41,882 nucleotides of DNA from Bacteroidota bacterium (GTDB taxonomy: Bacteria > Bacteroidota > Bacteroidia > UBA7662 > CANHCV01), in assembly GCA_947459245.1 (NCBI GenBank), contig CANHCV010000018.1:1-41882 (forward strand). Reading direction: 5' to 3'. Each line of letters begins with the position of its first letter. The first letter of the stretch is position 1. The notes under the pieces were generated by a model that was not told where the DNA came from, did not search any database, and saw only the letters and a program-made list of their open reading frames with translations. Shown in pieces: positions 1-41,882 of the stretch. The translations under genes and the position numbers were made by a program.

Positions 1-449
1 AAGGCTCGAAGTTCATTGGGCGACATTCCATTTTGGTTGGAACCCAATTTCTGATTATTTTTCAAGGTTTGCTCCTCCAACTCCAACACGTTGCGCTGGT
101 CGTTCAGCAACCGAATTTGCCAATCGATCCCTGTAATGGAATCCACGTACTGGTTTATTTTCGATTCGCGAGCTGGGGTGAAGTAATCTTTTTCGAAAGC
201 TACGCCCAACAACGTGGCACCTCCCTCCAATTTTGCTTGGAGAGAATTTTCTACAATTTCAGAAGGTAAGTTGGTGATTCGAATTTCGGACCTCCCCTCG
301 CCTACTTGGGCGGAGGTTTTATAAAACATCTGACAACCGGAACGAAAAACGGTTACAGAGTTTAATTCAGAGGTAACTTTTACGGTGTTTTCTGCCTTGC
401 CCAGCAAGGAAGTTAAAACGATTGCTGCAATTAAAATGGTGGACTTCAT
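1..449 (-). CDS. MuiA-like DUF4140/DUF4139 protein, N-terminal part (runs off the left edge)
   Basis: The minus strand is open from an ATG at 449 to the window edge, giving about 149 residues. The first ~19 residues (MKSTILIAAIVLTSLLGKA) look like a Sec signal peptide. The following stretch, with VTVFRSGCQMFYKTS and later ITNLPSEIVENSLQA, fits the DUF4140 N-terminal domain of proteins annotated as mucoidy inhibitor MuiA family. A region rich in Leu, Glu and Asn from about residue 105 onward looks like the start of the coiled coil that normally separates DUF4140 from the C-terminal DUF4139 domain. That C-terminal domain would lie outside the window. The family is exported; its biochemical role is not established. 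It lies downstream of the M1 peptidase on the same strand, separated by 57 bases that contain a hairpin, so it may be a separate transcript. Confidence 0.72.
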   Translation of the reverse strand, partial: MKSTILIAAIVLTSLLGKAENTVKVTSELNSVTVFRSGCQMFYKTSAQVGEGRSEIRITNLPSEIVENSLQAKLEGGATLLGVAFEKDYFTPARESKINQYVDSITGIDWQIRLLNDQRNVLELEEQTLKNNQKLGSNQNGMSPNELRA

Positions 450-470
450 GAATAAACTTTTTACCAAGAC

Positions 471-502
471 GAAGGCGCTTGGGAATTTCCACAAGCGCCT
501 TC
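471..502 (-). terminator. Hairpin after the M1 peptidase gene, possible terminator
   Basis: An 11-bp perfect inverted repeat (GAAGGCGCTTG at 471-481 and CAAGCGCCTTC at 492-502) with a 10-base loop sits just past the stop codon of the M1 peptidase on the minus strand. The minus-strand tail after the stem is only weakly T-rich. It could therefore be a terminator or a 3' mRNA-stabilising hairpin. Confidence 0.5.
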
Positions 503-506
503 AATT

Positions 507-2783
507 TTATTTTCCTTTCATGGGATTCATCGGAGGATCGTACTTCATGATCTCGAAATGTTCCGTCTCCAATATTCTAGGAAACGCGTTGTTGTCGGTA
601 TCGGTATCGCAGGTTTCCAACAACGGATCAAACACAAAGCGTTTCACTGGTTTTTCGGTCACCAATACTTTGTTGCATTTGTTCTCGTTTTTCAACCATA
701 CCTCCACCGGAAAACGGCGAATTTCCTTGGTTCCATCTTCGTATTGCAATTCAACAATCAACGGAGTTACCAATCCGCCCACGTTTTCAAACGTAAGTTG
801 GTAGTAATGCATGCCCGACTTCAGGAACTTCTTGTCCTCTTCACTCAGGCCATTCACGAAGTTGGTGTATTTCTTTTCGTCCTCGGCCGTTACCTTCAAT
901 GGGTCGTAGCTGTTGTAGAAATCCAACAATTCGGGTTTCAACTCAACGTACGCTTTCTCAATATCTTTTTTATTTCTTTCTTTGGAGATGTCGATGGGCT
1001 GCCCATCTTTTTCAGATTTTCTAAATCCTTTTTCGGCAGCCGGACTTTGGTCGCTCAATGCCAAGTGCTTCACCGAAGTTAAATCAACATCCACTCGATC
1101 GGTGGTGTAAAACCAGCCGTGCCAAAACCAATCCAAGTCAACTGCTGATGCATCTTCCATGGTGCGGAAGAAATCGCTGGGAGATGGATGCTTGAAGGCC
1201 CAACGGCGGCAATACTCTTTGAACGCATAGTCGAACAACTCGCGACCCATCACCGTTTCACGAAGGATATTCAGGGCCGTTGCAGGTTTTCCGTAAGCAT
1301 TGTTTCCAAACTGAAGCAAACTCTCCGAATTCATCATGATGGGCGACTGCATGTTTTTGGGGCTACGCATGTAATCGGTTAGGTTGCGGGCGGGGCCTCG
1401 GCTACTGGGATAATTGCGATCCCATTCTTGTTCGGCCAAGTATTGAACGAAGGTATTCAACCCTTCATCCATCCACGTCCATTGGCGCTCATCGCTGTTG
1501 ATGATCATGGGGAAGAAGTTGTGTCCCACTTCGTGGATGATCACGCTGATGAGTCCGTATTTGCGGCGTTCGGAGTAAGTTCCATCTTTATCGGGGCGGG
1601 CACCGTTAAAGGAAATCATGGGATATTCCATCCCGCCAACGGGACCGTTGGCCGAAATAGCCACCGGATACGGATAATCGATGGTGAATTTGGAGTAAAT
1701 GCGCACGGTATGGGCCACAGCTTCGGTGGAGTATTTGCCCCAAAGTGGATTGGCTTCCGGCGGGTAGGCCGACATGCACAAAACGTTTCGAGATCCCAGT
1801 TTTACGCCCATGCCATCCCAGATGTAACGGCGGGAGGACGCGAAAGCGAAATCGCGAACGTTTTTCGCTTCAAAGATCCACGTTTTTTCGGTGGTAGAAC
1901 GACCATCTTGGATGTTGGCTTTTGCTTCTTCTTCGGTAACGATGAGGGAAGGACGATCGGCTACGCGGGCTGCTTCCAATCGTTTTTGTTGGGTGGCGGT
2001 AAGCACCGATGCCGCATTGCGCAACTCGCCGGTAGCCACCACGATGTGATCGGAAGGCACGGTAATTTCCACTTTATAATCGCCGAAGTTGAGGGTAAAT
2101 TCCCCGGATCCCAGGAATTGTTTGTGTTGCCAACCTACGTTATCGGAGTAAACGCAAAGGCGTGGAAACCACTGAGCCATTTCGAAAATATAATTGCTAT
2201 CGGCTTCAAAAAATTCGATGGCACCTCGGCCACCGGCAAAACGGGCATCGTTCAATTTGTGTTTCCAATCGATCTTAAAAGTAAAATCGCCTTTTGAAGC
2301 TAATCCGCCGCTAGGCAAATCTACCCGCATCATGGTTTCGTTGATGGTGTATTTTAGCTTTTTTCCGGAAGCATCGGTAACGGAAAGTATATCGCAACCG
2401 CCTTCGAACGCAGGTTTTGCCATTCTTTTGAGGTTCCCAACATCGTTTCTATTATCCAAAGTACCGTTGCGCATTTGGGTAGATGTGTTGGCGTTTCGGT
2501 AAATGTTTTGATCCAATTGCAACCACAAATAGGTTAACTTATCGGGTGAATTGTTGTGGTAGGTAATGGTTTCCTTCCCTTCCAACATCAGTTGGCTTTC
2601 GTTGATTCGCACTTGAATGTGGTAATCTACCTTTTGCTGCCAATAATTGGCACCTGGAGCACCACTGGCATTTCTGGTGGTTGAAGGCGTGGGCCATTCT
2701 TCCTCCAATTGTTTAAATTTTGAACGCTCTTGCGCAGAAACTAGGCCAATAAAGGCCCAAGCAAAGAAAAACAGTTTCTTCAT
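507..2783 (-). CDS. M1 family zinc aminopeptidase, exported
   Basis: This 758-residue protein is a metallopeptidase of family M1 (gluzincin). The zinc site HEVGH is at residues 417-421, followed after exactly 18 residues by the third zinc ligand, Glu440, in WMDEGLNTF. The exopeptidase motif usually written GAMEN appears as GGMEY at about 383-387. The N-terminus (MKKLFFFAWAFIGLVSA) is a signal peptide, so the enzyme probably acts in the periplasm or outside the cell. No type IX secretion C-terminal domain is evident. The likely role is cleavage of N-terminal residues from peptides during nutrient scavenging. The start codon lies 4 bases after the stop of the upstream HupE-like gene, so the two are almost certainly co-transcribed. 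Confidence in the family is high; substrate preference cannot be read from the sequence. Confidence 0.95.
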   Translation of the reverse strand: MKKLFFFAWAFIGLVSAQERSKFKQLEEEWPTPSTTRNASGAPGANYWQQKVDYHIQVRINESQLMLEGKETITYHNNSPDKLTYLWLQLDQNIYRNANTSTQMRNGTLDNRNDVGNLKRMAKPAFEGGCDILSVTDASGKKLKYTINETMMRVDLPSGGLASKGDFTFKIDWKHKLNDARFAGGRGAIEFFEADSNYIFEMAQWFPRLCVYSDNVGWQHKQFLGSGEFTLNFGDYKVEITVPSDHIVVATGELRNAASVLTATQQKRLEAARVADRPSLIVTEEEAKANIQDGRSTTEKTWIFEAKNVRDFAFASSRRYIWDGMGVKLGSRNVLCMSAYPPEANPLWGKYSTEAVAHTVRIYSKFTIDYPYPVAISANGPVGGMEYPMISFNGARPDKDGTYSERRKYGLISVIIHEVGHNFFPMIINSDERQWTWMDEGLNTFVQYLAEQEWDRNYPSSRGPARNLTDYMRSPKNMQSPIMMNSESLLQFGNNAYGKPATALNILRETVMGRELFDYAFKEYCRRWAFKHPSPSDFFRTMEDASAVDLDWFWHGWFYTTDRVDVDLTSVKHLALSDQSPAAEKGFRKSEKDGQPIDISKERNKKDIEKAYVELKPELLDFYNSYDPLKVTAEDEKKYTNFVNGLSEEDKKFLKSGMHYYQLTFENVGGLVTPLIVELQYEDGTKEIRRFPVEVWLKNENKCNKVLVTEKPVKRFVFDPLLETCDTDTDNNAFPRILETEHFEIMKYDPPMNPMKGK

Positions 2784-2787
2784 CCTA

Positions 2788-3345
2788 TTAAAATATCAAT
2801 TTAAATAAACTCATTCCAATTCCTATTCCAGAAACCACCAAAACCAGCTCCCGATTTTTATTGGGTACCACCGAATTAAAAATGGTGGTGATCACCAATA
2901 CCGAAAGTACTCCCACCAATTGGGCGGCCTCCAGTCCAAGTCCAAATCCCACAATGCTGGAAAATTTACCTTCTTGGGGCAACATTCCGGCCACGTCTTT
3001 TCCAAATGCCAAACCGTGAAGTAAGCCAAAAAAGGAAGAAAGAATTCCACTCCAAAAGAAATTCTTGCCACTCCATTGAAAGATGTTGCCGAAGGCGGTA
3101 AAAACAATGGTGGCCACGATGGCGGTTTCGATCCAGGAAACAGCTAGCAAGTTGGGAAAAAAGGCACAGAGAACCAACGTAAGCGTATGCCCCAAAGTGA
3201 AAAGGGAAATCGCCGTTAGCCATTTTTTCCAATCCTGAAACTCAAAAGGAAGCACCAATAAAATGGTGAACATCCAATGATCCCAAGAAGATAGGTTCAT
3301 CATGTGGTTCCATCCCACAAAAAAGTACGTTTGGATGTTTTCCAA
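2788..3345 (-). CDS. HupE/UreJ-type small membrane protein
   Basis: This is a polytopic membrane protein of about 185 residues, with roughly six hydrophobic segments. The N-terminal pattern GWNHMMNLSSWDHWMFTILL fits the HupE/UreJ_2 family signature, where a Gly-x-x-His and a following Asp-His precede the first hydrophobic helix, and GHTLTLVL fits its next conserved segment. Some family members are nickel or metal permeases linked to hydrogenase or urease; no such genes are visible here, so the substrate is unknown. The start is uncertain. An ATG at 3471 would run across the divergent gene starting at 3399. The internal ATG at 3303 would remove the conserved Gly-His segment. A TTG at 3345 (used here) or 3381 is therefore preferred. 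It is followed 4 bases later by the M1 peptidase gene. Confidence 0.72.
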   Translation of the reverse strand: MENIQTYFFVGWNHMMNLSSWDHWMFTILLVLPFEFQDWKKWLTAISLFTLGHTLTLVLCAFFPNLLAVSWIETAIVATIVFTAFGNIFQWSGKNFFWSGILSSFFGLLHGLAFGKDVAGMLPQEGKFSSIVGFGLGLEAAQLVGVLSVLVITTIFNSVVPNKNRELVLVVSGIGIGMSLFKLIF

Positions 3346-3398
3346 AGTTTGGTTGGTTGAAGGATGAAAAATAGGAAACAATTTTTGAACTTCGCACC

Positions 3399-3824
3399 AT
3401 GTTTTGGACTTTCCTTGTATTACTTCTTCATTTTCATCCGGTGCATCTAAGCATTGCCGAATTGAAACCATCGGAAAAATCGATGAAAGGCACCCTAAAA
3501 GTCTTCGCCGATGATTGGGAAACCGCAGTGGGTGCCCAAGAAAAAGATTCTAATTTTAAAGCAAAAAGCGAGATTTACCTGCAAAAAAACTTCTATTTGG
3601 CGATTGGCAAAAAGAAAATTGTTCCTGTAGTTCTCGGAAGCAAAACCATCAATACCCAACAAATGGTCTTCTTCATCGAATTTAAAAATGCGAATTCGGT
3701 TAAAGGAGAAATTCATAATACCGTGCTGTTGGATTTGTTCGAGGACCAACAGAATTTGGTGCATTGGGGAAAGAAGAGTTTTGGCTTTACGCCCGAAAAA
3801 ACCATTGAAAAAATAGGACCATGA
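3399..3824 (+). CDS. DUF6702 family protein
   Basis: This 141-residue protein has a short hydrophobic leader (MFWTFLVLLLHF) followed directly by HPVHLSIAELKPSEKSMKG and later VFADDWETAV. The His-Pro-x-His-x-Ser start of the mature region and the Phe-x-Asp-Asp-x-Glu segment match the DUF6702 family, which is common in Bacteroidota and has no known function. The protein is probably exported or anchored by its N-terminus. Its stop overlaps the start of the adenosine deaminase-family gene by 4 bases (ATGA), so translation is likely coupled. It is divergent from the HupE-like gene, with a gap of at most about 50 bases, which leaves very little room for two promoters. Confidence 0.75.
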   Translation: MFWTFLVLLLHFHPVHLSIAELKPSEKSMKGTLKVFADDWETAVGAQEKDSNFKAKSEIYLQKNFYLAIGKKKIVPVVLGSKTINTQQMVFFIEFKNANSVKGEIHNTVLLDLFEDQQNLVHWGKKSFGFTPEKTIEKIGP

Positions 3825-5194
3825 ATTCAACGGAAGCAAAAATAAATACTTGGATTGAAGTTCATCGGAGTGACGAAAATTTGTTGCATGCGTTGGTAAA
3901 ACGAATGCCCAAAGGTGGGGATTTGCACCATCATTTCGATGGATCCTTGCTCACCGAAAACCTCATGAACAGTGCCGTTGAGCAAGGCCTTTGGATTTCT
4001 ACCGAGGATTATACTGTTTCGAAAACGGCGAAGCAAGGAAAGGAATGGGAATACCTTCCCGATTTGGTTCAGGACGAAATTTGGGAGAATTTTCAGAAGG
4101 ATTGGCTGCGGGCTTGGTCGATTGAAGATTTTGACGGAGAGGAAACAGCTTCTGACGAGCATTTTTTCGGCATATTTCCCAAATTTTTTGATGCAATTCC
4201 GGGCTATACCGAAGCGGGATTATTGGAAACCAAGGCAAGGTGTTTGTCGGAAAACATCTGCTATTTGGAAACGCATTTTGAAAACTTCCCCCACCGTGCG
4301 GAGAACGATTTTTTGGAGGAGTTGGCCAAACCTTGGATCAGCGCTGCCATTTGGGACGTAAATCTCAATAAAGAATTTGAGGCGGCTTTTAAAAAATTAC
4401 ATACCAAGAGTAACCAAAAATTTGCTGAGGCTACGTGCCGAAGAATGGAAGAGGTGCACCAGCGATTGCGGTTAGATGATGAAACATTTACCTTGAGGTA
4501 TTTGATGTATGTTTTACGGTTACTGCCGTCGCACTTGGTTTTCGAACAAATGTACTTTGCGTTTTTAGCTTGCGAAAAGTCAGAATTAGTGGTTGGAATT
4601 AACTTGGTTGGCGCTGAGAATCATCCCATTACCCAATCCGAAAAAACGCTTCACTTTAAGATGATTTCCTTCTTCCGAAAAAAATTCCGAACGGCTTCCG
4701 TGGCTTTGCATGCCGGTGAATTAACCAAGGAGAAGACCGAAAACTTCATGTACCCTCACACCATATCCCAATCGGTTCAAGCGGGTGCAAAACGCATTGG
4801 GCACGGGGTAGCCATTTTTTGGGAATGGGACGAAGAAGACACCTTGAATCGAATGCGGGAGAAAGAAATTCCGTTGGAACTCAATTTCGGCAGCAACGAA
4901 TTTATCCTTGGAATAAAACCTGAGGAGCACCCTTGGCGACGCTACCAAAAAGCCGGTGTACCCTTGGTTTTCGGTTCGGACGATTTGGGAATTTTACGAT
5001 CGGATCGCAACCGAGAAGTAACTCGTTTTTTTAGTCGATACGGCGGAAATTACAGCGAATTCAAGGCCATGGCATTGAATGGAATTTTGTATTCTTTTTT
5101 GAAAGACCAAGATCACAAAAACCGAATGATGAATCGTTTAAAGGAAGATTTTGATACCTTTGAAAAAACTTTTGAAGATGAATGCCAGCCTTAA
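3821..5194 (+). CDS. Adenosine deaminase family metal-dependent hydrolase
   Basis: This 457-residue protein belongs to the adenosine/AMP deaminase superfamily. The metal-binding HxH lies in GDLHHHFDGS (H36 and H38), the catalytic motif is HAGE (297-300), the third metal-linked histidine is in RIGHG (325-329), and the terminal Asp pair is in FGSDDLG (D387-D388). All expected active-site elements are present. The length, about 100 residues more than classical adenosine deaminase, and the N-terminal extension before HxH resemble the ADGF/CECR1-like branch, but no signal peptide is seen, so it should be cytoplasmic. The likely reaction is hydrolytic deamination of adenosine or a related nucleoside. 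The start overlaps the DUF6702 stop by 4 bases. A purine salvage enzyme (hypoxanthine phosphoribosyltransferase) is encoded further downstream. The exact substrate is not determined. Confidence 0.85.
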   Translation: MNSTEAKINTWIEVHRSDENLLHALVKRMPKGGDLHHHFDGSLLTENLMNSAVEQGLWISTEDYTVSKTAKQGKEWEYLPDLVQDEIWENFQKDWLRAWSIEDFDGEETASDEHFFGIFPKFFDAIPGYTEAGLLETKARCLSENICYLETHFENFPHRAENDFLEELAKPWISAAIWDVNLNKEFEAAFKKLHTKSNQKFAEATCRRMEEVHQRLRLDDETFTLRYLMYVLRLLPSHLVFEQMYFAFLACEKSELVVGINLVGAENHPITQSEKTLHFKMISFFRKKFRTASVALHAGELTKEKTENFMYPHTISQSVQAGAKRIGHGVAIFWEWDEEDTLNRMREKEIPLELNFGSNEFILGIKPEEHPWRRYQKAGVPLVFGSDDLGILRSDRNREVTRFFSRYGGNYSEFKAMALNGILYSFLKDQDHKNRMMNRLKEDFDTFEKTFEDECQP

Positions 5195-5618
5195 AAACAT
5201 CTTGATTTTCGTTGGGGCCTTGATTTTGGGTTCTTTGGTCAACGGTTTAATCATTCAATTCGGTCCACTTTTGATTCCACCTCCAGAAGGAGTGGATTTT
5301 TCGACAGAAAAGGGATTATTGCAAGGAATGCCAAAGATGGAAGCGCGTCATTTTGTAACGCCGTTTTTGGCCCATGCTGTTGGAACTTTGGTTTCAGCCA
5401 TTTTGATGAAGCGCTTTGCTTTTGAAAATGCCAGTCGTTACACGTTTGGTGTTGCCATTTTCAATCTTTTGGCTGGCATTTATATGGTTTATTTGTTGCC
5501 TGCCCCGTTTTGGTTCGAGGCCATGGATATCATTTTCGCCTATCTTCCGATGGCGTGGTTGGCCAACAAATGGGTGCCTGCTCGGAATGTCCTAACATTT
5601 AAGACGGCTTCTCTTTAA
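5178..5618 (+). CDS. Conserved small membrane protein, function unknown
   Basis: This 146-residue integral membrane protein has about four hydrophobic helices (first LIFVGALILGSLVNGLII, last near FWFEAMDIIFAYLPMAWLA). I place the start at the ATG at 5178 because it leads directly into the first helix; an ATG at 5151 would add nine charged residues and a 44-base overlap with the previous gene. The motif RHFVTPFLAHAVGTLVSA between helices resembles a small conserved Bacteroidota membrane protein that I remember but cannot name, and no function is assigned. It overlaps the deaminase gene by 17 bases and so belongs to the same operon. Confidence 0.75.
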   Translation: MNASLKNILIFVGALILGSLVNGLIIQFGPLLIPPPEGVDFSTEKGLLQGMPKMEARHFVTPFLAHAVGTLVSAILMKRFAFENASRYTFGVAIFNLLAGIYMVYLLPAPFWFEAMDIIFAYLPMAWLANKWVPARNVLTFKTASL

Positions 5619-5648
5619 ACAAAAGGCGCTTGACCTTGTTTAAAAAAC

Positions 5649-6200
5649 ATGAGAACATTATTTATTTCGGTTTTAGCCCTTCTCGGGTGCACCTCCAATT
5701 CCCAAAACAAATCATTAACGCCTCCGGTGGAATCCATCTTCAACCTTTCTTTCAAGGATATTGATGGAAATGTAGTAAAAATGGAGCAATACAAAGGGAA
5801 GCAAATTTTAATTGTGAACACGGCCTCTGAATGCGGTTATACGCCTCAGTACCAAGATCTTCAAAAATTGCACGAGACCTACCCCAATTTGGTGATGATC
5901 GGTTTTCCATGCAATCAGTTCATGGGTCAGGAGCCTGGAGGTAATGCAGAAATCAAATCTTTCTGTCAAAAAAATTACGGCGTTACCTTTCTAATGGCCG
6001 AGAAAATCGACGTTAAAGGAAAAAACCAACATCCTCTTTACCAGTGGTTAACCCAAAAAGAAAAGAACGGTGTAGAGAATTCTACCGTTTCGTGGAATTT
6101 CAACAAATTCCTCATCGGTGCCGATGGCACTTACTTGGGTCACTTTCAATCGGGAACCAAACCGATGTCGAAAGAAATTACCGATTTAATTTCTAAATAA
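5649..6200 (+). CDS. Glutathione peroxidase family lipoprotein
   Basis: This 183-residue thiol peroxidase of the GPx family has its peroxidatic residue as a cysteine, C62, in NTASECGYT. The glutamine-bearing motif FPCNQFMGQEPGG and the Trp-Asn pair in VSWNFNKF complete the catalytic tetrad. Such Cys-type enzymes usually reduce hydroperoxides using thioredoxin rather than glutathione. The N-terminus ends in a lipobox (LALLGC, Cys14), so the protein is probably a lipoprotein facing the periplasm, which is less usual than the common cytoplasmic form. It lies 30 bases after the small membrane protein gene; a short inverted repeat (TTTAAACAA / TTGTTTAAA, 5614-5644) fills this gap. A strong terminator follows at 6213. 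Confidence 0.92.
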   Translation: MRTLFISVLALLGCTSNSQNKSLTPPVESIFNLSFKDIDGNVVKMEQYKGKQILIVNTASECGYTPQYQDLQKLHETYPNLVMIGFPCNQFMGQEPGGNAEIKSFCQKNYGVTFLMAEKIDVKGKNQHPLYQWLTQKEKNGVENSTVSWNFNKFLIGADGTYLGHFQSGTKPMSKEITDLISK

Positions 6201-6205
6201 ACAAG

Positions 6206-6213
6206 TATTTTTG
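6206..6213 (+). promoter_or_regulatory. Possible -7 box for the helicase gene
   Basis: TATTTTTG matches the Bacteroidota -7 consensus TAnnTTTG. No clean TTG lies 18-20 bases upstream (TTT at 6185-6187 is the closest). If it is used, transcription would start at or next to the GTG at 6218, giving an almost leaderless mRNA. Confidence 0.35.
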
Positions 6214-6241
6214 AAGGGTGAAATTTCACCCTTCTTTTTTT
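6213..6241 (+). terminator. Perfect-palindrome terminator after the glutathione peroxidase gene
   Basis: GAAGGGTGAAA (6213-6223) is followed at once by its exact complement TTTCACCCTTC (6224-6234) and then seven T residues (6235-6241). This is a typical intrinsic terminator shape. It is unusual that the start codon of the next gene (GTG at 6218) lies inside the left arm of the stem. Confidence 0.8.
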
Positions 6242-9200
6242 GACCGCCTTCGTGAAAAGCTCGTTGGAGAATCTGGTCGCTCCATTTACCTCCACGCCCT
6301 ACCCGGAAGAACGGGTTCGCGCCTGGAGTTGCACGATTTGTATTACGTGCTCAAAGGCGCGGAAAATCGCTTTTTGCAATTGCTGCTTTCGGAAGAAGCC
6401 TTCTCATTGGAACTCCCGTTTCCAACGACTGAAATACCTTCCGATTCCCCATTGAAAACCATTTTCCGCAAACTCCAAAATGCGGCGTTTGAACACGATA
6501 ACCTTTTGAAAGAAACGGGAGTAGCTTCCTTCTCTTTTGGTTATCCCTTGTTGGTCCATCAAAATCAGGATCGCATTTGGGCTAGCCCTTTGTTCATTTG
6601 GCAGCTCGACATTCACATGGATCCGCTCAACAACGCCTTTGTTGTTTCCAGGAATAGAACCAAACGCAATGGGCGTTGGACGGTTTCTTCCATGCACGAA
6701 TTTTCCATCAACGAAACGTTGGGGCAACATTTCAAACGAATGGGTCGACCTGCTTTGCCCGAGTTAGAAGGGTTTTTAAACGAAGACGATGTGCTTTCGG
6801 TGGATGAGATGCACCGTTTTTTGGTGCAATTCGCCCAAGAACAGGGATATGGCTCTGAAGCTTTCGACCCTCAATTATTAAAATCGTACCTCGGAGCTTC
6901 GGTTTTGCCGTTGCCCAACCGCGACAGATTGGCGCTCGAATTTCAGGAAAAGAAAGAATACCTGTTGTTCTCTGGTGTGTTCGGGATTTTCAAACAACGG
7001 AAAAGCGCCATCATCAAAGAATTGAATGGGTTGGAGAGCGTGGAATTATTTCCTCCGCTTCCACCCAAAAAACGCATTCCCTTCTCCCCCATTCCAACCG
7101 ATCCCTCCCAACAATCGGTACTCATGAATTTGGGAGAAGCCGAAGTTACGGTCATCCAAGGGCCACCGGGAACGGGGAAAAGCCAAACCTTAACGGCCAT
7201 CATTACCCAAGCCTTGTTGAACAAGGAAAAGATTTTGGTGGTTTGCGAAAAGAAAACGGCCATGGAAGTGTTGGCTCAGAATCTTTTAAAAGTTGACCCT
7301 CGTTTGGGCCAACACCTTGCACTCATTGAAGACCCGTTCGCCGATCGGGATGAAGTGGTTACAAAGGCAAGAGAGAAAATAGAGCGGAAAGAAACCGAAG
7401 AAGGAAATGCCTTTTCGAAAACCGTTCTCACTCAAATGGAGCAATTGGAAACCGATGTGCACCTTTACGAAGAGCGATTAAGCAAACTCCAATCACCTCT
7501 TTTCGATCAGAAAAACTGGATGGAATGGATTGAGTATTTCGATGAAATCGGTGGACCGATTGAATTGAACGAAGATCTGCCGCACCTTCCTTTCTCCTTT
7601 GAAGAAAAAGAGTACCAATGGGTTATTCAAACCTCAAAATCCATCCAACAATGGCAGGAAGAAATTCCCCAATTTTTCCAACATCCTTTTTTTGAGTTTT
7701 CTTCAGAACAACTCTCCCCTACCTCGTTTCCGAAACATTTTTCTGATTTGTACCAATCGGTTTATCGGTGGAAACAATTGGAAGATGAGCTTCAAAGGGG
7801 CAACGATTCGGGCAATTGGAACCAATACCTGCAAACCTGGGAAAAATGGAAAGCCGATGGCAAAACCCTTCAACACGAATTTGCCCAATCGCCTTGCATT
7901 CGTTGGAAGGGTTTTTCGTTAACGCTCAGAAAATGGTTATCGGCTATTTCCTCATCTTTGAAATCCGAATTGGAGAAACGGGATGTTTGGTTGAAGAAAT
8001 GGGCCGCATGGAAACAAATGGCTTTGACTTTGGGCGAAACGACAGCGGCCCAATTGGAGTGGCCAACCGATGAAATTTCCTTTTCAACGGAGCCGAACGG
8101 TTGGCAAAAAAGCAACCTTCTTTCCCCATCGGTCCTTCAATTGCTTCAAGACCGAGCGAACATTCAAACCAACCTTCAACGGAATCCGATTCTTCCTGCT
8201 CAACTTCCTTTTTCCCAAGTGGATTTGATGAATTGGGTGACCACCAACGAAAAATCGGTGGCTCGTTCTGGGTTGATGCATGACATCAAAAAGGCGTGGG
8301 AAGGATTCTCTCCCGATCAAAAAACTTGGGCGATGGAAATTGCTCGAAGAAAAACCTCAACTCCAGCGGTATTGCGATGGTACCTCCATTGGTTTTTTCA
8401 ATTTAAAAAAGACCTTTCCCTTCCGTCGGATGTGCACGAACCGCTGCAGTTGGCGCATCGATTGAGGCATTTGGCACCCGCCATGTTGGATTTTATTCAT
8501 TCCCAAGAGTTGGAGCGCACTCGTTTGGCGCTTCAAAAATTCAAGGAAAAGGGAATCTCACCCATCGGCTTGTACAACAAGCGGGGAGCGAAAGGACAAA
8601 AACGAAATCCGCTTCGGCAAATCATCGCCACCGACACCGAATTGTTCACCGATTTATTTCCGGTGGTGATGATGAATCCCGTTACCGCCAGTCAGATTCT
8701 TCCTTCCAATGCGGCCCTATTCGATTGGATTTTGCTGGACGAAAGCAGTCAGCTGCGGGTGGAGGATACGTTTTGTTGCCTTCGAAGAGCGAATCGTGCC
8801 ATCGTTTCAGGCGATGAGCAACAAATGCCACCGTCCGATTACTTTTCTTCGGATTTTTCCCTCACTCCCGACGAAGAAGAATCGGGTGAATGGACGGAAA
8901 AGGAAGCGCAAAAAAGTTTAACCGAGGCCGAATCGCTGTTGGATTTTGCGCTTCAACTCCCTCAGTCGAACCGATTACCGCTTTCCATCCACTACCGTTC
9001 GGAACATCCATTATTGATTCAGTTTTCCAACGCAGCTTTTTACCAGAATCAATTGATTCCCATCGCCGCCGACCGCATGGATTCGCCCATTCATTTTCAT
9101 TCCGTGAATGGAAATTACGAAGATGCAACCAATCAAAAAGAAGCAGAGGCATTGGTGGAAGCCATCAAAAAGATTCAACCAATGCCCAACGGGAACTGGC

Positions 9201-9901
9201 CTAGTTTTGGAATTGGAACGTTGAATTTGTACCAACGAAATTTGATTTTGGCAAGCATCGCTCAAAAACAATTGGAGGACGCCGATTTTCGAGCCGTTTG
9301 GCAGCATTTGGAAGGTTCGGCATTTGTCAAAAACTTGGAGCACATTCAGGGAGACGAACGCGATGTTTTGTTCATTTCAACCACTTTCGGGCCCGATCGG
9401 AACGGAAAATTCAGAAGGAACTTTGGGCCCATCTCCCAAAAAAATGGCTACCGATTGCTGAACGTATTGATTACCCGAGCCAAAAAACGAATGGAGATTT
9501 TCTGTTCGTTTCCCGATTCCGTTTTTCAAGAAACAAGTTCCATTTTGCAGGAGCAAGGCAAAACGGGTGGATATTACTTCCTCAGCTTTTTAAAGTATGC
9601 CAAGGCCTGTTCCAACCTTCAATGGGACAATGCCAATTCGGTATTGAAGGAAGTTAGTGGCAACGGTGTTTCGGCCAATCCGTCTCCTCAACTTTTCGCT
9701 CATTGGTCGGCCGAACGCAAAAAAGCCCTCATCAAAGACGGTGGAGTGCAATTAAAGAAAGGCACCCGTTTCCTTTGGAACGATTGGGGCAAAACGTTCG
9801 CAGAACGAAAAAACTTCTGGGTGCATCAAACCTTTTCCCTCCGATGGCTCACCCACTACGAAGAAGAAAAAAACAAAATGGAGGATTACCACCAACGCTA
9901 A
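6218..9901 (+). CDS. Large SF1 helicase with DUF4011-like N-terminus
   Basis: This 1227-residue protein is a superfamily 1 ATPase of the type found in DUF4011 helicases. Walker A is VIQGPPGTGKS (312-322). It is followed by LVVCEKKTAMEVL, the usual motif Ia of this group. Walker B is ILLDESS, with Asp841 and Glu842. Motif III is SGDEQQMPP, motif IV is IHYRSEHPLL, and the arginine-finger motif is LITRAKKR (R1087). About 500 residues separate motifs Ia and II. The N-terminal ~290 residues, including ETGVASFSFGYPLL and ASPLFIWQLDI, resemble the DUF4011 region. No nuclease domain is visible in the last 130 residues. GTG at 6218 is the only start that keeps the conserved N-terminus, and an in-frame TGA lies at 6212. 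The biological role is unknown; related helicases often occur in defence or DNA-repair loci. Confidence 0.82.
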   Translation: MKFHPSFFDRLREKLVGESGRSIYLHALPGRTGSRLELHDLYYVLKGAENRFLQLLLSEEAFSLELPFPTTEIPSDSPLKTIFRKLQNAAFEHDNLLKETGVASFSFGYPLLVHQNQDRIWASPLFIWQLDIHMDPLNNAFVVSRNRTKRNGRWTVSSMHEFSINETLGQHFKRMGRPALPELEGFLNEDDVLSVDEMHRFLVQFAQEQGYGSEAFDPQLLKSYLGASVLPLPNRDRLALEFQEKKEYLLFSGVFGIFKQRKSAIIKELNGLESVELFPPLPPKKRIPFSPIPTDPSQQSVLMNLGEAEVTVIQGPPGTGKSQTLTAIITQALLNKEKILVVCEKKTAMEVLAQNLLKVDPRLGQHLALIEDPFADRDEVVTKAREKIERKETEEGNAFSKTVLTQMEQLETDVHLYEERLSKLQSPLFDQKNWMEWIEYFDEIGGPIELNEDLPHLPFSFEEKEYQWVIQTSKSIQQWQEEIPQFFQHPFFEFSSEQLSPTSFPKHFSDLYQSVYRWKQLEDELQRGNDSGNWNQYLQTWEKWKADGKTLQHEFAQSPCIRWKGFSLTLRKWLSAISSSLKSELEKRDVWLKKWAAWKQMALTLGETTAAQLEWPTDEISFSTEPNGWQKSNLLSPSVLQLLQDRANIQTNLQRNPILPAQLPFSQVDLMNWVTTNEKSVARSGLMHDIKKAWEGFSPDQKTWAMEIARRKTSTPAVLRWYLHWFFQFKKDLSLPSDVHEPLQLAHRLRHLAPAMLDFIHSQELERTRLALQKFKEKGISPIGLYNKRGAKGQKRNPLRQIIATDTELFTDLFPVVMMNPVTASQILPSNAALFDWILLDESSQLRVEDTFCCLRRANRAIVSGDEQQMPPSDYFSSDFSLTPDEEESGEWTEKEAQKSLTEAESLLDFALQLPQSNRLPLSIHYRSEHPLLIQFSNAAFYQNQLIPIAADRMDSPIHFHSVNGNYEDATNQKEAEALVEAIKKIQPMPNGNWPSFGIGTLNLYQRNLILASIAQKQLEDADFRAVWQHLEGSAFVKNLEHIQGDERDVLFISTTFGPDRNGKFRRNFGPISQKNGYRLLNVLITRAKKRMEIFCSFPDSVFQETSSILQEQGKTGGYYFLSFLKYAKACSNLQWDNANSVLKEVSGNGVSANPSPQLFAHWSAERKKALIKDGGVQLKKGTRFLWNDWGKTFAERKNFWVHQTFSLRWLTHYEEEKNKMEDYHQR

Positions 9902-9906
9902 ATCTC

Positions 9907-10449
9907 ATGGAAATCAGAAAAATCGACCAATTATCTTTTGAACCGTTTATTCGGGAGGAAGAAATTCAAAAAGCCATCGAACGCTTGGCGGTAGAAATTG
10001 CTCACGATTGGAAAGATAAGAATCCGCTGGTTTTGGTGGTATTGCAAGGAGCTTTCGTTTTCGCAGCCGATCTTTTGCGGCAAATCCCCTTTTCGGTGGA
10101 TATTGAATTCATTCGAGTGAAGAGTTACGAGGGTACGGAAAGTTCGGGAGAAGTTCGCAGCGTGATGGGCCTTGAAGTTCCTGTGACCCATCGCAACGTT
10201 TTGATTGTGGAAGATATTGTTGACACGGGAAAAACAGCAGTTTACTTAAGAGACTTATTGACAGAAAATGGCGCAAATAGCATTTCAATGGCTACCTTTT
10301 TGTACAAACCAGCTGCCAATCAAACCGATTTTGAACCTGAATTTGTTGGACTAAAAATTGATCCAACTTTTGTGGTGGGTTACGGTTTGGATTACGAGGG
10401 AAAGGGGCGGCATTGGCCCGGATTGTGGCGTTTGATTTCCGATAAATAA
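9907..10449 (+). CDS. hpt: Hypoxanthine phosphoribosyltransferase
   Basis: This 180-residue purine salvage enzyme transfers phosphoribose from PRPP to hypoxanthine (and usually guanine). The PRPP-binding signature is present as VLIVEDIVDTGKT, and the flexible catalytic loop as KSYEGTESSGEV; LVLVVLQGAFVFAADL is the conserved N-terminal strand-helix. The length is normal for the family. I take the ATG at 9907, five bases after the helicase stop, as the start, because the longer frame open upstream lies wholly within the helicase gene. It is on the same strand as the helicase and may depend on read-through from it, which is an odd coupling of a housekeeping enzyme to a large accessory helicase. 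Confidence 0.93.
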   Translation: MEIRKIDQLSFEPFIREEEIQKAIERLAVEIAHDWKDKNPLVLVVLQGAFVFAADLLRQIPFSVDIEFIRVKSYEGTESSGEVRSVMGLEVPVTHRNVLIVEDIVDTGKTAVYLRDLLTENGANSISMATFLYKPAANQTDFEPEFVGLKIDPTFVVGYGLDYEGKGRHWPGLWRLISDK

Positions 10450-10463
10450 AAAGAAAATTTTCC

Positions 10464-10471
10464 GACCTTTG
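10464..10471 (+). promoter_or_regulatory. Weak -7 box before the bi-domain oxidoreductase
   Basis: GACCTTTG, followed by CAAAT and the ATG at 10477, resembles the Bacteroidota -7 element (TAnnTTTG, one mismatch). No TTG is found at the expected spacing, so this is a tentative call. Confidence 0.3.
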
Positions 10472-10476
10472 CAAAT

Positions 10477-12612
10477 ATGATACAAGCTGTGGTAAAAAAG
10501 GGACGCGTCATTGGCGAACGGGTTCCAACTCCTTTGGTTTCTGACGGATGCTTATTGATTAAAGTGGTGAATTCTTGTATTTCTGCCGGCACTGAAATGG
10601 CCGGTGTGAATGAATCGGGAAAATCCATCATTAAGCGGGCCATGGAACAACCCGAACAGGTGAAAGAGGTGCTGCAGTTCATGAAAACCAACGGAATACA
10701 GCGAACTTTGGCGAAAGTGAAGGGGGCTTTGGATGGAGGAAAGCCAACGGGGTATTCCATCTCTGGAATTGTTATCGGTTTAGGAACTGGAGTTTCCGGA
10801 TTTTCGGTGGGCGATTCGGTTGCCGCCGCCGGTGCCGGTTTGGCCAATCACGCCGAATTCGTTGATGTTCCCGTAAACTTGGTGATGAAAATGCCCCAAG
10901 GAATGGACTTCCAAAAGGCCAGTACGGTTACGCTGGGCGGCATTGCGATGCAAGGCGTTCGTCGGGCCGATTTGCGTTTGGGAGAAGTATGTGTGGTGGT
11001 TGGAGCAGGAATTCTTGGATTATTGGCGCAACAAATGCTCCAACTTTCAGGGGTTCGAACCATCGTTACCGATTTGGATCCTAGCCGTTTGGATATCGCT
11101 CAAAAATTAGGCGCGGAACGCATTGTTAATCCTGCCAAGGAAGACGTGATCAATGTGGTGAATTCTTTAACGGGCGGCCACGGGGCCGATGCTGTTTTGT
11201 TTACCGCTGCTACGTATTCCTCCGAACCGCTTTCTACCGCGTTCAAAATGTGCAAGAAAAAAGGCCGTGTGGTTTTGGTAGGCGTTTCGGGCATGGAAAT
11301 TAAACGAGGTGACATTTACGCCAAAGAACTGGACTTCCTCGTTTCTACTTCCTACGGCCCTGGTCGTTACGATTCTAACTACGAAGAAAAGGGATTGGAT
11401 TATCCGTTCTCGTATGTTCGATGGACCGAAAACCGAAACATGACCGAGTATTTACGCTTGGTTCACGAAAACAAAATAGACTTGTCGCTTTTAATTGATG
11501 CGGTTTTCCCCATTGAGCAAGTGGAAGAAGCGTTTACGGCCTTGACTTCGGAAGGCAAAAAGCCCATCATGACGTTGTTGGACTACGGAAAAGATGGGGT
11601 GGATTCGTTTCTAACCAAAAATGCCGATGAAAAACGAATTTCCATCAACACCCGGCCAACGAATGCGTCAAAAATTCGGGTAGCTATTGCCGGGGTTGGC
11701 GGATTTGCGACCGGGATGCACCTTCCCAATTTAGCTTCTCTTTCATCTCAATTTGAAATCAGAGCCATTTACAACCGAAGCGGACAAAAGGCGAAAGCCA
11801 TTGGAAATCAATACCAGGTAGCGTATGCCACTTCCGATTACCAAGAATTGTGCAACGATCCCGATTTGGATTTGATCATGATTTGTACCCGCCACGGAAA
11901 CCATGCTGAATTGGCTTTGCAGGCATTAACAGCGGGCAAAAACGTTTTTGTTGAGAAACCGTTGGCCATCAACGAAGAGCAATTGCAAGGCATTAAAGAT
12001 TTTTACGCAAACGGAACGGAAGGTAAACCGGTTTTGATGACGGGTTTTAATCGTCGCTTTTCCAAGTATGCGCAAGAAATGAAAAAAGCTACTTCGAAAC
12101 GCAGCAATCCGTTGTTGATGCATTACCGCATGAACGCCGGATTCATTCCTTACGACCATTGGACCCACGACGACGGCGGAAGAATCATTGGGGAAGCTTG
12201 CCACATCATCGATTTGATGACGTTCTTCACGGAAAGCAAGGTTGTTTCTGCTCATTTTGAAGGGTTAGAAGGAAATGAACGGGTTCGAAAAACCGACAAT
12301 CTAAGTCTTCTACTGAAATACGAAGACGGCTCCATTGCCCACATTGATTATTTTGCGACCGGCTCCAAGCAACTCAGCAAAGAATATTTGGAAATTCATT
12401 TTGACGACCAAAGTTTGGTGATGGACGATTACAAATCGTTAAAGGGGTACGGTGTAAAATTGAAAGATATTCAAAGTTCGATTTCGGAAAAAGGTCAGAA
12501 GGAGGAACTTAACTTCTTGTACACGACTTTGAAAGAGGGAGGCCCTTGGCCGATTGCCCTTTGGGACATGATTCAAACCACCGAAATTACTTTTGAAGCA
12601 GTAAAAGAATAA
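10477..12612 (+). CDS. Bi-domain oxidoreductase (MDR dehydrogenase fused to Gfo/Idh/MocA)
   Basis: This 711-residue protein joins two NAD(P)-binding enzymes. Residues 1 to about 370 are a medium-chain dehydrogenase/reductase domain, with the nucleotide-binding loop VVGAGILGLLAQQ (G176, G178, G181). From about 392, a Gfo/Idh/MocA-type domain begins with VAIAGVGGFATGMHLPNL (A405 to about 414) and carries the family Glu-Lys-Pro motif at 493-495 (NVFVEKPLAI). The architecture is known and is often found in polysaccharide or LPS loci, where a sugar substrate is likely; no glycosyltransferases are visible here. It starts an operon, with the TauE permease only two bases downstream. The substrate and the reason for the fusion are unknown. 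Confidence 0.9.
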   Translation: MIQAVVKKGRVIGERVPTPLVSDGCLLIKVVNSCISAGTEMAGVNESGKSIIKRAMEQPEQVKEVLQFMKTNGIQRTLAKVKGALDGGKPTGYSISGIVIGLGTGVSGFSVGDSVAAAGAGLANHAEFVDVPVNLVMKMPQGMDFQKASTVTLGGIAMQGVRRADLRLGEVCVVVGAGILGLLAQQMLQLSGVRTIVTDLDPSRLDIAQKLGAERIVNPAKEDVINVVNSLTGGHGADAVLFTAATYSSEPLSTAFKMCKKKGRVVLVGVSGMEIKRGDIYAKELDFLVSTSYGPGRYDSNYEEKGLDYPFSYVRWTENRNMTEYLRLVHENKIDLSLLIDAVFPIEQVEEAFTALTSEGKKPIMTLLDYGKDGVDSFLTKNADEKRISINTRPTNASKIRVAIAGVGGFATGMHLPNLASLSSQFEIRAIYNRSGQKAKAIGNQYQVAYATSDYQELCNDPDLDLIMICTRHGNHAELALQALTAGKNVFVEKPLAINEEQLQGIKDFYANGTEGKPVLMTGFNRRFSKYAQEMKKATSKRSNPLLMHYRMNAGFIPYDHWTHDDGGRIIGEACHIIDLMTFFTESKVVSAHFEGLEGNERVRKTDNLSLLLKYEDGSIAHIDYFATGSKQLSKEYLEIHFDDQSLVMDDYKSLKGYGVKLKDIQSSISEKGQKEELNFLYTTLKEGGPWPIALWDMIQTTEITFEAVKE

Positions 12613-12614
12613 AC

Positions 12615-13397
12615 ATGGAAATTCTCGGTTACGCCCTCGCCCTTTTGATCGGATTAAGTCTTGGACTCATTGGCGGGGGCGGATCCATTTTGGCGCTACC
12701 TGTTCTGGTTTATTTGTTGAATGTGCCCGAATTGGAGGCCACTTCTTATTCTTTTTTTGTGGTTGGTTTGGCAGCCTGGGTAGGTACAATCCAAAAATCT
12801 AAAGATCGGCTCATTGATTTCAAATCAGCACTAATTTTCGGAATTCCGTCGATTTTGTCCGTTTACATCGCACGTTTTTACCTACTGCCACTCATTCCAG
12901 AATCATTCAGTATCACTGATTATTCGTTTGCCAAAGGAAATGCCCTGATGATTTTTTTCTCCTTCATCATGATTTCAGCGGGATTTTCCTCCATTTCAAA
13001 AAGTAAAGAGAATTCAAATGCATCCGTTTTTTCGGTCTATTCCTTGGTCATTGCTGGGTTTATGGAAGGCCTCTTAACCGGTACTGTTGGTGCTGGGGGT
13101 GGTTTCCTCATCATTCCATTGCTCCATCGTTTTGGCAAATTGGAAATAAAGAAGGCCATGGCAACATCATTGTTGATCATTTCCGTTAAATCTACTTTAG
13201 GATTTGCTGGAGATTTAACTCGATTTTCTCCCAATTGGTCTATTTTATTGCCTTTTTCGGCCATGGCCATTGGCGGGATATTTTTAGGAAATTCGCTGGC
13301 TAAAAAAGTTTCTTCAAGTTCCTTAAAAAAAGGATTCGGTTGGTTCCTCATCGCTTTGGGATTCCTTATTTTTGCGAAGGAACTCTTCATGAAATGA
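12615..13397 (+). CDS. TauE/SafE family sulfite exporter-like permease
   Basis: This 260-residue integral membrane protein begins with LLIGLSLGLIGGGGSILALP, the glycine-rich first repeat of the TauE/SafE family. The second repeat has the matching FMEGLLTGTVGAGGGFLIIP at about residues 150-170. About eight hydrophobic helices are expected. Members transport small sulfur anions or organosulfonates. The start is two bases after the oxidoreductase stop, and the stop overlaps the start of the multiheme cytochrome by 4 bases (ATGA), so the three genes form one translationally linked operon. Co-occurrence with a multiheme cytochrome makes an oxidised inorganic anion such as sulfite a reasonable guess for the substrate, but this is inference. 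Confidence 0.9.
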   Translation: MEILGYALALLIGLSLGLIGGGGSILALPVLVYLLNVPELEATSYSFFVVGLAAWVGTIQKSKDRLIDFKSALIFGIPSILSVYIARFYLLPLIPESFSITDYSFAKGNALMIFFSFIMISAGFSSISKSKENSNASVFSVYSLVIAGFMEGLLTGTVGAGGGFLIIPLLHRFGKLEIKKAMATSLLIISVKSTLGFAGDLTRFSPNWSILLPFSAMAIGGIFLGNSLAKKVSSSSLKKGFGWFLIALGFLIFAKELFMK

Positions 13398-15307
13398 AAA
13401 AAAGTATTTGGATTTGGTGTTTATTGGCGGCAGGACTTTTTTTCCTTTGGAATTGCAACAACAACCAAGAAACATCTTCCGTTCCAACATCTTCTTCAAA
13501 TTCTCCGTGGCTGAATATTAACGACACCGTTGACTACGTTGGGATGGCCAAGTGCGCCATGTGCCACGATACCATTCGCCACACCTTTACTCATACGGGA
13601 ATGGGGCAATCGTTCGATACCGCCTCCTTCGAGAAATCGGCAGCAAACTACCAACATCCCATCATTTACGACAAAAAACTCAATTTTTACTACCAAGCAT
13701 TCAAGTCAAACGGAAGCATTTTTATGCGCGAATTTCGTTTAGAAGGAAGAGATACGGTTCATCAACGGGTTGAAAAAATTGATTACATCGTAGGTTCTGG
13801 CCAACACACCAATAGCCATTTAACGAGCGTAAACGGTTACCTCTACCAAATGCCCATGACCTTTTACACCCAACAAAAGAAATGGGATTTACCTCCAGGT
13901 TTTGAAAATGGAAACAACAGTCGATTTTCACGAATCTTGAATTCCGAATGCATTTCGTGCCACAATAGCTTACCTGAAATGGATCGAGGATCGGAAAATA
14001 AATTCACCCTCATGCCCAAAGGGATTTCCTGTGAGCGTTGCCATGGCCCGGGAGAGTTGCACGTTCATGAAAAGCTCAAAGGCATTCGGGTAGATACTAA
14101 AAAGGATACCGATTTTACCATTGTGAATCCCAAGAAATTATCGTTCGATTTGCAGGTTAATTTATGCCAACGTTGCCATTTGCAAGGAAATGCCGTTTTA
14201 AAACCAGGGAAAACATTTTTCGATTTCCGTCCGGGAATGCAATTGAGTGAAGTGATGAGTGTGTTTTTACCGAGGTACGAAAACGATCCTTCGTTCATCA
14301 TGGCATCGCATGCCGATCGAATGACCCAGAGCAAATGCTTCACCAAATCGGGGAAACTAACGTGCATCACGTGCCATAATCCGCACGTGAGCGTAAAAGT
14401 TACGGGGAAACAGATTTTTAACGATGCTTGCAATTCCTGCCACTCGAATTCGAATCAACACTTGTGCACCAAGGCAGGAATCACTGCTCAGTCGAATTGC
14501 GTAAGTTGCCACATGCCGAGAAGCGGCACCAAAGATATTCCCCACGTAACGGTTCACGACCATTTCATTCGCAAACCCGAACCATCAAAGAAAGTTGCGG
14601 GTGAAAAACGATTCATTGGCTTGGCCTCCATCAACGAAAAGAATCCTTCTGCTCTCACGATGGCCAAGGCTTACGGTCAGTTTTACGAGCGGTTTGATAA
14701 CGGAAATTCCAAGCATTTGGACAGCGCATTTTTCTACCTGCAACGTTGCAAATCGAAGGACCTAGAATATTGGAGGACTTCCATTTATTTGCATTTCATG
14801 AAAGGCAATTTTTCGGAGGTTTTAGAATCCGGCAATCGATTGGGATTGGAGAATTGGGATGCATGGACGGCCTACCGAATGGGGGAAACCCAGCATGAAA
14901 TGGGCATGCTTTCCGAGGCGGTTGGATCGTTGAAAATGGCCGTAAAACTTCAGCCGAGGAACTTGGAATTTCAAAATAAACTTGCCGCCTATTTGATGGA
15001 AAGTCAGGATTTTGCTTCCGCAAAAAAGACTTTGGAATGGATCATTCAGGAAAATCCAAAGGAAGTTCAGGCATGGAATAATCTTGGATTTTTGCACTTG
15101 CAAAGTGGAAATGGCGCAAAAGCAGGCGATTGTTACCGAAAAGCTTTGGCCTTGGATCCCGATTATGAGCCGTTGTTGATGAATTGGGCCGGTTATTGTT
15201 TGTACCAAGGGAATGTTCGGGAGGCCCAAAAGATCGTTAGCAGAATCATTCAGAGAAATCCTCAGAACCAGCAAGCGAAAGCAATTCTGGAACAGCTGAA
15301 ATCATAA
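13394..15307 (+). CDS. Seven-heme cytochrome c lipoprotein with C-terminal TPRs
   Basis: The 637-residue protein has seven CxxCH heme c motifs in its N-terminal two thirds: CAMCH (C54), CISCH (C186), CERCH, CQRCH, CITCH, CNSCH and CVSCH. Hydrophobic residues followed by LWNC at about residue 18 give a probable lipobox, so it should be a periplasm- or surface-facing lipoprotein. From about residue 470 to the end there are tetratricopeptide repeats, for example AWNNLGFLHLQSG and ALALDPDY. The ATG at 13394 is chosen because it gives a normal lipoprotein leader and a 4-base overlap with the TauE gene. The fold probably resembles the cytochrome c554 / multiheme cytochrome group. It could be an electron-transfer subunit or a reductase for a nitrogen or sulfur oxyanion; the reaction cannot be read from sequence. 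Confidence 0.9.
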   Translation: MKKSIWIWCLLAAGLFFLWNCNNNQETSSVPTSSSNSPWLNINDTVDYVGMAKCAMCHDTIRHTFTHTGMGQSFDTASFEKSAANYQHPIIYDKKLNFYYQAFKSNGSIFMREFRLEGRDTVHQRVEKIDYIVGSGQHTNSHLTSVNGYLYQMPMTFYTQQKKWDLPPGFENGNNSRFSRILNSECISCHNSLPEMDRGSENKFTLMPKGISCERCHGPGELHVHEKLKGIRVDTKKDTDFTIVNPKKLSFDLQVNLCQRCHLQGNAVLKPGKTFFDFRPGMQLSEVMSVFLPRYENDPSFIMASHADRMTQSKCFTKSGKLTCITCHNPHVSVKVTGKQIFNDACNSCHSNSNQHLCTKAGITAQSNCVSCHMPRSGTKDIPHVTVHDHFIRKPEPSKKVAGEKRFIGLASINEKNPSALTMAKAYGQFYERFDNGNSKHLDSAFFYLQRCKSKDLEYWRTSIYLHFMKGNFSEVLESGNRLGLENWDAWTAYRMGETQHEMGMLSEAVGSLKMAVKLQPRNLEFQNKLAAYLMESQDFASAKKTLEWIIQENPKEVQAWNNLGFLHLQSGNGAKAGDCYRKALALDPDYEPLLMNWAGYCLYQGNVREAQKIVSRIIQRNPQNQQAKAILEQLKS

Positions 15308-15317
15308 AAAATCTACC

Positions 15318-15346
15318 TTGAAATTTAGATTTGTTCCTTATTTTTG
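15318..15346 (+). promoter_or_regulatory. Bacteroidota-type promoter for the DUF2809 gene
   Basis: TTG at 15318-15320, an 18-base spacer, and TATTTTTG at 15339-15346 match the TTG-N(17-21)-TAnnTTTG consensus. The -7 box covers the first possible start codon (TTG at 15344), which argues for the next TTG at 15365 as the true start. Confidence 0.65.
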
Positions 15347-15364
15347 AGCAAAGAAACTACTTTC

Positions 15365-15757
15365 TTGAAACAACGTCACCCTAAATATCAGATTCTCTTT
15401 TTCTTCGTTGCCTTGTTATTTGGTTTAAGTGTAAGGAATTCAGAGCCCCATTTGCCCTACTATTTCAGTTTGATGGGTCCGGATATGATTTGGGCTGGAA
15501 TGGTGTTTTTGGGTTTTGGGATTTTGTTTCCTAACACCAAAACACTAAGCATCGGCGTTTATTCCATTGTTTTTGCTTTTGGAATAGAAATCAGCCAACT
15601 TTATCAAGCTGATTGGATCAATGAAATTCGGAGCAACAAATGGGGCGGATTGGTTTTGGGGCACGGTTTTCTGTGGAGTGACTTATTGGCCTACACTTTG
15701 GGCATTGGAATTCTTGGTTTTCTGGACTATCGCTTCATTTTTCGAGTAAAGAAATAA
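15365..15757 (+). CDS. DUF2809 family small membrane protein
   Basis: This is an integral membrane protein of about 130 residues with four hydrophobic helices. The segment FGIEISQLYQADWINEIRSN followed by VLGHGFLWSDLLAYTLGIG matches the conserved C-terminal half of DUF2809 (YjgA-like) membrane proteins, whose function is unknown. The start is a non-ATG codon. TTG at 15344 lies inside the promoter -7 box, so TTG at 15365 is preferred. The gene has its own promoter and is followed by a second promoter before the P450 gene, so it need not belong to the downstream operon. Confidence 0.78.
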   Translation: MKQRHPKYQILFFFVALLFGLSVRNSEPHLPYYFSLMGPDMIWAGMVFLGFGILFPNTKTLSIGVYSIVFAFGIEISQLYQADWINEIRSNKWGGLVLGHGFLWSDLLAYTLGIGILGFLDYRFIFRVKK

Positions 15758-15788
15758 TTGTCGTTTTCAATTTTTTCTTTTAGTTTTG
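15758..15788 (+). promoter_or_regulatory. Bacteroidota-type promoter of the P450-GH3-enolase operon
   Basis: TTG at 15758-15760, a 20-base spacer, and TAGTTTTG at 15781-15788 fit the TTG-N(17-21)-TAnnTTTG consensus. Transcription would begin near 15794, upstream of the ATG at 15805 but downstream of the ATG at 15790, so the later start is preferred for the P450. Confidence 0.65.
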
Positions 15789-15804
15789 GATGTTAACATC
15801 ATCC

Positions 15805-17151
15805 ATGAAGAAGACTTTCCAACCTATGGCCTCGGGGAAATTCCCGGTAATTGGTCATTATTTAAATTTTAGAAAAAGCCCCTTTCATTTTTTTCAAAAG
15901 CACACTGCTGAACAGAAAGATCTGTTTTGGTTTGATTTGTTTGGTCGGAAATTCTTGGTGCTCAATCATCCAGAAGCCATCAAGCATGTTCTAATCAATA
16001 AAGCAAAAAATTATACCAGAAAACCCAATTATCAGTTTTTAGAAGAATTATTGGGGGAAGGACTTTTAACTACCGAGGGTGAGATTTGGAAACAAAAACG
16101 GCGACTGGCCCAGCCATTTTTCAATAAAGAACAAATGGATGGCTTATTTGGAATCATTGAAAATTCGGCCATAAACTTTTGGAAAGAAAGAAAAGAAAAT
16201 CAATTGTTTGATTTAGAGGAAGAAATGAGCCATTTAGCGTTATCCATGCTAACCGACTCCATTCTACAAGCAGAAATGGACTTTCATTTTGATGAAATTA
16301 AGAAACATCTTCATTTCGCTTCTAAACACCTTACAACCAAACGATTCAAAGCCTTCAATTGGCAAAAAAAATTACCAACCAAAATTCGAAAACAAGGTTT
16401 GGCAAGTATTGAAATCCTGAAAGAAATAGTTGCTCAAATCATAGAAAATCGGGAAAAATCTGAACATCTGCACAATGATCTTCTTGCGATGTACATGTCG
16501 ACTTCTGATGTTGATACCGGTAAAAAACTCAATGCAGAGGAAATCTTGGATGAGGTAATGACCATGTTTGTTGCTGGTCATGAAACTACTTCCGTGGTTT
16601 TAACTTGGTCGATGGTTTTGTTGCATCAACACCCCAATATTTTTGAAAAGGTAAAAAGCGAAATAGATGGCAATTTTCAAGGACAGCCATTGAATGGCGA
16701 GGAGTTGAAAAACTTCCCCTACTTAAAAATGTGTATCCAAGAATCCATGCGCCTTTATCCTCCAGTTTGGGGATTTGGCCGGAAAGCATTGGAAGAAGAT
16801 GAAATCATGGGAATTCCAGTCCCCAAAGGGGTAAATGTGAATATTCCCGTTCTTTTCCTTCACCGAAATCCATCATATTGGGAAAAACCGCTTACTTTTT
16901 ATCCGGAACACTTTCTCGAAGAAGCCGTAAAAAACAGGGATAAATTGGCCTATATTCCTTTCAGTGCTGGACAACACCGATGCATTGGTGAGTATTTTTC
17001 TTTGGTAGAGGTTCAAATTGCTTTGATTCACCTGATAAAAAATTATCAGTACCAAATTGAGTTGCCCAAAACCCTCGATTTAGAATTATTGGTGACTATT
17101 AAACCTCAATTTCCCATTTCATTTGAACTAACTCCACGAAAATCATCATGA
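15805..17151 (+). CDS. Cytochrome P450
   Basis: The 448-residue protein has all the P450 hallmarks: the I-helix oxygen-activating motif AGHETT (257-262), the K-helix ExxR pair (E313 and R316 in ESMRLYPPVW), and the heme-thiolate loop FSAGQHRCIG, with C393 as the iron ligand. It has no N-terminal membrane anchor, so it is a soluble bacterial P450 that needs separate redox partners, and none is encoded nearby. Its general look (fatty-acid or terpene hydroxylase-like, class CYP4/CYP102-related I helix) suggests a hydrophobic substrate. The ATG at 15805 is chosen because the ATG at 15790 lies before the expected transcription start. It is the first gene of a four-gene run; its stop overlaps the next ATG by 4 bases. 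The substrate is unknown. Confidence 0.95.
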   Translation: MKKTFQPMASGKFPVIGHYLNFRKSPFHFFQKHTAEQKDLFWFDLFGRKFLVLNHPEAIKHVLINKAKNYTRKPNYQFLEELLGEGLLTTEGEIWKQKRRLAQPFFNKEQMDGLFGIIENSAINFWKERKENQLFDLEEEMSHLALSMLTDSILQAEMDFHFDEIKKHLHFASKHLTTKRFKAFNWQKKLPTKIRKQGLASIEILKEIVAQIIENREKSEHLHNDLLAMYMSTSDVDTGKKLNAEEILDEVMTMFVAGHETTSVVLTWSMVLLHQHPNIFEKVKSEIDGNFQGQPLNGEELKNFPYLKMCIQESMRLYPPVWGFGRKALEEDEIMGIPVPKGVNVNIPVLFLHRNPSYWEKPLTFYPEHFLEEAVKNRDKLAYIPFSAGQHRCIGEYFSLVEVQIALIHLIKNYQYQIELPKTLDLELLVTIKPQFPISFELTPRKSS

Positions 17152-17912
17152 GCTTTACCGAAAAACCCTGGCTCCCCTATCGAGATAGCATTGTAGATTT
17201 CCTCAAATTGGGAGGGGAGCGCAACATGGCCCACGCCAATTTCGAAGTAGAAATCAGCAAAATGACCGAGGCCATTTCGCAGCGTAAATTAAAAGTACAT
17301 TCCGGTATTTCGCAATTGGCCTATTTGCTTTGGTGTTACGGACAAGCGGTGGCTCGACACCCCGAAATGCAAGGAATAAAAAAGGGGAAGAAACTCATCA
17401 TTTTCGACGATGTGGATGTTTCCATGATTTTTGAAAAGGAAACTCCAAACGGAATCAAAGTTCCAATTCCCTATATTTTTCGAGCCATTCAAAAAAAATC
17501 ATTCGATGAAATTCTGCAGGAATTCATCAAAGCTGAAGGAATGAGTTTGGAGCAATTGCACATCCGTAAAAAAAGCAAATTCTTTCAATCCCTCCCAGCT
17601 GCTGTTCGGCAATGGATTTTAAAACGTGCCCTTTCGAATCCAAACAAATGGAAAGAAGCGTTGGGCACGGTTGCGTTCACCACGCTGGGTTTAATTGTTC
17701 GGAATCGGAAATTTTGGCCCATCCCCATTGGTCCCTACGGGTTGATGATGGCTGCGGGAAGTTCTTATTCGGTTCAGGATTTGAACGGCAAACACACTTA
17801 TTTGTGCATGGTTGTTCATTTCGACCACAATTTAGTGGATGGAGCTCCCGCCGTTCGCTTCGGGAAAACTTTCATGAACCTCATAGAAAGCGCTGAAGGA
17901 TTAACGGCATGA
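17148..17912 (+). CDS. Lipoyl-less E2-type (CAT-fold) acyltransferase
   Basis: The 254-residue protein matches only the C-terminal catalytic domain of 2-oxo acid dehydrogenase E2 acyltransferases. The active-site motif HxxxDG is intact in HFDHNLVDGAPAVRF (H227 and D231), and the upstream segment TLGLIVRNRKFWPIPIGPYG fits the conserved strand of that domain. There is no lipoyl domain and no subunit-binding domain, and no E1 or E3 genes are nearby, so it is unlikely to be part of a dehydrogenase complex. A free-standing domain with this chloramphenicol acetyltransferase-like fold would be expected to move an acyl group from CoA or another thioester to a small-molecule acceptor. It overlaps both neighbours by 4 bases. 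The role in the pathway is inference. Confidence 0.82.
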   Translation: MSFTEKPWLPYRDSIVDFLKLGGERNMAHANFEVEISKMTEAISQRKLKVHSGISQLAYLLWCYGQAVARHPEMQGIKKGKKLIIFDDVDVSMIFEKETPNGIKVPIPYIFRAIQKKSFDEILQEFIKAEGMSLEQLHIRKKSKFFQSLPAAVRQWILKRALSNPNKWKEALGTVAFTTLGLIVRNRKFWPIPIGPYGLMMAAGSSYSVQDLNGKHTYLCMVVHFDHNLVDGAPAVRFGKTFMNLIESAEGLTA

Positions 17913-20455
17913 AAAACGAAAACTTTAAAGCGCTTTTTTCTTGGGGATTATACCCTTTCACGTTTTTAGGGGCCTCTATTTTATTTGTTTACCTTTCGTC
18001 GAAGGGGCCCCAATACCTTGAATTGGCCACTACCCTACCCGTTCTTATCTCCATTCTCCTCATTTTTTGGGGTGAGAAAATCCTTCCGTTTCGCGAAGAT
18101 TGGATTCCAAAGAAAACCGATTACAAAACCGATGTATTTTATTTGTTGCTGGTTCAAACCGTACTCCCCAAGGTTTTTACCTTTCTTTTGGCTGTTATCC
18201 TTTTAAAAGTTGCACCTGATTTCAAAAAAATTACCCTATGGCCTCATCATTGGAACCTCTTGAATCAAGTACTTTTGGTTACCTTCATTTCCGATTTTCT
18301 GAGGTATTGGTTGCATCGCCTAAGTCATACCGTTCCTTTTTTCTGGCGTTTTCACGCCGTTCATCATTCGGTTGAAAAGCTTTATTGGCTCAACACCAGT
18401 CGTTTTCACCCCATTGAAAAACTTTTTCAGTTTATTTTGGATGTCCTTCCTTTCGTTTTATTAGGAGTTTCCAAAGAGGTTCTTGCCTTTCATCTGGTTC
18501 TCTATGGGGTGAATGGATTTTTTCAGCATTGCAACATTCAATTGAAGTACGGTTGGTTGAATTACTTGGTTTCGAGTTCAGACCTTCACCGCTGGCATCA
18601 TGCCAAAGAAATTCACGAATCGAACAACAACTATGGAAATAACATCATTCTTTGGGATCTTCTTTTCGGGTCGTATTACAACCCCAACAAACCCATTTCC
18701 GAAATTGGCCTTTACAATCGCCAATATCCCCAACAATTTGAAGGCCAATTAACAGCCCCTTTTAATTCCGAATTGGACAAAAGCCCAAAATTCCATTTAC
18801 GTTTATCCGACAATTTGATCAATTGGGTGATGCGACTCAAAGTGAATCGATTAAAAAAGAACTTGCATCCTCAATTTTACAACGATTGCCAAAATCCGGA
18901 TAAACAGCAATGGAACGTTCTTCAACAATTCCTTCAGAAAAATGCCTCAACCGATTTAGGGAAAAAGTACCAATACCAACAAATCAATTCCATTGAAGAT
19001 TTTCAAAAAACGGTTCCAACGCATGATTATGAAGCCTTTCGAGAACTTATTGTTCATCAAATTCACCACCCCGAAAGTCAATGTTTCGTAGCTGAAAAAT
19101 TAATTCTTCTTAATAAAACAAGCGGAAGCACCAACGTTCCTAAGTTAATTCCAGTAACGCAGTCGGTTTTAGATGGATTAAAATTTAGCCAAAATTTATC
19201 CTTGAGCTTTCAGTACAACATGGAACAAAAAGGATATTCAGGAAAAATTTTAGGAATTGTAAGCCCGGCCCAGGAACCCGTTTCTGATTTACCGGTTCCA
19301 ATTGGTTCTGCATCAGGTCATTTCTACAAGAACATGCCGAGGATGGTAAAGAACAAATACGTAGTACCACATTCCGTTTTTGAAATCGAAAATTTTGAAG
19401 ACAAATACTACATCATTCTTCTTCTTGGAATCCAACACAGAGACGTAACCTACATCGGAACTGCTAACCCGTCAACGGTGTTAAAGTTAAACCAATTGCT
19501 GAACCTTCGAAAGCAGGATTTATTGAATGATCTAAAAACAAAAACGCTATCAACTTCCCAGTCCATTCCCTTATCCATACAAACCAAGGTCCTCAAAAAA
19601 CTGAATCCAAGCCAAGGCAGATTGGAAGAATTGGAAATCCTATTCCAAAAAGCAACCCTATCGTTTACGGATATTTGGCCTTATTTGCGATTGTTAAACA
19701 CCTGGACCGGAGGAAGTTGCGGAGTGGCATTAAATGCCGCAAAAGCGTTGATTCCTGCTGAAACGACCATCATCGATCCTGGATATCTTTCAAGTGAGTT
19801 TAGAGGTAGTATCACCGTGGACCTTAAAACTCAGGGCGGTGTTCCAACCTATTTTTTAAACTTTTTTGAATTTATTGAAGAAGAAAAATTTGAAACCGGT
19901 CAATTGGAATTTCTCACACTTGGAAAGCTAGAAAATGGGAAAACCTATTACGTTTTTGTTACCACCCCATCGGGATTGGTGCGCTACGCGATGAACGATA
20001 TCGTTCGGGTGGTAGGATTTATCGGAAAAATGCCGCTGATCGTGTTTGTGCAAAAGGGAAATGGAATTACCAACATTACTGGAGAAAAATTGCACGAAGG
20101 GCAAGTCCTATCGGCTTTGAATGAACTTCAGCTGCCGTTGGCTTTTGCTCAGGTTTTAGCCAACGAAGAAAAGGCTCAATACGAGGCGTACTTCGAATTT
20201 GAAACCAATCCCAACAACCTTCCAACGCTTGCGCTTCAATTGGATGAGGCCATCGCCCGCAACAACTCCGAATATGCCGAGAAGCGCAAAAGCGGGCGAC
20301 TTCAACCTTTAATCCTTCTGCCATTGAAGAATGGAACGTACGACCAAATCAAAAAACTTGGAGTAAAAGCAGGGCAAAATGAATCTCAATTCAAAACCAT
20401 TTTACTCCAATATTCCTCCAAATACGCCATACCCATCCAACAATTCTTGGCATGA
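17909..20455 (+). CDS. Fusion: fatty acid hydroxylase/sterol desaturase - GH3 acyl-adenylating synthetase
   Basis: The 848-residue protein joins two enzymes. Residues 1 to about 285 form a membrane di-iron oxygenase of the fatty acid hydroxylase/sterol desaturase family: several hydrophobic helices and the histidine clusters HRLSH (136-140), HAVHH (149-153) and HRWHH (227-231). Residues from about 300 to the end match the GH3 (auxin-responsive promoter) family of acyl-acid amido synthetases. The ATP-binding motif is NKTSGSTNVPK (402-412), GYLSSEFRGS starts at 625, RYAMNDIVRV starts at 692, and GITNITGEKLHEGQV forms the C-terminal hinge. GH3 enzymes adenylate a carboxylic acid and join it to an amino acid. 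The domains are in one uninterrupted frame, so this is not a sequencing break. It overlaps both neighbours by 4 bases. Each domain call is firm; the combined product is unknown. Confidence 0.9.
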   Translation: MKNENFKALFSWGLYPFTFLGASILFVYLSSKGPQYLELATTLPVLISILLIFWGEKILPFREDWIPKKTDYKTDVFYLLLVQTVLPKVFTFLLAVILLKVAPDFKKITLWPHHWNLLNQVLLVTFISDFLRYWLHRLSHTVPFFWRFHAVHHSVEKLYWLNTSRFHPIEKLFQFILDVLPFVLLGVSKEVLAFHLVLYGVNGFFQHCNIQLKYGWLNYLVSSSDLHRWHHAKEIHESNNNYGNNIILWDLLFGSYYNPNKPISEIGLYNRQYPQQFEGQLTAPFNSELDKSPKFHLRLSDNLINWVMRLKVNRLKKNLHPQFYNDCQNPDKQQWNVLQQFLQKNASTDLGKKYQYQQINSIEDFQKTVPTHDYEAFRELIVHQIHHPESQCFVAEKLILLNKTSGSTNVPKLIPVTQSVLDGLKFSQNLSLSFQYNMEQKGYSGKILGIVSPAQEPVSDLPVPIGSASGHFYKNMPRMVKNKYVVPHSVFEIENFEDKYYIILLLGIQHRDVTYIGTANPSTVLKLNQLLNLRKQDLLNDLKTKTLSTSQSIPLSIQTKVLKKLNPSQGRLEELEILFQKATLSFTDIWPYLRLLNTWTGGSCGVALNAAKALIPAETTIIDPGYLSSEFRGSITVDLKTQGGVPTYFLNFFEFIEEEKFETGQLEFLTLGKLENGKTYYVFVTTPSGLVRYAMNDIVRVVGFIGKMPLIVFVQKGNGITNITGEKLHEGQVLSALNELQLPLAFAQVLANEEKAQYEAYFEFETNPNNLPTLALQLDEAIARNNSEYAEKRKSGRLQPLILLPLKNGTYDQIKKLGVKAGQNESQFKTILLQYSSKYAIPIQQFLA

Positions 20456-21534
20456 TTACTCATTTTTTCATTGAATCCCTTCAAATTCCGTTTCGGGTTT
20501 CCTTCAAACATCACTCGGCAACACGAACCACTACCGAAACCATTTTGGTGAAATTAGAAGGCCCAAATTGGAATGGCTGGGGAGAATCTTGTCCGCGGAA
20601 GTATGTTACCGGCGAATCTTGTGAATCGGCAATAACCCAAATCAATACCTGGTTAAAAAACGGAATTCCTTTTTTCGATTTACCCTCATGGGATTCCTTT
20701 TGCGATGCGCACAAGGATAGCATCGAGAAAAATCCCGCAGCGTTTTGTGCTCTGGAATTGGCATTTTTCGACGGTTATAGCAAGTACCTTAACATTCCCG
20801 TTTCCTCCATTTTAGGCTGGCAAAAAATTGAAAAAACCTTTCATTATTCGGCCGTTTTGGGAGATGGGTCTTTTTCAACATTTCAAAAATTAGCTGAAGC
20901 ACATTTGAACTGGGGTTTCAAATCTTTCAAAATAAAAATTTCTGGAAATCCAGAAGTCGACTTTGAGAAACTCGTTTGGTTATTCAACCAAAATTCCAGC
21001 TTAAAAATTCGACTTGATGCGAATAACTGCTTTTCTTCAGTAAATCAAGCCATTCAATACCTTCAACATCTTCCCATTCCCATTGAAGCCATGGAAGAAC
21101 CGTTGGAATCGAAATCAAACCAAGAACTCCTAGCATTAATTCAATCCATTTCAACCCCGATCATTTTGGATGAAATGGCCATTCGGAAAGATGACCTCCT
21201 CCCCTTTTCGAATTTCAACCAAAAAATTTGGATCAACTTGCGGGTCTCCAAAATGGGTGGGATTCAAAAAACCAACCAAATTCTCAAATTAGCCGAAGAG
21301 CTCGGATTTGGAATTGTGGTTGGATGTCAAGTCGGTGAAACTTCTCTTCTAGCGCATGCCGGATTGCTAATTGCCCAACAAGTTTCCAATTTAAAAGGAT
21401 TGGAGGGTGGCTATTCCGATCGATTATTGGAAAACGACCCCTTCAAGCCACCCATCATTTTCGGAGAAAACGGCAGCTTTAACGGTGTAGAAATCGGCAA
21501 TACTCCGGGATTCGGAGTTCGATTAGGGAATTAA
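20452..21534 (+). CDS. Enolase-superfamily enzyme, muconate lactonizing/dipeptide epimerase-like subgroup
   Basis: This 360-residue protein is a complete member of the MLE subgroup. The catalytic lysines are K162 in KSFKIKISG and K267 in RVSKMGG; the metal ligands are D189 (LDANN), E215 (MEEPLE) and D240 (IILDEM). An N-terminal capping domain (about residues 1-120) and a C-terminal region complete the fold. The subgroup includes o-succinylbenzoate synthase, N-succinylamino acid racemase and dipeptide epimerases. The D-x-D sequence near the C-terminus that binds the peptide amino group in dipeptide epimerases is replaced here by EGGYSDR, so that activity is not supported. As the last gene of the operon after a GH3 enzyme, it may act on an N-acyl amino acid or another carboxylate, which is inference. 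Its stop shares a TTAA with lepB. Confidence 0.85.
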   Translation: MITHFFIESLQIPFRVSFKHHSATRTTTETILVKLEGPNWNGWGESCPRKYVTGESCESAITQINTWLKNGIPFFDLPSWDSFCDAHKDSIEKNPAAFCALELAFFDGYSKYLNIPVSSILGWQKIEKTFHYSAVLGDGSFSTFQKLAEAHLNWGFKSFKIKISGNPEVDFEKLVWLFNQNSSLKIRLDANNCFSSVNQAIQYLQHLPIPIEAMEEPLESKSNQELLALIQSISTPIILDEMAIRKDDLLPFSNFNQKIWINLRVSKMGGIQKTNQILKLAEELGFGIVVGCQVGETSLLAHAGLLIAQQVSNLKGLEGGYSDRLLENDPFKPPIIFGENGSFNGVEIGNTPGFGVRLGN

Positions 21535-22871
21535 TGATCTACCGTATGGAACATGCGGTTCCAACGAATTCCCATTCCTTTTGAAAAACGATCCATGCTC
21601 AACCAAATGAAAACGGCTTTACCAACCACGTGATCTTCTGGAACAAATCCCCAAAAACGTGAATCCAATGAATTGTGGCGGTTGTCCCCCATCATCCAAT
21701 AATAATTCATTTTGAAGGTGTAGGTGGTGGTGGGTTTTCCGTTCAAGAGGAATTGGCCATTCACCCACTCCAACTTATTGCCTTCGTACACCGTAATGGC
21801 GCGTTCGTAAAGCGCTAAGTTTTTTTCATTTAGAGGAATGGTAACTCCCGCCTTTGGAATCCAAATGGGTCCGTAAAAATCGGGATTCCAATTGAACAAC
21901 TCTGGAGATGCTGGAAAAACAGATGGGTCCGGGAATCCAGCGGTAAATGGATAGGCCAATCGAACCGAATCGATGGATTTCAACTTCTTCAAGCCTTCCA
22001 ACTGGGTTTGATTCAAATCGAACAAATAGATGGTTTCGTGTCCTTCCATGGGACCATTTCCAGAACTAGCGTCAATATTCACCAGAAAGTCATCGTGCAG
22101 TTGCTGAATATTGAGGGGTTGATTGGTGTACAGAAAATACTTGTATTGCAGGTTTTCAGGATGGTTGTACCCTTGTGGTTTTCCGTTGATGAACACCTGC
22201 TTGTTGCGCACTTCCAGGGAATCACCAGCAATGGCAACGCATCTTTTGATGTAATTTTCCTTTTTATCGACCGGATGCCAATCTTCCATGGGGTAATTGA
22301 AAACAACCGCATCACCGCGCTGAACGGTTCCAAATCCTGGCATGCGGCTGTAGGGCAATTGCACCAATTTCAAGTAGGATTTGCCATCTACAAAAGGCAA
22401 TTTATTGTGAACAAATGGGAAGGAAAGCGGGGTATTGGGAACCCGAGCACCATAACTCATTTTACTTACGAAAAGAAAATCGCCCACCAATAGCGAATTT
22501 TCCATGGACGAGGTTGGAATGGTATACGCTTCAATGAAAAAAGTGCGAATAAACGTAGCAGCAACAACGGCAAAAGTGATGGTATCTACCCAATCGCGAA
22601 CTTTTGTTTTAGGAAGATCGTTGCGAATGGTTACGTAGTACCAAAAGTTGAATCCTTGCAATACCACCAACAAAATGAGCGGATTAACCAATCCGGCACC
22701 GGCAATGGTGGTTAACAAGACAAAACTCAAAACATTGAAAACAGTGATTCCAATGAACCATTTTCGTTGGCGAGCCGTTAACCGATCCATGAACGGGAAA
22801 ATCCGATGAAACCATTTGGCCAGTGGCGACAATTGATCAACGGGAGTCGGTTCAAATTTTATTAATTCCAT
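21531..22871 (-). CDS. lepB: Signal peptidase I
   Basis: The 446-residue protein is the leader peptidase that removes Sec signal peptides. The catalytic Ser122 lies in PTSSMENSLL and the general base Lys209 in ENYIKRCVAIAGD; MMGDNRHNSLDSRFWG is the conserved C-terminal box. Two hydrophobic segments near residues 42-82 and one just before the catalytic serine anchor the enzyme in the inner membrane. The length is well above that of the usual E. coli enzyme, because of an insertion between the lysine box and the GDNRHNS box, which is normal in Bacteroidota. It follows dapB by 10 bases. The stop codon overlaps that of the convergent enolase-superfamily gene. Housekeeping function is not in doubt. 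Confidence 0.96.
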   Translation of the reverse strand: MELIKFEPTPVDQLSPLAKWFHRIFPFMDRLTARQRKWFIGITVFNVLSFVLLTTIAGAGLVNPLILLVVLQGFNFWYYVTIRNDLPKTKVRDWVDTITFAVVAATFIRTFFIEAYTIPTSSMENSLLVGDFLFVSKMSYGARVPNTPLSFPFVHNKLPFVDGKSYLKLVQLPYSRMPGFGTVQRGDAVVFNYPMEDWHPVDKKENYIKRCVAIAGDSLEVRNKQVFINGKPQGYNHPENLQYKYFLYTNQPLNIQQLHDDFLVNIDASSGNGPMEGHETIYLFDLNQTQLEGLKKLKSIDSVRLAYPFTAGFPDPSVFPASPELFNWNPDFYGPIWIPKAGVTIPLNEKNLALYERAITVYEGNKLEWVNGQFLLNGKPTTTYTFKMNYYWMMGDNRHNSLDSRFWGFVPEDHVVGKAVFIWLSMDRFSKGMGIRWNRMFHTVDH

Positions 22872-22881
22872 GTTTTTATCA

Positions 22882-23586
22882 TTATGCTCCTAATCCGAGC
22901 AAGTCTTTCATTCCAAAAATTCCTTTTTTCCCCAGCAGCCATTCCGCGGCATCAATCGCTCCATTGGCAAATCCATCTCTAGAAAATGCCTCGTGGGTCA
23001 TTCGAATTTCATCTACGCCACTGGTAAACGACAACGTATGTGTTCCGGGAACATGATCAATTCGATCGTGGGTAACCGGTAAAATTTTAACCTCTTGAGA
23101 TGTTCCGTGAATCCACTTTTCTAAAGACGAATGCTGAAGAACAACCTCGGCCGTAGTAATGGCGGTTCCACTGGGGGCATCCACCTTTTGAGTGTGGTGA
23201 ATTTCGTGCAAAGAGGCCCGATATTGAGGATGTTGATCCATTAATTTGGAAAGGTAAGCGGAAGCTTCCCAAAACAAATTTACTCCGATACTAAAATTGG
23301 AGGAGGAAAACAAGGCTCCATTTTGCTGAAGAAACCAATCGTCGACCATCGGTTTATGTTCACTCCAACCGGTTGTTCCAACAACGGTGGGTACACCCAC
23401 CTCCGAAAGCCATTTTAAATGATCCAACACCACATCGGGGCGGGTGAATTCAATGACAACCTCGGCATCATTTAATTCGCGAGGAGAATCAACATCAATT
23501 TTGGACACAATTTGGTGTCCTCTTTCCAAGGCCAAACGCTCAATGGTTTGTCCCATTTTTCCGTATCCAACTAATGCTATTCTCAT
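22882..23586 (-). CDS. dapB: 4-hydroxy-tetrahydrodipicolinate reductase
   Basis: This 234-residue enzyme of lysine and diaminopimelate synthesis has an N-terminal dinucleotide-binding strand (MRIALVGYGKMGQTIERLA) and the signature EIHHTQKVDAPSGTA, which holds the catalytic His and Lys. VVGTTGWSEH is the second conserved nucleotide-contact region. It is slightly shorter than the E. coli enzyme, as in other Bacteroidota. The ATG at 23586 is chosen because it gives the canonical N-terminus and a 4-base overlap with the DUF5683 gene upstream. It lies in the parA-parB-DUF5683-dapB-lepB run. Confidence 0.96.
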   Translation of the reverse strand: MRIALVGYGKMGQTIERLALERGHQIVSKIDVDSPRELNDAEVVIEFTRPDVVLDHLKWLSEVGVPTVVGTTGWSEHKPMVDDWFLQQNGALFSSSNFSIGVNLFWEASAYLSKLMDQHPQYRASLHEIHHTQKVDAPSGTAITTAEVVLQHSSLEKWIHGTSQEVKILPVTHDRIDHVPGTHTLSFTSGVDEIRMTHEAFSRDGFANGAIDAAEWLLGKKGIFGMKDLLGLGA

Positions 23587-24119
23587 CTGATTCTCAAAGA
23601 TAAACCCAATTGAGCTGAATTGGTTGCACCTTCCCATTGGATGGATGGGCGTAGGGATAAATCGTCGGACACATTAAACTCAAACAAATGGGCATCTACC
23701 GTGGCATCGGCGATCTGAAGGCCGTAGGCCAAGACCAATAAAATAATTCCCAAGTCTTTAGAATTTTTCAACCTAACCTTCTCGGTTGAAAGGGCACCCA
23801 ACGATTGGGTTGGGAATGGGTCAATTAACTGCGGCTGAGTCGCCTTATTTTGCTCATAAAACCATTTGGATTGATAATTCAACCGAGCCAAATCATAGTT
23901 TTTTTTTTGATCAAAATGATAAACCAAAGCTCCTCCCATCAAAGCATAGGCCACCGGAATTTTCCAATATTTCTGATTGTACGCTTGCCCCAAACCCGGC
24001 AAATAAGTCGATTTAAGGGCAGCTTTTTGGGGGCTATGGTGTACGGTAGAATCCATGGTTTGGCCCTGCAAGAACAGAGAAACTAAGGTAAAAAACAGGG
24101 CCAATCCGAACTTCAGCAT
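23583..24119 (-). CDS. DUF5683 family protein
   Basis: This 178-residue protein has an N-terminal signal peptide (LALFFTLVSLFLQGQ) and the segment HSPQKAALKSTYLPGLGQAY followed by NQKYWKIP. Together with VDAHLFEFNVSDDLSLRP near the end, this matches DUF5683, a Bacteroidota family of unknown function. Two hydrophobic segments (about residues 57-67 and 123-137) suggest membrane association. The start overlaps the parB stop by one base (TAATG), and the stop overlaps the dapB start by 4 bases. The position between parB and dapB is typical of the family. Confidence 0.9.
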   Translation of the reverse strand: MLKFGLALFFTLVSLFLQGQTMDSTVHHSPQKAALKSTYLPGLGQAYNQKYWKIPVAYALMGGALVYHFDQKKNYDLARLNYQSKWFYEQNKATQPQLIDPFPTQSLGALSTEKVRLKNSKDLGIILLVLAYGLQIADATVDAHLFEFNVSDDLSLRPSIQWEGATNSAQLGLSLRIR

Positions 24120-24988
24120 TACTTTTTAAAGAATTCAAGGATTTTATTCAAATGAGCAGTGCTTGCAAAGGGAATTGAAATTGAACCTTTTCCTTTTGCG
24201 TTGACTTTAATGGCCACTTTGGCCTCTAAAAGTCCGGAAAGTTGCCCTTCCAATTGCTGATAAACGGGGGGCACGTTAGTTTTCTCTACGGATTTGGGGG
24301 CTGATTTTCCCGCCTGACGAACCCATTCTTCCACTTGTCGAACCGACAACCCTTTTTCAATGATTTGGTTGAAAATAAACAGCTGCTCATCCACGTGTTC
24401 TACATTGATAATGGCCCTGGCATGACCCATGGAAATCTTTTTATCGCGAATGGACAGTTGAATTTCCGGCGGGAGTTTCAAAAGGCGAACGTAGTTGTTT
24501 ACGGTTGAGCGCTCTTTCCCTACTCTAGCTGCGAGGTCATCCATCAATAGATTGCATTCCTCAATCAATCGTTTGTAGGAGATGGCAATTTCAATGGCAT
24601 TGAGGTCTTCCCGTTGAATGTTCTCGATCAAGGCCATTTCCATCATCCCTTGATCGTCGGTTTCGAGAACGTAGGCGGGAATTTCGGTTAGCCCTGCCAA
24701 TTGCGAGGCTCTCCATCGACGTTCGCCGGAGATGAGTTGATAGGATTGAGCATTCAATCGGCGAACCGTAATGGGCTGAATAACTCCGTGAATTTTAATA
24801 CTTTCCGAAAGCTCAGTTAAAGCAGATTTTTCAAAAGTAGCCCGGGGTTGAAACGGGTTGGTTTCCACCTGCTGAATGGGGATGGTTGACATTCCTGAAG
24901 TGGATGCAGCAGGTTGGGCAAGGATCTCTTTGGCATCGGGCAAGATGGCTCCGATCCCACGTCCGAGTGCAGATTTGGGATTACTCAT
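24119..24988 (-). CDS. parB: Chromosome-partitioning protein ParB
   Basis: The 289-residue protein is a ParB/Spo0J-type DNA-binding CTPase. The N-terminal tail contains SALGRGIGAILP, followed by the ParB nuclease-like domain with NPFQPR and the CTP-binding GERRWRASQLAG. The box ENIQREDLNAIEIAISYKRL leads to the helix-turn-helix region (VGKERSTVNNYVRLL). A C-terminal dimerisation segment completes the usual architecture. It loads at parS sites and works with ParA to segregate the replication origin region. No convincing parS was seen in this window. It overlaps parA by 4 bases. Confidence 0.96.
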   Translation of the reverse strand: MSNPKSALGRGIGAILPDAKEILAQPAASTSGMSTIPIQQVETNPFQPRATFEKSALTELSESIKIHGVIQPITVRRLNAQSYQLISGERRWRASQLAGLTEIPAYVLETDDQGMMEMALIENIQREDLNAIEIAISYKRLIEECNLLMDDLAARVGKERSTVNNYVRLLKLPPEIQLSIRDKKISMGHARAIINVEHVDEQLFIFNQIIEKGLSVRQVEEWVRQAGKSAPKSVEKTNVPPVYQQLEGQLSGLLEAKVAIKVNAKGKGSISIPFASTAHLNKILEFFKK

Positions 24989-25761
24989 GATTTAAAGGAA
25001 GCATTTTTTTGAAGGATTTCTTGCGCCAATGCAAGGTATTGTTGTGCGCCGGTAGAAGACGCATCGTGAAGGATAACGGGTTTACCGAAAGATGGCGCTT
25101 CGGATAGTCGAACTACCCGGTGAATGATGGTTTCAAAAACCATGTTATTGAAATGAGTTCGAACTTCATCCACCACTTGTTTGGCCAATCGAAGACGGCT
25201 ATCGAACATGGTTAATAAAAATCCTTCGATTTTCAAATTGGGATTCAGTCGGCTTTGAACAATTTTTATGGTATTCAATAGCTGCCCCATTCCTTCCAAA
25301 GCAAAATACTCGCACTGAATTGGTACGAGAACAGAATCGGAAGCCGTTAATCCGTTTACGGTTGTTAAACCCAACGACGGTGGCAAATCGATGATGATGT
25401 ATGCATACTTTGATTTGATGGGTGCCAAGATTTTCTGAAGGGTTTTTTCGCGGTTATCCCGATTGATCAGTTCCACCTCCGCTCCCGCCAAGTCGATGTG
25501 CGACGGAAGTAAATCCAAATTGGGCGTTTCCGTAGGAATGATGGAATCTTCCGCGGAAGCGCTTCCCATCAAACATTCGTACAATCCTTTTTTTATCGAT
25601 TTCGGATCAATGCCCAATCCACTGGTGCAATTGGCCTGAGGATCAGCATCCAACACCAACACTCTTTGCTCCAGCACCGCGAGAGATGCCGCTAAATTGA
25701 TGGCTGTGGTACTTTTACCAACCCCACCTTTTTGATTTGCAATACAAATAATTTTACCCAT
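24985..25761 (-). CDS. parA: Chromosome-partitioning ATPase ParA
   Basis: The 258-residue protein is a deviant Walker A ATPase: IANQKGGVGKSTTAINLAAS near the N-terminus has the signature lysine pair, VLVLDADPQANCTSGLG holds the A' motif, and YIIIDLPPSLGL is Walker B. It pairs with ParB in chromosome segregation. It is the first gene of the parA-parB-DUF5683-dapB-lepB operon. The 99 bases between its start and the divergent peptide-binding protein gene contain the clear promoter for the latter; a TACATTTC element on the minus strand is only a weak candidate for the parA promoter. Its housekeeping role is secure. Confidence 0.96.
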   Translation of the reverse strand: MGKIICIANQKGGVGKSTTAINLAASLAVLEQRVLVLDADPQANCTSGLGIDPKSIKKGLYECLMGSASAEDSIIPTETPNLDLLPSHIDLAGAEVELINRDNREKTLQKILAPIKSKYAYIIIDLPPSLGLTTVNGLTASDSVLVPIQCEYFALEGMGQLLNTIKIVQSRLNPNLKIEGFLLTMFDSRLRLAKQVVDEVRTHFNNMVFETIIHRVVRLSEAPSFGKPVILHDASSTGAQQYLALAQEILQKNASFKS

Positions 25762-25821
25762 ATAGTCTACGATCTACCATTCATTCTCACTCCCTCTTTC
25801 CTTCCCGAAATGTAAAAAAAC

Positions 25822-25852
25822 TTGATTTTCAGTTGAATGAGCGCTAAGTTTG
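25822..25852 (+). promoter_or_regulatory. Bacteroidota-type promoter of the peptide-binding lipoprotein gene
   Basis: TTG at 25822-25824, a 20-base spacer, and TAAGTTTG at 25845-25852 match the consensus well. The ATG at 25837 lies upstream of the -7 box, so translation must start at the ATG at 25861. Confidence 0.72.
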
Positions 25853-25860
25853 TTCAACGA

Positions 25861-27510
25861 ATGAGCACTTCAAAAATACAAAAACCCCTCTGTTTTGCCC
25901 ACGCATTCCTCTTCTTTTTATCCACGATGTGGATAATTGGTGGATGTAACTCCCATGGTTCAAAAAACGAAAACAAGCTGGTTTTCACGATGAATATTTT
26001 CTCGGGAATTACCACGTTGGATCCAGCGTTTGCAAAAGATCAATCGGCCATTTGGACCACCCATCAAATTTTCAACGGCCTGGTAAAATTGGACCAACAC
26101 CTTCAACCGATTCCCGATTTGGCAAAAAGCTGGGAAATTTCGGCCGACTTAAAAACCTATACCTTCCACTTAAAGCAAGGCGTTTTTTTCCACGAATCCC
26201 CCAAACTGAAATTTAAAAGCAGAGCTTTCAATGCCCATGACTTTTTATTTAGTTTTCAGAGAGTTATGGATCCAGAGGTAGCATCGTCTGGAGCGTGGAT
26301 TTTCAATGATAAGGTCGATTCACTTCTACCGTTCGAGGCACCCAATGACTCTACATTTATCATTCGATTGAGGAAACCCTTTGCCCCTTTTCTTGGATTA
26401 TTGAGCATGCCTTATGCTTCGGTTGTTGCCAAAGAAACGGTTAATCACGATCAGTTTTCAACTCACCCGGTTGGTACAGGTCCTTTTCAGGTGTTCGAAC
26501 ACGGTCCGGGTGAGGCTTTAATCTTACACAAAAATCCGCGCTACCATGAAACCGATAGCCAAGGAGTTCAGCTCCCCTATTTGGATGCCGTGAAAATTAC
26601 TTTTATTCCCGATCGATCTTCCGAGTTCATTTCTTTTTTAGCAGGAAATCTCGATTTTATCAATGGATTGGATGCGGCTTACAAAGACAAGTTATTGGAT
26701 AAAAATGGGAATCTTCAACCGGCATTGAGGGAAAAGATCAATTATTTAAAAAGCCCTTACCTCAATACCGAATATTTAGGTTTTTCCATGTCGGAAAAAT
26801 GCCCACTTGCCTATCGGAATCCATTGGTTCGAAAGGCCATGGCGTGCGGATTTGATCGAGGAAACATGTTAAAGTACCTACGGAATAACATCGGTATTCC
26901 AGGAACGGGCAGCATGATTCCTCCGGGGTTACCCGGTTTTGATTCTTCGTTGATGGAGGCAAATCGTTTTCAACCTCAACTTGCAGAAAAATTATTGCAA
27001 GAAGCAGGATTCCCAAATGGCAAGAATCTCCCAAAAATCAAGCTTTGGACGAATCCAACGTATTTGGATTTGTGTTTGTTTCTTCAGGATTCGTGGAAAA
27101 AACTCGGAATTCCGGTGGAGGTGGAGAGCATGCCGCCAGCGCAATTACGAAAAGCCATCAAAAGCGGAGAGGCGGCATTTTTTCGCGCCAGCTGGATTGC
27201 CGATTATCCACATTGCGAAAATTATTTTCAGCTTTTCTTTTCCAAAAACTTTTCTCCCCAAGGCCCCAATACCACTCATTTTTCGAATCCTTTGTACGAC
27301 CAATTTTTTCAAGAATACTCCCAACTTTCCCAACAACTCGAAAGCGAAAAAATGGCTTCAAAACTACAAAAATTCATCATTCAAGAGTCGCCTATCATCG
27401 TTCTTTATTACGACCAAGTTGTTCGTTTTTCTCAAAAAAAATGGGAAGGATTAGAACCCAATGCCATCAATCAATTGGAACTTTCACATGTTCGACCAGC
27501 TTCCCACTGA
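25861..27510 (+). CDS. Family 5 (Opp/Dpp-type) peptide-binding lipoprotein
   Basis: The 549-residue protein is an extracellular solute-binding protein of the OppA/DppA family (SBP_bac_5). The N-terminus has a hydrophobic stretch ending in WIIGGC, a lipobox, so the mature protein is a lipoprotein. Characteristic segments include HQIFNGLVKLDQHLQPIPDL, YTFHLKQGVFFHESP, VGTGPFQV and ALILHKNPRYHE. The family binds peptides or other small molecules for ABC import. No permease or ATPase gene of such a transporter lies in this window, so the protein is an orphan here. The promoter at 25822 fixes the start at 25861. A DUF1801 gene overlaps its 3' end by 23 bases. Confidence 0.92.
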   Translation: MSTSKIQKPLCFAHAFLFFLSTMWIIGGCNSHGSKNENKLVFTMNIFSGITTLDPAFAKDQSAIWTTHQIFNGLVKLDQHLQPIPDLAKSWEISADLKTYTFHLKQGVFFHESPKLKFKSRAFNAHDFLFSFQRVMDPEVASSGAWIFNDKVDSLLPFEAPNDSTFIIRLRKPFAPFLGLLSMPYASVVAKETVNHDQFSTHPVGTGPFQVFEHGPGEALILHKNPRYHETDSQGVQLPYLDAVKITFIPDRSSEFISFLAGNLDFINGLDAAYKDKLLDKNGNLQPALREKINYLKSPYLNTEYLGFSMSEKCPLAYRNPLVRKAMACGFDRGNMLKYLRNNIGIPGTGSMIPPGLPGFDSSLMEANRFQPQLAEKLLQEAGFPNGKNLPKIKLWTNPTYLDLCLFLQDSWKKLGIPVEVESMPPAQLRKAIKSGEAAFFRASWIADYPHCENYFQLFFSKNFSPQGPNTTHFSNPLYDQFFQEYSQLSQQLESEKMASKLQKFIIQESPIIVLYYDQVVRFSQKKWEGLEPNAINQLELSHVRPASH

Positions 27511-27829
27511 AATCAAAAAATATTATTTGAACCATCCCAAAGAGGTTCAAGAACGAATGCTCATCATTCGAAGCATGGCCTTAGAGGTTTTCGGTGAATG
27601 CACGGAATGCCTTTCATATGGAATTCCAACATTTAAAAAAGAGAAGAATATTTTTCACTACGGAGCATTTAAAAATCATATTGGTTGGTACCCAGGATCC
27701 AAAGGAGTAGCATTTTTCATTTCGCAATTTCCCCATTATTCCTCTTCAAAAGGATGCATTCAGGTTCAACACAATGAAGAGTTGGATATCGCAGAATTAA
27801 AAACACTTTTGAATTGGTGCAAAAAATAA
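27488..27829 (+). CDS. DUF1801 family protein
   Basis: The 113-residue cytoplasmic protein has LSYGIPTFKKEKNIFHYGAF followed by KNHIGWYPGSKGV, the conserved core of DUF1801 (YdhG-like) proteins. Their function is unknown; the fold is related to SufE-like and MM-like small domains in some annotations, but no activity can be assigned. I choose the ATG at 27488, 23 bases inside the end of the preceding gene, because a possible start at 27461 is not ATG-led and adds no conserved residues. It is co-transcribed with the peptide-binding lipoprotein. Confidence 0.8.
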   Translation: MFDQLPTEIKKYYLNHPKEVQERMLIIRSMALEVFGECTECLSYGIPTFKKEKNIFHYGAFKNHIGWYPGSKGVAFFISQFPHYSSSKGCIQVQHNEELDIAELKTLLNWCKK

Positions 27830-27855
27830 AATTCCCAATTTTGGAACTTTTTTTC

Positions 27856-27863
27856 TAAATTTG
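27856..27863 (+). promoter_or_regulatory. Possible -7 box before the outer-membrane barrel gene
   Basis: TAAATTTG matches TAnnTTTG and lies 14 bases before the GTG start at 27878. The nearest upstream TTG (27841-27843) is only 12 bases away, so the -33 element is not at the usual distance. Confidence 0.4.
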
Positions 27864-27877
27864 AAAAATTTTTTACT

Positions 27878-28945
27878 GTGAAAAGATGTGCTTTTCTACT
27901 CATGCTTTCAGGTTTGAGTTATTCTTTATTGGGCCAAGACCTTTTGAAATCGACCCAATTCAAAGGGTTTGGACACTTGGAATACGTGTTTGATGCTGGT
28001 CAGTCCAAGCATTCTTATTTCAGTTTAGGCGAGCATGATTTTTTCGTTACCTCCCAATTCAATAAAAAGATAAGTTTTCTTGGTGAATATGTTGTTCGTT
28101 TTAACGGAAGTTCAGCTACGACTTTTCTTCCCTCCATCGAACGTTCCTTTGTAAAATTCAATACAAAAGGAAATCATTATCTGATTGCAGGAAAAATACA
28201 CACACCTTTGAATTATTGGAATGATGTTTACCATCATGGAAGGTTATTTTTCCCAGTGATTGATCGGCCATTAAGCTTTTCTTATTTCGTACCACTTCAT
28301 ACCCTTGGAGTCCAAGCCCAAGGTCAGAATTTAGGAAATTTAAATTTTGGGTATGATGTTGTTGTAGGAAACGGAATTTCTACAACGGATGCGTTTAGCG
28401 ATCACGTTGAGCCTTCTGTTTCTGCTTCCTTTCACATCAAACCAATGGAGGGGATGAGAATCGGAGTTGGATATTATTACGACTATTTAACCAAAAATAT
28501 TTCTGGCGCACACAGCGGACATTCCAATGCATCAAGTCATTACACAGGACCAAGATATAACGGACCACTTGCTTTTAACTTAACCACTTTCTCGTTTGCA
28601 TATTTTGGAAAAAGAATTGAGATTTTGAATGAATTTGCCTACAATACCACCAAAACCGACACCCTTGGTTTGGCTAAAAATTATTCAAATTTTCTTTATT
28701 TAGGCGTTCCAATATCCGACGAACACACCATTTATGGATTTACCGATATCATTTCCGTGGATGTTAACGACTTACACGTTTACCACCTTCATAAACAGCG
28801 TTTTGGGTTAGGGTTTAAGAAAGAGTTTTCATACAATTTGAACTTAAAAACCCAATTGGAGTATTATTTGGATAAGGCAGGACATGGATCAAATCCTTAT
28901 GATCGAAAAGTGGCATTAGAGGTACAACTTTCTTACGGTTTTTGA
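27878..28945 (+). CDS. Outer-membrane beta-barrel (porin-like) protein
   Basis: The 355-residue protein begins with a signal peptide (MKRCAFLLMLSGLSYSLLGQ) from a GTG start. The rest is built of alternating hydrophobic and polar strands with aromatic girdle residues, for example FGHLEYVFDAG, FNKKISFLGEYVVRF and FGYDVVVGNG, and ends in a strand with terminal Phe (VQLSYGF), as expected for a BAM-inserted outer-membrane barrel. No specific family is recognised. A loop at 209-221 is rich in His (SGAHSGHSNASSH), which might bind a metal. It heads a run of genes (PstS-like protein, histidine kinase, response regulator, small secreted protein, TonB receptor) with no gap larger than about 40 bases. 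Confidence 0.75.
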   Translation: MKRCAFLLMLSGLSYSLLGQDLLKSTQFKGFGHLEYVFDAGQSKHSYFSLGEHDFFVTSQFNKKISFLGEYVVRFNGSSATTFLPSIERSFVKFNTKGNHYLIAGKIHTPLNYWNDVYHHGRLFFPVIDRPLSFSYFVPLHTLGVQAQGQNLGNLNFGYDVVVGNGISTTDAFSDHVEPSVSASFHIKPMEGMRIGVGYYYDYLTKNISGAHSGHSNASSHYTGPRYNGPLAFNLTTFSFAYFGKRIEILNEFAYNTTKTDTLGLAKNYSNFLYLGVPISDEHTIYGFTDIISVDVNDLHVYHLHKQRFGLGFKKEFSYNLNLKTQLEYYLDKAGHGSNPYDRKVALEVQLSYGF

Positions 28946-28947
28946 TC

Positions 28948-29367
28948 ATGAGAACAGTATTCCTCTTATTTTTCGTTTGTTTTGGATTTATTCAAGCTAA
29001 ATCACAAACCACCAATATCCAGATTATTGGAAATTCCACTGGTTTAAAAGAAGTAACCTTAAAGGAATGCAAATCCATTTTTAAAGGAAAGTATTCCAAC
29101 TGGAAAACCAACGAACAAGTAATCATTGTACTACCTACCTCGAAAAATGAAATTTCCGAAATAGTTGCGAAACTGATGTTTGATGGAACTGTAAAATCCA
29201 TGCAAAAGTATTGGCTTTCTTTGGTATTTCAAGGAAGAAGCAACCCGCCCATTTTCTTGGAGAATGATCAGGAGACCATACAATTTATTCAAAAAAATCC
29301 CGGAGCAATTGGCTTTATTTCCAATGAAACAAGAGCTCCCAAAGGACTAATCATTGATTTAAAATGA
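28948..29367 (+). CDS. Half-size PstS-like periplasmic binding protein
   Basis: The 139-residue protein has a signal peptide (TVFLLFFVCFGFIQAKS) and then one small domain that resembles part of the PstS/phosphate-binding family: LKEVTLKECKSIFKGKYSNW is the typical segment in which an Ile-Phe-x-Gly-x-x-x-x-Trp motif occurs, and NPGAIGFISNET is the usual C-terminal Gly-Ala-Ile-Gly-Phe motif. Full-length PstS has about 300 residues, so this is a shortened version. No Pst permease genes are nearby. The ATG at 28948 is preferred over the TTG at 28942. Its stop overlaps the start of the histidine kinase by 4 bases, which suggests that it delivers a ligand signal to that kinase rather than to a transporter. 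Confidence 0.72.
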   Translation: MRTVFLLFFVCFGFIQAKSQTTNIQIIGNSTGLKEVTLKECKSIFKGKYSNWKTNEQVIIVLPTSKNEISEIVAKLMFDGTVKSMQKYWLSLVFQGRSNPPIFLENDQETIQFIQKNPGAIGFISNETRAPKGLIIDLK

Positions 29368-31547
29368 AGATTTTTGTTTTCAACCGAATTTTTTATAAAA
29401 TTTGGATTCCGTTCACCGCCATTCTAGTAACAACCATTGGCTTATTTATTTTCTACTACCCGAGCAATCAAAAGGCGGTTCTAAGCAATTACAAGGAAAA
29501 CGAATTTAAAGAACTAGCAAAAACGGTTGCTTTAGGAATTGAAATTTCTCTTAATTCTGAAGATTATTCCGGTGTTAAAAAAACCATCGATTTTGTTTCC
29601 ACCAAACAAGATTTTGATTACTGTGTGGTAATTGTTGAGGATTCTGTATTAACCTCCTTTCCATCCAACATCAACATCCAGAAAATCCAGAACAAAGACA
29701 CGCTGAACAACATTTACTCTACTTCTTTTTTTGAAACCAATAGTTTGAAGGGCCGAGTAGAAATTTGTGCATCAAAAAGTAAGATTGAAGAAACCATCAA
29801 TCAGCTGAATCGACCTTTTTTTTGGGCAAGCATCTTTATTTTGATCATTGGAATCGTTGTTTTTTACCTTTTTGCCTTAAAAATTTCCAAGCCGATCAAT
29901 CAACTCATCAAGGTAACGGATGCATTAAAAGATGGGAAATACGACCAAAAGGAAGCTCCCATTTTTTCAAAAGATGAAATTGGTCAATTATCAGATTCCA
30001 TTTTTGAACTAAAAGATAACCTTGCACAAGAGAAACAAATCAACTTGGAATTAACCGAGGGATTAGAAAACTTGGTTTTTCAAAAAACCGAGCAACTACA
30101 AATCGCTTCCTCGCGATTGATTTCAGCTCAAACCATTGCAAAAATTGGTTATTTCGACTATTTACCCAATCAACAACTGTTTAAAATCTCAGAAACTGCA
30201 TCTCAAATCATCGGTTCCAAAGTCCTATCCATGTCAGAAGATGAATGCAAAACTTTCATTTGCCATGATTTCATCGAGCCCTTTTACCAAATGATAGGAA
30301 AAACATTGGAAGAAGGCCAAAGCGGGCAGTTGGACATGAAGATTAAACGAAAAACAGATTCAACTGAACGTTGGTTATCCGTTATCACGGAGCGAAATAT
30401 TTCGCCTACCGGAGAAATTACCTCAACGGGAACCATTCAAGATATCACTGATCGTAAAAAATCCGATGAAGAAATCAAGCGTCTTTCTTTGGTTGCTACT
30501 CATACCTCCAATTGCGTAATCATTACCGACCAACATAAAACCATTCGATGGGTGAATGACAGTTTTTCCAAGTTAACTGGATATTCTAGAGAAGAAATCA
30601 TTGGGCAAAAACCAAGTATTTTCCAATTTGAAAAAACCGATAAAAACACCATTGCTGAAATCAATGCAACCCTCGCCCTTGGTCGCCCCATTTCAGGAAT
30701 TCAAATTTTGAATAAAGGAAAATTTGGAAACGAATACTGGCTAGATTTAAACATTGTGCCCATTTTCGACGAAGATCAAATCACTGGTTTTATTGCCGTA
30801 GAAACGGACGTTACCGAAAAAAGAAAGGTTCAAGAGGAACAACAACTCCTTCTGGGTTTAACCCAATCTCAAAATCAACGTCTGCAAAACTTCGCCTACA
30901 TCGTTTCTCACAATCTACGTTCGCACTCTGGAAACATCAAAGCGTTGATGGATATGATTTTTCACGATAAGCCCGAGTTAGAAGATTACCAACTGGCCAA
31001 AATGATGCGGCACTCCAGCGATAACCTTTTCGAAACCATTGATCATTTGGCAGAGGTGGCCCTACTCATCAATAACAAGGAAAAACACCTTGAAAAAATC
31101 GGTCTACGGGAAGTTGTGCAGAAGGCTATTCGAAGTGTTTCTGTTTCTGAATTGAATCATCATGTAACCATTAACAACCTTATTCCCGACCATTGGGAAG
31201 TATTGGCGGTACCCGCTTACCTGGATTCCATCGTCCTGAATTTACTTACCAATGCTATCAAATATAGGTCTGACAAACGCCCGGCAAACATTACATTCTC
31301 TGCAGTTAAATCGAAAAATTTCATGACCCTTTTGGTACAAGATAATGGATTGGGCATCGATTTGGAAAGGCACCGAAAAAAGTTATTCGGCATGTATAAA
31401 ACCTTTCACAAACACCCCGATTCTCGTGGAATTGGCCTATTTATGACCAAAAACCAGATTGAAGCCATGGGAGGATTCATTGATGTGGAAAGTAAAGTAG
31501 ATGAAGGAAGTATTTTCTACGTAAATTTCAAGCATGAAAGCAGCTGA
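29364..31547 (+). CDS. Membrane histidine kinase with HAMP and two PAS domains
   Basis: The 727-residue sensor has a transmembrane helix at about 9-29, a periplasmic region at about 35-150, and a second helix at about 152-172 (ASIFILIIGIVVFYLF). A HAMP linker follows at about 173-225 (ISKPINQLIKVTDALKDG). Two PAS domains lie at about 250-365 and 370-490, each ending in a PAC-like Asp-x-Thr-Asp/Glu-x-Lys motif. The phosphoacceptor is His516 in FAYIVSHNLRS, the Bacteroidota variant in which SHNLR replaces the common SHELRTP. HATPase motifs are LNLLTNAIKY, VQDNGLGIDL and GIGLFMTKNQIEAMGG. It overlaps the PstS-like gene by 4 bases and the response regulator by 14 bases. The periplasmic domain is the likely site for contact with the PstS-like protein. 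Confidence 0.92.
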   Translation: MKIFVFNRIFYKIWIPFTAILVTTIGLFIFYYPSNQKAVLSNYKENEFKELAKTVALGIEISLNSEDYSGVKKTIDFVSTKQDFDYCVVIVEDSVLTSFPSNINIQKIQNKDTLNNIYSTSFFETNSLKGRVEICASKSKIEETINQLNRPFFWASIFILIIGIVVFYLFALKISKPINQLIKVTDALKDGKYDQKEAPIFSKDEIGQLSDSIFELKDNLAQEKQINLELTEGLENLVFQKTEQLQIASSRLISAQTIAKIGYFDYLPNQQLFKISETASQIIGSKVLSMSEDECKTFICHDFIEPFYQMIGKTLEEGQSGQLDMKIKRKTDSTERWLSVITERNISPTGEITSTGTIQDITDRKKSDEEIKRLSLVATHTSNCVIITDQHKTIRWVNDSFSKLTGYSREEIIGQKPSIFQFEKTDKNTIAEINATLALGRPISGIQILNKGKFGNEYWLDLNIVPIFDEDQITGFIAVETDVTEKRKVQEEQQLLLGLTQSQNQRLQNFAYIVSHNLRSHSGNIKALMDMIFHDKPELEDYQLAKMMRHSSDNLFETIDHLAEVALLINNKEKHLEKIGLREVVQKAIRSVSVSELNHHVTINNLIPDHWEVLAVPAYLDSIVLNLLTNAIKYRSDKRPANITFSAVKSKNFMTLLVQDNGLGIDLERHRKKLFGMYKTFHKHPDSRGIGLFMTKNQIEAMGGFIDVESKVDEGSIFYVNFKHESS

Positions 31548-31929
31548 CATCCAAATCTGCCTTATCGACGATGACCCCATTTACACGTTTACTACCCAAA
31601 TAAGGTTTAAAAATGCCGGGTTTGAAAAAAAACTCTTAGAGTTCCAAAACGGGGAAAATGCGTTTTATGAGTTGTTACCCATTTTACAATCTCAACCTTC
31701 ATCCATTAACGTCATTTTTCTTGATATCAACATGCCCATTTGGGATGGCTGGGATTTTTTAGACGAACTTCAAAAAATGAACATCGATCACCTCCCTCCC
31801 ATCATCATGGTGAGCAGCTCAAACAATCCCGACGATAAAGAGCGAAGTTCGCACTATCCCATGGTTGTTGCTTTTGAAGAAAAACCTTTGTTGCCTGAAA
31901 GAGCCTTAGAAATCCTTCAAAACTGCTAA
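31534..31929 (+). CDS. Single-domain response regulator
   Basis: The 131-residue protein consists of a receiver domain only. The acidic pocket is in CLIDDDPIY (residues around 10-13), the phosphoacceptor is Asp64 in IFLDINMPIWDGW, the switch Ser/Thr is in IIMVSSSNN, and the conserved Lys is K117 in EEKPLL. There is no output domain, so the signal must pass by protein contact or phosphotransfer. It overlaps the histidine kinase gene by 14 bases, and the next gene starts directly after its stop codon. It is the obvious partner of the preceding kinase. Confidence 0.93.
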   Translation: MKAADIQICLIDDDPIYTFTTQIRFKNAGFEKKLLEFQNGENAFYELLPILQSQPSSINVIFLDINMPIWDGWDFLDELQKMNIDHLPPIIMVSSSNNPDDKERSSHYPMVVAFEEKPLLPERALEILQNC

Positions 31930-32433
31930 ATGATGCGTTTAGGAAGCGTAATTCTTGCATTTTTCATTCTTTTTTCATTCTCCAACTTATCCTTTCTTTC
32001 CACCAAAAATTCATCCAAAAAAATCATATCCAACATCCATAGTAAAGGTTGGTGGGAAGAGAAAATACCTAACCAGCAACTTACTTTCAGCCCCTCAGAA
32101 CAATTAAAACTTCAATGGGAAGACGATCATGAATTCGTTTTCAATGGGGAATTCTATGATGTCATTGAACAATCCGATTCTTGCGGATATTCCATTTTCA
32201 AGGTTTACAAAGATCACCACGACACCCAATGGAACACATTAAAAACACTGGCAAAAAAGCAAAAAAACGAACAAAAATCAAACCATTGCTTTTCATTGAT
32301 TTGGATTTGTGATTTTTCAAATCCATTTCCCTTTTTGATTTCTTTTGAAGAAAAAGAAGAAACGATTCATAACAAAATCAACCCACTTTACTTCATTTCA
32401 ACAAATACCCATTCTCCACCTCCAGAAGCTTGA
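31930..32433 (+). CDS. Small exported protein beside a TonB receptor, function unknown
   Basis: This protein of 166-167 residues has an N-terminal hydrophobic signal (VILAFFILFSFSNLSFLS). A central motif LQWEDDHEFVFNGEFYDVIE is followed by a basic helix (TLKTLAKKQK). Small exported proteins with a similar Trp-x-x-x-x-Glu-Phe...Gly-x-x-Tyr-Asp-Val pattern occur beside TonB-dependent receptors in other Bacteroidota; I recognise the pattern from memory and know no family name. The start codon comes immediately after the response regulator stop, and the TonB receptor begins 41 bases further on. No enzymatic motif is seen. Confidence 0.65.
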   Translation: MMRLGSVILAFFILFSFSNLSFLSTKNSSKKIISNIHSKGWWEEKIPNQQLTFSPSEQLKLQWEDDHEFVFNGEFYDVIEQSDSCGYSIFKVYKDHHDTQWNTLKTLAKKQKNEQKSNHCFSLIWICDFSNPFPFLISFEEKEETIHNKINPLYFISTNTHSPPPEA

Positions 32434-32474
32434 TGCATTCCTATCAGAATTAAATCATTAAAAACTTCAAGCTA

Positions 32475-34688
32475 ATGAAAAAAATATTCATGGGTGCATT
32501 CTTTGGATGCTCCTTTGCATCATTATGGGGACAACAGAAAACCGATACTCTCCAAATGAGCATACAAGAGGTAGAAATAGCTACCCACCAATTTTTAATT
32601 AGAAATACTTCCAGCATTCAACCGATGCAAACCATTGGTTCTAAAAAGATTGAAATGTCCATGTCGGCAACCACGGCCGATGCCCTGCAACTCAATACCA
32701 ATGCTTTCATCCAAAAGAGTCAGCAGGGAGGCGGTAGCATTACCCTCCGAGGTTTTGAAGCCAGCCGCGTTTTGCTATACATTGATGGGGTTCGAATGAA
32801 CAACCTCATTTACCGTTCAGGGCATCTGCAAAACATCATTACCATCGATCCGTTTGCATTACATGAAATCAACCTTCATCTCGGAGCTTCTTCCAACCTA
32901 TTCGGCAGCGACGCGCTTGGCGGTGTGGTTTCGGTTACCACTTTGCTGCCGAAGTTTTCAAATGACGTTCGCTTCAAATGGACCGGGAAGATCTCAACCA
33001 CCTTCCAATCGGTTAACAATAGCACCCAAAATCACTTTCAAATCTCCCAATTTAACCGAAAATGGTCGTTCAACACGGCCGTAACATGGAGCGATTTCGG
33101 CGATTTGAAATCGGGTAAAAATTTCAATCCATTTTACCAACAAGATTACCAATTGCGTCCTTTCTCCATTGTTCGAACCCAAAGCGGTGATTCCATCGTT
33201 CCAAATGCAAATCCCTACCTGCAATCGGGATCGGGTTATTCTCAATTCGATTTCATTGAAAAAATTGCATTTCGACAGAATGAACACGTTTCACACCAAC
33301 TAAATCTTCAATTCTCCAATTCTTCCAATGTTCCTCGGTACGATCGGCTTTCGGAGGTTAACCGAGGAGGGCCCCGATTTGCAGAATGGTATTATGGTCC
33401 ACAAGTAAGATCGTTCATCGCATACGATCGAGCACGAAAAAATGAATCGGCCTATTTCCAAACAACACATGTGGGTTTGAATTTCCAACACGTGGAAGAA
33501 AGTCGTTTTCAACGAAGATTTCAATCCAACAACCTGGACCGAAGGAACGAAAACGTAAACGTTTGGGGCGGGAAAGCCTGGGCTGAACGAAAATCCGGAA
33601 ATCAAACCACGGTAGTTGGAGGCGATGTTTATTTGAATTTCCTGGAATCTACCGCCGATCGCACCCTGCTTTCTACCGGAAATCGAATTGCCCTTGATAC
33701 CCGGTATCCCAATGGAAAAAATTCCATGCATCAAGCGGGAATTTACGTCGAAAGCAAGTACAAATGGACTCCAAAAGCGCAAACTCAATGGGGAGGTCGC
33801 CTCGGTTACTCCATGCTTTCAAGTCAATTGAACGATTCTATTTTCTTCAAGTTTCCCTTCTCATCCATTCAACAAAACAACCTTACCTATTCCGGAAATG
33901 TAGGATTAGCGTATTTTTCCAAAGGAATTGAAGAAGTAAACCAATGGAAAACCACGTTGTTTTCATCTACAGGATTCCGAACTCCCAACATTGACGACCT
34001 TGGTAAAATTTTTGAAACAGCAAAAGGGAATATCATTGTACCCAACGAATCCATAAAACCGGAAAAAACTTGGACCACCGACCTGGGAATTACGAAAATG
34101 AGCCAACAATTGGTTTGGGAAACCCATGCCTACGCAACCTTGTTTTTTGATGCCATTGTTACCAGTCCATTCCAGTACCAAGGAAAAGATTCCATTGTTT
34201 ACGATGGAGAATTAAGTGCCGTATTCGCCAATCAAAATCAGCGGCGAGCTTTCGTTTTGGGTGGAAATAGTCAGCTATCTTGGAGAATTACCCCTCAAAT
34301 AACGTGGAACTTAGGGGCGAACTACACCCGAGGAAGAATCCTTGTTGGAGATTCAACCACTCCGTTGGACCATATTCCCCCTTTTCAATGGTCTTCCGAT
34401 CTTAATTACCATGTTGGAAAAATAGCCATTTGGGGTCAGTTCTATTCCCAAGGAAAAAAAGACATTCGGGATTATTTGTTAAATGGAGAAGATAACGAGC
34501 AGTATGCTCCTTCTGGCGGAATGCCGGCTTGGATGGTAGTCCATTTAAAATGCAGGGTTTCGTTTGTGAAGGGATTTGTACTTCAAGGTGGTATCGAGAA
34601 TATTTTTGATACTCAATACCGTGTTTTTGCAAGCGGGATTAACGCTCCGGGACGAAACTTTCAAATTTCATTGCGAAAGTCCTTTTAA
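32475..34688 (+). CDS. TonB-dependent outer-membrane receptor, heme/siderophore type
   Basis: The 737-residue protein has a signal peptide (MKKIFMGAFFGCSFASLWGQ) and then a plug domain with SITLRGFEASRVLLYIDGVR, RSGHLQNIITIDP and SNLFGSDALGGVVSV, the typical plug signatures, with a Gly-rich region close to that of heme and hemoglobin receptors. The rest is a 22-stranded barrel ending in ISLRKSF. It lacks the N-terminal carboxypeptidase-like domain and SusD partner of polysaccharide systems, so a small ligand such as heme, a siderophore or a cobalamin is more likely. It is the last gene of the run that starts at 27878 and is closed by a strong terminator at 34691. Ligand identity is inference. 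Confidence 0.92.
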   Translation: MKKIFMGAFFGCSFASLWGQQKTDTLQMSIQEVEIATHQFLIRNTSSIQPMQTIGSKKIEMSMSATTADALQLNTNAFIQKSQQGGGSITLRGFEASRVLLYIDGVRMNNLIYRSGHLQNIITIDPFALHEINLHLGASSNLFGSDALGGVVSVTTLLPKFSNDVRFKWTGKISTTFQSVNNSTQNHFQISQFNRKWSFNTAVTWSDFGDLKSGKNFNPFYQQDYQLRPFSIVRTQSGDSIVPNANPYLQSGSGYSQFDFIEKIAFRQNEHVSHQLNLQFSNSSNVPRYDRLSEVNRGGPRFAEWYYGPQVRSFIAYDRARKNESAYFQTTHVGLNFQHVEESRFQRRFQSNNLDRRNENVNVWGGKAWAERKSGNQTTVVGGDVYLNFLESTADRTLLSTGNRIALDTRYPNGKNSMHQAGIYVESKYKWTPKAQTQWGGRLGYSMLSSQLNDSIFFKFPFSSIQQNNLTYSGNVGLAYFSKGIEEVNQWKTTLFSSTGFRTPNIDDLGKIFETAKGNIIVPNESIKPEKTWTTDLGITKMSQQLVWETHAYATLFFDAIVTSPFQYQGKDSIVYDGELSAVFANQNQRRAFVLGGNSQLSWRITPQITWNLGANYTRGRILVGDSTTPLDHIPPFQWSSDLNYHVGKIAIWGQFYSQGKKDIRDYLLNGEDNEQYAPSGGMPAWMVVHLKCRVSFVKGFVLQGGIENIFDTQYRVFASGINAPGRNFQISLRKSF

Positions 34689-34690
34689 GA

Positions 34691-34720
34691 AAAAGAGCCA
34701 GATTGAAACCTGGCTCTTTT
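34691..34720. terminator. Bidirectional terminator between the TonB receptor and ftsY
   Basis: AAAAGAGCCAG (34691-34701) pairs exactly with CTGGCTCTTTT (34710-34720) around an 8-base loop. With A residues on one side and T residues on the other, it can end transcription from both converging genes. Confidence 0.88.
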
Positions 34721-34722
34721 GT

Positions 34723-35676
34723 TTATTTTCCGAATAACGATTCAACAAATGCTTTCTTATTGAAGATTTGAAGATCATCGATGCCTTCGCCAACTCCAAT
34801 GTATTTAACAGGAACCTTCAATTGATCGGAGATTCCGATCACCACGCCTCCTTTTGCGGTTCCATCCAATTTGGTCATGGCCAAACTATCTACCTCGGTA
34901 ACGGCGGTAAATTCTTTGGCTTGATTCATGGCGTTTTGGCCCGTTGAGGCATCGAGCACCAACATAACTTCATCGGGTTTACCTTCCATTACTTTGGACA
35001 TGACCCGTTTAATTTTTCCGAGTTCTTGCATGAGGTTGGCTTTGTTGTGCAAGCGTCCTGCTGTATCAATGATCGCCAAATCGTACCCGTTATCAACCGC
35101 GTATTTTACGGTATCGAAAGCAACCGCGGCGGGATCGGCATTCATTCCTTTGTTAACAAAACCACAGCCGGCGCGTTTGGCCCAAACTTCCAACTGATCC
35201 ACGGCCGCTGCGCGGAAGGTATCTGCAGCACCAATCACCACTTTGTACCCTTTTTGCTGGTAAATGTGGGCCAGCTTTCCAATGGTGGTGGTCTTCCCTA
35301 CTCCATTCACCCCAACAACCATCAAAACGTAAGGACGATTTCCGGAGGGAATGGTATAATCTTCCCACTCCGTTGTTTCGTTCTCAGAAAGCAATTGAGC
35401 AATTTCTTCCCGAAGTATTTGTTGGAGTTGATCGCTACCAACGTACGAATCGCGTTTCACTCGTTCTTCAATGCGACCGATAATTTTCAATGTTGTTTCT
35501 ACGCCAACGTCGGAAGTGATTAAAATCTCTTCCAACTGATCCAGCACCTCATCGTCAACGGTTGATTTTCCAACCAAAACTTTGGCAATTTTGGTAAAGA
35601 CATTTTCGCGTGTTTTTTCAAGCCCTTGATCGAGCGCTTCTTTTTTCTTCCCAGAAAAAAAATCCCAAAATCCCAT
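34723..35676 (-). CDS. ftsY: Signal recognition particle receptor FtsY
   Basis: The 317-residue protein is the SRP-receptor GTPase, which docks ribosome-nascent chain complexes at the inner membrane. Its NG domain has G1 VVGVNGVGKTTTIGKL, the DTFRAAAVDQL motif, G3 IIDTAGR and G4 TKLDGTAKGG. The N-terminal region is short and lacks the long acidic A domain of E. coli FtsY, as is common in Bacteroidota. The start is placed at the ATG at 35676 (MGFWDFFSGKKKEALDQGLE), which gives the normal beginning and lies 5 bases after the fumarylacetoacetase stop. The two genes are probably co-transcribed. Confidence 0.96.
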   Translation of the reverse strand: MGFWDFFSGKKKEALDQGLEKTRENVFTKIAKVLVGKSTVDDEVLDQLEEILITSDVGVETTLKIIGRIEERVKRDSYVGSDQLQQILREEIAQLLSENETTEWEDYTIPSGNRPYVLMVVGVNGVGKTTTIGKLAHIYQQKGYKVVIGAADTFRAAAVDQLEVWAKRAGCGFVNKGMNADPAAVAFDTVKYAVDNGYDLAIIDTAGRLHNKANLMQELGKIKRVMSKVMEGKPDEVMLVLDASTGQNAMNQAKEFTAVTEVDSLAMTKLDGTAKGGVVIGISDQLKVPVKYIGVGEGIDDLQIFNKKAFVESLFGK

Positions 35677-35681
35677 AATGC

Positions 35682-36920
35682 TTAAATTGCTGGTAAAATT
35701 TTTGATTTGCACTCTCCGAAACCAACGCGAATTCCGTCTTTTTCAGCAAATCCTCTCATAATAACGGTGTCTCCATCTTGAATGGAGGCTCGGGTAGATC
35801 CATCTTTTAAGGTAATTGGATTTTTTCCACCCCAAGCCAATTCCAACATCGATCCAAATGAATCGGGAGTTGGTCCAGAGATGGTTCCAGATGCCATCAT
35901 ATCGCCAATGCGAACATTGCATCCGTTCACGGTATGGTGAGCCAATTGCTGGGCCATGTTCCAATACATGAACTTAAAATTCGATTTCGAAATCAATTCC
36001 TCATTTCCGTTTTCGGGTTGAAGATGCACTTCAAGATTTACATCAAAATGCATGTTTTGGCGGTACTCAAGGTATGGCAACACTTTTGGTTCTTGGATTG
36101 GACCGGCCACACGGAATGGCGCTAGAGCTTCCATGGTAACAATCCACGGAGAAATAACGCTACCAAAGTTTTTGGCTAAAAAGGGGCCTAACGGTACATA
36201 TTCCCAACGTTGGGTATCTCTTGCCGACCAATCGTTGAAAACGACCAACCCAAAAATGGAATCTTCGGCCTCATCGGTGGTAATTTGTTCTCCCAAATTG
36301 GTGTTTTTTGAAACCAAAAAAGCCATTTCCAATTCAAAATCAATCATTTTACTCGGTCCAAAAGAAGGGATTTCAGAGCCAGCCGGCAGAAACTGAATTT
36401 TCGGACGATGGATGTTGGTTCCTGAAACAACAATGGAACTTGCACGACCGTGGTATCCAACGGGCAAGTGCTTCCAATTGGGCAACAACGCATTTTCGGG
36501 ATCACGAAACATTTTTCCCACGTTTCTGGCGTGATCTTCGGAGCTGTAAAAATCGGTGTAATCTCCAATGCTAACGGGAAGATGCAAAATTGCTGATTCC
36601 ATGGGACACAACAGCTGAGCTTGGTGAGCGAATAGTTCAGAATCGGTTTGGGTAAGTTGTTGTTGCAACCAATTTCTCAACCAAACGCGTGCGTCCTTTC
36701 CACAACCCATGAAATTGTTTAAAATAGGTTCTTCTAAAGTTACAACAGCAAAAGGAGCTTGTTGAAACAGACCCATTTGAGCACATGATTTCAAATCAAC
36801 GATGAAATCACCAATGGCAACTCCCAATCGTTGATCGAGGTTAGGGGTTGAAAATGAACCAAATGGCAAATTATAAATGGAGAAATCTGAATGATCAGAA
36901 ATGGTTAACCAAGACTTCAT
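35682..36920 (-). CDS. fahA: Fumarylacetoacetase
   Basis: This 412-residue enzyme of tyrosine breakdown splits fumarylacetoacetate into fumarate and acetoacetate. Key segments include YTDFYSSEDHARNVGKMFRD (metal-binding Asp and catalytic His), LPVGYHGRASSIVVSG, and the metal-ligand motif DFELEMAFLV; GDMMASGTISGPTPDSFGSM is a later conserved substrate region. The length is normal. The ATG at 36920 is chosen because a -7 box (TACCTTTG, minus strand) lies 18 bases before it, so more distant starts are upstream of transcription. It is followed by ftsY after 5 bases. No other tyrosine-degradation gene is in the window. Confidence 0.96.
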   Translation of the reverse strand: MKSWLTISDHSDFSIYNLPFGSFSTPNLDQRLGVAIGDFIVDLKSCAQMGLFQQAPFAVVTLEEPILNNFMGCGKDARVWLRNWLQQQLTQTDSELFAHQAQLLCPMESAILHLPVSIGDYTDFYSSEDHARNVGKMFRDPENALLPNWKHLPVGYHGRASSIVVSGTNIHRPKIQFLPAGSEIPSFGPSKMIDFELEMAFLVSKNTNLGEQITTDEAEDSIFGLVVFNDWSARDTQRWEYVPLGPFLAKNFGSVISPWIVTMEALAPFRVAGPIQEPKVLPYLEYRQNMHFDVNLEVHLQPENGNEELISKSNFKFMYWNMAQQLAHHTVNGCNVRIGDMMASGTISGPTPDSFGSMLELAWGGKNPITLKDGSTRASIQDGDTVIMRGFAEKDGIRVGFGECKSKILPAI

Positions 36921-36938
36921 GAATTCTATTTTTTTGTG

Positions 36939-36946
36939 CAAAGGTA
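36939..36946 (-). promoter_or_regulatory. -7 promoter box of the fumarylacetoacetase gene
   Basis: On the minus strand TACCTTTG lies 18 bases before the ATG at 36920, a perfect match to TAnnTTTG. No TTG is found at the usual -33 distance; the sequence there is GTTCC. The element supports the short start. Confidence 0.5.
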
Positions 36947-37061
36947 CGTACTGCAAAATAGAAGAAGGAACATTAGGTTCGGCTGGAACAGAAAAACTCT
37001 CTTCTTTTTTCAAGAAATTCAAAATGTGTAAAACAAAAAAAGGAAATCCTCCGTTATTGAA

Positions 37062-37092
37062 TTGTATCTGAGACAGATTTTTTGTAATTTCG
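37062..37092 (+). promoter_or_regulatory. Bacteroidota-type promoter of citrate synthase
   Basis: TTG at 37062-37064, a 20-base spacer, and TAATTTCG at 37085-37092 fit the consensus with one mismatch in the -7 box. It places the transcription start downstream of 37092 and supports the ATG at 37113. Confidence 0.6.
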
Positions 37093-37112
37093 AGCCAAAA
37101 TTAAAGACAGCC

Positions 37113-38399
37113 ATGTCGAACAAAGCAACACTATCCTACAACGAAAAAACTTACGAGTTAAATGTTCACCCTGGAACCATGGGCGATGAAGCCGTAGACA
37201 TCACCAATTTGATGGGTGATTCTGGACTAATCACCCTAGATTCTGGTTACAAAAACACCGGAAGTACTAAATCCAAAATTACCTTCATCGACGGAGACAA
37301 AGGAATTCTTTTGTACCGCGGTTATCCCATTGAACAGTTGGCTGAAAAATCTAACTTTCTAGAAGTTTCCTATTTATTGATTCACGGTGAGCTTCCTACG
37401 GATGTTCAAATGGCTGACTTTTCAGGATCCATTTCAAACCACACCTTGGTTCACGAAAATGTGAAGAAATTTTTAGATGCTTATCCTTCCAACACTCACC
37501 CCATGGGCGTAATGATGGCAGTGATTTGCTCGCTTTCATCCTTCTACCCCAACAACGCAAATCCGAAAACATCTCCAGAGGAAGTTGACGTTACCATTCA
37601 TCGTTTGATGGCAAAAATGGCCACGATTGCGGCATGGACCTATAAAAAATCCATGGGTCATCCCTACAATTATCCCAACAACAAGTTGAATTACGTTTCC
37701 AACTTCTTGCAGATGATGTTTGGATTGCGTACAGATGATTACCATCCAGATCCCATCATTGTTGATGCATTGGATAAATTATTGATTTTACATGCTGATC
37801 ACGAACAGAATTGTTCTGCAAGTACGGTTCGAATGGTTGGTTCATCTCACGTTAATTTGTACGCTGCAATCGCTGCGGGAATTGGCGCCTTGTGGGGACC
37901 ACTTCACGGCGGTGCAAACCAAGAGGTGATTGAAATGTTGGAAAACATCAAAGCTGCCGGTGGTGACGTGAAAAAATTCATTGAAAAAGCGAAAGACAAA
38001 AACGATCCGTTCCGTTTGATGGGTTTTGGTCACCGTGTTTACAAGAATTTCGATCCCCGTGCAAAAATCATCAAGCAATCGTGCGATCAGGTTCTTGCTA
38101 AATTAGGAATCAACGATCCGGTTCTTGATATTGCTAAGCAATTGGAAGAAGCAGCATTGAATGATCCTTACTTCATCGAAAGAAAATTATATCCAAACGT
38201 GGATTTCTACTCGGGCATCATCTACCGAGCAATTGGAATTCCAACTGAAATGTTTACCGTAATGTTTGCATTAGGTCGACTTCCAGGATGGATTGCACAA
38301 TGGAAAGAAATGCGCGAAATGGGAGAACCCATTGGTCGCCCTCGACAGTTGTACCTAGGGAACGGCCCTCGCGATTACGTTAACATCCAAAAGCGATAA
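37113..38399 (+). CDS. gltA: Citrate synthase
   Basis: The 428-residue enzyme of the citric acid cycle condenses acetyl-CoA and oxaloacetate. It is of the hexameric type II form: an N-terminal beta domain (ATLSYNEKTYELNVHPGTMG), the catalytic histidine in GFGHRVYKNFDPRAK, and the substrate-binding segment GPLHGGANQEVIEML. Both lengths and motifs are normal. The ATG at 37113 is chosen by the promoter at 37062-37092 and by the conserved beginning MSNKATLSYNEK; an earlier in-frame TTG overlaps the -33 element. A strong terminator follows. Confidence 0.97.
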   Translation: MSNKATLSYNEKTYELNVHPGTMGDEAVDITNLMGDSGLITLDSGYKNTGSTKSKITFIDGDKGILLYRGYPIEQLAEKSNFLEVSYLLIHGELPTDVQMADFSGSISNHTLVHENVKKFLDAYPSNTHPMGVMMAVICSLSSFYPNNANPKTSPEEVDVTIHRLMAKMATIAAWTYKKSMGHPYNYPNNKLNYVSNFLQMMFGLRTDDYHPDPIIVDALDKLLILHADHEQNCSASTVRMVGSSHVNLYAAIAAGIGALWGPLHGGANQEVIEMLENIKAAGGDVKKFIEKAKDKNDPFRLMGFGHRVYKNFDPRAKIIKQSCDQVLAKLGINDPVLDIAKQLEEAALNDPYFIERKLYPNVDFYSGIIYRAIGIPTEMFTVMFALGRLPGWIAQWKEMREMGEPIGRPRQLYLGNGPRDYVNIQKR

Positions 38400-38418
38400 T
38401 TAAAAAGCGATAAAAAAA

Positions 38419-38450
38419 AGCCCTCCGAAGACTTTCGGAGGGCTTTTTTT
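38419..38450. terminator. Bidirectional terminator after citrate synthase
   Basis: AGCCCTCCGAA (38419-38429) and TTCGGAGGGCT (38434-38444) form an 11-bp perfect stem with a 4-base loop. Seven T residues include the last stem base on one side and eight A residues flank the other, so it can also serve the convergent hybrid kinase gene. Confidence 0.93.
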
Positions 38451-38475
38451 ATGTAGAAGTAACCTATCTTCTATT

Positions 38476-41400
38476 TTAGTGATTAAACTCTATTTTCAAT
38501 TGTTTCACCACCTCTGCTAAAACAGTATCAACGTGATCAATTTTATCGGAAAGGGAATCAATATCCATTCGATTTCTTGAACATTCTTCAATATTTCGAA
38601 TCACCTGGGCAATTTCTTGAATCTCCATCAAATCGATGGATGGTTTCAATTGATGTGCCATGCTGTAAATTTGATCATAATCGCCCATCTGTAGTCCAAC
38701 ATGCATATTTTGAACCAAATTAGGCGTGTTTTTCACAAAAATGGTAATCATTTTTTCAATAAACTCATCATTGCCGGAAGCAACTTCTTTTATTTTATCC
38801 AAAGAATACGTCACTTTATTTTCTTTTTTTGGAGTTTCGTTTGGCAAGATCGGTTGAGAATCTGAAAGTTCAAGAACTTTTTGAATTTTCTGAATTAAAA
38901 TTTCTGGTTCGAATGGCTTAGAAAGGAAATCATTCATTCCGGCTTCTTGATACCTTTTTTCATCACCTGAGAGTGCTTTTGCGGTAAGTGCAATGATGGG
39001 AGTTACAATTTGGAATTCGTTTCTCATTTTTTCGGTGGCCTCTATTCCTCCCATGTAGGGCATTTGAATATCCATCAAAATCAGATCAAATTCTTGATTT
39101 TTTACAGATTCAATTGCTTCCAAGCCGTTGCCTGCCGTTTCTACCACAATTCCTTTGCCTTCCAAAATGGTGGTGGCAAGGAATTGATTCAGTTGATTGT
39201 CTTCAACCACCAGTACACGCAATCCTTTCAATTTATTGGTAGTAGCCGGAATATTTTGTTGATCGTGGGGCAGGTCTTTGAATTGACCAATATCCAGGTT
39301 TAACTCGAAATAAAAAGAGGTACCCATTCCTTTGGTTGATTCCACCCAAATCTTCCCCTGCATTAATTCAACCAATTGTTTTGAAATGGTCAATCCCAAT
39401 CCTGTACCTCCGTATTTACGGGAAACCGAATCATCTTCTTGGGAGAACGACTCAAAGATCTTGTCGATTTTGGATGAATCGATTCCGATTCCGGAATCTT
39501 TCACTTCAAAGCAAATTTTCTGAGTCTTTCCTTCTTGTTTGATCACCTTGGCGATGAGTTCTACCTTTCCATCGGGTGTAAATTTGATGGCGTTAGAGAG
39601 TAAATTAAGGAGAATTTGATTGATTCGGGTTGGATCGCCCAAAACTACAGGGGCAATTTGAGGGTCAATTTTGAAGGAAAGCATGATGGATTTTCCTGCT
39701 GCAAGATGGTTGACCGATCCAATAGCATTCTTCACCATTTTTTCTACAGAAAAACCTATGGTTTCAACATTCAATTTCCCTGCTTCAATTTTGGAAAAGT
39801 CCAGAATATCATTGATAATGGACAAAAGATTCTTGGAAGACGTACGAATTGCGTCCAAATACACTTTTTGTTTGCCAGAAAGTTCGGTATTGGAAAGCAG
39901 GGACGACATTCCGATGATGGCGTTCATGGGGGTTCGAATTTCATGGCTCATGTGTGCCAAAAACACCTCTTTTGCATGGGAAGATGCCTCTGCACGTTCT
40001 TTGGCTTCCGCCAAAACCTTTTCCGTTTCTTTTTGAGAACTGATATCCACATGAAGACCAATCGAACCAATCAATTGGCCATTATGATCAAAAATGGGAG
40101 CCCCAGAAATGATCATCGGAATCAATTCTCCCGATTTCTTTTTAATGATTGCTTCGTAAACGTTTGAATTTCCTTTTTCTCGTTCTTTTAATGCTTCGTT
40201 AAAGATTTCCATTTCTTTGGCAGATGGAAGAAACAATGCTCGAGCATTTTTTCCTAAAATCTCATCCGCATCGTAACCAACCATTCTGCAAAAAATTGGA
40301 TTAGCAACCAGAATATTTTCGTTATTATCTACCTCCAAAATTCCCATTTCAAGGTTTTCAATAATTCCTCGGTATTTTTCCTCCGAGTATTTCAATAACA
40401 TTTGAGCATTATACTCATCCGTTACATCGTGAAAAAACCAGAAGGACCCTTTCTCGCCATGGGTGGTTTTAATCGGGGTATATTCCAAATCAAAAACACG
40501 CCCATCCTTCATAAAAAAGCGTTTTCTTTCGGAGGTTTTATGCTGTTGAAGATCTTCATGAATGGTTTGTTGAAATTCTTCAGGATTGACCAATTCATTT
40601 TTGATATGATCAAAAATTTGTTGGAAAGAAATCATGTTATTGGTATCCAAAGAATGGATTTGAAACCAATTGAGTAAAAATTCATTGGTCGTTTCAACTC
40701 GTCCATTGGAATCGGCAAGTAAAACACCCGACTTAAAGTTACTCAACAAGGTAACCAAGCGATTTTTCAAATTCAGAACGGCCTGATCGGATTCTCTTTT
40801 TTCGGTAATATCTCTTGCGATGGAAGTTACATGAACATCGCCATTCAATTCAAAGAGCATTTGGGTACTTTGTGCCAACCAAATTTCCTTTCCAGTCTTG
40901 GAAACAACCGGAAATTCATAGTAAGAAACGCTGTTTTGCTTTTCTAATTGGTGAACATAGAATTGATAAACATCTTCTCTGTAACTCGAATGTACAAAAT
41001 CCAAAAAATGATTGCCAATCAGCTCATTTTCTGCATATCCCAAAATTTTGGTTGCCATGGGATTCACGTAAATGAAAATACCCGATTGATCAGTTCTAAA
41101 AATTATATCGGAAGCATTTTGAACGATTTGTTCAAATTGCCGTTGGCTTTCATCGGCCAATTTTTCTGCTTCTCTTAAACGAGTAATATCGGTACCGTAA
41201 ACATTGATGTAATTGGCTTCAAAAATGGGACAAATGTTCAATAAAAACACCCGCTTTTCGGCTTCAATTTCAATGGAAAACGACTTCTTTTTTATTTGAG
41301 CCAATCGGGCAGCGCGTTTCCATTCGCGACCTAAATAACCTTGCGAGTTTTTCTGGGCAATGGAATGAATAATTTCTTCGCTTGAACTATTGGAATACAA

Positions 41401-41646
41401 CAAAAATCCATCAAAAGAAATCCTGAAAACAGGGTTAGGACTTTCGTTGGGAAACCTAGAAATGAGCTCTATTTCTTTGGTTCGATTCTCAACCGTAGAT
41501 TCAAGATTGAGGTTGAGTTGTTTTAATTCTTCGTTAGCGTGATACAAATCCATGCTTCGCTCTTCAAGAATGCGTTCTGCCTCTTTTCGTGCACTTCGCT
41601 CCCGTTCGAGTAAGCGTTTGTAAATTTCGATCTCGTGCTGACTCAT
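38476..41646 (-). CDS. Soluble hybrid histidine kinase with four PAS domains, H-NOX-associated
   Basis: The 1056-residue protein has no transmembrane helix. It starts with a coiled coil (about 1-65), then has four PAS domains (about 70-155, 165-285, 295-410 and 420-540). The histidine kinase core follows, with His568 in AHMSHEIRTPMNAI and HATPase motifs LLNLLSNAIKF and GTGLGLTISKQLVELMQG. A receiver domain has the phosphoacceptor Asp859 in LILMDIQMPYMGG, and a C-terminal Hpt domain carries His998 in SMAHQLKPS. This is a full phosphorelay in one chain. The upstream H-NOX gene overlaps its start by 4 bases, so the kinase activity is probably controlled by that gas-sensing heme protein. No response regulator with an output domain is visible, so the final target is unknown. 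Confidence 0.94.
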   Translation of the reverse strand: MSQHEIEIYKRLLERERSARKEAERILEERSMDLYHANEELKQLNLNLESTVENRTKEIELISRFPNESPNPVFRISFDGFLLYSNSSSEEIIHSIAQKNSQGYLGREWKRAARLAQIKKKSFSIEIEAEKRVFLLNICPIFEANYINVYGTDITRLREAEKLADESQRQFEQIVQNASDIIFRTDQSGIFIYVNPMATKILGYAENELIGNHFLDFVHSSYREDVYQFYVHQLEKQNSVSYYEFPVVSKTGKEIWLAQSTQMLFELNGDVHVTSIARDITEKRESDQAVLNLKNRLVTLLSNFKSGVLLADSNGRVETTNEFLLNWFQIHSLDTNNMISFQQIFDHIKNELVNPEEFQQTIHEDLQQHKTSERKRFFMKDGRVFDLEYTPIKTTHGEKGSFWFFHDVTDEYNAQMLLKYSEEKYRGIIENLEMGILEVDNNENILVANPIFCRMVGYDADEILGKNARALFLPSAKEMEIFNEALKEREKGNSNVYEAIIKKKSGELIPMIISGAPIFDHNGQLIGSIGLHVDISSQKETEKVLAEAKERAEASSHAKEVFLAHMSHEIRTPMNAIIGMSSLLSNTELSGKQKVYLDAIRTSSKNLLSIINDILDFSKIEAGKLNVETIGFSVEKMVKNAIGSVNHLAAGKSIMLSFKIDPQIAPVVLGDPTRINQILLNLLSNAIKFTPDGKVELIAKVIKQEGKTQKICFEVKDSGIGIDSSKIDKIFESFSQEDDSVSRKYGGTGLGLTISKQLVELMQGKIWVESTKGMGTSFYFELNLDIGQFKDLPHDQQNIPATTNKLKGLRVLVVEDNQLNQFLATTILEGKGIVVETAGNGLEAIESVKNQEFDLILMDIQMPYMGGIEATEKMRNEFQIVTPIIALTAKALSGDEKRYQEAGMNDFLSKPFEPEILIQKIQKVLELSDSQPILPNETPKKENKVTYSLDKIKEVASGNDEFIEKMITIFVKNTPNLVQNMHVGLQMGDYDQIYSMAHQLKPSIDLMEIQEIAQVIRNIEECSRNRMDIDSLSDKIDHVDTVLAEVVKQLKIEFNH

Positions 41647-41882
41647 GCTATTTCTTCAACCAGAAATCGGACTTCTGCGCCATCAGAGTTCCACTCTAAA
41701 ACTTGAATTTTTACGTTTTGCTTAAAATAATGGGCACTGGCATCAATCAAACCTTCTGCAAATGGGAACATTTTTCGTTGAGAACGATAAATCATCTCAA
41801 TCATGGATTCGGTTTTACGAACGGTTTCAAATTGAGGCAATTCAGCATCGGGATAAAGTTTCATAACTTCAATATGGATGTA
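41643..41882 (-). CDS. H-NOX heme-based gas sensor, C-terminal part (runs off the right edge)
   Basis: The last 79 residues of a protein are visible; its 5' part lies outside the window. The sequence contains VMKLYPDAELPQFE and, at 41775-41789, YRSQR, which is the Tyr-x-Ser-x-Arg motif that binds the heme propionates in H-NOX (heme NO/oxygen-binding, HNOB) proteins. GLIDASAHYF and the following strand pair match the C-terminal end of the domain. The proximal histidine lies before the visible part. H-NOX proteins bind NO or oxygen and regulate partner kinases or cyclases. The stop overlaps the start of the hybrid kinase by 4 bases (ATGA), the usual arrangement of an H-NOX with its kinase. Confidence 0.88.
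   Translation of the reverse strand, partial: YIHIEVMKLYPDAELPQFETVRKTESMIEMIYRSQRKMFPFAEGLIDASAHYFKQNVKIQVLEWNSDGAEVRFLVEEIA

Follow-up and report, generated by a model that had tools for sequence, protein, structure and literature searches.

What might a bacterium make with a cytochrome P450, an acyltransferase, a hydroxylase joined to an amide synthetase and an enolase-superfamily enzyme, all encoded in a single operon? This question is raised by a stretch of 41,882 nucleotides (the window, in what follows) from a member of the Bacteroidota. The gene set lies at 15805-21534 on the forward strand and comprises genes for a P450, an E2-like acyltransferase, a fusion of an OlsE-like hydroxylase with a GH3 domain, and an enolase of the muconate lactonizing enzyme (MLE) subgroup (Table 1). 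The operon is real and evolutionarily conserved, with its four genes in one unit; gene set, order, motifs and co-inheritance are all observed. Its probable role is to link an acid of the fatty type with an amino acid and to remodel the resulting conjugate.

Table 1. Features of the operon in the window.
Feature	Position	Strand	Basis
Bacteroidota-type promoter-like site, TTG-N20-TAGTTTTG	15758..15788	+	Same site upstream of the P450 gene in L003 and L004
Cytochrome P450, 448 aa; ORF open from 15790	15805..17151	+	PF00067, 285 bits; start from sister genomes
ATGA stop/start overlap, P450/E2	17148..17151	+	Sequence
E2-type acyltransferase standing alone, with HxxxDG and without a lipoyl domain	17148..17912	+	PF00198, 40.7 bits
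ATGA stop/start overlap, E2/fusion	17909..17912	+	Sequence
OlsE-like di-iron hydroxylase domain	17909..18799	+	PF04116; NF052566 (OlsE) 205 bits, cut-off 475
GH3 acyl-acid amido synthetase domain	18872..20407	+	PF03321/PF23571/PF23572; NF052613 (OlsH) 56 bits, cut-off 620
ATGA stop/start overlap, GH3/MLE	20452..20455	+	Sequence, ORF coordinates
MLE-subgroup enolase-superfamily enzyme, 360 aa	20452..21534	+	PF13378; AlphaFold2 pTM 0.84

The bases at 17148, 17909 and 20452 do read ATGA, as the original prediction held, and catalytic motifs are present in all four proteins, which bears out its claim of intact active sites. By ORF coordinates, the four-base GH3/MLE overlap is also found in loci L003, L018, L006, L007, L020 and L027. 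It is the only overlap that recurs among distant relatives; in L018, the P450/E2 and E2/GH3 junctions are short gaps. A DUF2809 gene upstream was considered as a further member and also precedes the P450 gene in L003, but it was left out because the gene in that place in L018 is a different one on the opposite strand. A promoter was predicted at 15758-15788. Chance alone would give 2.7 matches to the pattern TTG-N20-TAnnTTTG in the window, which has three, so the match is not rarer than chance and significance from the pattern alone was rejected; it is same-place conservation in L003 and L004 that supports a promoter-like site. The most likely start of the P450 is 15805 rather than 15790, since the ATG at 15790 is missing from two sister genomes and the start at 15805 (ATGAAG/ATGAAA) is kept in both. 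This start also gives space for the promoter.

Conservation supports the four genes as one functional unit. In another Bacteroidota class (L018), the same four genes occur between unrelated flanks, 36-44% identical and in the same order, which is thus conserved over two classes, and a check for scattering, named originally as a refuting finding, found none in any of the family's three genomes. The conserved unit is the trio of hydroxylase, GH3 and MLE, with the P450 and E2 as lineage-specific additions. The trio recurs without them in other Bacteroidota and in Gammaproteobacteria, in some loci along with a CocE-type alpha/beta-hydrolase. Hydroxylase and GH3 are fused in L005, L006, L007, L018 and L045, and the three are adjoining separate genes in L026, L027 and L044. 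The module is rare and its distribution patchy. The MLE gene adjoins GH3 in every module locus examined, and it adjoins the hydroxylase wherever the context is complete, L028/L029 excepted. The GH3 and MLE distances are correlated (Mantel r 0.74, p 0.0004, nine loci; 0.48, p 0.003 without L028). In the GH3 tree and the MLE tree alike, Bacteroidota L018/L035 group with Gammaproteobacteria L006/L007 (93/97 and 97/94), so the two genes seem to move together. In L028/L029, a cluster of polyketide synthase (PKS), thioesterase, GH3, S33 hydrolase and MLE, the last with nearly the same pocket signature, has no hydroxylase gene next to GH3 or MLE; its PKS and thioesterase fit a released long-chain acid as the GH3 substrate.

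The fusion protein (848 aa) combines FA_hydroxylase (PF04116) and GH3 (PF03321/PF23571/PF23572) parts. Its hydroxylase match to the OlsE model covers residues 7-288 and stays below that model's cut-off, while the histidine clusters of the FA_hydroxylase superfamily (HX3H, HX2HH, HX2HH) are present as HRLSH, HAVHH and HRWHH, and all three were found in 12 of 12 homologues examined. In the GH3 part, the N, middle and C domains all score above cut-off, with motifs TSGST, YLSSE and RYAMND. Motif 3 is thus MND, not GD, and GEK stands where the genome's other GH3s have GEH or GEE. Two unlinked GH3 paralogues in the same genome reach 384 and 398 bits against the OlsH model; with 56 bits for the operon GH3, well under the cut-off, an OlsH-like specificity cannot be assumed. 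The operon GH3 belongs to a clade distinct and distant from OlsH.

The MLE subgroup is recognized by a KxK motif, D/E/D metal ligands, a strand-6 lysine and a TIM barrel with capping domain. The protein has K160 and K162, D189, E215, D240 and K267, and the AlphaFold2 model has 1jpm, 3jva and 2p88 as its top PDB matches. Its family signature is H20, R25, R49, Q293 and E318. In a profile search, 2p88 (N-succinyl-Arg/Lys racemase) is the best PDB match, with dipeptide epimerases next, and the NCBIfam matches include o-succinylbenzoate synthase and cis-3-hydroxyproline dehydratase. Dipeptide epimerases bind the N-terminal ammonium of their substrates with a DxD motif on strand 8. This motif is FDFDAP in 1jpm, but 14 of 14 GH3-linked MLEs have EGG or EGA. 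The active-site lysines are compatible with an N-acyl or N-succinyl amino acid racemase, though an active site of the racemase type would also suit elimination or cycloisomerisation. A plasmid search with the MLE returned matches of 23-25% only.

The E2-like protein has 254 residues, only the E2 catalytic domain (PF00198 cut-off, 23 bits), with an intact HNLVDG motif. The E2 component of a 2-oxoacid dehydrogenase has lipoyl, E1/E3-binding and catalytic domains, and a role as a PDH/OGDH subunit was rejected, given no lipoyl domain and no sequence match in the PDB. A 44% homologue is confined to the same operon in genomes G262/G715, and the gene was absent from the nine other module genomes tested. 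Homologues of 27-34% occur in eight other Bacteroidota, with no relative of the window P450, GH3 or MLE nearby. The predicted structure (pLDDT 41) was left out of the interpretation. The P450 has the heme-cysteine motif FSAGQHRCIG, the I-helix motif AGHETT and ExxR as ESMR; its nearest solved relatives include CYP97, CYP102, CYP3A and CYP51 types and are not decisive.

From these parts we infer each reaction, the substrate and the product. The GH3 domain would use ATP to adenylate a free carboxylic acid, probably a fatty one, and would attach it through an amide bond to an amino acid; a basic amino acid of the ornithine/lysine type is the likeliest. The fused membrane hydroxylase might oxidize the head group or a carbon close to it, and the two opposed lysines of the MLE could then take the alpha-proton off the N-acyl amino acid and put it back, which would yield the epimer. 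In the window lineage, the P450 may hydroxylate the acyl chain and the new hydroxyl may be acylated by the E2-type transferase, in a slot held elsewhere by an alpha/beta-hydrolase (OlsI for ornithine lipids; CocE- or S33-type in related loci such as L005-L007 and L028). The product is tentatively proposed as a tailored N-acyl amino acid lipid, made with ATP, hydroxylated on the head group and epimerized at the alpha-carbon, with P450 and E2 adding a hydroxyl on the chain and an acyl group. An N-acyl amino acid had been suggested originally, and the idea is strengthened by the OlsH relative (PMC12493201), the OlsE-like hydroxylase, the racemase-type MLE and the PKS-thioesterase-GH3-MLE cluster, with the chemistry itself still inferred. 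As a counterpoint to the head-group step, OlsE acts on the assembled ornithine lipid, which may not hold in the window operon. More doubtful is a general form of this proposal, a cross-phylum aminolipid pathway in which GH3 would build the N-acyl amino acid, a dedicated MLE racemase with its own conserved pocket would invert the head group to the D-form after assembly, and the hydroxylase and clade-specific acyltransferases would finish the lipid. No lipid racemase of the MLE kind was found in the literature.

The MLE could instead be a dehydratase or cyclase, eliminating water or closing a ring once the OlsE-like domain has hydroxylated the side chain. The product would then be an N-acyl amino acid in dehydro- or cyclic form. 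The two NCBIfam relatives named above, and a hydroxylase beside the MLE in all complete contexts but L028/L029, speak for this. But L028/L029 keep GH3 and an MLE of nearly the same pocket with no adjoining hydroxylase gene, so a hydroxylated MLE substrate is not obligatory, and by profile as well as by fold it is racemases and epimerases that come closest; the idea is unlikely. Quite unlikely, too, is a route in which the P450 makes or trims an isoprenoid, carotenoid-derived or aromatic acid for GH3 to activate, with a small signal or antibiotic-like conjugate rather than a membrane lipid as the product. Plant GH3 enzymes accept jasmonate, auxin and benzoates, the P450 matches NCBIfam models for terpene oxidases (albaflavenone, pentalenene) and a CYP97 carotene hydroxylase, and the rare, patchy occurrence fits specialized metabolism. 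However, no linked isoprenoid gene was seen in the loci examined, the one characterized bacterial GH3 uses fatty acids (PMC12493201), and GH3-MLE is tied to PKS and thioesterase in L028/L029.

An ordinary ornithine-lipid locus, with GH3 as OlsH, the hydroxylase as OlsE, the E2-like protein as O-acyltransferase and the MLE only for repair or recycling, is improbable: the OlsE and OlsH models are the best matches of the two parts of the fusion, but the scores are far under the curated cut-offs, the MND and GEK residues differ, and the constant GH3-MLE adjacency also argues against it. Least credible is an MLE that serves this genome as o-succinylbenzoate synthase (MenC) or as a peptidoglycan dipeptide epimerase and just happens to sit in the operon. 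MenC is its best NCBIfam match and 1jpm (L-Ala-D/L-Glu epimerase) its best fold match, yet it scores 85.9 bits against a TIGR01928 cut-off of 200.65, lacks DxD and has a GH3 pairing that spans phyla. A MenC would be expected among men genes, and a better candidate lies elsewhere, on contig C48 beside a menA-like gene (named from its sequence). Both assignments were rejected.

The tailored N-acyl amino acid lipid thus preferred would likely be an undescribed one, since the core trio, which recurs in distant bacteria, matches no described pathway found. Text searches, with most subscription literature outside their reach, found no paper on a GH3 with an enolase-superfamily partner. The original statement that no described pathway with this gene set is known needs qualifying, because GH3-dependent aminolipid synthesis by OlsH/OlsI was published in 2025 (PMC12493201). 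Bacteria have thousands of GH3 homologues, most of them in Bacteroidota, and among these OlsH is the sole characterized one found (PMC12493201). The operon stands for a separate clade of GH3 whose MLE partner is fixed across two phyla, so one experiment of expression and lipid mass spectrometry could assign the product class, and a lipid would become a possible substrate for the enolase superfamily. With no PKS, NRPS or terpene cyclase, it may be missed by routine cluster finders.

How does the operon compare with known systems? It falls outside OlsH, OlsE and the N-succinyl-Arg/Lys racemases and dipeptide epimerases, its closest known relatives. In Singulisphaera acidiphila, OlsH uses ATP to join a fatty acid and ornithine into N-acyl-ornithine; the O-acyltransferase that partners it, OlsI, is of the alpha/beta-hydrolase kind (PMC12493201). 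The window GH3 is likewise of the ATP-dependent amide synthetase type (motifs 1-3), with an acyltransferase encoded nearby, but it shares one protein with a hydroxylase and has an MLE as its partner, and the operon has an E2-like protein and a P450 in place of an alpha/beta-hydrolase. OlsE, described as an ornithine-lipid head-group hydroxylase in the accounts of Hoelzl 2018 given by PMC11631085 and PMC12493201, resembles the window hydroxylase over the whole domain and in its histidine clusters; unlike the window domain, OlsE acts alone. The MLE shares with 2p88, 1jpm and 3jva the fold, the KxK and opposed lysine and identical metal ligands, at about 20-25% identity and with other 20s and 50s loops (H20, R25, CPR 47-49). 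The OlsBA, OlsF and GlsB/GlsA systems (PMC11631085) share the presumed product class, amide-linked acyl amino acids, but the operon has no OlsB-type N-acyltransferase or PlsC-type O-acyltransferase. The N-acyl tyrosine clusters (thalassotalic acids, kyonggic acids, stieleriacines) also pair long-chain N-acyl amino acids with tailoring enzymes; they differ in using N-acyl amino acid synthases with ThiF/nitroreductase partners, and their description makes no mention of GH3, P450, racemase or enolase (PMC12479983).

The four genes of the operon (P450, E2-like acyltransferase, a fusion of OlsE-like hydroxylase and GH3, and an enolase-superfamily enzyme of the MLE subgroup) have the reading frames, order and three ATGA overlaps of the original prediction, and a sequence check finds all their catalytic motifs intact. 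Pfam recognizes the P450, an E2 catalytic domain without others, FA_hydroxylase together with three GH3 domains in the 848-aa fusion protein, and the enolase C-terminal domain in the last gene. The P450 most likely starts at 15805, since the loci of two sister genomes (L003 and L004) keep this ATG and lack the one at 15790. The predicted promoter is conserved at the same spot in both, but its pattern occurs three times in the window versus 2.7 expected, so its support rests on the conserved position.

There is strong sequence evidence that the four genes form one functional unit. Conservation of gene order, expected of the predicted operon, is borne out in two congeners from another Bacteroidota class (G262 and G715), where P450, E2, fusion and MLE follow each other as in the window at identities of 43-44%, 44%, 43% and 36-37%, although the flanking genes differ. 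The window's genome (2.35 Mb, 99.96% complete) and G262 are the 2 of 395 genomes in a phylum sample with the MLE at E < 1e-30; the fusion gene is present in all three genomes examined from the window's family.

The hydroxylase-GH3-MLE core also occurs without P450 and E2. Hydroxylase and GH3 are fused in a Cytophagaceae MAG (L005, where the MLE runs off the contig), in Gammaproteobacteria MAGs (L006 and L007) and in L045, and the core forms three adjacent separate genes in L026, L027 and L044. Such fusion in some lineages and adjacency in others is classic evidence that genes are functionally linked. GH3-MLE pairs also lie at contig edges in L020 (order as in the window) and L046. Among the junctions compared, a 4-base GH3-MLE overlap is seen in the window, L003, L006, L007, L018, L020 and L027; in L005, L044, L045 and L046 the two genes either overlap by 11 bases or are separated by at most about 16. 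Over nine loci, the GH3 distances are correlated with those of the MLE (Mantel r 0.74, p 0.0004; once the most divergent locus is dropped, r 0.48, p 0.003), and each tree independently groups the Bacteroidota loci L018 and L035 with the Gammaproteobacteria L006 and L007, so the pair appears to move between phyla together. Its distribution is sparse, at 5/295 and 3/369 in two Gammaproteobacteria samples and 2/390 in a further order sample, counts that include seed genomes and, among the five, two of PKS type.

The core keeps varied company. The E2 protein is absent from the nine other module genomes searched. Next to the core in L005, L006 and L007 lies a CocE/NonD alpha/beta-hydrolase whose N-terminal region is membrane-like; in L026 and L045 a short protein resembles that region alone. 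In L028 and L029 (genomes of 5.2-5.3 Mb), genes for PKS, thioesterase, GH3, S33 hydrolase and MLE stand in a row, in what looks like an undescribed cluster for a polyketide-amino acid conjugate. Since OlsI, the partner of the N-acyl-ornithine synthetase OlsH, is an alpha/beta-hydrolase working as an O-acyltransferase (PMC12493201), the E2-like, CocE-like and S33-like proteins may occupy a single acyl-transfer slot.

Features of the window and of compared loci
Feature	Location	Remarks
Helicase-type protein, 1227 aa	window 6218-9901 (+)	partial matches to anti-phage ProA (362 bits, cut-off 1500) and Hhe; possible defence gene
Fusion, 711 aa: zinc alcohol dehydrogenase-type and inositol-dehydrogenase-type halves	window 10477-12612 (+)	711-aa counterpart at L003 2540-4675
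Multihaem cytochrome c	window 13340-15307 (+)	several CxxCH; C-terminal TPR repeats
DUF2809 membrane protein	window 15344-15757 (+)	directly upstream of P450; likewise in L003, not in L018
Conserved small protein or domain, membrane-like, about 145 aa	L045 12406-12852; L026 394-822; N-terminus of L006 13693-15954	core-linked; no Pfam match (scanned in L026)
PKS2-like cluster	L028 3-9553; L029 8960-18999	S33 hydrolase N-terminus signal-peptide-like
Unlinked GH3 genes of the window's genome	contig C14 (L036 7532-9034); contig C7 (L037 5773-7299)	both far more OlsH-like than the GH3 of the window

In the proposed mechanism, GH3 would use ATP to join an acid to an amino acid, the OlsE-like domain would then oxidize the head group of this N-acyl amino acid, and the MLE would epimerize its alpha carbon; the P450 would hydroxylate the chain and E2 would carry out O-acylation. 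The product is probably a fatty N-acyl amino acid, a judgment that sums the best explanation and the rivals sharing this product. The only pointer to a basic amino acid partner is analogy with OlsH, OlsE and the N-succinyl-Arg/Lys racemase 2p88.

Action of the MLE as a racemase is a tentative assignment, with somewhat less than even chances. An AlphaFold2 model from four sequences (pLDDT 82, pTM 0.84) best matches the folds of 1jpm (L-Ala-D/L-Glu epimerase) and 3jva (a dipeptide epimerase), and 2p88 follows closely; by sequence profile, 2p88 ranks first. The enzyme has the two lysines that proton transfer from both sides requires, and the alignment has EGG/EGA in place of the DxD of dipeptide epimerases. 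The window MLE and the PKS-linked MLEs (28% identity) have H20, R25, R49, Q293 and E318 in common; position 293 is His in L027. Because the stretch 15-25 has a pLDDT below 50, the putative placement of H20 and R25 in the pocket comes solely from the alignment.

The window GH3 domain is remote from OlsH, scoring 56 bits against the OlsH model; two other GH3s of the same genome score 384 and 398 bits and stand apart in the GH3 tree, on long branches. Marks peculiar to the window clade are ND for GD in motif 3 and GEK for GEH/GEE. OlsH itself prefers ornithine, with lysine and arginine as minor substrates, and non-hydroxylated fatty acids (PMC12493201). None of the papers found describes a GH3 with an enolase-superfamily partner, which is weak evidence drawn from open-access literature, and a 2024 aminolipid review leaves GH3 unmentioned. 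The window operon is proposed to work like the OlsH pathway, but its proteins fall below the membership scores of both OlsH and OlsE, and it adds a partner unreported there; it is rated as a further, new form of GH3-dependent aminolipid synthesis.
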